Shown here: piece by piece, positions 1 to 64,000 of the stretch | Layout: each line of letters begins with the position of its first letter | Position numbering within the stretch: the first letter of the stretch is position 1 | DNA from: Acidimicrobiia bacterium | Lineage (GTDB): Bacteria > Actinomycetota > Acidimicrobiia > Acidimicrobiales > UBA8592 | Assembly: GCA_030431575.1 (NCBI GenBank) | Contig: JAUIIS010000001.1 | Coordinates: forward strand, 1-64,000 | Length of the DNA: 64,000 nt | Direction: 5' to 3' | Position numbers and translations under genes: made by a program | The notes under the pieces: model-generated | The model's input: the letters and a program-made list of their open reading frames with translations, nothing else | What the model was told of the DNA's origin: nothing | The model's database searches: none

Positions 1-1
1 G

Positions 2-628
2 ATCCGCTCACACCAAAAGGTCAGCAAAGACGCGGCCATCGACCGGTCGGCACAGCTCTTGACATCGGTCGGTATCCCAAACGCCAAAACCCGTGTGCGT
101 CAATACCCCCACGAATACTCCGGCGGTATGCGCCAGCGAGTCATGATTGCCATGGCCATCGCCAACGAACCCGTTGTCCTCATTGCCGACGAGCCCACCA
201 CCGCGCTCGACACCACGGTGCAGGCCCAGATCCTCGAAGTCATCAACGCGGTGAAAGACGACCTTGGCGCTGCGGTTGCATTTATTACCCACGATCTCGG
301 TGTTGTGGCCCGTATCGCCGACAAGGTCCAGGTCATGTATGCCGGGCGTGTGGCAGAGCGTGGCGGCGTTGGCGAACTCTTCGAAGCGCCGACTCACCCC
401 TACACCCGAGGTCTATTGGCCTCGCTGCCTGTCGTTGGCTCAGAACGGCTGGTCCCGATCCCAGGGGCCCCTCCAAACATGTTGCGACCACCATCGGGTT
501 GTGCCTTCCGGGTGCGCTGCGAACACGCACAACCCCAGTGCGCAACTGCCGACACCGAACTACGGATGATTGGCAACATCGAAAACGCCTGCATCCGTGC
601 CAGTGAACTGCAAGGGGAGCCGGTATGA
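2..628 (+). CDS. Oligopeptide/dipeptide ABC transporter ATP-binding protein (DppD-like), 5' truncated by window edge
   Basis: Frame open from base 2; YSGGMRQRVMIAMA signature, LIADEPTTALD Walker B, C-terminal oligopeptide-transporter Cys-rich tail (GCAFRVRCEHAQPQC). Confidence 0.9.
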   Translation: MRSHQKVSKDAAIDRSAQLLTSVGIPNAKTRVRQYPHEYSGGMRQRVMIAMAIANEPVVLIADEPTTALDTTVQAQILEVINAVKDDLGAAVAFITHDLGVVARIADKVQVMYAGRVAERGGVGELFEAPTHPYTRGLLASLPVVGSERLVPIPGAPPNMLRPPSGCAFRVRCEHAQPQCATADTELRMIGNIENACIRASELQGEPV

Positions 629-1659
629 GCGAGGTCACCCCACTCCTCCAGATCACCGACATGGTGAAATCCTTCGAGATCAAGTCGTCCAAGGGTTTCC
701 GCACTATCCGCCAGGAGCTTCAGGCTGTCGCAGGCGTGTCGCTCGATGTCCACGGGACCGAAACGGTTGGTTTGGTCGGCGAGTCTGGCTCGGGCAAGTC
801 AACGCTGGGTCGCTGCGTGCTGCAGCTCCTCAAACCCACGTCTGGTTCGGTTAAGTTCAAAGGGACCGAACTCACCACGCTGGACCGCAAGTCTTTGCGC
901 GAGCTCCGCCGCGACATGCAGATCGTGTTCCAAGATCCGTTCGCATCGCTCGATCCACGCCTCACCGTTGGTCAAGCCATTGCTGAGCCACTGGTAGTTA
1001 CCGGCATCAAAGGCAAGCACGACGACCGCGTTGCCGAGCTGCTCGAGCTGGTTGGTCTGTCTCCCGAGCACCGCAAGCGCTTCCCGCACGAATTCTCAGG
1101 CGGCCAGCGCCAGCGCATTGGTGTGGCTCGTGCCTTGTGCCTCAACCCCGACCTCATCATCCTCGACGAACCCGTCTCGGCCCTTGATGTGTCTATCCAG
1201 GCTGGCGTAGTCAACCTGCTCCAAGACCTCCAACAAGAGTTCGGGATTGGCTACATCTTTATTGCCCACGATCTGTCGGTTGTGCGCCACATCAGCGACC
1301 GCATCGCCGTCATGTACCTTGGCAAGCTCATGGAGGTCGCCGACCGTACCGCGCTGTACGAAACCCCGGCGCACCCCTACACCCACGCACTCTTGTCTGC
1401 TGTCCCCCAACCCGACCCCAAGATCGAGCGTGGCCGCGAACGCGTAGTCCTCGAAGGCGACCTCCCTAGCCCTGCCAGTCCTCCAACGGGTTGTCGGTTC
1501 CACACGCGTTGTCCCATTGCCCAAGAGCAGTGCAAGGTTGAGGAACCGCAGCTTGTGGAGATCCGCACCGGACACCGCGTGGCCTGCCACTTCCCTTTGT
1601 TGCCGGGCCAAGACCTGCTCGACATGATGCGAGACAAAGAGCCCGTCAGCCAGACGTAG
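625..1659 (+). CDS. Oligopeptide/dipeptide ABC transporter ATP-binding protein (DppF-like)
   Basis: GESGSGKSTLGR Walker A, FSGGQRQRIGVARAL, ILDEPVSALD; ATGA overlap with preceding gene; GCRFHTRCPIAQEQC tail. Confidence 0.93.
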   Translation: MSEVTPLLQITDMVKSFEIKSSKGFRTIRQELQAVAGVSLDVHGTETVGLVGESGSGKSTLGRCVLQLLKPTSGSVKFKGTELTTLDRKSLRELRRDMQIVFQDPFASLDPRLTVGQAIAEPLVVTGIKGKHDDRVAELLELVGLSPEHRKRFPHEFSGGQRQRIGVARALCLNPDLIILDEPVSALDVSIQAGVVNLLQDLQQEFGIGYIFIAHDLSVVRHISDRIAVMYLGKLMEVADRTALYETPAHPYTHALLSAVPQPDPKIERGRERVVLEGDLPSPASPPTGCRFHTRCPIAQEQCKVEEPQLVEIRTGHRVACHFPLLPGQDLLDMMRDKEPVSQT

Positions 1660-3445
1660 CTCGCCGCCAGCTTTCGTGGAGGCCAGCGTAAATCCCGCCC
1701 TCCTCAACAAGGCGACTATGGGGCCCCGACTCGACCAAACGCCCTTGATCGAACACCAATACCAAGTCGGCTTGTTCGGCGGTGCTCATTCGGTGCGCGA
1801 TCGACACCACGGTGCGCCCAGCAGCCACCCTGTCGAGCGCAGAAGACAAGGCTTGTTCGGTTTCGGGATCTATTGAGCTGGTTGCTTCGTCAAGCACGAG
1901 TAATCCGGGGTCTGCTACCTGAGCCCTGGTCAACGCCACAAGCTGGCGTTCGCCCACCGATAGCTGTTCGCCGCGTGGCCCTACTTGGGTGTCGATCCCG
2001 TTGGGAAGGCCGGCCACCCAGTCGTCCAGGCCAAGCGTGGCGAGGGCCGCGTGCGCGTCGTCGAGGGTGGCGCCTGGTCGTCCAAAAAGGATGTTGTCGC
2101 GAACAGTCGTATCGAAGAGAAAGCCGTCTTGGGGCACCAGTCGAATACCTCGATGGCGGTCGTCGGCGCTGATGTGTAGCCCATCGACGCCGCCGAGGAG
2201 GACGGTGCCGGCCATGGGGTCGAGTAGCCGGCACAGCACCCGGGCAAAGGTGGTCTTGCCCGACCCAGTCTCGCCTACCACAGCTACCCGAGCCCCAGGG
2301 GGAATGTGAACGTCAATGCCGTGCAGCACCGGGCCGTCGCTGTAACCCGCAACCAGCTTCTTGGTTTCGACTGAAAGCGGACCGCGAGGCAACGGCTGAG
2401 GGTTGTCGGCCTCGGCAACGTCGGGCTCGATTTCGAGCAACCCCAGCACCTTGTCCCAACCCGCTACCGCAGTCTGGGTTTGGTCGAGTACCTCGGTGAG
2501 CTCGCCAATAGGCGACTGCACCAACGCGACCAGGAAGAAGAAGGACACAACCGAGCCAGGGCCCAGGCCCCAGTCTTGGCCCCACTCGACCGCAACCACA
2601 GCCACCAATACAAGCGCGATGGCAGCGATGAAGTCGCCCACCGTGAACAGCGTCGCCATGTAGCGCGAGGTGCGCAGATCGGCTTTGTAGCGCTCGTCGA
2701 TGGCTTCATCCATCCGAGCCTGTGCTTGTTCTTGATATCCGTAGGACCTGATGGCGTCAGAGCCAGACAGCACTTCGTTGAACACCGTCAAGAGCCGCCC
2801 AACCGCGGTCCGTTGCCTCGAGTAGGCCCGCAGCTGCTTCTTTTGCAACAGGCGAACAATGGGTACGACCGTCAACATGGTGGCCAGGGCGACCAGGGTT
2901 AGCTGCCACGAGTAGACCGCCATCACCACAAACGCTCCCACGATGATGGAGAGATTCATGGACCAAGTGATGGCGCCCCATTCGACGAATCGCGAGATGG
3001 TTTCGACGTCGCTGGTCACACGAGCCAATAGCACGCCCTTAGCTTCGCCCGACTGTTGGGCCAGGCTGAGGTTGTGGACGTGGGAGAAGGCGTCTCGGCG
3101 CAGCTGGTAGAGGCTTTGCTGGGCGCCGCGGGTCATGGCGATCTCGGCGATAGGTCGCAGGACCGACACCACGAGTACTAGCGCAAACGTGGCGGCCGAC
3201 AGCCCAAGAATGAGGTCGGGCCGGTAGCCCTGCGGACCGAGCAGGCCACGGTCGATGACCTGCTGCACGAGCACCGGCATAGCGAGTCGACCCACCGCCG
3301 CGAGGATGGAGATCAGGCCACTAAACAAGAAACTGCGTTTGATGCTGGGCGTGCGCTGGATGCCGCGCCGCAATACATCGATAGCGCGGATGTCCCTGCC
3401 GTTGTCGTCTCCGGAGACCACCAGCATGGCGTCTACATCGCTCAT
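1646..3445 (-). CDS. ABC transporter, fused TM/ATP-binding (MsbA/multidrug type)
   Basis: N-terminal TM segments, GETGSGKTT, LSVGERQLVALTRAQ, VLDEATSSID. Confidence 0.9.
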   Translation of the reverse strand: MSDVDAMLVVSGDDNGRDIRAIDVLRRGIQRTPSIKRSFLFSGLISILAAVGRLAMPVLVQQVIDRGLLGPQGYRPDLILGLSAATFALVLVVSVLRPIAEIAMTRGAQQSLYQLRRDAFSHVHNLSLAQQSGEAKGVLLARVTSDVETISRFVEWGAITWSMNLSIIVGAFVVMAVYSWQLTLVALATMLTVVPIVRLLQKKQLRAYSRQRTAVGRLLTVFNEVLSGSDAIRSYGYQEQAQARMDEAIDERYKADLRTSRYMATLFTVGDFIAAIALVLVAVVAVEWGQDWGLGPGSVVSFFFLVALVQSPIGELTEVLDQTQTAVAGWDKVLGLLEIEPDVAEADNPQPLPRGPLSVETKKLVAGYSDGPVLHGIDVHIPPGARVAVVGETGSGKTTFARVLCRLLDPMAGTVLLGGVDGLHISADDRHRGIRLVPQDGFLFDTTVRDNILFGRPGATLDDAHAALATLGLDDWVAGLPNGIDTQVGPRGEQLSVGERQLVALTRAQVADPGLLVLDEATSSIDPETEQALSSALDRVAAGRTVVSIAHRMSTAEQADLVLVFDQGRLVESGPHSRLVEEGGIYAGLHESWRRATSG

Positions 3446-5199
3446 GACGAAGCTTCCTTGTCGTAGGCCTCGAGCAGCGACACGTAGCTTGGATTGGCCA
3501 ACAGCTCAGTGTGGGTGCCAACCGCTGTGATTGTTCCGTTGGCCATGAGCGCGACGCGGTCGGCCAACAAGATGGTGGACCGGCGGTGCGCCACAATCAC
3601 CATGGTGGTGTCAATGGCTCTGATGGCGTTAAGGATCTTCTCTTCGACCACTGGGTCAACAGCAGACGTCGCATCGTCGAGCAACAACACGCTCGGGCGG
3701 CGCACGATGGCCCGGGCAAGAGCGAGACGCTGCCGCTGACCCCCAGACAGTCTGACGCCGTGCTCGCCAATGACGGTGTCGTAGCCCTGCGGCATGGCCG
3801 AGGCCACCTCGCTAAAGGCCGCCGCATCGGACGCTTCCTCGATGTCAGCCTGGCTAAACGGCGCGCCAAAGGCGATGTTCTCTGACACCGACGCGTCGAG
3901 CAAGAACGGTTGCTGCCACGCCATGGCCACGCGGCCAGACATTACATCGGGCGCTATGGAAGACACGTTGTGGCCGCCAATGCTGACCGCGCCGCCAGCC
4001 AACGGGACCATGTCCAACACCGCAGTCAACAGGGTGCTCTTGCCTGAGCCCGTTGGACCAACAAGCGCCAGGACCTCGCCAGGGTCCACGCGCAACGAGG
4101 CATTGCTGACAGCAGCCATGTCGCCGTAGCGCACCGACACGGCCTCGATGTCCACCCCTACAGCCCCCGGCGGCAGGCCTGTTGATCCGGTGCGGGCGAT
4201 TTCACGGCCAGTAAGGGCACCAACGACTCGATCGTTGGCCACGACCGCTGGAGGTAAGTCGCCAAAGAAGTAGCCAATGACGCGCAGCGGGAAGACCAGC
4301 AGGCTGAAGAGTGCAACAGCTTGCACCAGCTGACCAGGGGTGATGTGCCCGTTGGCAGCTCGCCACGCTCCCAGGGCAACAAGCGCAATGACCCCGGCAT
4401 CGGGCAGAAGATCCAGGAGTGCGGTGAAGATTGCCCGAATCCGACCTAGCCGGATGGCGTCGTCGCGCAGCTTTGCGGCCTCGACCGAGAACCGCTCGAG
4501 TTCGGATGTTTCTCGGCCAAGGGTCTTTACCACCATGGCCCCATCGAAACTCTCAGAGGCCACCGAACTGACCCTTGAGACCGATTCGCGCACCGACACC
4601 GCTGGCACCTCGGCCACTCTGGCGTTGACCTGATTGAGACCAGCAATGAGGGGCATCAACGAAAGCGCGACTGCGGTGAGAACCCAGTCCATAAGCGCAA
4701 GCGAGACAATGGAAGCACCAAGGAGCGTGAGCACCCCCAAGGTAAACGGGAAGGGGCTAAGGGCATCGGTGGCCACATCGACGTCGCTGTCGGCGTGCGC
4801 CAACAACTTGCCCTTCGACGCGGCTCGAAGCTCCTCTGGGGGCATGGCCAGGTAGTGCCGGCCAAGGTCGTGCTGCATATCGCTCTTGCACAGAAACACT
4901 GTCATTCCCGCAAAGAACCGGCGCACAACAACACCAGCAGACCGGCCAGCCGCCACCAACAGCACCGCCAACACCACCGTGGTTGTGCTGCGCCTAGCCA
5001 CGCTGTCTTCGAACGCGGGAAGCACCACGTCGTCAGTAAGCCAGCCCAGCGTCACCGTAGACAAGACGGTGCCAACAGCCATCACCACCGATCCCGTCAG
5101 TGAGATTGCAAACGGGAGCGGATGACTTCGAACCATGGCGCGCACTAGCCGTAGGCCACGCTTAATCAGTTGTCGTTGAGCCTGTTCAGATGCAACCAC
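3442..5199 (-). CDS. ABC transporter, fused TM/ATP-binding; probable heterodimer partner of the next gene
   Basis: GPTGSGKSTLL, LSGGQRQRLALARAI, LLLDDATSAVD; ATGA overlap with downstream gene. Confidence 0.9.
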   Translation of the reverse strand: MVASEQAQRQLIKRGLRLVRAMVRSHPLPFAISLTGSVVMAVGTVLSTVTLGWLTDDVVLPAFEDSVARRSTTTVVLAVLLVAAGRSAGVVVRRFFAGMTVFLCKSDMQHDLGRHYLAMPPEELRAASKGKLLAHADSDVDVATDALSPFPFTLGVLTLLGASIVSLALMDWVLTAVALSLMPLIAGLNQVNARVAEVPAVSVRESVSRVSSVASESFDGAMVVKTLGRETSELERFSVEAAKLRDDAIRLGRIRAIFTALLDLLPDAGVIALVALGAWRAANGHITPGQLVQAVALFSLLVFPLRVIGYFFGDLPPAVVANDRVVGALTGREIARTGSTGLPPGAVGVDIEAVSVRYGDMAAVSNASLRVDPGEVLALVGPTGSGKSTLLTAVLDMVPLAGGAVSIGGHNVSSIAPDVMSGRVAMAWQQPFLLDASVSENIAFGAPFSQADIEEASDAAAFSEVASAMPQGYDTVIGEHGVRLSGGQRQRLALARAIVRRPSVLLLDDATSAVDPVVEEKILNAIRAIDTTMVIVAHRRSTILLADRVALMANGTITAVGTHTELLANPSYVSLLEAYDKEASS

Positions 5200-5255
5200 A
5201 GCCCAACGACGCTAGCAGCGCCATGCGCCCGCGCATGCAGGAATTTCGGCCGCGG

Positions 5256-8200
5256 TTAGCTGTCGAGGGTGGCTAGCGCCTCAGCGAGAAGCTGTTCGGC
5301 TTCTTGGACAAGTTCCTGATAACGCCCAAGGTCGCCGTCGGCGAGGGCTTCGTCGGCTTCGTCGAAGGTGTCTGCTGCTTGTTGCAACAACGTCTCGACG
5401 TCGCCATCGGGAGCGTCGGGACCTGGGTCGTCGCCAGGATCGGGCGAGGGCTCGGGCGTGGGCTCGGGATCGGCGTCGTCGGTCTCGGGATCGGTGTCCA
5501 CTGCGTCGACAGGCTGGTCTGATGTTGGGATTTCTTGGCCTGTCAGCGGAGACACCACCCCACTGCACTCGTCGTCTAGCTCGCTCTCGGGCACAAACAA
5601 GGCACCAAGGGCCAAACCAAAGGTGGGGCACATACGTACCGTGGTGTCGTAGGACACGATGACCAAGCGAGCCAGCGGCAAGTTGCCCGAGTCCACATAC
5701 AGCGGTCGCACATAGATGATGCGACTATCGCCCTCGGGGGTGTCCATGGGCACCAACAACATATTGCCCAGCTTGACGTTTGAACCTTGCTGGCTAAGCA
5801 GTGTGGTTCGTTGCGCAACAGTGGTGTTGTTGAGCATGGCCGAGTTGGCCAACACCGGTCCGTCAACGGCAGTGCCGGGAACCCGATACGAGATGAGGCT
5901 TTGCTTTCCGTTTTCGTCTATCCGGCCGGCCATGAACGCTGTGAGTTCTTGACGGAAGTCGTCGCCCGAGCGGGCGCTAGGGACAAAGGGCCGCATGATC
6001 AAGAATTCTTGATCGGTCTCGCCGGGCAGACGCATCTGCACGTAGTGCGGGTCAATGAGGTCGCCGCTGCTCACCGTGGTGAGCTGTGCAGACCCTGTGG
6101 CGCTCTCGCTCACAGGCGGTCGCTCAAGCGTGCTACCGGGGTCGATGGCAACGCTCCACGCCGCGGTGTCGTCGAAGAATGCAGCAGCTTGGTCGAGCTG
6201 GTACGTGGCCCACATGTTGGTTTGCACCCGGAAGAGATCTTCGGGATACCTGAGGTGCTGAACCAGCTCATCGGTGAAGGCCGGATCGTCGGTGGTCTTG
6301 AACAGGTCGGGGAACGCACCTTGATAAGCCTGGATAATGGGGTCAGAGTCATCGACCACAAAGAAATCGACGTCGCCGTTGTAGGCGTCTACAACCACTT
6401 TGACCGAGTTGCGGACGTAGTTGAAGCTGCTGCGCAAGCCCGAACCCGACGGCACCGAGCGCTGGTTGGCGGATTGCGAGTACGGGTAATTGTTGGAGGT
6501 GGTATAGGCGTCGAGGATAAACACGATGCGCCCATCGATGATGGCCGGGTAGGAGTCGGCGTCGAAGTCCAAGAACGGGGCAAGTTCTCGGGCACGAGTA
6601 AGCACGTCACGGTTGTAGATGAACTTCGAGTCGTCGTTGATGAGGCCCGAGAAGATGGGGTTGAGATCCTGGAAACGCAGTGCAAAGGCGGCTCGACGCA
6701 AGAGACCACCAGCGCGGACACCGTCGTTGCCTTCATAGGCAGACTCTTGGTTGCGGCCCTGGGTCTGTTCGCAGTTTGTAGCTGCAGCATCGGGGTCGAC
6801 CGCCACATCGACGGTCTCTTCGAGGTCGACCGTTGAGCCGCCGGTAAGCGGAAAGTCCACCTCGCAACGTCGAGTTCCCACGATGGCGTAGCCGTCGAGA
6901 CCTTCGCCGATGTAGATGCGTGGCTGGAGCGTCTCGTCGTCGCTGAGCCCAACGTCGATGTCGCTATCGATGAGTGTGGGAAGCCCGCCAACGACAAAGT
7001 TTGGTTCGCCTTCGTCGGTGACAACGTTGGCCGGTGCCACCGCCAAGCCATAACCATGGGTGAACGACACGTGCTGGTTTTCCCAACCAGAGCGCACACC
7101 GCCGAGGTTTAGCTCTCTGGCCGCAACAACCACGACGCGCTCTTCGCCATTGACGCGATAGCGGTCGACGTCGAGGTCGGGCGCAAACCTGAACTGGTCT
7201 CGCTCGACCTCAAGGCGCGAGAACGTGGGTGACACGATGTTGGGATCTAGGAGGCGAACGTTTTCGAGGGTGTCCCGGTTGGCTTCGAGCAGCTCTGGCG
7301 AGAGCGGCTCGATGTTGGGGTCATCGGGGTTGAAGTCGAACTGTTCTTCTGGCAACCCCACCAGGCTTCCGGTGTCGTCGAACTCGGCAAAGCCGTAGGC
7401 GAGCCGGGTGGCCTCAATGTTGCGTTCGATGAAGGTTGCTTCGCGCTCGAGTTCGTTTGGTTCGACCCGGAGGCGCTGATAGATGGCTGGGTAGATGCCG
7501 CCCATAACAATGGCCACGAAGGCCCAGAGCCCAACGGCCACAACCGGAAGCACCCAGCCCTGACGCCATATGTTGACAATCAACAACACGGCAGCACAGA
7601 GGGAAATGAGGATAAGCAGGTTAATGGCGGGTAGTTGTGCGTTGACGTCGGTATAGGACGCGCCGTCGACCACACCTCGGTTGGAGAAGTTGAGCGAGTA
7701 CCGCTGGTACCAATAGTCAGCGGCTTTGATGAGCGCCAACACGGCCAACAGGAATGACAGGTGCCGTTTGACCTGGGGCGTGACACGTTCGCCGGGGGTG
7801 TTCATGCGGATGCCGCCGTTGAGGTAGTGCGCAGCGCTGGCAATGATGAGCGTGACCACAAAGGCAGTGAACAGCCAGTTGATGAGGAACTGGATGAAGG
7901 GCAGCTGGAAGATGTAGAACCCAATGTCCACGCCAAACTGCGGGTCGTCGATGCCGAACTCGACGCTGTTGTTGAACAGGATCCAGTCCTGCCAACGGCT
8001 GCCCGCTCCTGCGCCCCAGAACAAGGCAAACAAGGCCGCAACCCCGACACGCATGAGCCCGTTTCGGGCACCCACGGTTTCGTGGTACCGGCGAACGAAC
8101 TCTTCTTCGGGTCCTGGCGGCCGGTACGACGGTGCGACACGGTCAGCTATGAAGAGGTTGACCCACAAAAGCACAAACATGACCACGATAAAGAAGACCG

Positions 8201-8411
8201 TGAGGCCCACTTGTGCCCAGAGCACACCACTCCACACTGAGCTGTAACCCAGCGAGTCGAACCACAGGTAGTCGGTATAGAACCCTGCGATGCCGCGCAG
8301 CGACAGCAACAGCACAACAAGTGCCGAAACCACGATCGCAACGATAAATCGAACCCGTCGGGACATAGGCCGACGACGGCCGGGGGCGGGCATTTCAGTC
8401 GCAGAAGCCAT
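5256..8411 (-). CDS. UPF0182 family large membrane protein
   Basis: Multi-TM N-terminus, long extracytoplasmic region (AYPYSQS.., FRVQTNMWATYQL), acidic Pro/Asp-rich C-terminus; start chosen at MASATEMPAPGRRR. Confidence 0.85.
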   Translation of the reverse strand: MASATEMPAPGRRRPMSRRVRFIVAIVVSALVVLLLSLRGIAGFYTDYLWFDSLGYSSVWSGVLWAQVGLTVFFIVVMFVLLWVNLFIADRVAPSYRPPGPEEEFVRRYHETVGARNGLMRVGVAALFALFWGAGAGSRWQDWILFNNSVEFGIDDPQFGVDIGFYIFQLPFIQFLINWLFTAFVVTLIIASAAHYLNGGIRMNTPGERVTPQVKRHLSFLLAVLALIKAADYWYQRYSLNFSNRGVVDGASYTDVNAQLPAINLLILISLCAAVLLIVNIWRQGWVLPVVAVGLWAFVAIVMGGIYPAIYQRLRVEPNELEREATFIERNIEATRLAYGFAEFDDTGSLVGLPEEQFDFNPDDPNIEPLSPELLEANRDTLENVRLLDPNIVSPTFSRLEVERDQFRFAPDLDVDRYRVNGEERVVVVAARELNLGGVRSGWENQHVSFTHGYGLAVAPANVVTDEGEPNFVVGGLPTLIDSDIDVGLSDDETLQPRIYIGEGLDGYAIVGTRRCEVDFPLTGGSTVDLEETVDVAVDPDAAATNCEQTQGRNQESAYEGNDGVRAGGLLRRAAFALRFQDLNPIFSGLINDDSKFIYNRDVLTRARELAPFLDFDADSYPAIIDGRIVFILDAYTTSNNYPYSQSANQRSVPSGSGLRSSFNYVRNSVKVVVDAYNGDVDFFVVDDSDPIIQAYQGAFPDLFKTTDDPAFTDELVQHLRYPEDLFRVQTNMWATYQLDQAAAFFDDTAAWSVAIDPGSTLERPPVSESATGSAQLTTVSSGDLIDPHYVQMRLPGETDQEFLIMRPFVPSARSGDDFRQELTAFMAGRIDENGKQSLISYRVPGTAVDGPVLANSAMLNNTTVAQRTTLLSQQGSNVKLGNMLLVPMDTPEGDSRIIYVRPLYVDSGNLPLARLVIVSYDTTVRMCPTFGLALGALFVPESELDDECSGVVSPLTGQEIPTSDQPVDAVDTDPETDDADPEPTPEPSPDPGDDPGPDAPDGDVETLLQQAADTFDEADEALADGDLGRYQELVQEAEQLLAEALATLDS

Positions 8412-8489
8412 TGGGCGAAATCCTACCCTTGTGAACCCCATAGCCCAGCGTCGGGCCGCCATCGGCCACCGAAGCTGGCAGGAACTGTC

Positions 8490-9764
8490 CTAGGCGACCT
8501 GATCGAGCACCTCAGCACAACTCAGGAAACCGTCATCAGGATCGACAGGATTTGGTGATGCCTCGGGTGGGTCGGCGCCCGCTTCTGCGGCCACCTCGAC
8601 CCCGTTGCCACCGAACTCGGCCAACATCAGAATTGCGTCGTCAAAGGTTTGGGCGCAACGAACAGCTACGTCATCGCCAGCGGCCTCAATGGCATCGAGG
8701 TACTCGCTCGGCGGGACCAAGAAGAGGTCGATGTTCTCGCGTTTGGCAGCTTCGATCTTTTGGGGCACGCCACCCACAGCACCGATGACGCCATTGACGT
8801 TGATGGTCCCGGTGGTGGCCACTCTGATACCGCCGGTGAGCTCACCCTCAGAAAGGACGTCGACAATGGCTAGCGAGAACGCCAGACCGGCAGAGGGCCC
8901 ACGCACGCGGCCGACGTCGAGACTTACCTCGAACGGGGCATCGGCGCGGATGGGGGTTTCGATCTGCACTCCCAAGAACCCGGCACCTTCTACGTCGGGG
9001 TGCGCAGCAAGGACAGCCTCGACTTGCATGGCTACTGCGTTGGGGTCCGCTCCACTTGAACCCTCGGCGATCGAGCCTCGCTTCAGGTCGATGACCACCA
9101 CATCGCCGGGCAGCGAAGCTCGGATCGCGTTGCCAAGGTCTTCGGAGGAACGCACCGGCTCGCCGTTCACGCTAGTGATGAGGTCACCCAACTTAAGGAC
9201 CTCTTCGGCTGGGCTGTCGGGTACCAGCTGAAGAACAAACGCGCCTTCGACCTCGGGCACAATCTCATAACCCAAGAAGTCGAGGGCAACGATCGTCGCC
9301 GTGTCTTGTGAGAGATTCATCTGAAATTGCGTGATCTCTCGTGCCTCGTCGGTGCTGCGAGTGCCATCAATGAACTCGGCGGGCACGATTTCGCTGGTGT
9401 CGTCGAAGCGGGCGAAGTACCACTCCCAAATGCTGGGTTCTCGTTTGATGGAGACCGTGGTGAAGGCAATTTCGCCTTCGGGGTCGTAGGACTCGGCGCC
9501 GTCGATAATCACGGCCTCGGCAGTGTTGGTGGCACTGCCCGGGGACAGCACGTAGTCGTCTTTACCAATGAACGTGGCATCGACCAGCGTCAAGAAGATG
9601 ACTGCGATAGCAACGAGGCTGACCAGCGTGCCAACAAGTACCCAGGGCCACAGCCGCCAAGTCCGCTCCGCAGGGACCTGACCTGGCCTCTCCGAAGCAG
9701 GCATATCTGGAGCAAGCACAGCGTCCTCGGTGCCGGGCGCCGACGGTGGGTTGGGGATACTCAC
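8490..9764 (-). CDS. PDZ domain Lon-like (S16) serine protease, YlbL family
   Basis: N-terminal TM, PDZ (DLITSVNGEPV), S16 Ser/Lys dyad motifs GPSAGLAFSLA and GAVGGVPQKIEAA. Confidence 0.88.
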   Translation of the reverse strand: MSIPNPPSAPGTEDAVLAPDMPASERPGQVPAERTWRLWPWVLVGTLVSLVAIAVIFLTLVDATFIGKDDYVLSPGSATNTAEAVIIDGAESYDPEGEIAFTTVSIKREPSIWEWYFARFDDTSEIVPAEFIDGTRSTDEAREITQFQMNLSQDTATIVALDFLGYEIVPEVEGAFVLQLVPDSPAEEVLKLGDLITSVNGEPVRSSEDLGNAIRASLPGDVVVIDLKRGSIAEGSSGADPNAVAMQVEAVLAAHPDVEGAGFLGVQIETPIRADAPFEVSLDVGRVRGPSAGLAFSLAIVDVLSEGELTGGIRVATTGTINVNGVIGAVGGVPQKIEAAKRENIDLFLVPPSEYLDAIEAAGDDVAVRCAQTFDDAILMLAEFGGNGVEVAAEAGADPPEASPNPVDPDDGFLSCAEVLDQVA

Positions 9765-10014
9765 GCAGATCCTTCAGAAGCAAACATGGCCGCCAGTAGA
9801 GCCGACGACCGGATCGAAGCAGGTCAGACTGTTGCGCCAACCAACTCCCGGCGCCAATGATAAGTCCATTGCATGCAATGGTCCCTCCCGGGACCGAAAA
9901 CCTTCGTAAGGGACGTGCGTGCAAGAGCGCGAGTTCGGTGGGCCGCCGGATCTGGGGCGCTGGTGGGCTGGTACGCTAGGACTTCCCAAGCGCCATTGGT
10001 TGGGAACACTTTCT

Positions 10015-10263
10015 ATGACCCAGCACTCCTACCAAGACGATCGCCCACCCGCACGGCCGGTGCGCCTTCCGTTTACCAGCAGCGACCCGCTAGCCAAGCA
10101 CCGTGCAGTTACTGGCATCAATGCCCATGTGCGCTGGTACCAACGTGTAGGAAGCCTCGTGGGCATTGCGGTCCTGGTGGTCTTTATGGGGGCATTGCTG
10201 GCTATCTCGGCCGGCGTGGCGTTCTTTGCGGCTCGCATCCTGCTCGAAACCATCGTTGGATAA
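10015..10263 (+). CDS. Small single-TM hypothetical protein
   Basis: ORF MTQHSYQDDRPPARP.. with C-terminal hydrophobic segment; start adjusted to internal ATG. Confidence 0.55.
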   Translation: MTQHSYQDDRPPARPVRLPFTSSDPLAKHRAVTGINAHVRWYQRVGSLVGIAVLVVFMGALLAISAGVAFFAARILLETIVG

Positions 10264-10274
10264 CCCAGCAACCA

Positions 10275-10907
10275 ATGAGCGACGCTTGGCCCCCGGCGCC
10301 TCGACCGGACCCAGACGCGCTCAAGCGACGCGCCGCGGTGGTGCAAGCGGCCTACGTTGGCGACACCGAGGTGGTGCTGGCCCACCTAGCCGATAGTGAC
10401 GACCGGGTTCGTTCGAGCGTCTACGTGGCGCTTCACAAACTCGGTCGACTGGACCAGGCCATCATCGACTCGGGCACAACCGATGCATCGGCGCGGGTCC
10501 GCAAGACGCTCGCAGAGTTAGCGGCCACACGCACCGACATTCCAATCAGCGCCCTTCTGGACGACACCAACGATGCGGTGTGCGAGATGGCGTGTTGGGC
10601 GGCTGGCGAGCACGGCGAGGACGCCACCTGGCTGGTGCCGCAACTCAGCCAGATAGGCACCAAGCATGAGACCCCATTGTGCCGCGAGGCAGCGATCGCG
10701 GCGCTAGGCGCAGTGGGCCACCCCACCGGGCTGCCAGCCATCCTTGCTGGCACCAAGGACCGCCCAAACGTTCGCCGCCGGGCGGTACTCGCCTTGGCCC
10801 CATTCGAAGGCGCAGAGGTCACCGCAGCGCTCGATGCGGCGCTCAACGACCGCGACTGGCAGGTGCGCCAGGCAGCCGAGGACCTCCTCGAAGAGCCCGA
10901 AGCGTAG
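10275..10907 (+). CDS. HEAT-repeat protein
   Basis: Repeated helical units (DSDDRVRSSVYVALHKLG; LNDRDWQVRQAAEDLL); start at MSDAWPPAPRPD. Confidence 0.75.
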   Translation: MSDAWPPAPRPDPDALKRRAAVVQAAYVGDTEVVLAHLADSDDRVRSSVYVALHKLGRLDQAIIDSGTTDASARVRKTLAELAATRTDIPISALLDDTNDAVCEMACWAAGEHGEDATWLVPQLSQIGTKHETPLCREAAIAALGAVGHPTGLPAILAGTKDRPNVRRRAVLALAPFEGAEVTAALDAALNDRDWQVRQAAEDLLEEPEA

Positions 10908-10946
10908 CGTCGCCACCCGGGGCCACAGGTCCGAGTGGTTGCGGTG

Positions 10947-11133
10947 GCGCAGGTGCCTAGGCCCGAGCGGCCCGGCCCGCAGGGCCAAGAGCGGAAAACA
11001 GGCGTAAGAACCTGCGCGGTGACCATGGCCGATCCGCGCAGGTGCCTAGGCCCGAGCGGCCCGGCCCGCAGGGCCAGGAGCGGGAAACAGGCGTAAGAAC
11101 CTGCGCGGTGACCATGGCCGATCCGCGCAGGTG
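10947..11133. repeat. 89-bp tandem repeat, two full copies plus start of a third
   Basis: gcgcaggtgcctaggcccgagcggcccggcccgcagggcc... starts at 10947 and 11036, partial at 11125; copies nearly identical. Confidence 0.92.
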
Positions 11134-11134
11134 C

Positions 11135-12148
11135 TTAGCGTCGACCGGTGCGAGAATCCATGAACATGGCCTGCACCGACTCGAAGGACTCGATGCACCG
11201 ACCAGCACCCAGCACCACAGCTTGAAGTGGCGCATCTACCAACCCGACGGGGACCTCGGTCTCGCCGCTTAGCCGGGTGTCGAGCCCGCGGAGCAGTCCT
11301 CCGCCCCCAACAAGGTTGATGCCCTGCACAATGAGGTCCTGGGCAAGCTCTGGTGGGGCTTGAGACAAACACGCCAACACAGAGTCGATCATGGCCGAGA
11401 CGGGTTCGTCGATGGCTTCTCGGACCTCGCCGGGACTAAGGACGATGGTTTCAGGCAGCCCGCTCATGAGATGGCGCCCCCGGACCTCAGCCCGAAGTTC
11501 GCCCTCGGTCGCGGCGGCTGAACCAATAGTGATCTTGATTTCTTCGGCTGTTCGCTCACCCACAGCAATGCCGTGTTCTCGCCGCACGTAGTGCTGGATG
11601 GCGGCGTCGATGTCGAAGGACCCAACCCTCACGGCTTCAAGCGCAACCACACCACCCATTGAGATCAACGCTGTCTCGGTGGTACCGCCACCAATGTCGA
11701 CAACCATGTTGCCAATGGGTTCGTTGATGGGCAGCCCTGCCCCAATCGCCGCAGCCAATGGTTGCTCGATGAGCTGAGCGTCGGCTGCACCAGCGCGTCG
11801 GGCAGCTTCGGTTACCGCCCGTCGCTCGACTGCGGTGATGGCCGATGGCACACAGATAACGACGCGTGGCCGATTGAATCGGCTGACACCGACGCGTTGC
11901 AGCAGAAGGCGGATCATGCGCTGGGTGACATCGAAGTCGGTGATGGCTCCTTTGCGGAGCGGGCGGACCGCAACGATGTAACTGGGCGTGCGCCCAATCA
12001 TCTGCCAAGCCTCGTGGCCCATAGCGAGCACTTCGCCCGATTGTTTATTGAGCGCGATAACCGACGGCTCGTTGAGCACGATGCCACGCCCGCGTGCGTA
12101 AACCAGTGTGTTTGCGGTGCCAAGATCGATAGCGAGGTCGCGTGCCAT
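11135..12148 (-). CDS. MreB/Mbl-like actin-family rod-shape protein
   Basis: DLAIDLGTANTLVYARGRGIVLNEPSV, VVDIGGGTTETALIS, LVGGGGLLRGLD. Confidence 0.93.
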   Translation of the reverse strand: MARDLAIDLGTANTLVYARGRGIVLNEPSVIALNKQSGEVLAMGHEAWQMIGRTPSYIVAVRPLRKGAITDFDVTQRMIRLLLQRVGVSRFNRPRVVICVPSAITAVERRAVTEAARRAGAADAQLIEQPLAAAIGAGLPINEPIGNMVVDIGGGTTETALISMGGVVALEAVRVGSFDIDAAIQHYVRREHGIAVGERTAEEIKITIGSAAATEGELRAEVRGRHLMSGLPETIVLSPGEVREAIDEPVSAMIDSVLACLSQAPPELAQDLIVQGINLVGGGGLLRGLDTRLSGETEVPVGLVDAPLQAVVLGAGRCIESFESVQAMFMDSRTGRR

Positions 12149-12149
12149 G

Positions 12150-12323
12150 TCAGTGGCGTTTCTGTGGGGTGTCGTCGTCGGGCTTCAGTGCGCCCATTTC
12201 AGACTGGAACCGTTCGATACTGGACTCGAACGTGACGTTACGTTCGCGGTTACGGATCCAAGCACCCAAAGAAAAGATCAGGAACAGCACTAGCGCGCCG
12301 GCGAGAAAGACAAGGGGGCTCAC
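12150..12323 (-). CDS. Small membrane protein between moaE and mreB
   Basis: GTG start overlapping moaE stop by 4 nt; hydrophobic SPLVFLAGALVLFLIFSLGAWI then charged tail. Confidence 0.6.
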   Translation of the reverse strand: MSPLVFLAGALVLFLIFSLGAWIRNRERNVTFESSIERFQSEMGALKPDDDTPQKRH

Positions 12324-12811
12324 GGGGTTGCCTCTGAGGCCGAAGAAAATGCGGTGACGTCTTGCACGTGTTGGGGTTCGAGGCCCCAGCTTTCGCCGTT
12401 GGCCCAAGACTCACGTTTCCAAATGGGAACGGTGCCTTTGAGCGTATCGATGCAATACCGTGCCGCCTCGAAGGCGTGGTCTCGGTGAGGTGCGCTTACT
12501 GCCACCACCACTGCAGACTCGCCAATGGCAACCGGACCCATGCGGTGAATCATGGCAATGCGGCCGAGGTCTGGCCATTGTTTGCGTGCTTGTTCGGCAA
12601 TAGCGGTGAGCTTGGGTTCGACGTGGTCGACGTAGGCCTCGTACTCGAGTGCCGACACGTCGGGGCGCCCCTCGGAGTGATCGCGAGCCGTGCCGTTGAA
12701 GGTGACAATACCCCCGCAGCGCGGCAGGGCAACCCATTCGCTGGCCTGTTGTACAGGCAGCGGCTCGCTGGTCAAGCCTGTCCAGGTGTCGGCATTGTCT
12801 GGCGGATGCAT
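12320..12811 (-). CDS. moaE: Molybdopterin synthase catalytic subunit MoaE
   Basis: GGIVTFNGTARDH, LEYEAYVDHVEPKL, IHRMGPVAIGESAVVVAVSAPHRDHAFEAARYCID, PIWKRE. Confidence 0.92.
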   Translation of the reverse strand: MHPPDNADTWTGLTSEPLPVQQASEWVALPRCGGIVTFNGTARDHSEGRPDVSALEYEAYVDHVEPKLTAIAEQARKQWPDLGRIAMIHRMGPVAIGESAVVVAVSAPHRDHAFEAARYCIDTLKGTVPIWKRESWANGESWGLEPQHVQDVTAFSSASEATP

Positions 12812-13006
12812 CGAGCCAATAGTAGAGCCGACCCACCCGCAATCCGCCAGCTGGCCCATAGGGCCTTTGGACTAGTTGGATCTCACCGCACGGATCCATG
12901 GCCTCGCAACCTGGAGCAGGAGTCCTCAATTTCGGCTCTTTGGGCAGGCCAGGACCCTGTCGTAGAGGGCCCGCGGCACATGGAGTGACAGCGGTGGGTA
13001 CGCTCT

Positions 13007-14218
13007 TTGCTTGTGGATGGGGCCGAAGAAGAAGAAGACAACGAGCCTGTCCGGCCTCTGCTACCGCCGGAGGACCGGCTGTGGCGACACCCCGCAGAGG
13101 TAGCAGCGGCGCAACGCGCCTCAGCAACGGCTCCGGTCACGCTCAAGACTCCGCCGCGGCAGGCTTTCATGCTGGTTGCGGGTGGAGCTGTTGGCGGCGC
13201 ACTCCTGGTCGCTGGTCTCTTCCTTGCCCTTTCTAACACCGGCGGAGTCGTCCTTGAGACTCCAGGCGAACCGGTTGTTCAAGCGGTGGCGATGGATCAG
13301 ATCTTGCCGCTCACCAAGTCGGTACCAGCCGAAACCTGGCCGCATGAAGTCTCACAACGCGCGGCCTATGGCGTGGCCGAAGTTCGGGTCACCAAGGCCG
13401 GCGACGAGCGTGTTGGGTCGGGCGTCATGTTCCGAACCGACGGCTACCTGCTCACCAGCCACGATCTCGTGTTTGGTGCGGAAGGCATTGAGGTGACTCT
13501 TGTCAACGGCGAGACGCACAGCGGGGCTCTGCTGGGAACCGACGACATCAGCGGGCTCGGTGTAATCCATATCGATGCTCCCGATACCGCAAGCGCACCT
13601 CTGGCCTTGTTCAACCCTCCTGCTGTCGGTGATCCTGCGGTCACCGTTGCTGGTCTCGCCCGAACGGCCGACCTGAAGGACACCGCCATCTCGGCAATTT
13701 CTGTAAGCGTGCCCATTGCCGACAACCAGAGCCTTCACGGTCTCATCCAACTCGATAAGGGCCCCCAGGCCAAGGCCAGCGGTGCCGCGGTAGTGGGGCC
13801 TTCTGGTGGGGTCATTGGCATCGTCGTTGACGTGGGCACTAACAACGCCACCTACGCAGTGCCAGTCGGCTACGCCCGCAAGATTGCCGACGACATCGTG
13901 CACTCGGGGGCGGCCCAACACACTTGGCTGGGAATTCGTGGCGACGACACCCGCACCCCGAGCTGGCTAACCAACACCAGATCCGCGGTCAAGGTGCGAG
14001 GCGTGATCTTGGACTCTCCCGCCCACGAGGGCAAGGTCACAAAGGGTGACCTCATTCTCAGCATTAACGGCCAACCAACGCCATCAATGACCGACCTCAT
14101 CCTTGAGCTACGCCGGCACCCGCCCGGCGACGTGGTTGAACTTGAGGTGCTGCACAACGACGAGCGTCATTTACGTCAAGTTGAACTCATCACCCGGGTT
14201 ACCGACGACACAACGTGA
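13007..14218 (+). CDS. HtrA-like trypsin-fold/PDZ membrane protein, probably catalytically degenerate
   Basis: Single TM, trypsin-like layout, C-terminal PDZ (KGDLILSINGQPTPSMTDLILELRRHPPGD); His/Asp motifs altered (see finding). Confidence 0.8.
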   Translation: MLVDGAEEEEDNEPVRPLLPPEDRLWRHPAEVAAAQRASATAPVTLKTPPRQAFMLVAGGAVGGALLVAGLFLALSNTGGVVLETPGEPVVQAVAMDQILPLTKSVPAETWPHEVSQRAAYGVAEVRVTKAGDERVGSGVMFRTDGYLLTSHDLVFGAEGIEVTLVNGETHSGALLGTDDISGLGVIHIDAPDTASAPLALFNPPAVGDPAVTVAGLARTADLKDTAISAISVSVPIADNQSLHGLIQLDKGPQAKASGAAVVGPSGGVIGIVVDVGTNNATYAVPVGYARKIADDIVHSGAAQHTWLGIRGDDTRTPSWLTNTRSAVKVRGVILDSPAHEGKVTKGDLILSINGQPTPSMTDLILELRRHPPGDVVELEVLHNDERHLRQVELITRVTDDTT

Positions 14219-14222
14219 CGCG

Positions 14223-15272
14223 CTAGCGCAGACGTAACCTGCGCACGGCGAGGCCAATACCTACCGCGGCTACAGAGCCCACAGCCGCCACGCCGCCCAA
14301 AGCAAGGTTCTGGCGGCGCTTGGCGTTCATGGTGGCCCAAGGTTTGCCGGGCGTCCCCACTACGTAGGCTTGCTCGTTGGTGTAGCTAGGTTCCCAACCA
14401 GCAGAACGCAGCCGATCGTTAGCCACGACCCACGGATACATGGTGTAGGGGGTCAACCCGGGCGGGGTGGGGGCAAGGCGGTGACGCCAGCGAAATCGGC
14501 CAACTTCTTCGGCAGCTTCTTCGGGCAGACGGACACGCGGCGTTTTGCCCGATAGTTCGCGACAGGTCTCGCCGTCGACGAAGCCGTCGGGGGCGACGTT
14601 GTAGGAGCCGCTCAGCTGACCTACCGCTGCCAAGGCCACTGCGTTGGCGAGGTCGTCGAGATGAAGAAACTGTACAGGCGGGTCGAGGTCTGCGACTTGC
14701 ATGACCGCCGCAGCCCGAAGCCCGCGAGCGACCCAACTGACTTCGTGTTCTGCCAGCGCCGTTGTAGGCCGCAGGATCACTACGGAGCTGCCCGGGTGTG
14801 CCAGCCGCCAGTCTTCGGCCAAACGCTCGATGGCTGCCTTCACAACGGCGAAGGAGAACTCGGGATTGGGGTCGACTGCATGGTCTTCGGTAATGGGTAC
14901 CGGATTTGTTTCCCGGGCGCCGTAAACCATGGCACTGGACAACACGATCAGCCGGGTTACGCCGACGCCGCTTGCTGCTTCGAGCAGGCGCCGGGTGGCA
15001 TCGATGTCGACATGGGCCGGGTCGGCGCCATCTTGGTCGGGCCCAAACGAAGATGCGAGGTGAATGACGGTGTCGGCGGACTCGAGCAGGGGCAACAGTT
15101 CGTCTCGCCGAAGATCGATTCGGTGGTTGGCGATCTTTGGGTCGGCGGTCTTGCGAGGTTTGAGATCGAGGGCAATGATTGAGTCGACAGAGTCGTCCTG
15201 AGCCAACAGCGCGCATGTGCGCGCGCCCACCGACCCAGCCGATCCTGTAACAACAACCGTATGCAAGACCAC
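14223..15272 (-). CDS. NAD-dependent epimerase/dehydratase (extended SDR)
   Basis: VVTGSAGSVGARTCALL Rossmann Gly motif; VIHLASSFG; SSAMVYG. Confidence 0.85.
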   Translation of the reverse strand: MVLHTVVVTGSAGSVGARTCALLAQDDSVDSIIALDLKPRKTADPKIANHRIDLRRDELLPLLESADTVIHLASSFGPDQDGADPAHVDIDATRRLLEAASGVGVTRLIVLSSAMVYGARETNPVPITEDHAVDPNPEFSFAVVKAAIERLAEDWRLAHPGSSVVILRPTTALAEHEVSWVARGLRAAAVMQVADLDPPVQFLHLDDLANAVALAAVGQLSGSYNVAPDGFVDGETCRELSGKTPRVRLPEEAAEEVGRFRWRHRLAPTPPGLTPYTMYPWVVANDRLRSAGWEPSYTNEQAYVVGTPGKPWATMNAKRRQNLALGGVAAVGSVAAVGIGLAVRRLRLR

Positions 15273-15484
15273 CTCCGTGCCTTAGGCCCACCTGCACGCT
15301 TTGCGCTCAACAACCCTATCTCTTGGGCAACAAGCACAGACAATGAGCACACCGGCCGTTGAGATCGGCGCCGGAGATCGTCGGCCAACGTTGACAGGGC
15401 GCACCATCCACATGTTGCGAGGGCGCGGCCAACAATGGGAATGGTGAGATGGCTTCGGTTGTTGGCTGCAATACGATGCCTTCT

Positions 15485-16663
15485 ATGGATGATTCCAACC
15501 CGCCAGACCTCCCCTTCGGGAGCGGCTTCCCATTCTTCGGAGATATCTCCAAGCTGTTTGGAGGTATGGGAGACGGCGGTTGGGGCGCGGCAAAGCAGCT
15601 AGCAGTCACCATGGCCAACGACGGCCAGTCCGAGCCAAACGTCGACCCCGGCGTGCGTATCGAGATCGAGGAGCTAGCTCGCATCGCCGAGATGCACGCC
15701 ACGCAAGCCACCGGCCTCACCCCTGCGGGGCCACTCTCGGTTGTCACCGCCACCCGCACCGATTGGGCCACCGCAACACTCGACGCTTACAAGCCAATGT
15801 TCGAGCGGCTCACCGCAGCGCTCGGACAACCACCAGCCGACGCAGCCCAGCCCGACACCGATGATCCAATGGGGGCAATGTTTGGCCAACTCATGGGCAT
15901 GTTGAGTCCCATGATGCTGTCCATGACCGCTGGTTCCATGGTGGGTCACTTGGCACAACGATCACTTGGCAGCTACGACATTCCTGTTCCGCGCCAGGGC
16001 GACCGCATAGCCATAGTGCCTGCCAACATCGACGCGTTTGGCGACGAGTGGTCGCTGCCCACACAGGACCTCCGCCTGTGGGTCTGCCTTCACGAGATTC
16101 TTCATCACGTGGTCTTGAGCGTGCCTCACGTTGGCGCCACGCTCAACGAGATGCTGCTCGACTACGCCACAGCGTTTCGCAGCGACCCGCGAGCGCTCGA
16201 GGAGCGTCTGGGCTCACTAGACATTTCCAGCCCGCAAGCCATGCAGGATCTGCAGTCAACCCTGGGCGACCCTGAGGTCATTCTTGGCGCTATCCAGTCC
16301 GACCTTCAGCTGGCGCTTATTCCGCGTCTCAATGCTCTCACCGCTGTTGTGGTTGGCTATGTCGACCACGTCATGGACACTATTGGCGACCGCCTGCTGG
16401 GAAGCTACGGTCAAATCACCGAAGCACTCAGGCGCCGACGCGTAGAGGCCGACCCTTCTGACCGCTTTATCGAGCGCATGCTTGGGCTCGAACTCACCCA
16501 AGCCCAATACGACCGAGGTACTGCCTTTGTCGCAGGCGTGGTCGAGCGCGGCGGGGACGATGCCCTGACCCGGCTTTGGTCAGACGAGCGCAACTTGCCA
16601 ACCCCAGCCGAGATCGATGCCCCTGGCCTGTGGCTGGCCCGAATCGATCTTCCCCTCGAGTAA
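15485..16663 (+). CDS. Zinc-dependent metallopeptidase, DUF2342 family
   Basis: LHEILHH (HEXXH); MSPMMLSMTAGSMVGHLAQRSLGSYD typical of the family; start at MDDSNPPDLPFG. Confidence 0.8.
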   Translation: MDDSNPPDLPFGSGFPFFGDISKLFGGMGDGGWGAAKQLAVTMANDGQSEPNVDPGVRIEIEELARIAEMHATQATGLTPAGPLSVVTATRTDWATATLDAYKPMFERLTAALGQPPADAAQPDTDDPMGAMFGQLMGMLSPMMLSMTAGSMVGHLAQRSLGSYDIPVPRQGDRIAIVPANIDAFGDEWSLPTQDLRLWVCLHEILHHVVLSVPHVGATLNEMLLDYATAFRSDPRALEERLGSLDISSPQAMQDLQSTLGDPEVILGAIQSDLQLALIPRLNALTAVVVGYVDHVMDTIGDRLLGSYGQITEALRRRRVEADPSDRFIERMLGLELTQAQYDRGTAFVAGVVERGGDDALTRLWSDERNLPTPAEIDAPGLWLARIDLPLE

Positions 16664-16690
16664 CGCTCTGTTCAGCCCACCAGAGCTGCC

Positions 16691-18238
16691 TCAAAAGAGC
16701 GTGTCTTCGCCTGGCAGATCCTTCTTGGCTACTTGGGTAACTTCGGTGCTTGCAGGGGCAGGCATGCGCTCTGTTGGGTCGACAAGCTCGCCCGCTACCT
16801 GACTGTCCGGTTCGAGTTCGCCTTCGGGACCTGACCGGCGGGCGGCTGCACGCTGACGGGCCTTGCGAATCCTTGCGGGAACGTTGGTTCCTCGGGCTCC
16901 CACGTAGTAGGAAAACGCGGCGAAACCCGACGCGATCGAGAGCACGGAAAACCCAAGTCGAGCTGGCACCGTGAACACCACCGGCAAGAGCGCTCCGATG
17001 ACCCAGAACATTTGGAATCTGGTCTCAAACCTGGCAAATGTGCGGCCGTAGTTTGCGTCGGGTGCGTCGCGCTGCACGATGGTGTCAAAGCAGAGCTTGC
17101 CCGCATTCACACTGAGGCCAACCCCGAATCCAACCAGGAGGGCGCCCGGTAGCCCTCCGCTCCAGACGCCCATGAACGAGCAGAGCGACACCACCGCAAG
17201 GGATCCCAGCAACACACGTTCTTCCGAGAAGCGTTCTCGCAAAGGCGGCGCCAGTAGTGAGCCACCCAGCGTGCCTATGACTGTAAAGGCGACCACGACG
17301 CCAAGGACCAGTGGCGAGGTACCACCAGCACCGAGATCTACGTCAAGGAGTCTCTCGTGAAGCGTGGCCCCCAAAGCGCTGCCATCGGCTGAAAGGTTGA
17401 GGTCGTCGGTACCTCCCCGGTAGGCAAAGGCGACGAGGAACGTGAAGAAACCAATCACGCCGCGTAGTACGCCCATGGCGGACGCTGCAAGCACAATGCC
17501 GGCCGAGCGCAACTCTTCGCGCTCTTGTTCGCCTTCGGGCGATGGGGCCACTGCCACCTTGGGCATCCCGGTCGCGGCCACAGCTGCCGCTGCGAAGGTG
17601 AGCGCCGCGAAAGCCACCGACCAACCCGGGCCGCCAATGAGCTGAGCAATGGCCGCTGGCGCTGCGCCCACAAAACCAGCCACGCCGCTGAGCAGCGCAA
17701 GGCGCGCGTTCTTTTCGACAAGCTCGGCATGGGTCTTGACTGTGGTTGGAACAATGGCTGCTTTGGCAATCGCATAGCCCTTTTGTAGGACCAAGATGGC
17801 GAACGCCAACGGGAACAGAAATAGGCTGTCAAGGTTGCCGATCATCAAGACCGCCACCACCGCCCGGGCAGCGTTCATGAGGATCATCATGAGGCGCCGA
17901 CCGCCGCGTGCTCGGTCGAGAGCTGGCCCAATGAGCGGGCTTACCAATGCGAACGGCGCAATGGTGAGCGCAAGGTACAGGCCCACGCGCCACCGTGCGG
18001 CGGAGGGGTCGATGCTAAAGAACAACGAGCCCGCCAGCGCTACCGCAATCATGGCATCGCCAGCTGCCGACAGCCCATGGACACGAGAAAGACGGACGAA
18101 CGGTGAAACCGAGAAAGTTCCGCGCTCGGTGCTAACCGGTGCCCCTGTGGGGTTGGGGCGAGGGCGGGCTGGTTTGCCCAGCGGCTTCCAGCCGCCTGCG
18201 TCATTCACGTTGGCGATAGTAGAGCTATCAGCGAGCAA
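16691..18238 (-). CDS. MFS-type transporter
   Basis: About 12 hydrophobic segments, GPALDRARGGRRLMM loop. Confidence 0.75.
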   Translation of the reverse strand: MLADSSTIANVNDAGGWKPLGKPARPRPNPTGAPVSTERGTFSVSPFVRLSRVHGLSAAGDAMIAVALAGSLFFSIDPSAARWRVGLYLALTIAPFALVSPLIGPALDRARGGRRLMMILMNAARAVVAVLMIGNLDSLFLFPLAFAILVLQKGYAIAKAAIVPTTVKTHAELVEKNARLALLSGVAGFVGAAPAAIAQLIGGPGWSVAFAALTFAAAAVAATGMPKVAVAPSPEGEQEREELRSAGIVLAASAMGVLRGVIGFFTFLVAFAYRGGTDDLNLSADGSALGATLHERLLDVDLGAGGTSPLVLGVVVAFTVIGTLGGSLLAPPLRERFSEERVLLGSLAVVSLCSFMGVWSGGLPGALLVGFGVGLSVNAGKLCFDTIVQRDAPDANYGRTFARFETRFQMFWVIGALLPVVFTVPARLGFSVLSIASGFAAFSYYVGARGTNVPARIRKARQRAAARRSGPEGELEPDSQVAGELVDPTERMPAPASTEVTQVAKKDLPGEDTLF

Positions 18239-18286
18239 CCGGGGACCACGGTCAATGCAATGGCCGCTTCGCTGCGCTCGGGGCTC

Positions 18287-18991
18287 CTACCGGACGTACT
18301 TGTAGCCGAGACCCCTAATGGTGACGATGCGTTCAGGATGTGAAGGCTCGCTTTCAATTTTGGAGCGGAGCCGCTTGACGTGAACGTCAAGGGTCTTGGT
18401 ATCACCCACGTAGTCCGACCCCCACACCCGGTCGATAAGGGTGTCTCGCGTTAGGACCCGACCGGCGTTCTCCATGAGCAGTGTCAACAGGTCGAACTCT
18501 TTGAGTGGGAGGTCTACCGACTCGCCCCGCACCAGAACCTCATGACGGTCCGTGTCCACGCGTACGTCGCCAACCTCGAGGAGCATGCCTTCGTCGATGG
18601 CATCGGCGTCTTCGCTCCAGCTCGATCGACGAATCAACGACCTCATGCGGGCGACCAGCTCGCGGAGGCGATATGGCTTGGTCACGTAGTCGTCGGCACC
18701 AACCTCAAGGCCAACAACAGTGTCGATCTCTTCGCCTTTGGCGGTGACCATGATGATGGGCACGCGGCTTTGTGTTCGAATCTCGCGGCAGACATCGATC
18801 CCGGAGATCTTTGGCAGCATGACATCGAGGAGCACGAGGTCGGGTTCGAAGGCGTCGAAGCGTTCGAGGGCTTCGCGGCCGTCGACGGCAACGTCCACCA
18901 CAAACCCTTCGCGGCGCAGGCCAACGGTGAGCGCCTCTACAAAGGACGCTTCATCTTCGACAATGAGGATCTTGGCGCCTAACTCACTCAT
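18287..18991 (-). CDS. OmpR/PhoB-type response regulator (RegX3-like)
   Basis: Receiver ILIVEDE, LLDVMLPKISG, VTKPYRLRELVARMR; winged-helix WGSDYVGDTKTLDVHVKRLRSKIE. Confidence 0.92.
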   Translation of the reverse strand: MSELGAKILIVEDEASFVEALTVGLRREGFVVDVAVDGREALERFDAFEPDLVLLDVMLPKISGIDVCREIRTQSRVPIIMVTAKGEEIDTVVGLEVGADDYVTKPYRLRELVARMRSLIRRSSWSEDADAIDEGMLLEVGDVRVDTDRHEVLVRGESVDLPLKEFDLLTLLMENAGRVLTRDTLIDRVWGSDYVGDTKTLDVHVKRLRSKIESEPSHPERIVTIRGLGYKYVR

Positions 18992-20283
18992 GATTGGCCA
19001 CCTTTTGGCTTCCGATGGGGCTCAGGCCTGTTCGAGGCCTCTGGGAGCGTCGGTTCGGGTTGGTCTTGGACGCCGCCAAGCGCAGGGAGTTCGATGGTAA
19101 ACGTGGTGCCATCGCCTTCGGTCGAGTCAACCGAAATCCGGCCGCCGTGGTTGACGAGCACGTGACGGACGATGGCCAAGCCGAGACCCGTGCCGCCACT
19201 GGAACGACTTCGTCCTCGGTCCACGCGGTAGAACCGTTCGAAGATGCGGTCACGATCCTTTGGCGGAATCCCTATTCCGTTGTCCTGGACCACAATTTCG
19301 ATGTGTTCGCCTGCGTCTCGGGCTCGAACGGAAAGAACACCCTCGGCCGCGTTGGTGTACTTGATGCCGTTATCGACGAGGTTGGCGATAGCCGAGGTCA
19401 GTTGGAGATCGTCGCCACGCACGACCAGTTCGCGTTCGGGTAGTTGGACGCCGATCTCAACGTCTCGCTGGTCGGCTGCTGCACGCACTCGGTCGACTGC
19501 ACGGGCGATGACTTGTTGGATGACCACTGGGACGAAGTCATCGTCGGCGCCGTGTTCGATCCGGCTAAGTTGCAGCAGGTCGTCGATCGTGCCGGTCAGT
19601 CGGTGAGCTTCGGAGCTAAGCCGATTGGCAAGACTGGATGCCACAGCCGGGTCTGGTTCGTCGGCAAGGGTCTCAGCAAGCAGCGATATGGCACCAATTG
19701 GGGTCCGCAGCTCATGACTGATGTTGGCAACGAAGTCGCGACGAATTGCGTCTAACCGCTCTTGTTCGGTTACGTCGTCGATCAGCACTACCACACCGAG
19801 GTGTTGGTCGCCGTCGACGATGGGGTTAGCAATTACATGGAGCGTCTTGCGTGGCGGACCAAACAGCTGCACCTCTTGAACGGCGGTGGCGCCGCTGACG
19901 AGAGCCTCAGTGGTCAGCTGATCGACAGTGTCGCCGACAACTGCGTCCCCATGGCGGCCGGCCAGAAACGCGGCCGCGTAGGGGTTGTCAAAAACGCGCC
20001 GGCCCTCTTGGTCCACAAGGACAACCCCGAGCGTGATGGACGACAGCGACGCCCGGTACCGCCGTGCCTCTGCGGCGTCAACCTGCGGCGCAGTGGCGCG
20101 GTCTTGAGCCGCCCGTTCGAGCCGATCCAGCGCCGAGTTCATGCTGTCTGAGCGCACCCCAACGTCGTCGCGCAAGGACGCGGCCATCTGGTCTACCTGT
20201 CGGACTGCGCGCACCCGGGCTCGTTCGAACCACAGCGCTACTGCCAGCGCCGCGGCGGTAGCCACAATTGCGACCGCGATCAT
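18988..20283 (-). CDS. Sensor histidine kinase (SenX3/PhoR-like)
   Basis: PAS-like region, FVANISHELRTPIGAISLLAETL H-box, DNGIGIPPKDRDRIFERFYRVD, GTGLGLAIVRH. Confidence 0.92.
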   Translation of the reverse strand: MIAVAIVATAAALAVALWFERARVRAVRQVDQMAASLRDDVGVRSDSMNSALDRLERAAQDRATAPQVDAAEARRYRASLSSITLGVVLVDQEGRRVFDNPYAAAFLAGRHGDAVVGDTVDQLTTEALVSGATAVQEVQLFGPPRKTLHVIANPIVDGDQHLGVVVLIDDVTEQERLDAIRRDFVANISHELRTPIGAISLLAETLADEPDPAVASSLANRLSSEAHRLTGTIDDLLQLSRIEHGADDDFVPVVIQQVIARAVDRVRAAADQRDVEIGVQLPERELVVRGDDLQLTSAIANLVDNGIKYTNAAEGVLSVRARDAGEHIEIVVQDNGIGIPPKDRDRIFERFYRVDRGRSRSSGGTGLGLAIVRHVLVNHGGRISVDSTEGDGTTFTIELPALGGVQDQPEPTLPEASNRPEPHRKPKGGQS

Positions 20284-20319
20284 GGGGCACCTCGATGTGC
20301 CGACCCGGTCGTCATGGCA

Positions 20320-21051
20320 TCACCCGTCGGTGTCCAGATCGAACACACCGATGTTTGGTTCTCGCCGAGACGCAGCGCGCGCCGCGCCATCTTGTTCTGG
20401 CATCCAGCCATCGACCATGTATCGGACACGCTCGCCGATGTTGACCGCATGGTCGCCTATTCGTTCGTAGTAGCGGCACACCAACGCCAGCTGAACCCCG
20501 ACATTGAGTTCGATTTCTCGTTCGCGGTGCGCTTCGAACACCGCCAGAATCGTCTCCGCATTGAGCTCGTCGAGACGATCGTCCATATCATCGAGGGCAG
20601 CAGCGAGGCCGGTGTCACCTTCGATGTACGCGTCGATCGAGAGCCTAAACAACCGAGCCGCTTCTTCGGACATGCGCATCAGCAGGCCGCGAACGCGCGG
20701 ATCGATGTCGGTACCGTACACACGGCGTGTGGTCTTGGCGATGTTGCTCATCAAGTCGCCCGACCGCTCGATCTCCGCATTCAACCAAAGCGCGGTCATG
20801 ATGGCGCGCAGATCGCCGGCCATGGGTTGTTGAAGCGCGAGCACCTCGTAGCAGCGTTCTTCGAGTTCGATCGACATGGCATCGAGGATGTCGTCGTCTT
20901 CGATGAGCGCCTGGGCCCCGTTGAGGTCAGCAGACAGGAAGGCTTCGGTTCCTCGGGGGATGGCCTCACTGACGCGGCCCGCCATGCGCACGATCCCGTG
21001 CTTGATGGCTTCGAGCTCGTCGTGGAAATTTTTACGGAGTAGTTCGCTCAT
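20320..21051 (-). CDS. phoU: Phosphate transport system regulator PhoU
   Basis: FHDELEAIKHGIVRMA; two PhoU repeats; ERIGDHAVNIGERVRYM; next to pstB. Confidence 0.92.
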   Translation of the reverse strand: MSELLRKNFHDELEAIKHGIVRMAGRVSEAIPRGTEAFLSADLNGAQALIEDDDILDAMSIELEERCYEVLALQQPMAGDLRAIMTALWLNAEIERSGDLMSNIAKTTRRVYGTDIDPRVRGLLMRMSEEAARLFRLSIDAYIEGDTGLAAALDDMDDRLDELNAETILAVFEAHREREIELNVGVQLALVCRYYERIGDHAVNIGERVRYMVDGWMPEQDGAARAASRREPNIGVFDLDTDG

Positions 21052-21062
21052 CTGTCCCTCGG

Positions 21063-21989
21063 TTAACCGAATCGGCCGGTCACGTAGTTCTCGGTGCGCT
21101 CGTCGCTGGGATTCGAGAACATCTGGTCAGTCTTGTCGAATTCGACAAGCACCCCCGTGCGGGCGTCGGAGTCGGGGTTGACCTCGACGGAGAAAAAGGC
21201 GGTCCTGTCGGACACCCGCGCGGCCTGTTGCATGTTATGGGTCACGATAACAATCGAATACTCGTCCTTGAGTTCCCGCATGAGTTCTTCGATGCGAGAT
21301 GTGGCGATGGGATCGAGCGCAGAGCATGGCTCGTCCATAAGCACCACATCGGGGTTTGTGGCGATCGCACGAGCAATACACAGGCGCTGTTGCTGGCCAC
21401 CAGACATACCCAATGCTGACTCCCCGAGGCGATCCTTCACCTCGTCCCACAGTGCCGCTTTGCGCAGCGAAGACTCGACAAGTTCGTCCATGTCGGAGCC
21501 CTTCTTGACGGCGCCGCTGATCTTTGGACCGTACGCGATGTTGTCGTAGATGGACTTTGGGAACGGGTTAGGCTTCTGGAAAACCATGCCGATGCGACGG
21601 CGGACCTCAACCGGGTCGACACGCTTGTCGTAGAGATCGACGCCGTGGTAGCGCAGGTCGCCGGTGACCCGAGCCGTATCGATCAGGTCGTTCATGCGGT
21701 TGAAGCAACGCAGCACCGTGGTCTTGCCGCAGCCCGATGGACCAATGAAGGCGGTGATCTCGTGCTCGCGCACTTCAAGCGTGACTTCCTTAACCGCGAG
21801 GAAGTCGCCGTAGTAGACGTTCAACCCGTTGACATCGAACACGATGGTGTCTTGTTCTTCGGGGACCGAGCTGGGTTGGCTGTCATCTTGACTGTTCACC
21901 ACAGCTACGCCGTCGCCTTCGCTGGTTGGGTTGCTCATCTCGTTGTCTCGCACCTTGTCCATGGTTTCACGTCCGGGGTTCATGTTCAT
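21063..21989 (-). CDS. pstB: Phosphate ABC transporter ATP-binding protein PstB
   Basis: [55 protein letters not shown]. Confidence 0.95.
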
Positions 21990-22963
21990 CCCCCGCGCTT
22001 CTTCTCGAAGTGGTTCCGTAACAGGATCGCCACGGTGTTGGCCGCGATTACAACTGCTAGCAAGACAACGATCGCGGCGGCCGTTGCGTCGTTCCAGTCA
22101 CCAACGGTGCTGGGTTTCTTGGCCAGCTGCGTGATGAGCAGCGGCATGGCGGTGAACTGTTCGCCGAGCTGTTCTAGCTCGAAGAGGTTGCTCCTTGGCC
22201 CCAGGGAACCAAGGACGCCACCCACCAGGATAAGCGGTGCAGCCTCGCCAAGGGCCCTAGCCAGGCTCAGAAGCGTGCCGGTCAAGATGCCCGGCGCGGC
22301 GTAAGGCAGTACGTGATGTCGGATCACTTCTGACTTCGTGGCCCCAACACCAAACCCGCCTTCTCGCAGCGCCCTGGGCACGGCCCGGACCGCTTCGGCC
22401 GAGGTGATGATGACGATAGGCAGTACCAGGATGGCCAATGTTGCGCCCGCCGCCGCGGTGGTCGAGCCAAGGTGCTTGTCCACCGAGTTCGGGAAGAACC
22501 CGTCGAGCCGGTTGACGAAGATGCTGAGTCCAAGCACGCCGTAGACCACCGACGGCACCCCGGCCAGGTTGCGGATGTTCAGCTCAATGAACCGGGTCAG
22601 CTTGTTGTCTGGCGCGTACTCCTCGAGGTAGATCGCTGCCGCGATCCCGGTTGGGAACGAGAACACCACCACGAATACTCCGATCCAGAAGGTGCCTCGT
22701 AGCCCTTCGAAGATGCCGTACTCCGAGGAGCGGCTACTGACACTGTCGGTGATGAACGCGGTACCGGTGTTGCTGAGGTGGCTGATGCCGTCGGTGAGGA
22801 CGCTCAATAGCACTGCGCCAAGGAAGAAGAACGCAACCCCTAGGCCACCGAGGAGCAGGAGCCTGAACACGGCGCCTGATGTGTCGGCTTTGCGGCTGGT
22901 GAGACCGGCTTCTACCTCCTTGCGAGCAAGTTCGGCGCCGGCACCAAGTGTGGAGAGTGACAT
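21986..22963 (-). CDS. pstA: Phosphate ABC transporter permease PstA
   Basis: [30 protein letters not shown]; 4-nt overlap with pstB. Confidence 0.93.
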
Positions 22964-22976
22964 GGTTCAGGCCGCC

Positions 22977-23954
22977 TTAGTAGACAAGGCGGACACGACG
23001 CACAAAGCGGTCGGCCACCGTGTTCAAGATGAGGGTAATGATGAAGAGCAGCAGTCCGAGGAAGAAGAGGCTCTGTAGGGCCACGCCTTCTGAGACCCGG
23101 TCTGAGGGAGCGACACTGGCTGCCATGGCCGCCGTCATGGTGGTGCCTGACTCGAAAGGTGACAACGCAAACTGAGCTTGGTTGCCGCCGCCACCAGCGG
23201 CGAGGAAGACCACCATGGTTTCGCCGATGGCTCGCGAGATCCCGATGATGAACGCGGCCACAAGCCCGGAGATGGCCGCCGGGATAACTATGGTGATCGT
23301 TGTGGTGACCTTCTTGGCCCCGAGGCCTGCGGATGCTTCGCGCAAGGCATCGGGAACGGACGCCAGAGCGTCTTCAGACACCGAGGCAATGAGTGGAATG
23401 GTCAAGATGCCAACGCCAATCCCAGCCGCGAGCAGCGTGAAGCCGGGTGCATCAGGGTTGATGTTTTGCACGATGTTTGGGGTCACCCACCGCAGGGCAA
23501 AGAATCCCAGAACCACCGAGGGGATGCCTGCCAAGATCTCCAGGATGGGTTTGACAACCTTGCGGAAACGGGAACTGGCGTACTCGGAAAGGTAAACCGC
23601 TGATGCCAAGCCGACCGGAATGGCTACCAGCATGGCGATACCTGTCACGACAAGGCTGCCGACAACCGGCGTCTTGATGTCGTATTCGTTGAACGGCGGT
23701 GCCCATTGGTCACCCCATAGGAAGCCGAGTTCGATCCCTCTAATGAAGGTCCACGCTTCAAACACCAGCGAGAACACGATCAAGAAGCTGATGAGCAGCG
23801 ACACCGCCGCTGCGCCCATCAGCACGATGCTGAGCGTCTTCTCTTTTTGCTGGCGGCGCTTGTTGCCGCCGAGTGCGTCTATCCCAATCCCCGACGCTGG
23901 GTCTGTCAAAGTCATTGCTTGCTTCCTTCCCGACGTGGCAGCGGCGACATGCAT
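22977..23954 (-). CDS. pstC: Phosphate ABC transporter permease PstC
   Basis: IPVGLASAVYLSEYAS, EILAGIPSVVLGFFALRWV, SRAIGETMVVFLAAG. Confidence 0.93.
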   Translation of the reverse strand: MHVAAATSGRKQAMTLTDPASGIGIDALGGNKRRQQKEKTLSIVLMGAAAVSLLISFLIVFSLVFEAWTFIRGIELGFLWGDQWAPPFNEYDIKTPVVGSLVVTGIAMLVAIPVGLASAVYLSEYASSRFRKVVKPILEILAGIPSVVLGFFALRWVTPNIVQNINPDAPGFTLLAAGIGVGILTIPLIASVSEDALASVPDALREASAGLGAKKVTTTITIVIPAAISGLVAAFIIGISRAIGETMVVFLAAGGGGNQAQFALSPFESGTTMTAAMAASVAPSDRVSEGVALQSLFFLGLLLFIITLILNTVADRFVRRVRLVY

Positions 23955-24015
23955 GCCGGGTGCCAGATGGGTGTTCGATGTCCGTCAACAGCGCTGACCG
24001 CGACCGGACGGCCAA

Positions 24016-24049
24016 AGATCGGGGCCGGGTTTACACCCAGCCCCGATCT
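24016..24049 (-). terminator. Strong hairpin between pstS and pstC (attenuator candidate)
   Basis: agatcggggc / gccccgatct 10-bp perfect arms plus inner gggt/accc. Confidence 0.7.
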
Positions 24050-24083
24050 CAGCACATATCGGTCGCCGCTCGGTAGCTGAGGG

Positions 24084-25184
24084 CTAGCCCTTTGCTGCCT
24101 CCCAAGCAGCGTCGGTCTCGGCCTTGAGATCGTCTGGCAGTGACACGTAGCCAACGCCTTCGTCGAAGGCATTCTCAACCGAGTCGACATAGCCGTCGCC
24201 GAGGTAGAAGTCGACGTACGAGACCAGTGCAGGGTTCTCAGCGGCCTTGTCGGTGTTGACGTAGATGTAGAGTGAGCGACTGATTGGGTAGCTGCCATCG
24301 GCGATGGTTTCGAGGTTCGGAGCGACACACTCGCCTGTCTCTTCGTTGAACACTTCAAGCACCTTGACCGCGTCGCCAGCAGCTTCTGCGAACGCGAAAC
24401 CCACCCAGCCGATAGCCGAATCGGTCGAGGCAATGCCTTCGATGATCACGTTGTCGTCTGGCTGGCCAGCGAAGTCGTTTCGGATGAGCACGGGATCGCC
24501 GTTCTCGTCGACCTGTGCTTCGAACTCGCCCGCTTCGAGACGTTCTTCTGCGGGGCCTTCAAGCACGATCTCGATAAATGAGCCGTAGGTGCCGGACTCG
24601 GTTCCGGGAGCGATCACCTGGACGGTGCCTTCTGGCCAGCCCTCGGTTGTGGAGCCAAGCTCGGCCGCAAAGGCGGCTGCTTCTTCCCAGGTGTTGCCTT
24701 CGGACTCTGGGCCCAAGATGGCGTAGAGGTCGGCGAGGGTCACACATTCGAGAGGATCACTTGGGGCCACCATGACAGCGATTCCATCGAACGCGACACG
24801 GAGTTCGACGTTGGGGACACAGTCCGCTGCTTCGGTGTCCTTGATGGCGCGGCTTGCGTCGTTGATATCGGTGTTGCCGGGGCAGAACTCCTTGAAGCCG
24901 GCCGAGGTGCCAGGGCCATTGACGGTGATTTCGACATCGCCGGAAACTTGTTCGTTGTAGAGCTCCTTGGCTCGGGTGGAGATGGGCTCGACCGTGGACG
25001 AGCCGCTGACATTGATGCTGCCGGACACGGCTTCACCGTCTGTATCACCACCGCTGTCTGTGTCACTACCGCTGTCTTCTGTTGTCGATTCTTCACCGTC
25101 GTCATCGTCACCGCACGCGGCGGCCACCATGGCAAACGTCAGGAGAATGGCCAAGATTGCGGCCAGTCGCTTCGAAACTCTCAC
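24084..25184 (-). CDS. pstS: Phosphate ABC transporter substrate-binding lipoprotein PstS
   Basis: Lipobox VAAACG; SGSINVSGSSTVEPISTRAKELY; SESAIGW-like AIGWVGFAFA. Confidence 0.94.
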   Translation of the reverse strand: MRVSKRLAAILAILLTFAMVAAACGDDDDGEESTTEDSGSDTDSGGDTDGEAVSGSINVSGSSTVEPISTRAKELYNEQVSGDVEITVNGPGTSAGFKEFCPGNTDINDASRAIKDTEAADCVPNVELRVAFDGIAVMVAPSDPLECVTLADLYAILGPESEGNTWEEAAAFAAELGSTTEGWPEGTVQVIAPGTESGTYGSFIEIVLEGPAEERLEAGEFEAQVDENGDPVLIRNDFAGQPDDNVIIEGIASTDSAIGWVGFAFAEAAGDAVKVLEVFNEETGECVAPNLETIADGSYPISRSLYIYVNTDKAAENPALVSYVDFYLGDGYVDSVENAFDEGVGYVSLPDDLKAETDAAWEAAKG

Positions 25185-25345
25185 AGAGGTCCCTCCTCAG
25201 GGGTAAACCGGTGCCCGCGTCTACGGGCAACGCTTCGTCTATCCGCAACGACGTATCGTGGCGTTTGGACACCGCTGCGATGGCGCAGCTCGTATGTCCA
25301 GGGCACAACCTAAAGAGGCCGTCTGGCATGCAAGCGTTTACCTTC

Positions 25346-25382
25346 TGAACGTTCGATGAACAAAGGTGAACGTCAGGTGAAC
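25346..25382 (-). promoter_or_regulatory. PHO-box-like array upstream of pstS
   Basis: Four GTTCA direct repeats on the minus strand with 11/10/11-nt spacing (GTTCACCTGAC GTTCACCTTT GTTCATCGAAC GTTCA). Confidence 0.75.
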
Positions 25383-25407
25383 GACTCACCGAAGGGTCCG
25401 GCTGGCG

Positions 25408-25800
25408 CTAGCCGTGCACGCTCAATACCAGCGCCGCATCTTGCGGATAGCTCAGTAGCTCCACGGCTTCTGCCGGGCTTAGCCATCGGATTTCGTCGAC
25501 TTCATCGTTCTCGGCAAATTCGCCGCTCTTCACAGACATGTGCCAGTAGTGGACTGTCTTGGGCCGACCCCGATGGTCGACATAGGAGATGGGGTCCAAC
25601 TCATCACCGAGATAGCACTGATAGCCGGTCTCTTCGCGCACTTCTCGAAGCGCGCACGCTTCGAGGCTTTCGCCTTTGTCGAGCTTGCCCTTGGGCAAAC
25701 TCCAGTCGTTGTAGCGGGGCCGGTGAACCAGCAACAGCTTGCCGCCTTCGTCCCAAACAAGGCCCCCGGCCGCCTCGACTGCCTTCTTAGGCTTCGTCAT
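25408..25800 (-). CDS. NUDIX hydrolase (MutT1-like N-terminal domain only)
   Basis: Nudix box GKLDKGESLEACALREVREETGY. Confidence 0.9.
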   Translation of the reverse strand: MTKPKKAVEAAGGLVWDEGGKLLLVHRPRYNDWSLPKGKLDKGESLEACALREVREETGYQCYLGDELDPISYVDHRGRPKTVHYWHMSVKSGEFAENDEVDEIRWLSPAEAVELLSYPQDAALVLSVHG

Positions 25801-25846
25801 AGCAGACGCAATCCCTCACGCTGCGAGGCTTCATAGGTCATGGCCG

Positions 25847-27925
25847 TTATTCCACTTCAGGTTTGATGAAACGACGTTCGTTGGCCAGCAACGTCAAGAT
25901 GGTTTGCGCGTTTGTCTCCGCGTCGTGCCCGACCCTGGTGTATGTCCCGTCTGACCCCAGCTCCCAGGCCAGATAGCGATCAGCCAGCTGGACTGTCAAC
26001 AGCTCGTCAAGACGTTCTTGCAGCTTCGGGTCGTCGATAGTGACCATGGCCTCCACCCGGCGGTCAAGGTTGCGGGGCATCAGATCGGCAGACCCAATCA
26101 TGTACTCGGGTGCGCCTACGCCGTTGCCGTTGGCGAAGCGCAGTATCCGCGAGTGTTCCAGGAACGAACCCACCAACGAACGCACGTGGATGTTGTCGGA
26201 GAGGCCCGGAACCTGGGGTCGCAGACAACAAATGCCACGAACGATGAGATCTACCCGCACCCCTGCTTGCGATGCCTCGTACAGCAAGTCAATCATTGCC
26301 GCATCGACCAAGCTGTTCATCTTGAGCGTGATGTGGCCCGCCGAACCGAAGGAGATCTCGTTTTGGAGCAGGGCCGTGACATTGGGACGTAGGCCGTGGG
26401 GGGCTACCAGAAGGCGCTGGTAAGACACGTCGCGGCCATACCCGGTCAGCGTGTTGAACAGCTGCGCCAAGTCTTCACCCACGGCAGGGTCAGCGGTGAA
26501 CAACCCAAGGTCGGTGTAAAGCCTGGCCGTGCGAGAGTTGTAGTTGCCGGTACCTACATGACAGTACCGACGCACGCCTTCGGACTCGGAACGGACAATG
26601 AGCAGTGTCTTGGTGTGGACCTTGAGGCCAATCAAGCCGTAGGCGACGTGCACACCGGCTTCTTCCAAGCGCCGGGCCCACTCAATATTGGCGGCTTCGT
26701 CAAATCGAGCCTTCAGCTCCACAACCACCGCCACCTGCTTGCCGTGCTCGGCGGCACGGATGAGATGATCGACAACCGGGCTGTCGCCGGAGGTTCGGTA
26801 CATCGTCATCTTGATGGCCAACACCTTCCTGTCCGTCGACGCCTGTGCGAGGAGTTCGTCGACAGTTGCATTGAACGACTCGTAGGGGTGGTGAACCAAC
26901 AAGTCGCGTTCACGCATAAGCGCAAAGAGGTTGGCGGGCTCATCATCGTCGGACCGGAACGCCGCAGGGGTGACGGGTTTGTGTGGGGCGTCGCGCAAGT
27001 CGGGCCTGTCGAGAAAGGCAAGCTCCATGACGTCGGTGAGGTTGAGCGGCACATCAGAGACGTACACGTCGCTGTCGTGCAGCTTCAGCTCGGTTATCAG
27101 CAGCTCAGCGGTGTCCTTTGAGGGCGACCGGCTGAGCTCAAGGCGGACTGGTTTTTGGAAGCGGCGCCGCCGAAGCTCAACCTCAACCGCAGACAACAAG
27201 TTGATGGCTTCGTCTTCGTCGATGTCGAGATCGGCGTTGCGGGTAACGCGGAAGGCAACGGTCTCCACGACCTCCATGCCCGGGAATAGCTGTTCGATGT
27301 GGGCAAACACCACCTCTTCGATCGCGACGAAGCGTTGGCTGTCGGGCAGTTTGAGGAATCGTCCCAGCATGTCGGGCACCTTCAGCCGCGCAAATCGGCG
27401 GTTACCGCCGCTGGGGTCGCGCAAGATCACACCCAGGCTGAGCGACAGGTTGGAGATGTAGGGAAACGGATGACCCGGATCAACCGCCAACGGCGTCAGA
27501 ATCGGGAAGATGCGGTTCTGGAACTCGTTGGTGAGATAGGACCGGTCATCGGGATCAAGGTCGGCCCAGTGCAACAATTCGATGCCCTGTAGGGACAGCT
27601 CCTCCAGCAAGTCGGTGAAGCACTGGTCCACCTGGTCTTGCTGGTCATCGACAATCTCGCGGATGGCCGCAAGCGCCGACGCCGGGCTCAGCCCATCGGC
27701 GGTCCCTGGGAACCTGCCACTTTCATGGAGGTCCTTTAGTCCCGCAACCCGGACCTGGAAGAACTCATCGAGGTTAGAGGCCCAAATGCCGAGGAACTTC
27801 AGCCGCTCAAGGAGAGGGAGCCGATCGTCGAGGGCCTGGGCCAGAACTCTGTCATTGAAGGCCAGCCACGAAAGCTCGCGATTGATGTAGTTCTCAGGAT
27901 TTCGAGTTAGTGCAGCGTCGGCCAT
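25847..27925 (-). CDS. ppk1: Polyphosphate kinase 1
   Basis: YINRELSWLAFNDRVL, HHPYESF, KMTMYRTSGDSP, HVGTGNYN, GSADLMPRNLDRRVE. Confidence 0.96.
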   Translation of the reverse strand: MADAALTRNPENYINRELSWLAFNDRVLAQALDDRLPLLERLKFLGIWASNLDEFFQVRVAGLKDLHESGRFPGTADGLSPASALAAIREIVDDQQDQVDQCFTDLLEELSLQGIELLHWADLDPDDRSYLTNEFQNRIFPILTPLAVDPGHPFPYISNLSLSLGVILRDPSGGNRRFARLKVPDMLGRFLKLPDSQRFVAIEEVVFAHIEQLFPGMEVVETVAFRVTRNADLDIDEDEAINLLSAVEVELRRRRFQKPVRLELSRSPSKDTAELLITELKLHDSDVYVSDVPLNLTDVMELAFLDRPDLRDAPHKPVTPAAFRSDDDEPANLFALMRERDLLVHHPYESFNATVDELLAQASTDRKVLAIKMTMYRTSGDSPVVDHLIRAAEHGKQVAVVVELKARFDEAANIEWARRLEEAGVHVAYGLIGLKVHTKTLLIVRSESEGVRRYCHVGTGNYNSRTARLYTDLGLFTADPAVGEDLAQLFNTLTGYGRDVSYQRLLVAPHGLRPNVTALLQNEISFGSAGHITLKMNSLVDAAMIDLLYEASQAGVRVDLIVRGICCLRPQVPGLSDNIHVRSLVGSFLEHSRILRFANGNGVGAPEYMIGSADLMPRNLDRRVEAMVTIDDPKLQERLDELLTVQLADRYLAWELGSDGTYTRVGHDAETNAQTILTLLANERRFIKPEVE

Positions 27926-28067
27926 GCACCCAGCTTGAACCGCGACGGCCAATTCCACAACCGCGAACGCCAGCGCGTCTGTTTGTTCATGCCCCGAATC
28001 GCCCCTTCAACGTGCGAGCCGCCCCCAGCTACGGGCCCGAGCTAACGACACAGTGGGCCTGAGACAC

Positions 28068-28334
28068 CTAGGATTCTTCGTCGTACCCGAGGTCCCATTC
28101 GATCATGAAGTTCTCGCGTTCGGCGTCGCGGTTCACGCGCTCGCGGTTGCGGCGGAACTGGGGATCGTGCGGGGGCAGGAGCACTAACCGGGCGTTGACC
28201 CGAGTGCGGAAGCCGTCGATTGCGTCGCGGTCGCCAAAGTCTGAGCGGATTTCCCAATGGGGCGCGACTGGACCCAGGTAGACCATCTTCACATGGCCAA
28301 CTGGCGGTTCGGTCTCGACGTTGACGTCGGTCAT
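28068..28334 (-). CDS. Small hypothetical soluble protein
   Basis: ORF MTDVNVETEPPVGHVKMVYLGPVAPHWEIRSDFG...; ends just downstream of the HtrA gene, same strand. Confidence 0.55.
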   Translation of the reverse strand: MTDVNVETEPPVGHVKMVYLGPVAPHWEIRSDFGDRDAIDGFRTRVNARLVLLPPHDPQFRRNRERVNRDAERENFMIEWDLGYDEES

Positions 28335-28429
28335 CACAGACTCCTGGTACCTCAATAGAACCAAGCCAGTGTAGCGGGGAGCTATTGGCAACCAGCAGAA
28401 CCCCGGCCAGCTCGATGGATAGCGCCCTG

Positions 28430-29902
28430 TCAATTCCTCACATCAAGAGTGATGGATTCGACTTGGGTTGAACCGTCGCGTTCGAAGATGACCTCTACGG
28501 TGTCGCCGGGGCGCAAAGACCGCACCGTTTGGGCCACGTCGCTGGCGCTCACGATGGTCTGGCCGTCGATGCTTACGATCACGTCACCACGCATGATTCC
28601 CGCTGCCTGGGCTGGCGACCCAGCCAAAGCTTCCTGCACGAATGCCCCGTCGGTCGCTTCCAATCCGAACTGCTCGGCCACTGCCGGGCTGAGGGTCGAA
28701 ACCGAAATGGTCGTGACCCCCAAGAACGCGGTGTCGGGGTTGAGATCGGCTTCACCGTTCCGAGCTCGGTCGATGAGCGGTGCCGCGGCGTCGACCGAAA
28801 TGGCGAAGCCGATGCTTTGTGCGTTGTCGATGATGGCGGTGTTGATTCCGACCACTTGGCCTGCGGCGTTCACAAGCGGGCCGCCAGAGTTGCCTGGGTT
28901 GATTGCTGCGTCTGTTTGGATGAGGTCTGACAAGGTGACTGGCGGCGCTTCGATAGTGCGGCCCTTGGCCGACACGATGCCCTTGGTAACCGACGGCGTG
29001 CTTCCGAGGTCGAGGGCATTCCCAATGGCCACAACGTCATCGCCAACGCGCAAAGACTCTGCGGTACCAAACTCGGCCGGGATGAGGCCACGGATGTCGG
29101 CGGCCTGGATCACCGCAATATCGTCGTCGGGGAACTCGCCAACGACCGACGCGGTCTTGACAGTGCCATCGAAGAACGTGACCTCGATGGTCTCGGCGCC
29201 TTGGATGACATGGGCGTTGGTGACAATGAGGCCGTCTTCGCTGACCACGATGCCCGAACCTGACCCTTCAAAGATGCTGCGAACCGACTCGGCTCCGATG
29301 TTGATGGTGACCACCGACGGTTGCACTTTGTTGAGGACCGCTTGAATGTCGAGGGTTTCGCCACTGAGAGAAACCGACGGAGGAGACTCGCCGAAATCGA
29401 ACACCGTCTCGGTGGTCGATGAACCTTCGCGGTCGAACAACAAGAACGCCACAGCGACAGCAAGGGCGGCAACGAGCCCAGTAGCCAGCGATGGCAAAGC
29501 CCGCCGCCACCAAGGAGGCTTCAGCTCGAGAACAGGCGCTTCGCCGGCCACAACGTAGTCGTTTCGCTCACGAGGAGGTCCGTAGCCGTAGTGAGCAGGG
29601 TCATAGATCGGGGGCGCTTGTGGCGCATGTGATTGTTGGTCCGCGTCTGGCGGCGGCGCCGAGGACGACGTGGCCGGTTGAGGCGGATGTAGCGGGGCCT
29701 CGGCCCATGCTTGAGGATCAAACTCCTCTGGCGTCACCGCGGCGAGCGGTGGCGGAGGTGGGGGACCCGGACGAGGAGGCGGAGGCGGCGCAGAGGTGAC
29801 CTTGGGCGGCGGAGGCGGCGGCCCTGCAGCGGAGGCAGAGGCGTTCGGCGGAGGGGGCGGCGGGGGAACGCCAGGGTTGGTCACCAATCCATGGTGGCCC
29901 AT
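28430..29902 (-). CDS. HtrA/DegP-type serine protease with Pro-rich N-terminus, TM and PDZ
   Basis: Intact triad motifs IVTNAHVI, DDIAVIQ, GNSGGPLV; C-terminal PDZ. Confidence 0.92.
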   Translation of the reverse strand: MGHHGLVTNPGVPPPPPPPNASASAAGPPPPPPKVTSAPPPPPRPGPPPPPPLAAVTPEEFDPQAWAEAPLHPPQPATSSSAPPPDADQQSHAPQAPPIYDPAHYGYGPPRERNDYVVAGEAPVLELKPPWWRRALPSLATGLVAALAVAVAFLLFDREGSSTTETVFDFGESPPSVSLSGETLDIQAVLNKVQPSVVTINIGAESVRSIFEGSGSGIVVSEDGLIVTNAHVIQGAETIEVTFFDGTVKTASVVGEFPDDDIAVIQAADIRGLIPAEFGTAESLRVGDDVVAIGNALDLGSTPSVTKGIVSAKGRTIEAPPVTLSDLIQTDAAINPGNSGGPLVNAAGQVVGINTAIIDNAQSIGFAISVDAAAPLIDRARNGEADLNPDTAFLGVTTISVSTLSPAVAEQFGLEATDGAFVQEALAGSPAQAAGIMRGDVIVSIDGQTIVSASDVAQTVRSLRPGDTVEVIFERDGSTQVESITLDVRN

Positions 29903-30107
29903 GGCGCGGTGCTAGCCAAGGCGGGGTGGCCAGTTTTTTCGAGAAACTCCAAAAAGCTGCCCAGCGACCCACTTAGGCCAAATTCCCTGGTCAACGAGGC
30001 CTTTCTTGGGCAAACTTGGGTCTGGCCACAAATAAATCTGGGCTTTACGGGAACTTTCTGCCCTGTCTGTGCGTATGTAACACACGAACCCCGGAGGTGA
30101 CTTACCT

Positions 30108-30353
30108 ATGGACACCAACTGGATGGCTCAGGGCCTATGTGCCGAGAAGCCGCCCGAACTCTTCTTTCCAAGTGATGGCGTCGGTGTAGATGTCGCGCGA
30201 CGTGTCTGCGCCGACTGCCCCGTCAAGGCACCCTGCCTGGAACACGCTCTTCGCAATCGAATCGACCACGGCGTGTGGGGCGGCTGCTCCGAACGCGAGC
30301 GCCGCCGCATCATCAAACGACGCCGCCTCGAGGCTGAAGCCGCCGCTCGCTAG
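30108..30353 (+). CDS. WhiB-family Fe-S transcription factor
   Basis: C..CADCPVKAPC cysteines, GVWGGCSERERRRIIKRRR. Confidence 0.93.
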   Translation: MDTNWMAQGLCAEKPPELFFPSDGVGVDVARRVCADCPVKAPCLEHALRNRIDHGVWGGCSERERRRIIKRRRLEAEAAAR

Positions 30354-30565
30354 TGTCCTGATTAATCGCTGCCGAAATCGCCACTCCCCGGACCGGAATG
30401 GCGGTTGAGGCAACACCGTGCGTGAGCAACGTGGGCGTGGAGCGAAGCGCCATGCCTTTCCGACCACCCTCCTAGTGCCACATGTCGCCTTGGATCCATG
30501 GCCGGCATTGGTGCGGTTGTCACTAACAGTGCGTAGCGTTATGGGATCACGTCTCCGGAGGCACC

Positions 30566-31321
30566 ATGACAGCAACACCCCCCGCTCCGCCAACCACATT
30601 GGCTGCGGCCCGGTCGCTTAACGCCACAAAGATCTACGGCTCGGGTCACACTGAAGTCCGCGCCCTCGACGATGTCAGCGTCTCGTTCGAGACGGGCCAG
30701 TTCAGCGCCATCATGGGGCCATCGGGGTCGGGCAAGTCCACGCTCATGCATTGCATGGCGGGCCTCGACGATCTCACGTCTGGCAGCGTCTTTATTGGCG
30801 ACGAAGATCTCACGAAGCTCAGCGAACGAGCCCTTACCCTGCTGCGACGCAAGCAGATCGGCTTCGTGTTCCAGGCGTTCAACCTGATCCCAACACTCAC
30901 CGCGCTGGAGAACATCACCCTCCCCATGTCGCTTGCGGGTGACTCCCCCGACCAGGCCTGGCTTGACCAGGTGGTGGGCACGGTTGGTCTGAGCGACCGG
31001 CTTTCGCATCGTCCAAACGAACTATCTGGTGGTCAACAGCAGCGCGTGGCCGTGTCTCGGGCACTGGCCAGCCGGCCGCGCATCATCTTTGCCGATGAGC
31101 CCACGGGCAACCTCGACTCACGCACCGGTGCCGAGATCTTGACCTTCATGGCCGACGCAGTCAGGTCGCTAGGCCAAACCATCGTGATGGTCACCCACGA
31201 CCCCGTGGCTGCCTCCTACGCCGACCGCGTCGTGTTCCTCGCCGACGGCAAGGTGACCGGCGAAATGCTCGATCCCACGAGCGAACAGGTCTTCGACTAC
31301 ATGAAGACCATTGGCGATTAG
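30566..31321 (+). CDS. ABC transporter ATP-binding protein (MacB/LolD type)
   Basis: GPSGSGKSTLMHCMAGLD, LSGGQQQRVAVSRAL, FADEPTGNLDS. Confidence 0.93.
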   Translation: MTATPPAPPTTLAAARSLNATKIYGSGHTEVRALDDVSVSFETGQFSAIMGPSGSGKSTLMHCMAGLDDLTSGSVFIGDEDLTKLSERALTLLRRKQIGFVFQAFNLIPTLTALENITLPMSLAGDSPDQAWLDQVVGTVGLSDRLSHRPNELSGGQQQRVAVSRALASRPRIIFADEPTGNLDSRTGAEILTFMADAVRSLGQTIVMVTHDPVAASYADRVVFLADGKVTGEMLDPTSEQVFDYMKTIGD

Positions 31322-31323
31322 CG

Positions 31324-34038
31324 ATGACGCTGTTCAAGATCGCCCTGAAGAACATTTCGGCCAAACCCGGCCGCTTTCTGCTCACGTCGCTCGCTGTCCT
31401 TGTTGGTGTTGCCCTAACCGCTGCGGTCTTTATCTTCACCGACAGCTTGCGCGAGACATTTGGCAACCTCAGCCAAGACATCGAATCTGGCTACGACATT
31501 GCGGTCCGGTCCGAGGTGGCCTTTGGAGACCGTCTCGATGCCGCGCCTGTGGGCCTCGACATCCCGGCGCAACTCGCTGAAGTCGACGGTGTGGCGGCCG
31601 TACAACCGCGCGTCATCGAGTTCAACATCATCCCCAACCGGGCTGACGGCGAAGCCGTCACGTCCAACGGCCCAAGCTTCGGTGTCAACTGGGAAGACCA
31701 GGCACCCGATTCGCGTGTCTTCGCCGCCGACGGCAGGCCGCCAGCGGCAAGCGGCGAGTTTGCTATCGACATCGACGGGGCAGCAAACAACGACTTCGTC
31801 ATCGGCGATAGCTACGACATTCAGACCCCCGAGGGGCTTGTCACCAAAGAGCTCGTCGGTACCTTTACCTTTGCCGACCCAGAAGAGAACGCTCTGGTTG
31901 GAGCCACCCTGGTGGCCTTCGACACCGACACTGCGGTCCAGCTGCTCAATGGCGGCCTTGGCTACGACGATGTCACCATGACCCTCGTTGAGGGCGCCGA
32001 CCAAGCTGCGGTGACTGCCGATGTCGAGGCAATCTTGCCCGACGGGCTTGAAGTCTTGGACCGCGAGGTCATTGCCGACGAGCAAGCCGAAGAGTTCAAC
32101 GAGTTCATCGACATCTTCCGCACCATCTTGTTGGTGTTTGCCTTCATCATCTTGTTGGTCGCCGCGTTCATTATCTACAACGTGTTCTCCATCATTGTTG
32201 GGCAACGTATTCAAGAGATCGGCCTGCTTCGAGCACTTGGGGCCACCGGCAAGCAGATCACTCGGTCCATCGCTGCGGAGGCCCTTATGGTCGGCGTGTT
32301 TGCCACCATCGTTGGCGTCCTCGGTGGCATCCCTATTGCTGCTGGCCTGCAAGCGCTGCTCGCCGCTGCAGACTTTGGGCCCGATGAGAGTTCGACTCCG
32401 CTGCGGCCGACAACGATCGTGGTGTGTGCGCTGCTGGGTATTGGGCTCACCCTCATGGCGGCGGTGTGGCCGGCCCTTCGGGCCCGGCAGGTCTCGCCAA
32501 TGGCGGCACTGCGCCAAGACACCACGCTGGCATCCAATGCCAAAAGCCAACCCGTCCTCGGCGCCATCTTGGCGTTGGTAGGTGTCGTCTTGGTGGTGTG
32601 GGGCTTCGTGCTCGACGAATACATCTTCCTGCTCATCTTCAGCGTGCTGGCGGGCATCTTCTTGTACCTCGGCTTGACCCGCATCAACCGGGTTGCGGGC
32701 CGCTGGGCGCTCATCGGGCTTTCGGCAGTCCTTCTCGCAGTGGCGCTCACCGCAGACCTTCGGGCATCCATGCTGTTAGCGCTTCTTGGCGCTGCAGCAC
32801 TCAATGCCTTCTTGGGCATGAACATCCTCAGCCCCAGCTTTGCTACCCCGGTGGCACGAACCCTTGGGGCGCCGCTGGCCAAGCTTGGTGGCGTGCCTTC
32901 AAAGCTGGCGCGCGAAAACGCGGGCCGCAGCCCCGATCGCACTGCTACGGCAGCCTCGGCGCTCATGATCGGTCTGGCATTGGTTACCGCGGTGGCGGTT
33001 GTGGCCGACTCGTTCAAGGCCACCTTCGCCGACGTGTTGGACAACGCCGTGTCGGCCGACTGGATAGTAGTGGGCGAGCAAGGCGGACCCGACGTGGGCT
33101 TCAGCCCAGCAGTTGGGGCCGGCCTGGCCGACCTACCCGAGCTTTCAGATGTCTTGCCAGTGCAGTGGATCCAGGATGCATTCCGCACCACGGTCGATCA
33201 GGACGTTCGAACGGCGTACTCGACCAACCTGGCCGATATCGATACCCACTTTGATATCGACGTCATAGAACGAGACGACTCGTTGCTTGGTACCAATGCC
33301 GTGTTGTTGCACGACGACCAGGCCGAAGATCTCAACCTTGCCGTCGGTGACACCATCGAGGTCGAGTTCAACGACGAGTCAACCGCAGACCTCGTGGTGG
33401 CGGGCATCTATGGCAGCTTGGCAATCTTTGACTCTGGTTGGGTGCTCTCCACCGACCTATGGGACTCGCTGGGTGGGCTAAACGATCCCCAAGACATCTA
33501 CATCACCGCCATCGAGGCCGAAGGTGTCGATACCGAAGAAGCCCGTGCGGCCATTGCCACGGTCACCGAAGACTTCTCTCAGCTTGAGGCGAACACTAAG
33601 GACGAGTTCCAAGAGAACCAGGAAGAACAGATCGGCCAGGTACTGGTCGTTATCAACGTGCTGCTGCTGTTGTCGGTTGTATTGGCGCTGCTTGGGGTGG
33701 CAATCACCCTTGCCTTGTCGGTATTCGAACGAACCCGAGAGATTGGGCTCACCCGAGCAGTGGGCGGAACCCGCAAGCAGATCAAGCGCATGGTGCGAGT
33801 CGAGGGCGTCATCGTGGCCCTCTTTGGCGGCGTGCTTGGGGTGGGGCTCGGCGTGGTGTTTGGTGTGGCCTGCGTGCAGATCATCCCCGACGACTTCGTG
33901 GGCAAGCTCGCTATCCCCACCGGATCTCTCATCACGTACCTGGTCGTGGCTGCCTTTGCCGGCGTGGCCGCGGCGTACTTCCCGGCACGGCGGGCGTCGA
34001 AGCTCAACGTGCTCGAGGCCATCGCTACAGGCGAATAG
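31324..34038 (+). CDS. FtsX-like/MacB permease
   Basis: N-terminal TM, two FtsX-type TM modules (QEIGLLRALGATGKQI; REIGLTRAVGGTRKQI). Confidence 0.92.
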   Translation: MTLFKIALKNISAKPGRFLLTSLAVLVGVALTAAVFIFTDSLRETFGNLSQDIESGYDIAVRSEVAFGDRLDAAPVGLDIPAQLAEVDGVAAVQPRVIEFNIIPNRADGEAVTSNGPSFGVNWEDQAPDSRVFAADGRPPAASGEFAIDIDGAANNDFVIGDSYDIQTPEGLVTKELVGTFTFADPEENALVGATLVAFDTDTAVQLLNGGLGYDDVTMTLVEGADQAAVTADVEAILPDGLEVLDREVIADEQAEEFNEFIDIFRTILLVFAFIILLVAAFIIYNVFSIIVGQRIQEIGLLRALGATGKQITRSIAAEALMVGVFATIVGVLGGIPIAAGLQALLAAADFGPDESSTPLRPTTIVVCALLGIGLTLMAAVWPALRARQVSPMAALRQDTTLASNAKSQPVLGAILALVGVVLVVWGFVLDEYIFLLIFSVLAGIFLYLGLTRINRVAGRWALIGLSAVLLAVALTADLRASMLLALLGAAALNAFLGMNILSPSFATPVARTLGAPLAKLGGVPSKLARENAGRSPDRTATAASALMIGLALVTAVAVVADSFKATFADVLDNAVSADWIVVGEQGGPDVGFSPAVGAGLADLPELSDVLPVQWIQDAFRTTVDQDVRTAYSTNLADIDTHFDIDVIERDDSLLGTNAVLLHDDQAEDLNLAVGDTIEVEFNDESTADLVVAGIYGSLAIFDSGWVLSTDLWDSLGGLNDPQDIYITAIEAEGVDTEEARAAIATVTEDFSQLEANTKDEFQENQEEQIGQVLVVINVLLLLSVVLALLGVAITLALSVFERTREIGLTRAVGGTRKQIKRMVRVEGVIVALFGGVLGVGLGVVFGVACVQIIPDDFVGKLAIPTGSLITYLVVAAFAGVAAAYFPARRASKLNVLEAIATGE

Positions 34039-34070
34039 CCCAACTGCGCAGGGCCAACCGAAACGAAAGA

Positions 34071-34108
34071 TGAGGGCGAGGTCACCCCGCCCGGGGACCT
34101 CACCCTCA
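34071..34108. terminator. Bidirectional hairpin between convergent genes
   Basis: tgagggcgaggtc ... gacctcaccctca, 12 of 13 paired, between stops at 34038 and 34153. Confidence 0.75.
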
Positions 34109-34152
34109 CACCTTTGTCGACTCCGGCTGCTGGCTAGCCAGCAGCGGAGTGA

Positions 34153-35199
34153 CTACTGCTCTTCGAAGGTGTCATCGCTCAAGCGTTGAGCGACAAATCC
34201 ACCATCGGGGTTAAAGCGGTAGTCGTCGAATTCTTTGGTGAACTCCAAATGCACGTTGGCGGGACCTTCGCGATTCTTTTCGATGGAGAACACCACTTGG
34301 TTCTTTGACGCCTCAAGCAAATGAGGGTCATACGCCAGATGGCTCTTGGCCAGCGCCGTAGATTTCTCGTTCATGGCAAAAGCCAGGTCGACTTCGTGAG
34401 CCAGAAGCGCGCTGCCGCGCATGTGCTCGAGGCGCAGCCGCCGTTCTCCCAAGCCTTCGGCATTCACAGCCGCTGCGGCAACCACGCAAACGTCGTGGGC
34501 CATGGCTGTCTCTTTGAGCGACTCGGCGACGCGGAGTACTCGCTCGCTGTCTGTCCTGGCCCCAACCACGGGCACCTTTTGGAGATAGTCGACAAAGAGC
34601 ACGCCGCCTGGGCCTACCCATTCGGCCGCCAGCTTGGCTAGCTCCTCTGGGCCAGTGTGATAGCCCGATACCCGCTGGATGAGGAGGCGATCTGCGTAGT
34701 CTTGGATTGCGTCGTATGCCTGTCGAATGACCTGGCGGACATAGAGGTCTTCTGAGACCGCGCCCATCTTGACGCTGTCGCGGACGATTCGGCTTATCTC
34801 AGCCCGTTCTCGCGGATCGAGGTGACGGTTGCGTAAACCCAGCTCAGACATGAGCAGCCGACCCAACAGGTTACGTTCGCTCAGTTCGTAGCTGGCAAAC
34901 ACCACTCGGCTTCCGGTTGCCGCCATGTTGCGGGCCCACTGGATCATGGCGATGGTTTTGCCCACACCTGGTTTGCCACCAAGCAGTACCAGGTCCTGGG
35001 GGGACATTCCCCCATCGAGGACGTCGTCAAGCGGGCTAAAGCCGGTGCGGAGGCGATGTTCAGCGCCAGCAGTCGGGCTGGTTTTGTGAATAATCGCCGC
35101 CAGAACGTCCCGTGCTGTCTTGGGTTGCGGGCTGACGAAGTTTTCCATCGCCGCTTCCATCGTCGCGGCCCGACGCTCTGTGTTGGCGGGCGTCGTCAC
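34153..35199 (-). CDS. DnaB-type helicase C-terminal (RecA-fold) ATPase lacking the DnaB N-domain
   Basis: GGKPGVGKTIAMIQWARN, GGVLFVDYLQKVP, NREGPANVHLEF; GTG start overlaps tadC stop by 4 nt. Confidence 0.8.
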   Translation of the reverse strand: MTTPANTERRAATMEAAMENFVSPQPKTARDVLAAIIHKTSPTAGAEHRLRTGFSPLDDVLDGGMSPQDLVLLGGKPGVGKTIAMIQWARNMAATGSRVVFASYELSERNLLGRLLMSELGLRNRHLDPRERAEISRIVRDSVKMGAVSEDLYVRQVIRQAYDAIQDYADRLLIQRVSGYHTGPEELAKLAAEWVGPGGVLFVDYLQKVPVVGARTDSERVLRVAESLKETAMAHDVCVVAAAAVNAEGLGERRLRLEHMRGSALLAHEVDLAFAMNEKSTALAKSHLAYDPHLLEASKNQVVFSIEKNREGPANVHLEFTKEFDDYRFNPDGGFVAQRLSDDTFEEQ

Positions 35200-36116
35200 A
35201 CCGCGCCGCCTTCGCTTAGGCGGAAGGCCGCTGGGCCGAGGATCACAATAAACAACGAGGGCAGGATGCAAAGAACAAGCGGAACGATCAGCTTCACGGG
35301 AAGCGACAGCGCCTTCTCTTCGGCTCGCACTCGACGCTTCTGACGCATTTCATCGGCCTGGACACGCAACACGGTGGCCAAGGGCATGCCGTGCTTGTCG
35401 GCTTGGGTGAGCGCCAGCACGAAATGTTTGAGGTCGCCAGAGTCGGTGCGGTGCACGATGCGGTTGAACGCTTCTTCGCGAGACATGCCAAGCTGGCGGT
35501 CCTGCATCATCCGTCCGAACTCTTCGGCCAGCGGCCCCTTGTTCTCTTGAGCCACGCGTGACAAGGCTGCGTCGAAGCCCAATCCAGCTTCCACACCAAT
35601 AGTCATCTGATCCAAGATGTCGGGCAGTTCTCGCTCGATGAGGTTGGCTCGGTCTTTGGCCCGTCGGTCCAGGCTCATGTCGGGGAAGATGTATGCGCCA
35701 GCGGTCACCAGCCCCGCGATGATGATGTTCTTAAGGGTGAGGCCGCCGCTGAGGAAGTAGGCGCCAACCAACGCACCCACGCAGCCAAAGGCCAGCTTGG
35801 TGGCCAGCAAGCGCTCGACCGTCCAGCTAGCAGTTGCCCCGGCAACGGCGATCTTGCGTTCCATCTCGTCCAGCGCGCCCATGGGGGTGAAGCGACGCAC
35901 ACGGCCAGCGAGGGCGTTCATGATTGGGGCAACCACGCGATCGGTGGCGCCTTGTTGGAGGCGCACATCGCGAAGGTTCGTCGATGGCGCTTGCTTCAGT
36001 GTGTTGTACGAGGCGCCGGGCGTGTCGGACAAGCGCTCCCCCGCTCCAGCGGCGTACGCCAGGAGTGGCAGCGCAACCATGCAGGCAGCGGCAGCGAGAT
36101 AGATTTCGATACCCAT
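35196..36116 (-). CDS. tadC: Tad pilus platform protein TadC (T2SSF domain)
   Basis: [63 protein letters not shown]. Confidence 0.88.
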   Translation of the reverse strand: [306 protein letters not shown]

Positions 36117-38293
36117 CAGAACTCCACGTTCACGAGCTTCTTCAGCCACATGCCACCGGTGAACAGCATGAACACGGCGCCGCCCATCAAGAACTTGCCA
36201 GCAGTCTGGCTGGTCATGGCATCGAGGTACTGCGGGTTAGACATCCGCACCCAGCCGCCCACACCAATAGGGAGGACGAACAAGATGATGGCCGAGACTT
36301 TGCCTTCCGCCGAAAGCGCTTTGACCTGATCTCGCAACCGATTCCGGTCTCGGATTGTCTCGCCAACGTTGTCCAAGATCTCGGCGAGGTCGCCACCAAG
36401 TTCACGGTTGATGCCAATGGCTCGAACCACCCAAATGAAGTCTTCGCTCTGGGTGCGTTCGGCAATGTCGTAGAGCGACTCGACCATGTCGCGACCGATA
36501 CGGGCCTCAGCTACCGCTCGGCTGAACTCTTCGCCGGTCGGGGCATCTGCCTGAGCAGCCACAGTGTCAATGCTTTCGACAATGCCGTGTCCGGCGCGCA
36601 AGCTGCCAGCGATCATCATGAGGGTGTCACCCAGTTGATTGCCAAACTTCTTCTGGCGGCGGCTGGCTTTCATGTTCACCCAGGTTCGCCCGCCAAAGAG
36701 CGCCACAAAGAACAGCACGCCGCCCACCAGCGGTGCGAACATGACGGCGCCAAAGAACGCTGCACCAAAGGCAACGCCGATCACCGCCATGATGTATTCG
36801 CCTGGGCGCATGTCCATGCCAGCTCGTTCCAGGGCCGAGTCCAGCGCACCACGTTTCTCTTGCTTTTCCAAGATGCGGTCTGCGGCCACACTGGCGCGAT
36901 CAGCAATGCTGGCCAGACCGCTACGGCTTGGCTTTGTTGGCTTGAAGTTCAACCGCTCGAATGCCGATGGGCCGCGAGGTTCTGCCGACGCAGCCAAGAA
37001 GATGGCCAAGGCGATAGCGAAGAACAGAATGCCACCACCGATGTAGATGGCGTTGTCACTGTTGGCGAAACCGGTTGCGTCAGGGATCTTCGTCAGCACA
37101 GGATCGCTGGTGTCGATCGGTTGTGGCGGGGTGACTAGCGGGTCGCCGTCGACAGTGGTGAGCTCTGAGGTCACCACGCCCGGCACCCTGAGATCGTAGG
37201 AGGCAACCGCAATGATGTCGTTGGCGTCTACCGCGATACCTAGCTTTGCTTGGCCGCCGGCGTTGGCGTGGTAACTCAACTGATACTGGTTAGCCAACCG
37301 AGTGGCGATATCGGCGTAGGTTGCGGACAGCTCGTCTGCGTCTGCGGCCGAGATCAGCTGGCCGCCGAGCTCAGCGGAGAGGTCGATCAACCCCGTGAAG
37401 TCGGCGTCGTCGCTTTCGAGCGTGATGGCGTAAAGGTTGGCGTCGGAAGTGATCAGCGCCACAGCTGCGTCGTCAATCGTGGCGGAACTAGCGGTGTCGG
37501 TGCCGTCTGAAAGCACGATGACAAAGCGCTGTGCGGCCGGGTCGTCGAACTCGTCAGCTGCCACGGTCAAGGCGTCGTACATCGCTGTTTCGCCAGAGGC
37601 CTCAAGCCCATCTATGGCATCTATGGCTGCGTCACGGCTACCTGCGAAACCCACCTCGGTTCTTGCGCTCGCGCCAAAGCTGACCACAGCCACCTTGGTG
37701 GCGTCCTCGAGCGATTCGACGAAGTCGGATGCTGCGGCCTTGGCGGCATCGAGCGGCTCGCCTTCCATGCTTCCGGAGGTGTCAATGACGAGGACAACCT
37801 CAAGAACGTCGCGAAGCTTGGCTACGTCGATCCCTCGGGGTTGACCGTTCTCGGTCAGCGAGAACGAGTCAGAGAAAAGCTCGCCGGCAAGTGCCGGGGG
37901 CACGGCGACGACGACGTCAACGTTGGGATAGTCAGAGGTATCGACGTCGAGAACCTGAACTCCGTCGCCAGCGCCTGCCACTTCTCGTTCGATTGGGCCA
38001 GCGGTGGCTTCTGCTAGCGCAGCTGGGTCGAGCTGAAGTCCTTCGTCGGGCGATTCTTGGCCAGAGGTATCACTGGGCGGGGTGCCTACACCTCCGTCTT
38101 CAGGTTCGGTTTGGCTGGTTCCACCAGACTCGGCGAAGTCTTCGTTGTTACCCGGGAGCGGCTCGTTGTCTTGAGCTCCCGCTGGCAGCTGGACAGAGCC
38201 AAAAGTCAACGCCACGAGTAGCGCCAGCGCAAGCGTGCGTTGGCGGCGTCGTTGCTGTTGTCCCCAGCATCGGGCGCGGTCGACTGATGTCAT
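36116..38293 (-). CDS. Signal peptide + VWA domain + TM + TadB (T2SSF) fusion
   Basis: VVLVIDTSGSMEG MIDAS, IVLSDGTD, TM, then LGDTLMMIAGSLRAGHGIVESIDTVA T2SSF. Confidence 0.87.
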   Translation of the reverse strand: MTSVDRARCWGQQQRRRQRTLALALLVALTFGSVQLPAGAQDNEPLPGNNEDFAESGGTSQTEPEDGGVGTPPSDTSGQESPDEGLQLDPAALAEATAGPIEREVAGAGDGVQVLDVDTSDYPNVDVVVAVPPALAGELFSDSFSLTENGQPRGIDVAKLRDVLEVVLVIDTSGSMEGEPLDAAKAAASDFVESLEDATKVAVVSFGASARTEVGFAGSRDAAIDAIDGLEASGETAMYDALTVAADEFDDPAAQRFVIVLSDGTDTASSATIDDAAVALITSDANLYAITLESDDADFTGLIDLSAELGGQLISAADADELSATYADIATRLANQYQLSYHANAGGQAKLGIAVDANDIIAVASYDLRVPGVVTSELTTVDGDPLVTPPQPIDTSDPVLTKIPDATGFANSDNAIYIGGGILFFAIALAIFLAASAEPRGPSAFERLNFKPTKPSRSGLASIADRASVAADRILEKQEKRGALDSALERAGMDMRPGEYIMAVIGVAFGAAFFGAVMFAPLVGGVLFFVALFGGRTWVNMKASRRQKKFGNQLGDTLMMIAGSLRAGHGIVESIDTVAAQADAPTGEEFSRAVAEARIGRDMVESLYDIAERTQSEDFIWVVRAIGINRELGGDLAEILDNVGETIRDRNRLRDQVKALSAEGKVSAIILFVLPIGVGGWVRMSNPQYLDAMTSQTAGKFLMGGAVFMLFTGGMWLKKLVNVEF

Positions 38294-38303
38294 GAAGCGC
38301 CGC

Positions 38304-39707
38304 TTAGTGCCGTGCCATCGGGGACTTGGTGGCAAACATCTCAGCCGGTAGCTGCACACCGTGGTCGGCGAGGCGTTCGGTGAACATGGGACGAATGCCA
38401 GTGGCTTCGAGGTTTCCAGCAAACCCACCGTCGGCGGTGAAGCCAGCGCCGAAGTCGAACTTGAAGAGGTCGGCCATCGTGATGCGATCGCCTTCCATGC
38501 CCACCACTTCGGCGATTTGGGTGACACGGCGGCTGCCATCACGAAGACGAGACAGCTGAACAATCATGTCGACAGCGGAAGCAACCTGTTCGCGGATCGC
38601 TCGCACCGGAAGGTCCATGCCAGCCATGAGCACCATGGTTTCCACACGAGAGAGTGTGTCTCGAGCGTTGTTGGCGTGAATGGTAGAGAGCGAACCTTCG
38701 TGGCCAGTGTTCATGGCCTGCAACATGTCCAACGTCTCGCCAGAACGGCACTCGCCGACCACAATGCGGTCAGGGCGCATACGTAGGCTGTTCTTGACCA
38801 GGTCGCGGATCTCGACAGCGCCCTTGCCTTCTACGTTGGGTGGGCGGGTCTCAAGCGTGACCACGTGGCGCTGGCGAAGCTGGAGTTCTACCGAGTCCTC
38901 AATGGTCACAATGCGTTCGTCGTCGGGAATGAAGCTTGACAACAAGTTCAACATGGTGGTCTTACCAGTACCGGTACCACCGGAGACCAAGATGTTCAGG
39001 CGCCCAAGGACGCAGGCCTCTAGGAATTCGCCGGTCTGCGCAGTGAACGCACCCTTTTCGATGAGATCGTTGACGTCGAGCTTCTTCTTGGCGAACTTAC
39101 GAATGGTAAGGGCAGGACCGCGCACGGCGAGGGGCGGAATGATGGCGTTCACGCGAGAGCCATCGGGCAGACGAGCGTCACACATGGGCGACGATTCGTC
39201 GATGCGGCGACCAACCTTTGACACGATCCGTTCGATGACCCGTCGGAGGTGGTCGTTGGACACAAACCGGGCGTCAGTGAGTACGAGCTTGCCGCCACGT
39301 TCGATGTAGATCGCATCGTCACCGTTGACCATGACTTCAGACACGGACTCGTCATTGAGGAATTGTTCCATTGGCCCGTAGCCGAGGATGTCGTTCTTAA
39401 CGGCAAGGACGAGGCGTTGACGTTCGTCGGCACTTAGCGGCACCGATTCGGCCTTGATTGCCTCGTCCAACTCTTGGGCAACCATCGTGGATAGCTGCTC
39501 TTGACTCATCGAGGAGTCATAGAGACGCGAGCCCAAGCGACGGAACAACTGTTCTTGCGCTCGAGTCTTGAGAATCTGGAAGGGGTCAAGCGGACGAGCA
39601 CCCTCGTCGTCGTCTTGGGCCGTCGGCGTGGCTACTGCGCCGGGTATCCCTTGGGGTGGGAGATGGCCGTCTTCTCCGGCTTGCCGAAGCATGGCACCGA
39701 GTTTCAT
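38304..39707 (-). CDS. tadA: Tad secretion ATPase TadA/CpaF
   Basis: GPMEQFLNDESVSEVMVNG, SGGTGTGKTTMLNLLSSFIPDDERIVTIEDSVELQL, STIHANN. Confidence 0.95.
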   Translation of the reverse strand: MKLGAMLRQAGEDGHLPPQGIPGAVATPTAQDDDEGARPLDPFQILKTRAQEQLFRRLGSRLYDSSMSQEQLSTMVAQELDEAIKAESVPLSADERQRLVLAVKNDILGYGPMEQFLNDESVSEVMVNGDDAIYIERGGKLVLTDARFVSNDHLRRVIERIVSKVGRRIDESSPMCDARLPDGSRVNAIIPPLAVRGPALTIRKFAKKKLDVNDLIEKGAFTAQTGEFLEACVLGRLNILVSGGTGTGKTTMLNLLSSFIPDDERIVTIEDSVELQLRQRHVVTLETRPPNVEGKGAVEIRDLVKNSLRMRPDRIVVGECRSGETLDMLQAMNTGHEGSLSTIHANNARDTLSRVETMVLMAGMDLPVRAIREQVASAVDMIVQLSRLRDGSRRVTQIAEVVGMEGDRITMADLFKFDFGAGFTADGGFAGNLEATGIRPMFTERLADHGVQLPAEMFATKSPMARH

Positions 39708-40891
39708 CGCTTCCCTTTCCATCCACGCTTCGCGCGTGAGTCTTCGGCCTGTTCTGGCACAAAGCGGTCGACTAGTTCTTGCATTGCACGTGCGGCGGGA
39801 TCCTTGGGAGCGCTGTGAATAATGGGCGCACCCTGATTGGTGGACATAACCACCTGACGTGAGCTTGGGATCTCGACGCAAGCCTGCAGCCCAACGGTTT
39901 GTTCGATGTCGCTGGTGCGCAGGCCCACACGGGTACCAGCGCGGTTCACAACAAAGTGCCGTTCTTGGCGAGTCATGCCAATGGTGTCGAGGGTCTCGAC
40001 GTGGCGACTCATGGCCCGAACACTGGGAACCTCTGAGGAACTCAGCAAGACGAGATCAGTAGAGAACTCCATGGCGGTGATGGCGTGGTCGTCGATCCCT
40101 GAAGACGTGTCGATGACGACGTACTCGAAGATCCCGACAAGCAGATCGAGAATGGCCTTCACCTGTTGTGAGGTCACTTCGGCTGCATCCACCAGCGACT
40201 GGGGAGGGCCAAGGAGGAACAAGCCTGATGGGTGCGGTGTCAAGAACACCTTTAGCGTCGTGGCATCAAGTACCGAAGCGTTCAACGCTGCATCGGTGAG
40301 CGTTTGTTCTGGCTCGAGGTTCATAGTGGAGCCACAGTCGCCAAACTGAATGTCAAGGTCGACAAGGACTACGCCACCGGGCGCAACCTCGTTGAGACCT
40401 AACGCCAGGTTCGTAGCCACAACGGTCTTGCCACTTCCACCCTTGGCGGAAAGCACGCTGATGACCCTGTTGGTGGAAACGCTGGCCGTTTCGTTGGATG
40501 GCATGGCGCTACGCAAGCGCGCAGCGGCACCTAGTAGCCGGTCAACAGCCTCACGGATTTGGTCGCCCGAAGCGTTTGGGGGCACAACCTCGCGTACACC
40601 GAGACGCATGGCCCCCATGAGCAGGTCTGGGGTTGCAGGCGCAATAATGAGGCGCCCGATCTCTGGGTGTTCACGGTCGAATGCGCCTGCCCATTCCAGG
40701 GCGACGGACTCCGGGACCGTCGGGCCAACGATGACAACGTCAGGAACGGGAACCACGGTGCTTTGCACAACCTCGATGGGTTGTGCGTCGCGCCACGCCG
40801 GATCCCACTTGCGCGAGATCTCGACGGTGTCACCGACAAGCCCCTGTAAGAAGGGCACAAAGCTCTCTTCGGGGGTGAGGAGCAGGATCAT
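39704..40891 (-). CDS. CpaE/TadZ-like ParA-type ATPase
   Basis: VISVLSAKGGSGKTVVATNLALGL deviant Walker A; receiver-like N-terminus; 4-nt overlap with tadA. Confidence 0.88.
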   Translation of the reverse strand: MILLLTPEESFVPFLQGLVGDTVEISRKWDPAWRDAQPIEVVQSTVVPVPDVVIVGPTVPESVALEWAGAFDREHPEIGRLIIAPATPDLLMGAMRLGVREVVPPNASGDQIREAVDRLLGAAARLRSAMPSNETASVSTNRVISVLSAKGGSGKTVVATNLALGLNEVAPGGVVLVDLDIQFGDCGSTMNLEPEQTLTDAALNASVLDATTLKVFLTPHPSGLFLLGPPQSLVDAAEVTSQQVKAILDLLVGIFEYVVIDTSSGIDDHAITAMEFSTDLVLLSSSEVPSVRAMSRHVETLDTIGMTRQERHFVVNRAGTRVGLRTSDIEQTVGLQACVEIPSSRQVVMSTNQGAPIIHSAPKDPAARAMQELVDRFVPEQAEDSRAKRGWKGKR

Positions 40892-40896
40892 GTGGA

Positions 40897-41733
40897 TTAG
40901 TCCTCGAAGATCTCTGGCATGGTGATGATCTTGGTGGGCCCTGTGTCGTCGGGAGTCTGGGCCGCAAGCCACAGTTCGCCGTTGACGGCTGCAAAGACCG
41001 CCCGCTCTACATCGATTGGGTCGAGGGCGAAGGTGACCACGAAGCTGGTGGCTGGAGCGAGGAGGGCCTCGCTGGGAACGCCACCTTCGTCGGTTTCTCC
41101 TTGTGCGAAGACCGGAGCGGTATCGGCCTGGACCTCAACAACCAGTGCGTTGTGGACCAAGATGTGTGTGGCTGAGCCGGCACCTTCATCGACGATGGAT
41201 TCCGGAATGGCAATGATCGTGCCGTCAAGGTCGACTGTGTCGGACAGTGGGCCGCTGTAGTTGGAGAAGGATGCAACAATGGCCACCGTGTCGCCGGCGT
41301 CGATGATGCCGCCAAGAGCTGCTTCGGTAGTGAAACGGATAGGCAGCTCGAGCTTGCCTTCTGGCACCTCGATACGTCGGCTGGGTAGGTCGTCTCGGCG
41401 AGCGTCTAGCTCGGTCGGGGCCACAAAGCGGCTGGCGAGAAGCTGTTCACCGGGGACAAGGTCCACGTTGGCGACGAACTCGGCCAGGTCGTTTAGGTCG
41501 GTTACCGCATCGGAGGCCCGGATCTTGACCGGGACTTCTTCCAGCGCGACGAAGCGACCAATCGAGGCACCATCGGTGCCTTGCGGGATTTGGCTCTTAA
41601 TGATGTAGACCGCGGCCAGCTCTTCTCCAGCTGTGGCTCGGTCTGCGGCTCCTCGAACAAAGCCGACGAGGACAAATGTGCCCACGCCTGCCAGCAGCAG
41701 CGCTGCTACCAGGGCAATGATGCGACGTCTCAT
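40897..41733 (-). CDS. Flp pilus assembly protein CpaB/RcpC (SAF domain)
   Basis: Single N-terminal TM, SAF-like VYIIKSQIPQGT..., LVPGEQLLASRF. Confidence 0.85.
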   Translation of the reverse strand: MRRRIIALVAALLLAGVGTFVLVGFVRGAADRATAGEELAAVYIIKSQIPQGTDGASIGRFVALEEVPVKIRASDAVTDLNDLAEFVANVDLVPGEQLLASRFVAPTELDARRDDLPSRRIEVPEGKLELPIRFTTEAALGGIIDAGDTVAIVASFSNYSGPLSDTVDLDGTIIAIPESIVDEGAGSATHILVHNALVVEVQADTAPVFAQGETDEGGVPSEALLAPATSFVVTFALDPIDVERAVFAAVNGELWLAAQTPDDTGPTKIITMPEIFED

Positions 41734-42145
41734 CTCTTCTCCATCTCGTGTGTCCCGCACTACGGCGTCAGCTGAGCAATCGGCAGTGCGCGTGCCGAGT
41801 TGAGCTGTTACGCGATTCTGGGGAGTTGGTCTCGAGGCCAACTAGGTCATCGTGACCAGGCTGGCTGTTTCAATCACGTGCGGTTGGGCTTGGGCAGTGT
41901 CGCCCACTGCCACAGTCGGTGTACCTATGTTTCGGTTGGCGGACCAGACCAACCGGGAAGCACGCCAAAACGGCCAACAGCGACCAGCCCACTGGGGACT
42001 CGTCGCTGTTGCTTTGGAAGTTCGGTGGTCGCCGTTCGTCACTTCGCTCCTCACCAACGGCCCTTTCGCCTACGGCAAAACGCTCCCTGGATGTGAAAGC
42101 TGGCCCTTAAAGACCAAGCGCTAGCGGCAATGTGTGACCGAGTCG

Positions 42146-42361
42146 TTAAAGACCCGCGTCCACCATCTCGTTCTCAGTGGTCTGGTACAGACCTTGGGTG
42201 CGTTGACCAAGCAGGCCGACCGCCCCAATAATGATCCCGGCAATAAGTGCCACGATCAGTGCGTACTCCACAGCTGTGGCGCCACGGCTACGTCGAGCAG
42301 TGCGGACCGGGACGGTTTCAAACGCCTCTGCCTCGCCATCGATCTCGTTCAAATCATTCAT
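42146..42361 (-). CDS. Flp/Fap-type pilin paralogue 2
   Basis: RSRGATAVEYALIVALIAGIIIGAVGLLG. Confidence 0.9.
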   Translation of the reverse strand: MNDLNEIDGEAEAFETVPVRTARRSRGATAVEYALIVALIAGIIIGAVGLLGQRTQGLYQTTENEMVDAGL

Positions 42362-42458
42362 TCAGCTTGCCTCTCCCGTCGCTGTTGTCCCCATCGTGGG
42401 CCCGTTGGCAGACCTGGAGCCCTCGGGCGGGCAGTGGTCGCTAAGTGTGGCGCGAAGA

Positions 42459-42484
42459 GGGCCGGGTCGATGCTGACCCGGCCC
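42459..42484 (-). terminator. Hairpin between the two flp genes
   Basis: gggccgggtc gatgct gacccggccc, 10-bp perfect stem. Confidence 0.65.
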
Positions 42485-42515
42485 CTTCACGACATTCTTC
42501 CGGGGTGGGAAGGAA

Positions 42516-42707
42516 TTAGATTCCGTCTGCCACAGTCTGGAAGTTCTCGCTGACCTTGGAGCCAAGGATGCCGACAACACCGATGATGATGGCGGCGATC
42601 AGAGCAACGATCAGGCCATATTCAACGGCGGTTGCGCCACGCTCTTCTTCACGGAGAGCGGCAGCTGCGGAGGTCATACGGACATATGCGTTAAGTACGG
42701 TGTTCAT
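42516..42707 (-). CDS. Flp/Fap-type pilin paralogue 1
   Basis: EERGATAVEYGLIVALIAAIIIGVVGILG. Confidence 0.92.
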   Translation of the reverse strand: MNTVLNAYVRMTSAAAALREEERGATAVEYGLIVALIAAIIIGVVGILGSKVSENFQTVADGI

Positions 42708-43084
42708 TTTGGGTGGTGCCCCTTGTTTGGGTTTTGGTTAGGTAGGTGAATGGTTGGTACAGCTGGAGTGTCAGCTACCGGTGTGGAGGAGAGCTTGCGC
42801 TCCGCCCCTCCCGCAGGGTGGCGACATCGTTGTCGCAACCTTGGCGGATTGGCAGGAAACCCGCCTTGTTGCGAAACTTTCTCAACACAGCTGGACCTAA
42901 CATTCGGTTTTCAAGTACCGGTTTGCCCGGCGCTAGTAAGGCAATCGGAGTCCGCCCGGCTGACTTGAGTACGGCGTCCGAATAAGGCCCAATGACTCAC
43001 CATTAGGGCCGACTTGATAGGGGGAAACCCCCCAATCAGGGTCGCTGTACTAGGCCAAGTAGCTATCTGCAGAATCTGCGATAG

Positions 43085-46000
43085 CTACCGTGCTGGACGA
43101 AGGACGAAGCCTTTGTAGCCCCGTGTGAAACCGGCCTCGAGGAGAGCGGCCCCAACATCGGGTTCGTCTCCCATCGGTTGTCCGTTCACCTTTGTGAGTT
43201 CCAGCGCGTCGAGCTTTCCGGAGCGCACCGCGTCGCCCAATGGTGCTGCCCAGACTGTTGCCGGGCACGAGAACGTAGCTACTGATTTGCCGCCACGCTC
43301 AACAAAGACGGCCGGTTCCCCCTGCGCTAGAAGGAGATACGCGCCCGCTGTTCGGGCCGGCCTACCAGCTGAGTCGGGCCAGCCGAGGGCGGCGCCGTAG
43401 GGCTGGGCCGGGTCAGTTGCTGCCAGAAGCACCCATGCGTCGCCGTCACGTTGGGCTGAGCCAGCAGGCGATGACGTGGTCACCGCAAAGGGATCTGCGC
43501 CGATTTCGCCCCGATGGTCGCGTAGGCGATCCACTGCACCAGGCAAGGCAAACTGCGCCGCCCCTAGGCCAGCCACGAAGTACCCGCGACGGACCTTGCC
43601 TTGTTCTTCGAGTGCCTTGAGTACGGGGTAGACACCGGCGAAACCGCCTTGGTGGCCTTCGGCAAGAACCGCTTCTCTGGTAACGATGCCAAAGCGTTCA
43701 AGGAGCTGGCGGGCCCTGGCGTGGGCGGCGACGGTTGGTTCGGTCGGTTCTCGGTACAGCGATGACACCAGAGACCAACGACCAGCTCCAGCAGGCGGCC
43801 CGACCCGTCGGAGCTGCCCTGGCCGAGGCCGGCGGGTGCGACCTCCGCTGCTACGTCGCGACCTGCGTTTGCTGACGAATGCTCGCAGCGGAGCCAGCGA
43901 GTCGTTGGTCACGATGCCAGCCCACACCAAGTCCCATAGGGCGGCCAACACTGTGGTGTCATCTGCGTCGAGGCCGGCTGCGGCGCAAGCGCCAGCGAGG
44001 TCGGGCCAAAAGCAGGCGCCTGCTTGGGCCAAGTGGTCGAGCAGCGCGGTGTGGTGTGGCTCGGCTGGGACTGCATCGTCGTCTAGTGGTGGGAGCAGCG
44101 CAAGGTGGTCTCGAAACACCAGCCTTATCCGACCATCGTTTGAGCCAATGGCTCCCGAGCCGGTCCAGACCACTTCGCCCGAGGTGGAGAGTTCGTCCAG
44201 CAGCGACGGCCGGTAGTCGGTCATGCGTGCGGGCATGATGTCGGTCTCAAAGGTTGATGCCACGAGCGGGGCACCTTCGAGGGTGGCTAACACTTCTGCG
44301 GCCGCGTCGATGCCTCGCCGATCGCGCCCAACTCCTTGCCAGGCGGGCAGGAACCGGGCCAGCGCCGCCTGATCCACGGGCTCGATCTCGTGGCGAAGCG
44401 CAGCGAGCGATCGTCTTCTGAGCCGGCGGAGGACTTCTGCGTCGCACCATTCTCGCTCAACACCACCCGGCCTGAACTCGCCAAGTGTGACGACACCGTC
44501 GGACTGCAGGTCAACCAGCGCCCTTTGGATGGGTTCGAGCGAGGCTCCGAGCCACGCGCGCACATCGCGGTCGTGGAACGGGCCGTGGGTGCGGGCGTAA
44601 CGTCGCACCAGGTCATGCCAAGGCTGCTCCACAGACTCGGTGAACACCTGTGGCAAGCCGGGGGGCAGGGCCACACCGGCCACGTCCCTTAGCCGAGATG
44701 CATCCTCAGCTGCCGCCCAGTGCGGTTCACCGTTGAGGGCTACCTCTATGACCCGCCTCTCGGTGGTGAGCTGATCTAACCACCCGGCTATGTCACTGCC
44801 TTGGGCAACCCGGGCGTCGATGCCTATGGCCGAGAGCGGTCCCAACAACCGGAGCATGTCTTGGAGTTCGTCGGCGTCGCGGGCCGCACGCTCTGGGGTG
44901 AGGCGCTGTAGCTCGAGTTCGAGGTCGGCCAGAACTTCGGGGTCAATCAGTTCACGGAGTTCTTCGGCGCCAAGGAGATCTCGCAGGAGGTCTCGGTCGA
45001 GCGCCAGGGCGGTTGCGCGGCGCTCTGCCAGCGGGGCATCACCCTCGTACATGTAGACCGAGATCCAGCCAAACAGCAGCGACTGTGCAAACGGCGATGC
45101 CTTGTTGGTGTCCACCGACACCACCCGCACCTTGCGTTGCTGCACGTCTCGGAGCAGCGCTCGTAAGCCCGGCAAGTCGAACACATCGTTGAGACACTCG
45201 CGCGTGGTTTCGAGCAGAATTGGAAAGTCGGGGTAGTCGGCGGCCACGGCCAGGAGGTCTGCGGCTCGCTGGCGCTGTTGCCAAAGCGGGGTTCGTTTGT
45301 CCGGGCGTCGCCGCGGTAACAGCAAAGATCGGGCAGCGCATTCTCGGAACCGGGCACTAAACATTGCGGTGCTGGGTAGTTCGTTGATGACGAGCTGGTC
45401 GATTGCGTCGGGGTCCGGCACCAGGCGTTCGACGGCGATGTTGTCGATGGCTTCGGGCAGCCGCAGCACAATGCCGTCGTCTGACCACAAGACCTCGAGG
45501 TCTCGACCTAGCTCCTCAGACAGCGACGCTCGCAGGGCCATGGCCCACGGGGCGTGCACCTGGGCCCCGAAGGGCGACAAGATGCACACTCGCCAGTCGC
45601 CGATTTCGTCCGGGAATCGCTCGACGACGATAGTGCGGTCGTCGGGCAGCACACCTGATGCTTCGATCTGGTCGTCGAGATAGCCGACGACGTTTTCGGC
45701 TGCCAGTTTGTCGAGCCGGTAGTTCTCCATGAGGGTTTGTTGAGCGTCGGGGCCCCGAATAGTGCGCAGGAATTCGCCTACTGCGGCGCCGAGCTCGTAG
45801 GGCCGGCCCGGGCCGTCTCCATGCCAGAACGGCATTCGGCCGGGTTCGCCGGGCGCCGGGGTGACAATGACGCGTTCGAAGGTGATCTCTTCGATGCGCC
45901 ATGTGCTGGCCCCCAACAAGAAGGTCTCGCCTGGGCGACTTTCGTAGACCATTTCTTCGTCTAGCTCGCCAACGCGGGTGCCGTCGGGAAGGAACACGCC

Positions 46001-47644
46001 AAACAGGCCACGGTCTGGGATGGTGCCGCCGCTTGTGACTGCTAGACGTTGGGTACCCGAGCGGCCACGGATGACGTCTTCTACGCGGTCCCACACGACG
46101 CGTGGCCGGAGCTCGGCAAACGCTTCGGATGGGTAGCGTCCCGACAGCAAGTCGAGCACGTTGTCGAAAACTTCGTCGGATACTTCAGCGAAGTTGGCTG
46201 AGCGCCGTACCACTGCTTTGAGGGTGGCGATTGGCCAGTCGTCTAGGGCGCACATGGCCACGACTTGCTGGGCCAGCACATCGAGCGGGTTTCGGGGGTA
46301 GCTGGTGTGTTCGATAGCCCCAAGGTCCATTTGGCGGGCTACCACGGTGGCTTCTACCAAGTCGCTGCGGTGCTTGGGGAAGACTTTGCCTGTTGAGGAT
46401 TCCCCCACCTGGTGCCCGGCGCGCCCCACCCGCTGGAGGCCACTGGCAACCGACCGCGGCGACTCGACCTGGATGACCAAATCTACGGCGCCCATATCGA
46501 TGCCGAGCTCTAACGAGCTCGTGCACACCAGGCCGGCCAAGTCGCCTCGTTTGAGGCGATCTTCGATTTCGAGCCGCTTAATCCGGCTGAGCGAGCCGTG
46601 ATGCGCCCGCACCAGGTCGACGATGGGCAGCCCCACCTCTTCGATGCGCTCAAGTTCGCCTTGGCGTTCAGCAGCAGGTAGAGCTTCGATGCGTCGCCGT
46701 TCCTGCTGTTCGGCTTCGAGTTCGTTGAGCCGAATGGATAGACGTTCGGCCAACCGCCGCGAGTTCACAAAGATGAGCGTTGAGCGGTGGGAGTTGATGA
46801 GCTCTAGCAACCGCGGGTGCATGGACGGCCAGATAGAACGCCGCGGCGGGGGCGGCGCGAACGGGTTGTCTTCTGGTGGTGCGGCCTGCTCGCCCAGCGC
46901 CCCCATATCTTCAACCGGCACGACCACTTCGAGGTCGAGCGGTTTGCGAATACCGGCGTCGACGATGTTGACGGGCCGTGGCGTTCCCTCGTTGTAGCCA
47001 CCCAAGAACCTGGCAATCTCTTCGAGTGGCCGCTGTGTTGCGGATAGCCCGATCCGCTGAGGTGGGGTCTTCGTGACCTCGACCAGGCGTTCCAGCGACA
47101 GCGACAGGTGGGCGCCGCGTTTGGTGCCCGCCATGGCATGGATCTCGTCGACGATGACGTGCTCGACCGATGCCAGAGTTTCGCGCGCGGCGGAAGTGAG
47201 CATGAGGTACAGGGATTCGGGCGTAGTGATGAGCACGTCGGGTGGGTGACGCACAAGTTTGCGACGCTCATCGGCGGGCGTATCGCCACTGCGGATCGCC
47301 ACCCGTAGAGGGTGCACATCTTCGCCCAAGCGCTCCGCAGCCAGTTCGATGCCTCGGAGTGGCGATTGGAGGTTCTTCTCGACATCCACGGCCAGGGCCC
47401 GCAACGGTGAGATGTACAACACACGGGTGCGTTGTTTGTCGTCCTCGGGCGGAGGTTGGGTCATTACCTGGTTTAAGGCCCACAAGAACGCGGCGAGCGT
47501 CTTTCCAGACCCTGTTGGGGCCAGCACCAGTGTGTGTCCGCCGCCCGCGATAGCTGGCCAAGCTTGGGCCTGAGCGGGCGTGGGCTCTTTGAACGTGGTG
47601 GAGAACCAGGCCGCAACGGCCGGCGAAAAGCCGTCGAGGGTCAC
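43085..47644 (-). CDS. lhr: Lhr-family large SF2 ATP-dependent helicase
   Basis: LAPTGSGKTLAAFLWAL, VDEIHAM, LVCTSSLELGIDMGAVDLVIQ, QRVGRAGH, long C-terminal Lhr extension; GTG start at VTLDGFSPAV. Confidence 0.92.
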   Translation of the reverse strand: MTLDGFSPAVAAWFSTTFKEPTPAQAQAWPAIAGGGHTLVLAPTGSGKTLAAFLWALNQVMTQPPPEDDKQRTRVLYISPLRALAVDVEKNLQSPLRGIELAAERLGEDVHPLRVAIRSGDTPADERRKLVRHPPDVLITTPESLYLMLTSAARETLASVEHVIVDEIHAMAGTKRGAHLSLSLERLVEVTKTPPQRIGLSATQRPLEEIARFLGGYNEGTPRPVNIVDAGIRKPLDLEVVVPVEDMGALGEQAAPPEDNPFAPPPPRRSIWPSMHPRLLELINSHRSTLIFVNSRRLAERLSIRLNELEAEQQERRRIEALPAAERQGELERIEEVGLPIVDLVRAHHGSLSRIKRLEIEDRLKRGDLAGLVCTSSLELGIDMGAVDLVIQVESPRSVASGLQRVGRAGHQVGESSTGKVFPKHRSDLVEATVVARQMDLGAIEHTSYPRNPLDVLAQQVVAMCALDDWPIATLKAVVRRSANFAEVSDEVFDNVLDLLSGRYPSEAFAELRPRVVWDRVEDVIRGRSGTQRLAVTSGGTIPDRGLFGVFLPDGTRVGELDEEMVYESRPGETFLLGASTWRIEEITFERVIVTPAPGEPGRMPFWHGDGPGRPYELGAAVGEFLRTIRGPDAQQTLMENYRLDKLAAENVVGYLDDQIEASGVLPDDRTIVVERFPDEIGDWRVCILSPFGAQVHAPWAMALRASLSEELGRDLEVLWSDDGIVLRLPEAIDNIAVERLVPDPDAIDQLVINELPSTAMFSARFRECAARSLLLPRRRPDKRTPLWQQRQRAADLLAVAADYPDFPILLETTRECLNDVFDLPGLRALLRDVQQRKVRVVSVDTNKASPFAQSLLFGWISVYMYEGDAPLAERRATALALDRDLLRDLLGAEELRELIDPEVLADLELELQRLTPERAARDADELQDMLRLLGPLSAIGIDARVAQGSDIAGWLDQLTTERRVIEVALNGEPHWAAAEDASRLRDVAGVALPPGLPQVFTESVEQPWHDLVRRYARTHGPFHDRDVRAWLGASLEPIQRALVDLQSDGVVTLGEFRPGGVEREWCDAEVLRRLRRRSLAALRHEIEPVDQAALARFLPAWQGVGRDRRGIDAAAEVLATLEGAPLVASTFETDIMPARMTDYRPSLLDELSTSGEVVWTGSGAIGSNDGRIRLVFRDHLALLPPLDDDAVPAEPHHTALLDHLAQAGACFWPDLAGACAAAGLDADDTTVLAALWDLVWAGIVTNDSLAPLRAFVSKRRSRRSSGGRTRRPRPGQLRRVGPPAGAGRWSLVSSLYREPTEPTVAAHARARQLLERFGIVTREAVLAEGHQGGFAGVYPVLKALEEQGKVRRGYFVAGLGAAQFALPGAVDRLRDHRGEIGADPFAVTTSSPAGSAQRDGDAWVLLAATDPAQPYGAALGWPDSAGRPARTAGAYLLLAQGEPAVFVERGGKSVATFSCPATVWAAPLGDAVRSGKLDALELTKVNGQPMGDEPDVGAALLEAGFTRGYKGFVLRPAR

Positions 47645-47648
47645 TTCG

Positions 47649-49736
47649 CTAAGCGTACTCTGACACTGCTGGGTCGAGAAGGGCTTCGGGTAGCGGTTCG
47701 GCATGAACCACGGTGAGGCGCCGCGTGGCCCGGGTGAGTGCCACATACAAGGCTCGAAGGCCGTTGCGTTCGTCGGCAACGATGCGTGCTGGCTCGACGA
47801 CCACCGCAGCGTCGAGTTCGAGACCCTTGACCAAGCTGACAGGCACTAGGGTGACTGCGCTGTTGAGGCCGCCCTCATAGATGCGGCCAAACGGGATGCC
47901 AGCAGCGGTCATGGAATCTGCAACACGCTCGATGAGCGAGTCCGGGGCGATGACGGCCAGGTTGCCCGAGCCCACGGCCTCGAGTTCGGGCCGGACAAGC
48001 GCGGTGACAGTGGCGCCCAATAGCGCTGGGGTGGCAACCGGCACGAAGCGTGGGTCTTCGCCGTCTTGGCGCACTGCGGTGGGTGGTGCCAGCCCAGGAG
48101 CAGCCACTCGAAGCACGCGGGCAGCGACATCCATGGTGGGCTGGGGAAGGCGGTATCCAACCGTGAGCTCGGCGAAGCGCGGATCGCGTTTGATGGGCAG
48201 CTCTTCGAGGACAGAGTGCCAGTCGTCGTGCGCCCAAGCTCCGGTGGCTTGGGCAATGTCGCCGACCAGAGTCATAGACCCGTTGAGCGAACGGCGTCGC
48301 AGCATGCGTAGCTGCATGGGCGAGAGGTCTTGGGCCTCGTCGACCACGATGTGGCCGTAGGTGCGTAGCTCGTCTTCGGCCTTGTGACGTGGCCTAGGGC
48401 CAAGGACAGCGCGCGCTTCGTCGAGGAGTGGGATGTCGTGGGCAGTCCACACAACATGTGATGCGTGGGCAGAGCGAGGCCGATGAAGGAGGTGCGCGTC
48501 GTTTTGGCTGAGCCAGCCTTTGCCAGCACTGCGCAGCAGAGGGATAGAGCCGTAGAGGTCGTGGAGGAGGTGTTCGGGGCTGAGGACTGGCCACATCCAT
48601 TCCAGCGCGGCACGCACTGCGGTGTCGGGGCCAAGACGGTCGGCCACCACGCCTGGGACAAGCTCGTCTCGTCCGCTTGCGGCCAAGGTTTCGAACAACT
48701 GCTCTCGAACGAATTTTCGGGCAGCGTTGTGCTTGTTGTACCGGCGTCGGGCCTCGGTGATTATTCGTTCTGAGTCGGCGACACTGCACCGCAGGCGCTG
48801 CAGACCGTAACCCACAACAAGGTCTTCGCGAAGCGGGCGCTCGCGGTCTCGGACCGCGGCGCGCAAGATGTGTGACCACGCCGGGTCGCCTTTGATACGG
48901 GCAACGTCTTCGTTGTCGAATCCGCGGACACGGACCCTCGGAACGAGGTCGCTGAGCACTGCCATTTGGACGCCAGCTTCGCCGAGGCTTGGCAGTACCT
49001 GTTCTATGTAGGTGAGGAAGAGCCGGTTTGGCCCAATGACAAGGACGCCTTGGCCTTCGAGAGGAAAGCGGTGCGTGTAGAGCAGGTATGCGGCTCGGTG
49101 CAACGCCACCACGGTCTTGCCTGTACCTGGTCCACCTTGGCAGACGAGGATGCCTGGCATGGGGGCCCTGATGATTTCGTCTTGTTCGCCTTGGATGGTG
49201 GCGATGATGTCGCCGAGGCGGCCCGTGCGGGCCTGTTCCATGGTGATGGCGAGGGTGGCAGCGCCTTTGAGGCCTAGACCGGCAGCCTGGTCGTTGATGC
49301 CGTCGCCGAAGTATTCGTCTTCGATACCCAAAAGGGTTTTGGCTCTGGTGGCGAAGTGACGGCGACGGGCCAGGCCCATGGTTTCACGGCCGGTGGCCCG
49401 GTAGAAGGGTTCGGCAATTGGGGCCCGCCAGTCGACGGTAATGGGCTCTTGGTCTTCGTCCCAGACCGCAACTCGACCTATGTAGAAGGCTTCTCCGGTG
49501 CGTTCGTCGGCGAGGTCGATACGGCCGAACACCAGCGAGGCGTCGCCGATTTCGAGTTGTTCGACACGATTGTTGACTTGTTCGTTGATGACGTCGCGCT
49601 CAAAGCGCGCCTGGTGGGTGCCACCGGCACCGGACTCCACCATGGTGTGGAGCTTCTTCGCCTTTTCTTGCGCGGCTTCTAACACGGCATGCGCATTGAC
49701 GATGTACGCCTGTTCGGCGTCGAACTCAGGATGGAT
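47649..49736 (-). CDS. HelD-like SF1 (UvrD/HelR-type) RNA polymerase-associated ATPase
   Basis: Reading-frame start HPEFDAEQAYIVNAHAVLEAAQEKA, GGPGTGKTVVALHRAAYLLY, VVDEAQDLSPMQLRML; 5' end see finding (possible AUC start). Confidence 0.85.
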   Translation of the reverse strand: MHPEFDAEQAYIVNAHAVLEAAQEKAKKLHTMVESGAGGTHQARFERDVINEQVNNRVEQLEIGDASLVFGRIDLADERTGEAFYIGRVAVWDEDQEPITVDWRAPIAEPFYRATGRETMGLARRRHFATRAKTLLGIEDEYFGDGINDQAAGLGLKGAATLAITMEQARTGRLGDIIATIQGEQDEIIRAPMPGILVCQGGPGTGKTVVALHRAAYLLYTHRFPLEGQGVLVIGPNRLFLTYIEQVLPSLGEAGVQMAVLSDLVPRVRVRGFDNEDVARIKGDPAWSHILRAAVRDRERPLREDLVVGYGLQRLRCSVADSERIITEARRRYNKHNAARKFVREQLFETLAASGRDELVPGVVADRLGPDTAVRAALEWMWPVLSPEHLLHDLYGSIPLLRSAGKGWLSQNDAHLLHRPRSAHASHVVWTAHDIPLLDEARAVLGPRPRHKAEDELRTYGHIVVDEAQDLSPMQLRMLRRRSLNGSMTLVGDIAQATGAWAHDDWHSVLEELPIKRDPRFAELTVGYRLPQPTMDVAARVLRVAAPGLAPPTAVRQDGEDPRFVPVATPALLGATVTALVRPELEAVGSGNLAVIAPDSLIERVADSMTAAGIPFGRIYEGGLNSAVTLVPVSLVKGLELDAAVVVEPARIVADERNGLRALYVALTRATRRLTVVHAEPLPEALLDPAVSEYA

Positions 49737-49851
49737 GGGGGGTGTCCTCCGTTGCCCAGATGAATCCGCAGATTCCCAAAATTGCTAAGCAGGAGATTCT
49801 ATCGGCGGTTTCGGCTACTTCGCCTGGTCGGGCGGCGGAGACTGGGGTGGG

Positions 49852-50196
49852 TTATTCGTTGGCCTGCCCAAAGGCGGCTTCAGCATCTTCGATGCTTTCG
49901 GTCACTGGCACGATCCGGTCGAACCCGGTGGTGTGCAGGAGCCGAGTAAGGGTGGGTCGGCTGCACGCAACCACGACTTCGCCGTCTGATTCACGGGCCC
50001 GTCGTATGCCGCCAATGAGCGCGCCGAGACCGGCGGAGTCCATAAATGGCACTTCAGAGAGATCGATCAGGACGCGCGCGTGTTCGGTGAGACCCGTGAG
50101 GGCCTCGCGAAACTGTCCGACGGTGTACGCATCAAGCTCGCCCACTGGGCGGCACAGCGTGTAGTCGTTGCCGTTCTCGATATTGATTTCAAGCAC
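49852..50196 (-). CDS. STAS-domain anti-sigma factor antagonist
   Basis: VLEINIENGND..., VLIDLSEVPFMDSAGLGALIGGIRRA. Confidence 0.88.
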   Translation of the reverse strand: MLEINIENGNDYTLCRPVGELDAYTVGQFREALTGLTEHARVLIDLSEVPFMDSAGLGALIGGIRRARESDGEVVVACSRPTLTRLLHTTGFDRIVPVTESIEDAEAAFGQANE

Positions 50197-50251
50197 AGGG
50201 TTCCTCCCGCGGTGTGTCGCGGAGCATATCGGGTGGATTACCATCATTGCT

Positions 50252-50644
50252 GTGCAGCACGTTCTTGTAGCTACAGACGCAGACTCAGTCGCCGAAGAGG
50301 TATTTGCCGCCTTGGCAGACGACGAAACCAAGGTCAGTCGCGTACGCGCTGGCGCCGACGTTCGGGTGGCGGTGTCCAAGCTCGCACCCGACGCGGTCAT
50401 TTTGGACCTGCAAATCGGCAACATGGGCGGCGTGGCAGCCAGCCTTGACCTCCGCTTCGAGGCCGAAGCCGGACGTGTGCCCGACACCCGGATCCTCATG
50501 TTGTTGGACCGCGAAGTCGACAAATGGATCGCCAAAGAAGCAAAGGCGGACGCCGAGTTGGTCAAACCAGTCAACTCGTTCCAGCTGCGTAAGGCCGTCG
50601 AAGCGCTCTTGGCTCCGCCAGCCCCTCAGAACTTGGTGCCCTAA
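50252..50644 (+). CDS. Stand-alone receiver-like protein
   Basis: VLVATDADS, PDAVILDLQIGNMGG, ELVKPV. Confidence 0.7.
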   Translation: MQHVLVATDADSVAEEVFAALADDETKVSRVRAGADVRVAVSKLAPDAVILDLQIGNMGGVAASLDLRFEAEAGRVPDTRILMLLDREVDKWIAKEAKADAELVKPVNSFQLRKAVEALLAPPAPQNLVP

Positions 50645-50781
50645 CGGCCAGGAGCCCTCAAGCGCTCGTGCCAGAGGAAGTAACGCTTCGCTCCAGCGGG
50701 ACGGGCACGCGACCACTACCTTGCCAATGAACAGCGCAGGCCAGGTCCGCTGCCCAACTGCACACAGCCGGAGAATCCACG

Positions 50782-51354
50782 ATGACCGACGCACCACTCG
50801 TACCCGAGGGCAAGCGAGCAAACGACATTGTTGCCAGCCTCGCGGTCACCATGGACGGGTACATTTGCAGACCCGATGGCGCCGTCGACTATCTGGACAA
50901 GTACCCCATCGAGGAATTCGACTTCGACGCGTGGGCAGACCGGATCGGTGCCCTGGTCATGGGGCGAACCAGCTACGAGCAAGCTGTTGGTTGGGGTTGG
51001 ATGTGGGGCGACCGGCCAACCCTGGTGCTCACCAACGCCACCCACCTGGCGGCACCCGACGGCGCCAACATAGCTTTCAGCGCAGAACCGACCGTTGCGG
51101 CAATCGCCAGTTTCGCGAAACGCACGCCAGGCCGGTTGTGGGTATTTGGTGGCGGCAGCGTCGTTACTGAGGCCCTGGTGGGGGGCGTTGTCGACACGCT
51201 CGACATCACCATCGTGCCCGAGGCGATCGGCGAAGGCATCCCGCTGTTCACCAGCCCCTTCGAAGGCCACCTGCGGGTGCTGGAAACCTTTGCCTTCTCC
51301 AATGGGGCTGTCCGCCTCGTCTACGACGCCAGCGGCTACAACGCAGAGGCGTAG
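50782..51354 (+). CDS. Dihydrofolate reductase/RibD C-terminal family protein
   Basis: DIVASLAVTMDGYICRPDG, GALVMGRTSYEQ, VFGGGSVVTEAL. Confidence 0.88.
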   Translation: MTDAPLVPEGKRANDIVASLAVTMDGYICRPDGAVDYLDKYPIEEFDFDAWADRIGALVMGRTSYEQAVGWGWMWGDRPTLVLTNATHLAAPDGANIAFSAEPTVAAIASFAKRTPGRLWVFGGGSVVTEALVGGVVDTLDITIVPEAIGEGIPLFTSPFEGHLRVLETFAFSNGAVRLVYDASGYNAEA

Positions 51355-51479
51355 CCAACCAGAAGCCTGCGTCAGCGTTCGCGCTCCGCGTTGTGGGCAC
51401 TGACCCCTACGGTGCCGGAGACACCACAAGCTCACGTTCGACGTGAACGATTTTGACAGGGTGCATCACACCAACGCCA

Positions 51480-52757
51480 TCATCGACGCCTCTTCGTTAC
51501 CGGTATGCATTTCAGTCTGCGAATCGCTCGGAGCTGGAACGACGAGTTCCACTCGAGCTCGTTTTCGTCAGGGATCGAATAGCTGTCCAGCGCGGCCGTC
51601 AGCTCCTCGAAGGCAACGCGAGCTTCCATTCGGGCGAGCGACGCGCCAGGGCAGTAGTGGATGCCCCGGCCGAAGGCCAGTAGGTCACCGAGGTTGTTGC
51701 GCTCGGGGTCGAAACTTTCGGGGTTGGGGAACACGCCAGGATCGTGATCGGCGGCGAGGTATCCGACGAGCACGATGTCGCCCTCCGACATCTCTGCACC
51801 GTGGAAGTTGATGTCACGGGTACAGGCGCGCTGGTTCACAGCGCTGGGCGAGGTGCAACGAAGCGCTTCCTCGACGACCGCCGGGATCACGGTCGGATCG
51901 GCCTGCATTTTGGTCCACCAGTCGCGCCGGCCGTGCAGCAGAACCATGGACTGCGTGAGCAGGTTGGTGGTTGTCTCGTTGCCAGCGACGAGGAGTTGGC
52001 GAACGATGCTGTGGATCTCGTCGTCGGTCAACTGGGCCGCGGCTTGGTCGCCCAGGGCCGCTTGGTCAGCCTGATCGAGGCGGGCATGAACCAAGACGGA
52101 CATGATGTCTTCTGCTGGCCCCGCGGCGCGCTTGCGCTCAATCTGCGCCTGGGTGAAATCGGCCAGCTCCACCATCTGCTGGTACGCGTCGACAACTTCG
52201 TCATCGCTTAGGTCCGCACCGATACCGCTGACCGAGGCGTCGGACCAGCGCTTAAAGTCATCGATCCGGTCGTCAGAGACGTCGAGAGCGGCGGCGATGA
52301 CGCGAACCGGTAGCGGCACCGCGAACTCGGCAACGAAGTCGATTTCCTCACCATCGGCCCAGCGGTCGATCAGCTCACGGCAGATCTGCCGCGTTAGGTC
52401 CTCGTATCGCTTGACCGATGAAGGCGTGAAGGCACGGGAGATGAGCTTTCGGTTCCTGGTGTGCCCGGGCGGATCGAGCGTCAACAGGGTGTTGACACGC
52501 CCACGAAGGCCACCAGGAGGGGTCAACTCCGCTATCCGAGCCAACGCCGCGTCCGACGGAACGGTCGTGGCCAGCGGACCCGATTGTGAGGAGAAAGTCT
52601 CGACATCGCCGATGACCTCACGCACGTGCTCGTGCCCGGTCACCAGCCAGAAACCCTTGCCCTCGCTCACGTACGCGGCAGCACCTGTTTTGCGCAGCTG
52701 ATCGTACGCGGGGAACGGGCAGCGGATGAACTCGGGATCGAACACATCGAGGTTCAC
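51480..52757 (-). CDS. Cytochrome P450
   Basis: VAGNETTTNLL I-helix, FGRGIHYCPGASLARME heme-binding motif, EALRCTSP. Confidence 0.95.
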   Translation of the reverse strand: MNLDVFDPEFIRCPFPAYDQLRKTGAAAYVSEGKGFWLVTGHEHVREVIGDVETFSSQSGPLATTVPSDAALARIAELTPPGGLRGRVNTLLTLDPPGHTRNRKLISRAFTPSSVKRYEDLTRQICRELIDRWADGEEIDFVAEFAVPLPVRVIAAALDVSDDRIDDFKRWSDASVSGIGADLSDDEVVDAYQQMVELADFTQAQIERKRAAGPAEDIMSVLVHARLDQADQAALGDQAAAQLTDDEIHSIVRQLLVAGNETTTNLLTQSMVLLHGRRDWWTKMQADPTVIPAVVEEALRCTSPSAVNQRACTRDINFHGAEMSEGDIVLVGYLAADHDPGVFPNPESFDPERNNLGDLLAFGRGIHYCPGASLARMEARVAFEELTAALDSYSIPDENELEWNSSFQLRAIRRLKCIPVTKRRR

Positions 52758-52782
52758 GTTGCCTCCTTGGGAGCGCACTCTC

Positions 52783-52809
52783 ATTAATATTGACGATGAT
52801 ATTAATATC
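52783..52809. promoter_or_regulatory. Palindromic operator candidate between P450 and TetR genes
   Basis: attaatat-N8-atattaat inverted arms and perfect 12-bp palindrome gatattaatatc, AT-rich in a GC-rich context. Confidence 0.65.
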
Positions 52810-52877
52810 GGTCATGCTTGGTCCGCAACCCGTTGGTCCCCAGCAGCAGCAGCCACCACCAGGAGAATGGCACCGAG

Positions 52878-53564
52878 ATGACCACTGCTACCAACACTCC
52901 CACACGCCGCCGACCCGGCCGTCCGCGTCGGTCTCAACCACGAACGACACTAGAGCCGCGCGAGGAGATCCTGCGGCAGGCGTCGGTGTTGTTCTCCGCC
53001 CAAGGCGTCGGCGCAACCAGCCTGAGCGACATCGCCCGAGCGGTCAACGTGACACCAGCCGCGATCTACTACCACTTCGCTGGCCGCGACGACATCGTGG
53101 CTGCGCTCCTGGATTACGTGATCGAAGAAACCGACGCGTTCTCATGCGACGCCGATGCATCCGCGCCCCCAGCCGCCCGCCTTCATCAGCTCCTTGCCCG
53201 CCACGTGACCCACCTCACCTCGAGCCCATACGACCTTTGGTTCGTCATCGGCGTGTCAGATGCCGAGGCGCGTAATCATCCGGCACTTGTCGCACACGTC
53301 CGCGCATGGCGAGCGGCACTCGAAGCTGTGTTGCACGACGGCGTCGAGGCCAGCGCGTTCCTCGCGATCGAGCCAAACCTCGCCGTCGCCACACTGTCTG
53401 GACTCGTGTCCGCTGCGCTGCAACTCCATCACGAGACGGGCTCGGTCGACGCCCAAACCATCGCACAACTCGCCGTTCGCTCGGTTGCGATCGATCCGGG
53501 AGACTGGACCGAGCCAAGACCCAAGCGCCAGCGCCCGACCAAAGAGCACACCAATGACCGCTAA
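52878..53564 (+). CDS. TetR-family transcriptional regulator
   Basis: REEILRQASVLFSAQGVGATSLSDIARAVNVTPAAIYYHFAGRDDIVAALL HTH. Confidence 0.93.
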   Translation: MTTATNTPTRRRPGRPRRSQPRTTLEPREEILRQASVLFSAQGVGATSLSDIARAVNVTPAAIYYHFAGRDDIVAALLDYVIEETDAFSCDADASAPPAARLHQLLARHVTHLTSSPYDLWFVIGVSDAEARNHPALVAHVRAWRAALEAVLHDGVEASAFLAIEPNLAVATLSGLVSAALQLHHETGSVDAQTIAQLAVRSVAIDPGDWTEPRPKRQRPTKEHTNDR

Positions 53565-54492
53565 CTCCTCGTCACTCGACCGATTCCACGAGCCCGCAAC
53601 CGACGACCGTTGGTGGACCGAAACGTGTTGGTTCAGCTTCGACCAGCCCGGACACGATCTGTCAGCAACCTTCTATCCTCTGTTTCGGCCGAACCTGGGG
53701 GTTTGCTCGTTGGCCGTCTACCTGTGGGACGCTTCGGCGCACGAGCCGTGGCGCATCCGGTACCGACGATTCCTCTGGCACCTGGCTATGCCAGACACCG
53801 ACCTCACCGAACTCGAGCTCGAAGGGTTGCGGTACGACTGCCTGGAGCCCGACCGGCGCTATCACGTAATGTACGACGATGGCGACGAGCTCGCCGTCGA
53901 TCTCGAGTACACAGGCTTGCGGGAACTGTGGATTGCGTCCGACCATCCCAAGGGCGGGCACACCGATCAGCCGTGCTCGGTGGTCGGCACGGTTCGCCTT
54001 GGTGATGAGACCATCGACATCGATTGCCTCGGCATGCGCGACCGCACATGGTCGCCCCGCTCCGACAACCGGCGTGGGGGCGGCACCGGCTATACCTACG
54101 GCATTGGGTCCGCCGACAGCCAATTCCTCATGCTGACGAGTTTGGACGGCAACCACGGCGCCCACACCGAGGGTGTCTTCCGCGGCTACTTGGTTCGTGA
54201 CGGCGAAGCCAGCCCTCTCGAATCGGCGTCGCGTCGAGTTCTCTCCCGCCACAATGGGGCGCCCTTGGAGCTCGAGGTTTCTGGCACAGATCAAGCCGGG
54301 CGATCGTTCGAGGCCCGAGGTCGATCCCGGAACACCTTTGCGAACCACGCCACACCGGGGTCCTTTGCCTGGATGAGCATGTTCGAATGGGATACCGACG
54401 ACGGCGTGGTGTTCGGCCAAGATCAAGAGGTATGGACACCCGACATGCTCGGTCGCCACCTCCGCGGGCTCGAAGCCGACCTGGAGGCATGA
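53554..54492 (+). CDS. Conserved hypothetical, lipocalin-like/CrtC-AttH-like (resembles what I recall as DUF7064/DUF7065)
   Basis: beta-rich, RDRTWSPR, EGVFRGYLVRDGE; overlaps TetR stop. Confidence 0.6.
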   Translation: MTANSSSLDRFHEPATDDRWWTETCWFSFDQPGHDLSATFYPLFRPNLGVCSLAVYLWDASAHEPWRIRYRRFLWHLAMPDTDLTELELEGLRYDCLEPDRRYHVMYDDGDELAVDLEYTGLRELWIASDHPKGGHTDQPCSVVGTVRLGDETIDIDCLGMRDRTWSPRSDNRRGGGTGYTYGIGSADSQFLMLTSLDGNHGAHTEGVFRGYLVRDGEASPLESASRRVLSRHNGAPLELEVSGTDQAGRSFEARGRSRNTFANHATPGSFAWMSMFEWDTDDGVVFGQDQEVWTPDMLGRHLRGLEADLEA

Positions 54493-54493
54493 A

Positions 54494-55837
54494 GTGGAAC
54501 CGATTGAACTGAAGGCGTGGGTTGAATCGGTGGCCGGCGTCGATGTCGCCTCAATCGAACCGGTGGGCTATGGCTCGTCTAACCTCACGTCGTTCGTCAC
54601 CCTGGCAGACGGGCGCGAGTGGGTGGCCCGAGTCGACACCGGACACGGCCCCACCGCTGGCACCGAGCTGGACCTGCAGCGCCAGGCCGGCTTCCTCGAC
54701 GCTCTCGCAAATCACGACGTCCGCTCGCCGAGGCTCGTCACCCTCAACGATGGCGCTACGACGATGCTCATGGAACGGGCCCCAGGCACCCACGAGCTAC
54801 CGGCCCCCGGGTCAAGCGAACGTGACGCGGTGCTCGACGACTACATGGACGCGCTGGCCCAGCTGCACAACCTCGACATTGGCGCCTTCGATCTCCCGGG
54901 GATCGGCCGGCCGACCGTCCCGGAGGATCATGCCCGTAACGAGCTCGCCATCTGGCGGCGCGTCTATGAAGCCCGCCGACAGCGCCGTCATCCGATCGTC
55001 GATTTCTCCTTCGCCCTGCTTCACGAGCTCGCTCCGCCGGCCGTACAGCGGACGGTTGTGTGTCACGGCGATGTCGGCCCAGGCAACTTCCTCCATGCCG
55101 ACGGTGGTGTCACGGCCCTTGTCGACTGGGAGTTCGCGCACATCGGCGACCCCATGGACGATCTCGCTTGGTGGGTCTTCCGCGGCCACGACATGGCTGG
55201 CGATGTCGGCGACCTGCGCGCACAACTCCAACGTTGGGCGAGAACAACTGGTCTGACCCCCGACCCAAACGCAATCGAGTACTACCGCGCCTTCGTGATG
55301 CTGCGATGGCTGGTCAGTGCGATCGCGACCGTCGAGACCGGCGGACCCGCCATCGATCGATCGGTTCACAACCGACTGATCCCGCTGATGGGCGCGCTCC
55401 TCCCACAGTCGTTGAGCCGGCTCGTCGGCGTGACTCTCGACGACTCGCCGCCGGTCGCCGACGAGCAGCTACTCGGGATGACACCCATCCTCAACACAAT
55501 GCACGGTGATCTCATTGAGGTCGTACTCCCTGCTATCGACGACCCGATGGCCCAAGAGCGCGCCCGGTCGATCACTGCGTACCTGGGGCACCTCGGCGCA
55601 GTCGAGCAGTTCGGCGTGGCCGTGACCGCGGCGAACGCTCGCGATCTGACTGAACTGCTTGGCTCTGACGTCGCTGCAGGCAGCGAAGAAGTCATCGCAG
55701 ACACGTTCGCCGCACTGGCCCGTACGAACCCGGTATCGGCCCTGCGAACACTCGCCGCGATCGGTGACCGCACCATCCTGCTGTGGCCAGAGGTCGCTGC
55801 TCGGCCCAACGTCGGCCTCGTGAGTATTCCCAGTTGA
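54494..55837 (+). CDS. APH-type (aminoglycoside phosphotransferase-fold) phosphotransferase
   Basis: VVCHGDVGPGNFLHADGGVTALVDWEFAHIGDPMDDLAWW Brenner/DxD motifs. Confidence 0.9.
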   Translation: MEPIELKAWVESVAGVDVASIEPVGYGSSNLTSFVTLADGREWVARVDTGHGPTAGTELDLQRQAGFLDALANHDVRSPRLVTLNDGATTMLMERAPGTHELPAPGSSERDAVLDDYMDALAQLHNLDIGAFDLPGIGRPTVPEDHARNELAIWRRVYEARRQRRHPIVDFSFALLHELAPPAVQRTVVCHGDVGPGNFLHADGGVTALVDWEFAHIGDPMDDLAWWVFRGHDMAGDVGDLRAQLQRWARTTGLTPDPNAIEYYRAFVMLRWLVSAIATVETGGPAIDRSVHNRLIPLMGALLPQSLSRLVGVTLDDSPPVADEQLLGMTPILNTMHGDLIEVVLPAIDDPMAQERARSITAYLGHLGAVEQFGVAVTAANARDLTELLGSDVAAGSEEVIADTFAALARTNPVSALRTLAAIGDRTILLWPEVAARPNVGLVSIPS

Positions 55838-55858
55838 AGACAACGGCGCTCCAGGAGC

Positions 55859-55908
55859 GACTTGGGCCTTAGCAGCCCAAGTCACCAACTGCCGGGCTTG
55901 ACGAGCCC
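55859..55908 (+). terminator. Double hairpin downstream of the phosphotransferase gene
   Basis: gacttgggc-cttagca-gcccaagtc (9-bp perfect) followed by gggct-tgacg-agccc. Confidence 0.7.
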
Positions 55909-55945
55909 AACCCCGCTCCAGCCGCACCTGACCTAGGATGCCAGC

Positions 55946-57346
55946 ATGCCAAGGGGGGAACCTGAGATCTTCATTAGCTACCGGCGATCCGACGTAGCCG
56001 GTTGGGCAGTCGCCTTGTTCCAGCGGCTCAGCCAGGCGCTGGGCGATGGCGTTGTCTTCATGGACAGCGACGGCATCGAACCCGGCGATGCATTCCCGAC
56101 GAGGCTGGCCGATGCGCTCGACTCGGCTCGCGTCGTCATTGTGTTGATGGGTCCGCGCTGGAGTCAGGAGGTGCGCGAGCGTTCCGCTTTGGGGCAACGG
56201 GACTGGGTGGTCCACGAGATCGAAACAGCCTTCAAGCGCGGAACCAGAGTGGTTCCCGTGATAGTTGACAAGGCCTCAATGCCCTCGGCCAGCGACCTCC
56301 CTGAAAGCATCGGCCACCTCCACAACTTGCACTACTTCGAAGTTCGGGGTTCGGCCTATGGCCGCGATGTCGATGGACTTGTCGAAGAGATGGAGGACGC
56401 GTTGGCCGCGGACGCAATCGACCAGGCAAGAGGTGGCCAAACCAACCGGGGAGTCAAGACCATCTTGGATGCGGCGGGCTGGGCTTCGCTCATCGCTCGT
56501 GTTGAGTCCGGCGCCTGCGTCCCAGTCTTGGGCCCGGCGGTCAGCCCCGACGTTGAACCGCAACTACAAAGCCTGCTCTCACGGGCTCGCACGGTTCCAG
56601 CAAGCCTCATCGGCGACACCGAGCTACCTCGCGTTGCCCAGGCGGTGACGGTGGGCGTCGACCGCGCGTTTGTACGCCAAGCTCTCACCAGCGCTCATCA
56701 AGACCAAGCGAACCAGGCCACCCCTGAACGCGACGGGTGTGAACCCTTCGCGCGGCTCAATGTGCCGCTCTATCTCACGACCAGTTACAGCAACGAGTTG
56801 GCGATCTCCCTCGGGAAACGCGAGCGCCCTGCGCGCATGGTCGAACCCGCACGACAAAGTCGCCTCGACGGGGGCATCGGGCTGGCACTCGAAGCCCCGC
56901 CGCTCAGCCTCGATGTCAAAGAACCAACCGTGGTGCACCTCTTCGGCCGCTACGACAACCCAGGCCAGATGACGGTGACTGAAGATGACTTCTTCGACCT
57001 CCTCGTTCGAATGAGCCGTGAACAGGGATTCTTTGATCCCGCTGTCCGCAGCCAACTCGCCACCTCATCGCTGCTCTTTGTTGGCTTCCGACTAGATGAT
57101 TGGCGCTTCAGGCTGCTCCTTCGTGGGTTTGGCGCGCAGCTCGCCGATACCGGAATCTCAAGCATTGCGGTGGTGCAAGTTGATCCGGAGGACATCCCTG
57201 ACGGCCATGATGAGAGTACGGTCTCGGGCTTCGTCGAGCGGTACTTCACCTCCGGTCGTGCTGTTGATGTTCGTGCCTATGTCGGGAGTGCCCAGTCCTT
57301 TACCGCCGACCTCGAACAGCGGCTAGGTAAGAGTCTCAACTCATGA
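55946..57346 (+). CDS. TIR domain + SIR2-like (SIR2_2-type) fusion protein
   Basis: N-term EIFISYRRSDVAGWA.., DWVVHEIETAF (TIR catalytic Glu position); C-term YLTTSYS, VVHLFGRYDNPGQMTVTEDDF, SSLLFVGFRLDDWRFRLLL. Confidence 0.87.
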   Translation: MPRGEPEIFISYRRSDVAGWAVALFQRLSQALGDGVVFMDSDGIEPGDAFPTRLADALDSARVVIVLMGPRWSQEVRERSALGQRDWVVHEIETAFKRGTRVVPVIVDKASMPSASDLPESIGHLHNLHYFEVRGSAYGRDVDGLVEEMEDALAADAIDQARGGQTNRGVKTILDAAGWASLIARVESGACVPVLGPAVSPDVEPQLQSLLSRARTVPASLIGDTELPRVAQAVTVGVDRAFVRQALTSAHQDQANQATPERDGCEPFARLNVPLYLTTSYSNELAISLGKRERPARMVEPARQSRLDGGIGLALEAPPLSLDVKEPTVVHLFGRYDNPGQMTVTEDDFFDLLVRMSREQGFFDPAVRSQLATSSLLFVGFRLDDWRFRLLLRGFGAQLADTGISSIAVVQVDPEDIPDGHDESTVSGFVERYFTSGRAVDVRAYVGSAQSFTADLEQRLGKSLNS

Positions 57347-59823
57347 CCGACGCCAATGGCGAGCCATCGGGCCCGACGAGCGGCATTCGGAACCCCTTCG
57401 TTGGCCCGCGGCCATTCGAGGACACCCCCCAGGATCGTGCGCGATTCTTTGGCCGCGACCTAGAGACGGCCGAGGTCACATCGCTTATCCTCACCCAACA
57501 GACGCTGTTGCTGTACGCCGCGTCTGGCGCAGGCAAGTCTTCGCTGATGAAGGCTGCGGTACTGCCCATCTTGCGAGAACGCGGTGTCGAGGTGCTTCCG
57601 GTGGCGCGCTTCCAGACAGCCCGAAAGTACGCGTCGGGTAGCGAAGGTAACCCATATGTCCGAGCCGTTATTGAGTCACTCGGCCTCGACTTGGCGCCCG
57701 ACGCACACCTCAACCAGGCCATGGCTCTCAAGCGCTCAGCGGCCGGCTACTCGACGGGCTTGAGCCTTCTCGTCTTCGACCAGTTCGAAGAACTGTTCAC
57801 GATCATCACGGACGACACCACAGCGCATCGCCGCGAGTTCTTCACCCAAATCCGGGCGATCCTCGAAGATGACCCGCTGCTTCGGTTGGTGTTTGTGGTG
57901 CGCGAAGACTTTCTTGCGAGAGTCGATCCCTATGCGGCTCTGCTTCAAGGGGGAATACGCGCCCGATTCCGGCTGCGTCGACTTAGTCCTGCTGCTGCGA
58001 CCGACGCGATCATCAAACCGTTGCGCTCAGTGGGTAAGGAATGCGAACCCGGAGCGGCCGATTCGCTCGTTGTTGGGCTAGCTGAAACAAAATCGCTTGA
58101 TGCAGATGGCATCGTGCGCGACGTACCGGGCGAGTTCGTCGAAGCGGTGCAGCTGCAAGTGGTCTGTCGCGATCTCTGGGATGGGCTGCCACACGATGCC
58201 CAGGTGCTGACAAAGGAGCACTTCGCTCGAGCCGGCAATGTAGATCGGGCGCTGACAAACCACTATGAGCGTGCGATTACCAAGGCTGCCCAGGCCGCCG
58301 ACATGCCTGAAGCCAAGATTCGTCGTTGGGTAGACAACTCGCTGATCACAAGCTTGGGGACACGCAACCCCATCCTGGACGAGGATGCGGACGAGATGGC
58401 TGACGTCATCGCCTCATTGGAAGCTAACCGGCTGCTTCGGCCTGAGCTTCGCTCGGGAGCACGCTGGTTCGAGCTCACCCACGACCGCCTCATCGGGCCG
58501 ATCCAGGAGAGCAATCTCGCGGCGAGAGAAGCGGCGAAGGACCGCTTTTTGAAACGTCTCCTGATCGCAGGCGGCGTCGCTGCGGTGCTGTTGACCGCGG
58601 TTGGGATCTGGATCGGTTTTCTTGCAGACTCCGATACGGCGGTCGCGGTTCCCACGCCGGTACCCGGCCCAGAAGGAACTGTTGAGATCGGTGGAGGTCC
58701 TGAGGACCCATTGCCCGACAGCATGATGGACATTGATGGCGTTCAGGCGGTAACCGGATTCGTCGACCAACCATTCAGGGTCGATGTTGCCGTCACCGCT
58801 CAGCGCGCCACTAATGCCACGCTCGAGGTTGGCTTCTCCGACGATGAATTCGAGTTCCTCACAAGCGATGGGCTTGCGTGCACCCAATTACCTGCTGACG
58901 GGTCATTCGTCGTTGTCCAATGCGCGCTCCCTGCGGAGTTCGACGACGAGGTTCACCTCGACTTGCAACCGTTGGGCCTCCTGCAAGCCGCTCCCGTGCA
59001 GGCCACGGTGTTCAGCGCGGCAACCGAGGACGACCCAACCAGCGACGACATCGTCCTGGCACAGGACTTACTGACCGCTGATGTGGTGGTTGACACCAGA
59101 CCCCTCCTCGAGGGCGTCGAGGCCGTGGAGTTCGTTGAAGCCGCCCCTGGAGGGGTCGAGGCCCGCGGACTCCAGCAGTGGTTCCCCGTTGTTGCTGTGC
59201 AAACCAACGAGGTCGACTGCCTTTTTGTGATGGCCCAGGAGTTTGGCGATGGTCGAGTAGTCGCCATTGGCCACGACGCGCTGTTGAGCTCAGAGATTGA
59301 GCATGCCGACAACGCCCGACTTGTCAGCAACATCTTGAGGTGGGTGGGCAAGGACAACGCCCGCGTGGCCTTTGCTGCCAATGGTTTCGCCTGGACAACG
59401 TCGGCCACGTCGCCGGGTCTCGAAGCCGAGATTGCGACGCTCGGGTACAGCAGCGAGGACGTCGAGGATTTGCGGGATCTCTCAGGCATTGATGTCTTGG
59501 TCATTGGCAACAGTTGGGAGTACCTGTCGTCCGCCGAGTACGTGGAAATTGGGACGTTCGTCGAAAATGGCGGCGGCCTAGTGCTCGCGGGCCTGGGATG
59601 GTCTTGGGAAGCTTTCGTGTTTCCGAACCCAGCCACCGGCAACAGCCTCGATCCGAATTGGGCGGACATCCCGGTGGGGGTACCCCTCTACACCATGGAT
59701 GTCATCGGCCTGTCCTTTGACGTGGTCTGGTCGAGAGAGATTCTCGACCCGGCAACCCTGTATCCGGTTGCGCCGTCGATCGTGCTTCCCACTGCGGATC
59801 AGCTCAAGTGTCTGGGGTTATGA
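57343..59823 (+). CDS. nSTAND1-type NTPase with one TM and predicted extracytoplasmic beta/GATase1-like (TCAF-like) C-terminus
   Basis: NPFVGPRPFEDTPQDRARFFGRDLE, AASGAGKSSL, LSLLVFDQFEELF; TM LLIAGGVAAVLLTAVGIWIGFL; C-term IDVLVIGNSWEYLSSAEYVEIGTFVENGGGLVLAGLGWSW. Confidence 0.83.
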   Translation: MTDANGEPSGPTSGIRNPFVGPRPFEDTPQDRARFFGRDLETAEVTSLILTQQTLLLYAASGAGKSSLMKAAVLPILRERGVEVLPVARFQTARKYASGSEGNPYVRAVIESLGLDLAPDAHLNQAMALKRSAAGYSTGLSLLVFDQFEELFTIITDDTTAHRREFFTQIRAILEDDPLLRLVFVVREDFLARVDPYAALLQGGIRARFRLRRLSPAAATDAIIKPLRSVGKECEPGAADSLVVGLAETKSLDADGIVRDVPGEFVEAVQLQVVCRDLWDGLPHDAQVLTKEHFARAGNVDRALTNHYERAITKAAQAADMPEAKIRRWVDNSLITSLGTRNPILDEDADEMADVIASLEANRLLRPELRSGARWFELTHDRLIGPIQESNLAAREAAKDRFLKRLLIAGGVAAVLLTAVGIWIGFLADSDTAVAVPTPVPGPEGTVEIGGGPEDPLPDSMMDIDGVQAVTGFVDQPFRVDVAVTAQRATNATLEVGFSDDEFEFLTSDGLACTQLPADGSFVVVQCALPAEFDDEVHLDLQPLGLLQAAPVQATVFSAATEDDPTSDDIVLAQDLLTADVVVDTRPLLEGVEAVEFVEAAPGGVEARGLQQWFPVVAVQTNEVDCLFVMAQEFGDGRVVAIGHDALLSSEIEHADNARLVSNILRWVGKDNARVAFAANGFAWTTSATSPGLEAEIATLGYSSEDVEDLRDLSGIDVLVIGNSWEYLSSAEYVEIGTFVENGGGLVLAGLGWSWEAFVFPNPATGNSLDPNWADIPVGVPLYTMDVIGLSFDVVWSREILDPATLYPVAPSIVLPTADQLKCLGL

Positions 59824-60722
59824 GGCCGGCCCCGGAACCCTCGTCAACGCTGCAATCTGCGTGGCAGATCCACCGCGGCTGGTCCGAGGCGGCAGACCGG
59901 ATCAAGGCAGAGATCACTCGTGCCCGCACCGCGAGCCTAGTCCTGCTGGTTTCTGCGGCGGTGTTCGGGGCAGTGACGGCGCAGGACCAAGACTGGGTCA
60001 GCGATGCCACCTGGCAGCGCTTCTGGGGTATTGCGGCGGCAGTTTCGCTCGCCGGGGCCGGCGCCATCGAGACCCTCTATGCAACCCCGGCGAGAACGCG
60101 AGGGTGGACCTCTGCCCGTCAAGCGTCGGAGAGGCTCAAGGCCGCCGTTTGGCTCTACTTGTGTGAGGCACCGCCGTTTCACCGAGACACCGAGGCCGAG
60201 CGCGACGCACAGTTGTTCGAGCTTGTCGAAGATGTCGAGCGCAGGGCTTCTGCGGAGGCCACGCGTTCCGACCCTGTGTCGCTGCGAGAGCTCCCGAAAG
60301 TGCGCCCAAACCACCTTGCCGAAGATTACGTGGCTGGGCGGGCCCAGGGGCAGCTGAACTGGCACCGCGAGAACGGAGCGCTCGAGCGCAAACGGGGACG
60401 GCGCCTCAAGAGCGCGGTGGCGGTTCTCACAGCAATCGGCGCAGTCCTTGCTGGCCTTGGCGGCGTCTTCGAGACAGCGAGGCTGGCCACCTGGATAGCG
60501 GCCTTCTCGGCAGCAACAGCAGCACTGACGACGCATGCTGGTTCAGTGCAGCACGAGCAGGTGTCATTTTCGTATCTCAACACTGCGAGCCGGATTGAAC
60601 TGGCCATGCAACGCCAACGCACGCATGGAAGCTCCCCGGAAACCGATCGGCAGCTTGTGGTTGAGGTAGAGCAGATCCTGGCTGTGCAGAACGACATCTG
60701 GGGCCAGGTGATCGACCAGTAA
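59820..60722 (+). CDS. DUF4231/SLATT-like multi-TM protein
   Basis: Two TM pairs; ARQASERLKAAVWLYLCEAPPF and YLNTASRIELAMQRQRTH typical of SLATT-type helical cytoplasmic parts; ATGA overlap with STAND gene. Confidence 0.7.
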   Translation: MRPAPEPSSTLQSAWQIHRGWSEAADRIKAEITRARTASLVLLVSAAVFGAVTAQDQDWVSDATWQRFWGIAAAVSLAGAGAIETLYATPARTRGWTSARQASERLKAAVWLYLCEAPPFHRDTEAERDAQLFELVEDVERRASAEATRSDPVSLRELPKVRPNHLAEDYVAGRAQGQLNWHRENGALERKRGRRLKSAVAVLTAIGAVLAGLGGVFETARLATWIAAFSAATAALTTHAGSVQHEQVSFSYLNTASRIELAMQRQRTHGSSPETDRQLVVEVEQILAVQNDIWGQVIDQ

Positions 60723-60737
60723 GCGCGTGGCTGATCT

Positions 60738-61898
60738 CTAGCTCGACGTCGCAACTCCTTCGAAGTTGCTGAACGCATCAAGTGACACCTGGCGGCCAAC
60801 GGCTCGCCCCACTTCGCGGAGCTCATTGATGTGGCTCATCCCTGCCACTCGGTGGAGTCCAGCGAGGGTCTTGCGGCCGCTCAGGTGGCTGAGACCCAGC
60901 TCTTCAAGCCCACCAATAGTGAGCGTGGCGTTGTACCGGGCATAGGTGAACTTGCGGTCTTCGGCACCGGCTCCTTCTGAGAGGTTGCCGATCTCGCGGT
61001 CCAGCGGCGCTCCATGGACGCAGTGTCCAACCGTTCGACACGACAGGTCTTGGTGTTGCACTGCTCCACCCAACAAGGTGCCCGGCAACGTCTTGAGTGT
61101 GTAGAGCGCGTGCATGTCTCTCGCTCGAAGTTCTGGCTGAACGTTGGGCGTCATCCCCGTCCCGACAGACACCACGAGCATCTTGTCGACGCCGGTAGGC
61201 CAGCACAGCCGGTACTCGGGCAGTGTGGCCTGGGTATAGAGCTGGAAAGCCGGGTTGTTGTAGGGCGTGATTGCCCCGTCTACGAACACAAAATCTCGCC
61301 CACCCAATGTCACCGGTTCGGGGGGGTAGATCAATGGTGCGGCCGTGCTTGCTCTGACAACCTCCCAAAGCGGCAGACGAAGATTGCAGTCGTCGCGGGA
61401 CGCAGCGTTGTACTTGGCCAACGGGTTGTTGCTCAGCGGCCAGGCGGAATCGGTGTTTGCATTGTGCATCACAACAAGCAGCAGTGACTTGAAGTCCGCG
61501 TCCCCAAAGTACGTGTCAGCTCCATATTCCTCTCGCATCCCGGCGGCCAGCTTGGCGCTCGGGAACCTGTAGCCAAGTAGCGTTCGCACTCTCTTGTGGA
61601 ACGGGAGCGTCTCGAACATCTCGGGCCCACGCTCGGTGTAGATCCGCATCAGCCGCTCCACCGGCCATCCAAGGGCCAGGCCCGAAGCAATCATTGCGCC
61701 CGTTGATGTACCAGCAAAATAGTCGAAGTAGTCCGAAAGGACGAGGTCAGGTTTCTTGTACTTGGCCCGGAGTTTGGTTTCGAGCGCTGACAACACCTCG
61801 AGGCTTAACACGCCTCGGATCCCACCACCGTCCAGCGCCAGCAGACGCCTTTGGCCCGCGACTCTTGCGTCCGGAACCAACTCCATTATCTCACGCAC
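60738..61898 (-). CDS. Patatin-like phospholipase
   Basis: LLALDGGGIRGVLSLEVL oxyanion loop, FAGTSTGAMIA nucleophile elbow, VDGAITPYNNPA catalytic Asp. Confidence 0.93.
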   Translation of the reverse strand: MREIMELVPDARVAGQRRLLALDGGGIRGVLSLEVLSALETKLRAKYKKPDLVLSDYFDYFAGTSTGAMIASGLALGWPVERLMRIYTERGPEMFETLPFHKRVRTLLGYRFPSAKLAAGMREEYGADTYFGDADFKSLLLVVMHNANTDSAWPLSNNPLAKYNAASRDDCNLRLPLWEVVRASTAAPLIYPPEPVTLGGRDFVFVDGAITPYNNPAFQLYTQATLPEYRLCWPTGVDKMLVVSVGTGMTPNVQPELRARDMHALYTLKTLPGTLLGGAVQHQDLSCRTVGHCVHGAPLDREIGNLSEGAGAEDRKFTYARYNATLTIGGLEELGLSHLSGRKTLAGLHRVAGMSHINELREVGRAVGRQVSLDAFSNFEGVATSS

Positions 61899-62085
61899 AA
61901 GACCCCACCCTCTGGAGAAGCCGCGTATACGGCCAGTCTCTCACTGAAACCGCAGTCGACAACGGCGTTGTTGTCAACTCGGCCTGTCTTCCTCGCACAT
62001 GCTGTGGTACCAAAGTGCTCTGCCAGGTGCTGGCAGGTGAGGCGCAATCGCTGCGCCACAAGAGTCTTCGGACAAAGCGGGACAG

Positions 62086-63666
62086 ATGAACCAGGTGCCA
62101 ACCGAGTGGGACAAGCGTTGGATTACCAGCCTTCGATGGATGCGGGAGAAGCACCATCACACACTGCACGAGGCAAGTAAGAAGAGCTTCCGACGCCGCC
62201 ATGTCCCCACGAACGGAATGCCGGCTGTGGTCCCGGCCGCTTCGAAATACCGGAATCTGTCTTGGCTTCCCCCTCAGTTGGTTGTGCCTACCAAGCTCCC
62301 CAAAGAAAGCCGTCTGCCCAAAGGGTACTTCTACCCCTACTACGGGTTGAGCAAGGCGGTGTGGACGGCGTATTACAAGAACCCAATGTCCTCCGATGTC
62401 GAATGGGACCCAAGCTTCGATTGGAACAACGCCTTCCCGCCAACCCAAGACGGCTGGGAACGTCCAACCAGCGACGAGAGCTTTGCGTTGTTGCGCCTGC
62501 AAGGACCGAATCCCTGGCTGTTGCGCCGCTTGAAGCCCGAAGGTGGCTCCCGCTCCTTCGAGGTCGACTATCGGCCGTACTTCAGTGGCATGTTTGCAGA
62601 CGTGGTGTGCCGTTTCGACACACACGAAGCGAAGCTCGTCGCCACCGCCATCACCGTTGGCCCCGACACCTTTACGCCCGGTGATCCTGGGTGGGAACAA
62701 GCAAAGCGGATCGCCAACGCGCTCGATGCTCGATACAGCGCATTTGTGAGCCACCTCCTGTACACGCACCTGATTGTCGGTCAGGCATACGCGTTGTCCA
62801 CCTATGCGCTGTCGCCCTCGCACGTGTTGCGACCGTTCCTGCAATTCTTCACTTATGGCACGCTGGAGGTCAACGAGACTGCCTATCAGGCTTTGCTTAC
62901 GCCAAAGAGCTACTTCATCATGTCTGGCTTCCTGGCGCCCGAAGACGTACGCGTGCTGTTTCACAATGCTGTTGAGGCATTCGATTTCGACACCTGGAAC
63001 GTTCCTGCTGATCTCAGCGTCCGCGGCCTGACCGGGAGCGCCGATCAGGAAAGCGATCCAATCAACCCGTACGTGGAAGACGCAACGCTTGTCTGGCCGG
63101 TCCTTGCCGACTTTGTGCGCCAGCATCTCGCAGACGTCGGCATAGACGACGCGAGTATTTCCGCCGACCATGATCTGAGCATCTGGTACCTGACCCTCAT
63201 GCGGGGCCTGCCAAACACTGACCACAACGAGCCGCTCACCCTAGAGCGCCTCACAGACCTGTTGACTCGCCTGATCTACAACAACGTCGTGCACGAGATC
63301 TGTGGCGATCTGTCGCCGATCCTGGGCTCAGAAGATCCCGCCGACAAAGCGACGATCAACCTCCAGAAGCTGCGCTCGGCTCTCGAGACAGGTGGGGTGA
63401 CCGAGCCGACAGAGCCGGCGAGCATGAGCGACGTGTTCTTGTTAGACCAGGCGTCCTACGTAAGTCGGTTCAACGTCACCGGCAACGGCCTGCTCGAGAT
63501 AGAGCCGTTTCGCTTTATCGATGATCCTCGGTTGGCTGGCGCGGTGAAGAGCCTCCAAGGAACGCTCATCGAGGTTCAACAAGTCCTTGTCGAGCGCAAC
63601 AAACACCGAGCCGTGACGTTCGCTCGCATGTTCCCCCGTCATTGGGAAGCATCGATCAGCTTCTAG
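62086..63666 (+). CDS. Lipoxygenase-family protein
   Basis: LRLQGPNPWLLRRLK, GDPGWEQAKRIANALDARYSAFVSHLLYTHLI (HX4H), PYVEDATLVWPVLADFVRQHL, LTRLIYNNVVHEICGD, C-terminus ..ASISF. Confidence 0.82.
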   Translation: MNQVPTEWDKRWITSLRWMREKHHHTLHEASKKSFRRRHVPTNGMPAVVPAASKYRNLSWLPPQLVVPTKLPKESRLPKGYFYPYYGLSKAVWTAYYKNPMSSDVEWDPSFDWNNAFPPTQDGWERPTSDESFALLRLQGPNPWLLRRLKPEGGSRSFEVDYRPYFSGMFADVVCRFDTHEAKLVATAITVGPDTFTPGDPGWEQAKRIANALDARYSAFVSHLLYTHLIVGQAYALSTYALSPSHVLRPFLQFFTYGTLEVNETAYQALLTPKSYFIMSGFLAPEDVRVLFHNAVEAFDFDTWNVPADLSVRGLTGSADQESDPINPYVEDATLVWPVLADFVRQHLADVGIDDASISADHDLSIWYLTLMRGLPNTDHNEPLTLERLTDLLTRLIYNNVVHEICGDLSPILGSEDPADKATINLQKLRSALETGGVTEPTEPASMSDVFLLDQASYVSRFNVTGNGLLEIEPFRFIDDPRLAGAVKSLQGTLIEVQQVLVERNKHRAVTFARMFPRHWEASISF

Positions 63667-63684
63667 CGGACCGCGGAGGGACTG

Positions 63685-64000
63685 CTAGTGCTTGCGATCT
63701 TTGGGACGCTGCACGTGACGGAAGTAGAGACGGTCACCAGCATCTGAGGAGACAAAGCGACTGGCTGTTCTGAGCTCACCCAATGGCACCGCGTCGCTGC
63801 CCGACACTGCCAGGACGTCATACAACACGGTTCCAGGCTCGAGGCTGCCCAACACTCTGCGGAAGTCCACACCTTCCTGCTTCACGAACGCGGCGCTTGG
63901 ACCCTGCTTGGGGGAGAAGATCAACCGGTCGGGAGCGATCGCTGTATCGACCAGCGCTCCGTCGCGACCTTGTCGGCAGAAATGGTCAACGGTGAGTCGT
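63685..64000 (-). CDS. Unidentified protein, 3' part only (continues past window end)
   Basis: Frame open from 64000: RLTVDHFCRQGRDGALVDTAIAPDRLIFSPKQG...GELRTASRFVSSDAGDRLYFRHVQRPKDRKH*. Confidence 0.6.
   Translation of the reverse strand, partial: RLTVDHFCRQGRDGALVDTAIAPDRLIFSPKQGPSAAFVKQEGVDFRRVLGSLEPGTVLYDVLAVSGSDAVPLGELRTASRFVSSDAGDRLYFRHVQRPKDRKH

Follow-up and report, generated by a model that had tools for sequence, protein, structure and literature searches.

Does a patatin-like phospholipase that lies head to head with a lipoxygenase (LOX) homolog, next to an immune-like island of TIR, STAND and SLATT genes, act in sequence with that homolog, i.e., are fatty acids released by the one and oxygenated by the other? 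The question is raised by the right-hand end of a 64,000-nt stretch of an Acidimicrobiia bacterium (GCA_030431575.1, JAUIIS010000001.1, positions 1–64,000, forward strand), hereafter the window. A preliminary description had placed the two genes divergently across about 190 bp and had read intact DGGGIRG, GTSTG and DGA motifs in the patatin. Both statements hold: the genes are 187 bp apart by ORF coordinates, and the motifs, which conform to the GGGxRG, GxSxG and DGA pattern, are all visible in a translation that matches PF01734 at 88.5 bits (cut-off 27.7). In the reading that we favor with moderate confidence, two modules meet here: the TIR-SIR2/nSTAND1/SLATT island plus the patatin on the left, and an oxylipin-type cassette of LOX, catalase-fold and cyclase-STAND genes on the right (Table 1). 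The valuable result is this LOX cassette.

Table 1. Features of the window and of related loci (L numbers) that bear on the two modules.
Feature	Locus	Position	Strand	Length and support
TIR + SIR2-like protein, neighboring island	Window	55946..57346	+	PF13676 1.2e-15, PF13289 4.2e-13
nSTAND1 NTPase, neighboring island	Window	57343..59823	+	PF20703 2.6e-39
SLATT/DUF4231 2TM protein, neighboring island	Window	59808..60722	+	PF18181 1.3e-17, PF14015 7.9e-16
Patatin-like phospholipase	Window	60738..61898	-	386 aa; PF01734 8.8e-25; PADLOC CBASS phospholipase effector 9.4e-36
Intergenic region, patatin/LOX; proposed module boundary	Window	61899..62085	.	ORF coordinates; comparative context
Divergent lipoxygenase homolog, center of LOX cassette	Window	62086..63666	+	526 aa; PF00305 1.6e-11
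Catalase-fold gene, 3' part	Window	63685..64000 (ORF 63685-63999)	-	104-aa ORF; conserved, convergent with LOX
MFS transporter with C-terminal cyclic-nucleotide-binding domain, just upstream of Lipase_3-lipoxygenase fusion	L035	6573-8285		
MFS transporter with C-terminal cyclic-nucleotide-binding domain, just upstream of Lipase_3-lipoxygenase fusion	L037	6610-8301		
MFS transporter with C-terminal cyclic-nucleotide-binding domain, just upstream of Lipase_3-lipoxygenase fusion	L040	6641-8335		
Large proteins at the cassette's fourth position	L034, L036, L041, L042, L044			950-1223 aa; no confident Pfam family
Conserved upstream protein, beta-propeller-like by eye	L045	2-562		
Conserved upstream protein, beta-propeller-like by eye	L046	8488-9831		
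Conserved upstream protein, beta-propeller-like by eye	L047	8017-9912		

The preliminary description had staked its lipoxygenase call on PF00305, and the ORF passes with 43.9 bits (cut-off 23.6), although the match covers profile positions 329–505 of 673 only, about a quarter of the profile; two relatives score under the cut-off. At the level of the fold, the assignment as a lipoxygenase is firm. A profile of 11 homologs finds lipoxygenase structures in the PDB (E 1.6e-22), the AlphaFold model of the window protein (pLDDT 83) is matched by Foldseek to a Pseudomonas lipoxygenase (E 4.9e-17), and profile–profile comparison of the LOX subfamily with canonical bacterial lipoxygenases gives a probability of 99.8 and an E value of 6.7e-29. 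No signal peptide was seen by eye. Like Pseudomonas aeruginosa LoxA and Cyanothece CspLOX2, the window protein has this fold, with His as the first and second ligand; unlike them (about 20% identity), it has HE[IV]CG[DN] in place of HxxxN and a C-terminal Phe/Tyr in place of Ile.

The metal site was compared across 23 Acidimicrobiales loci carrying the LOX subfamily, i.e., the window and 22 others, and all of the cassette counts below refer to this set. The HxxxxH pair (H223 and H228) is kept in 23/23, and so are H403 and E404. The third-ligand segment reads H403-E404-[IV]-C-G-[DN]408 at every locus and lacks a third His with Asn, His or Ser at +4. When the Anabaena enzyme is aligned without gaps, its His falls on E404 and its Asn pairs with D/N408; if the alignment is shifted by one residue, H403 stays as the His and the Asn is lost, and the profile alignment does not settle the register. 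The C-terminus is likewise conserved as EAS[IV][SG][FY] (23/23), with Phe/Tyr at the aligned position of the canonical Ile, so that a terminal Ile or Val carboxylate is found at none of the loci; the terminal carboxylate of Phe/Tyr could still be a metal ligand. Because the third ligand and the C-terminal Ile depart from those expected, we do not count the protein among the bona fide lipoxygenases but regard it as a divergent homolog of them that may work in the same way. With its changed ligands, it is a natural variant on which the lipoxygenase mechanism could be studied.

An order-level search recovered the LOX subfamily in 11 of 199 genomes including the window's own, the others at 45–50% identity. 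A GTDB contig scan with the family alignment gave 22 loci, every one in an Acidimicrobiales MAG; please note that the scan relies on two short peptide patterns and that absence outside the order is suggestive only. A plasmid collection returned solely canonical lipoxygenases, and a search for viral copies gave no hit, so viral spread was rejected. Our literature search for a bacterial lipase–lipoxygenase fusion or a lipoxygenase in Acidimicrobiales found nothing relevant among the papers listed. The LOX cassette, previously undescribed, has so far been seen in Acidimicrobiales only.

Directly after LOX, in 23/23 loci, comes a convergent gene of about 305 codons for a putative catalase-fold protein, the stop-to-stop gap ranging from a 15-bp overlap to 55 bp (-15 to +55). 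On the contig, this gene extends past the window end (63685–64602, 305 aa) and is followed by a cyclase-STAND gene at 64595–67267. Since the third gene of the cassette leaves the window, the cassette was out of sight in the preliminary description, from which these two most constant LOX partners are absent. An antisense artefact was considered for the convergent gene and rejected, as all 23 loci keep it, with 58% mean column identity in an 11-row alignment. The protein had no match in Pfam, NCBIfam or the PDB sequences, and its family was found in 0 of 397 other sampled genomes of the phylum. Catalases and catalase-like enzymes fill the top 50 Foldseek rows of its model (pLDDT 73), though at a modest E (best 1.7e-3), and hhalign of the family against catalases scores 30–39, where 20 column shuffles reach at most 22. 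Invariant H85 (HxxG) and N155 (NHT) align to the distal HAKG and NNTP of catalases, i.e., the distal His (in HAxG) and the distal Asn are both present, whereas the proximal heme Tyr of RxxxY has no aligned Tyr. The model and the modest profile score together point, tentatively, to a catalase fold. At its C-terminus, the chain has a conserved DRL[FY]F[RQ]H motif (DRLFFRH-type).

At 20 of the 23 loci, the cassette also encodes a class III nucleotidyl cyclase-STAND protein (about 900 aa) or one of its STAND relatives, its gene often overlapping the catalase-fold gene by 4–8 bp in an operon-like manner; the three loci lacking it include two with contig ends and L032, which has no such gene in 12 kb. 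The two metal Asp residues and the transition-state Asn/Arg of a class III cyclase are present (FSDIE, GDG and PNRTAR in the copy on the window's contig) and intact at most loci. L030 has degenerate residues at these sites and L028 has no cyclase domain, and both count against the two-module explanation. In five of six genomes checked, one being the window's own, the cyclase at the LOX locus is the closest homolog of the window's cyclase (47–49% identity in the four others, other paralogs 33–42%), and therefore it is not a random abundant regulator; the exception is G140, where the locus cyclase is 35% identical and not the best homolog. In three loci, there is additionally an MFS transporter whose family has a cNMP-binding domain (Table 1), and L035 and L040 have in their vicinity a SulP transporter from a family with this kind of domain.

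Lipases recur around the LOX relatives. At 11 of the 22 other loci, a Lipase_3 domain makes up the N-terminal half and LOX the C-terminal half of a single protein of about 1070 aa, and the lipase half has GHSLGG in all 11 fusions. The fused proteins form one clade (support 100/100), i.e., a single origin on the tree, and the window LOX, itself unfused, is sister to this clade (97/95) on a long branch. Five loci of a neighboring group carry a different alpha/beta hydrolase candidate (about 1000 aa, VVHGIG) with weak Pfam matches to lipase-like families; VVHGIG and AHSQG can be read in four of the five large fourth-position proteins, and these proteins may be lipases as well. Three early-branching loci have an upstream protein with a beta-propeller repeat pattern by eye and no family match. 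The lipid release followed by dioxygenation that the preliminary description envisaged thus keeps its footing in the relatives, where a lipid hydrolase beside LOX recurs (the fusions and the five other hydrolases), but not through this patatin. The fusion makes substrate channeling directly testable.

Homology, fusion and conserved gene order are observed here; from them we infer what each protein catalyzes, in which order, on which substrate and with what signal. An unsaturated fatty acid would be released by a cellular lipase, which in the relatives is fused to LOX or encoded close by, and the lipoxygenase-like metalloenzyme would add dioxygen to this acid; the catalase-fold protein would then, as a probable third step, rearrange or remove the fatty-acid hydroperoxide, and the cyclase-STAND protein may sense a cue and control expression or export via a cyclic nucleotide. 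The window's own genome has four fatty-acid desaturase matches, with which an endogenous unsaturated substrate is possible. Two properties count against this oxylipin-type explanation, i.e., the non-canonical metal motif and C-terminus of LOX, and a catalase-fold partner with neither a recognizable proximal Tyr nor a Pfam or PDB match. It is possible, though we doubt it, that the LOX homolog is a metalloenzyme with a changed chemistry, or a lipid-binding relative without catalysis, and its partner a heme-free scaffold, the cassette sensing or handling lipids but making no oxylipins; the invariance of the unusual ligand motif and C-terminus across the subfamily and the Tyr-less partner would fit such a role. 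However, H223, H228, H403/E404 and the C-terminal position are retained without exception, which speaks for a functional metal site, and the Lipase_3 fusion together with the catalase-fold partner fits the chemistry of fatty-acid hydroperoxides.

The patatin adjoins LOX only in the window, 1 of 23 loci, and the patatin–LOX pair, which was expected to be conserved across genomes, is rejected as such. The expectation that the pair always accompanies the TIR/STAND/SLATT triplet fails as well: the triplet is found at 0 of the 22 other LOX loci, and membership of LOX in that island is rejected. The five closest patatin relatives that we found (43–52% identity) are all beside TIR, nSTAND1, SLATT or TPR-S genes and none has a LOX or catalase-fold gene beside it (0/5). 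The L071 relative has TIR-TPR and TIR-NTPase genes as neighbors; L090 and L092 have nSTAND1-WD40 proteins, TIR-like by eye in their N-terminal segment, within 3 kb of the patatin in L090 and about 17 bp upstream in L092; L093 (5416–7098, on a plasmid of Rhodococcus sp. JS3073) is beside nSTAND1-WD40 and TPR-S genes; and L094 neighbors SLATT/DUF4231, TPR-S and TIR. Three more distant relatives (31–38%) have no TIR/nSTAND/SLATT/TPR-S context. Because its closest relatives sit in such contexts without LOX, we place the patatin in the TIR/STAND/SLATT island, with good, not full, confidence. The N-terminal extension of the L093 patatin has a weak SLOG-family match (YAcAr, 4.9e-4).

In the window's genome (83% complete), neither a Lipase_3 nor a second-hydrolase homolog was found, which counts against the two-module explanation and leaves the patatin as the only local lipase there. 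One may therefore ask if the patatin replaced the cassette lipase in the window lineage and now acts in sequence with LOX from a shared divergent promoter region. The missing lipase, the unfused LOX next to the fused clade, the head-to-head arrangement and a patatin orientation opposite to that of the TIR/STAND/SLATT genes would all agree with this. We nevertheless consider it rather unlikely, as the adjacency is a single instance, the closest patatin relatives keep to the island genes rather than to LOX, and in L071 the patatin and TIR-NTPase genes likewise face each other tail to tail, as the patatin and SLATT genes of the window do. An anti-phage or abortive defense function of the LOX cassette, oxidizing the membrane after infection with cyclase-STAND as the sensor, is improbable: a STAND NTPase does adjoin a lipase and a lipid-oxidizing enzyme homolog and the neighboring island is immune-like, but LOX has no PADLOC match, the cassette was found in one bacterial order only, the TIR/STAND/SLATT island (the sole defense genes looked for) is absent at the other 22 loci, and there are no viral copies.

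For the left-hand module, the components of the island are those of nSTAND/TIR/SLATT conflict systems (PMC7159879). The LOX cassette adjoins such an island at none of the 22 other loci. The 466-aa protein of the island combines TIR_2 and SIR2_2 domains, two NAD-consuming types in one chain, and has PADLOC matches to ThsB (2.6e-6) and ThsA (2.5e-4). The patatin resembles CapV-type CBASS patatins in its domain and in its PADLOC effector match (Table 1). Unlike them, it scores 94 bits against NCBIfam CBASS_lipase, under the 200-bit cut-off, has no CD-NTase among the neighbors scanned with PADLOC and Pfam, and lies in a TIR/nSTAND/SLATT context; an identity as a CBASS CapV effector was rejected on the cut-off and the CD-NTase scan. 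Separating the two modules also puts right what is an attractive yet weak connection of a lipoxygenase with an immune-like island.

For the LOX cassette, precedents exist in the catalase–LOX fusions of cyanobacteria (Anabaena, Acaryochloris; PMC11719350) and the AOS–LOX fusions of corals (PMC3925239), in which a lipoxygenase is coupled to a catalase-fold partner acting on the hydroperoxide. The Acidimicrobiales cassette shares the pairing of LOX with a putative catalase-fold partner. It departs from the fusions by its separate convergent genes, the differing LOX metal motif, a partner with no recognizable heme Tyr, and the added lipase and cyclase-STAND regulator. We know of no fused lipase or cyclase in the cyanobacterial or coral systems. 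A profile comparison of the catalase-fold protein with the catalase domain of the Anabaena fusion detected no direct link. If the two-module reading is true, some Actinobacteria would encode lipid release, dioxygenation and hydroperoxide conversion in one regulated cassette, convergent with the oxylipin pathways of plants, corals and animals. More tentatively, the cassette might be a self-contained, Acidimicrobiales-specific oxylipin operon (lipase, LOX with new ligands, Tyr-less catalase-fold converter, cyclase-STAND and, in some loci, a cNMP-binding transporter), amounting to a bacterial eicosanoid-like signaling. Two genomes of the same order, those of L024 (1282–2928, G107) and L025 (G139), encode a second, canonical-looking lipoxygenase outside the cassette, which in L024 has an intact HxxxN and a C-terminal Val.
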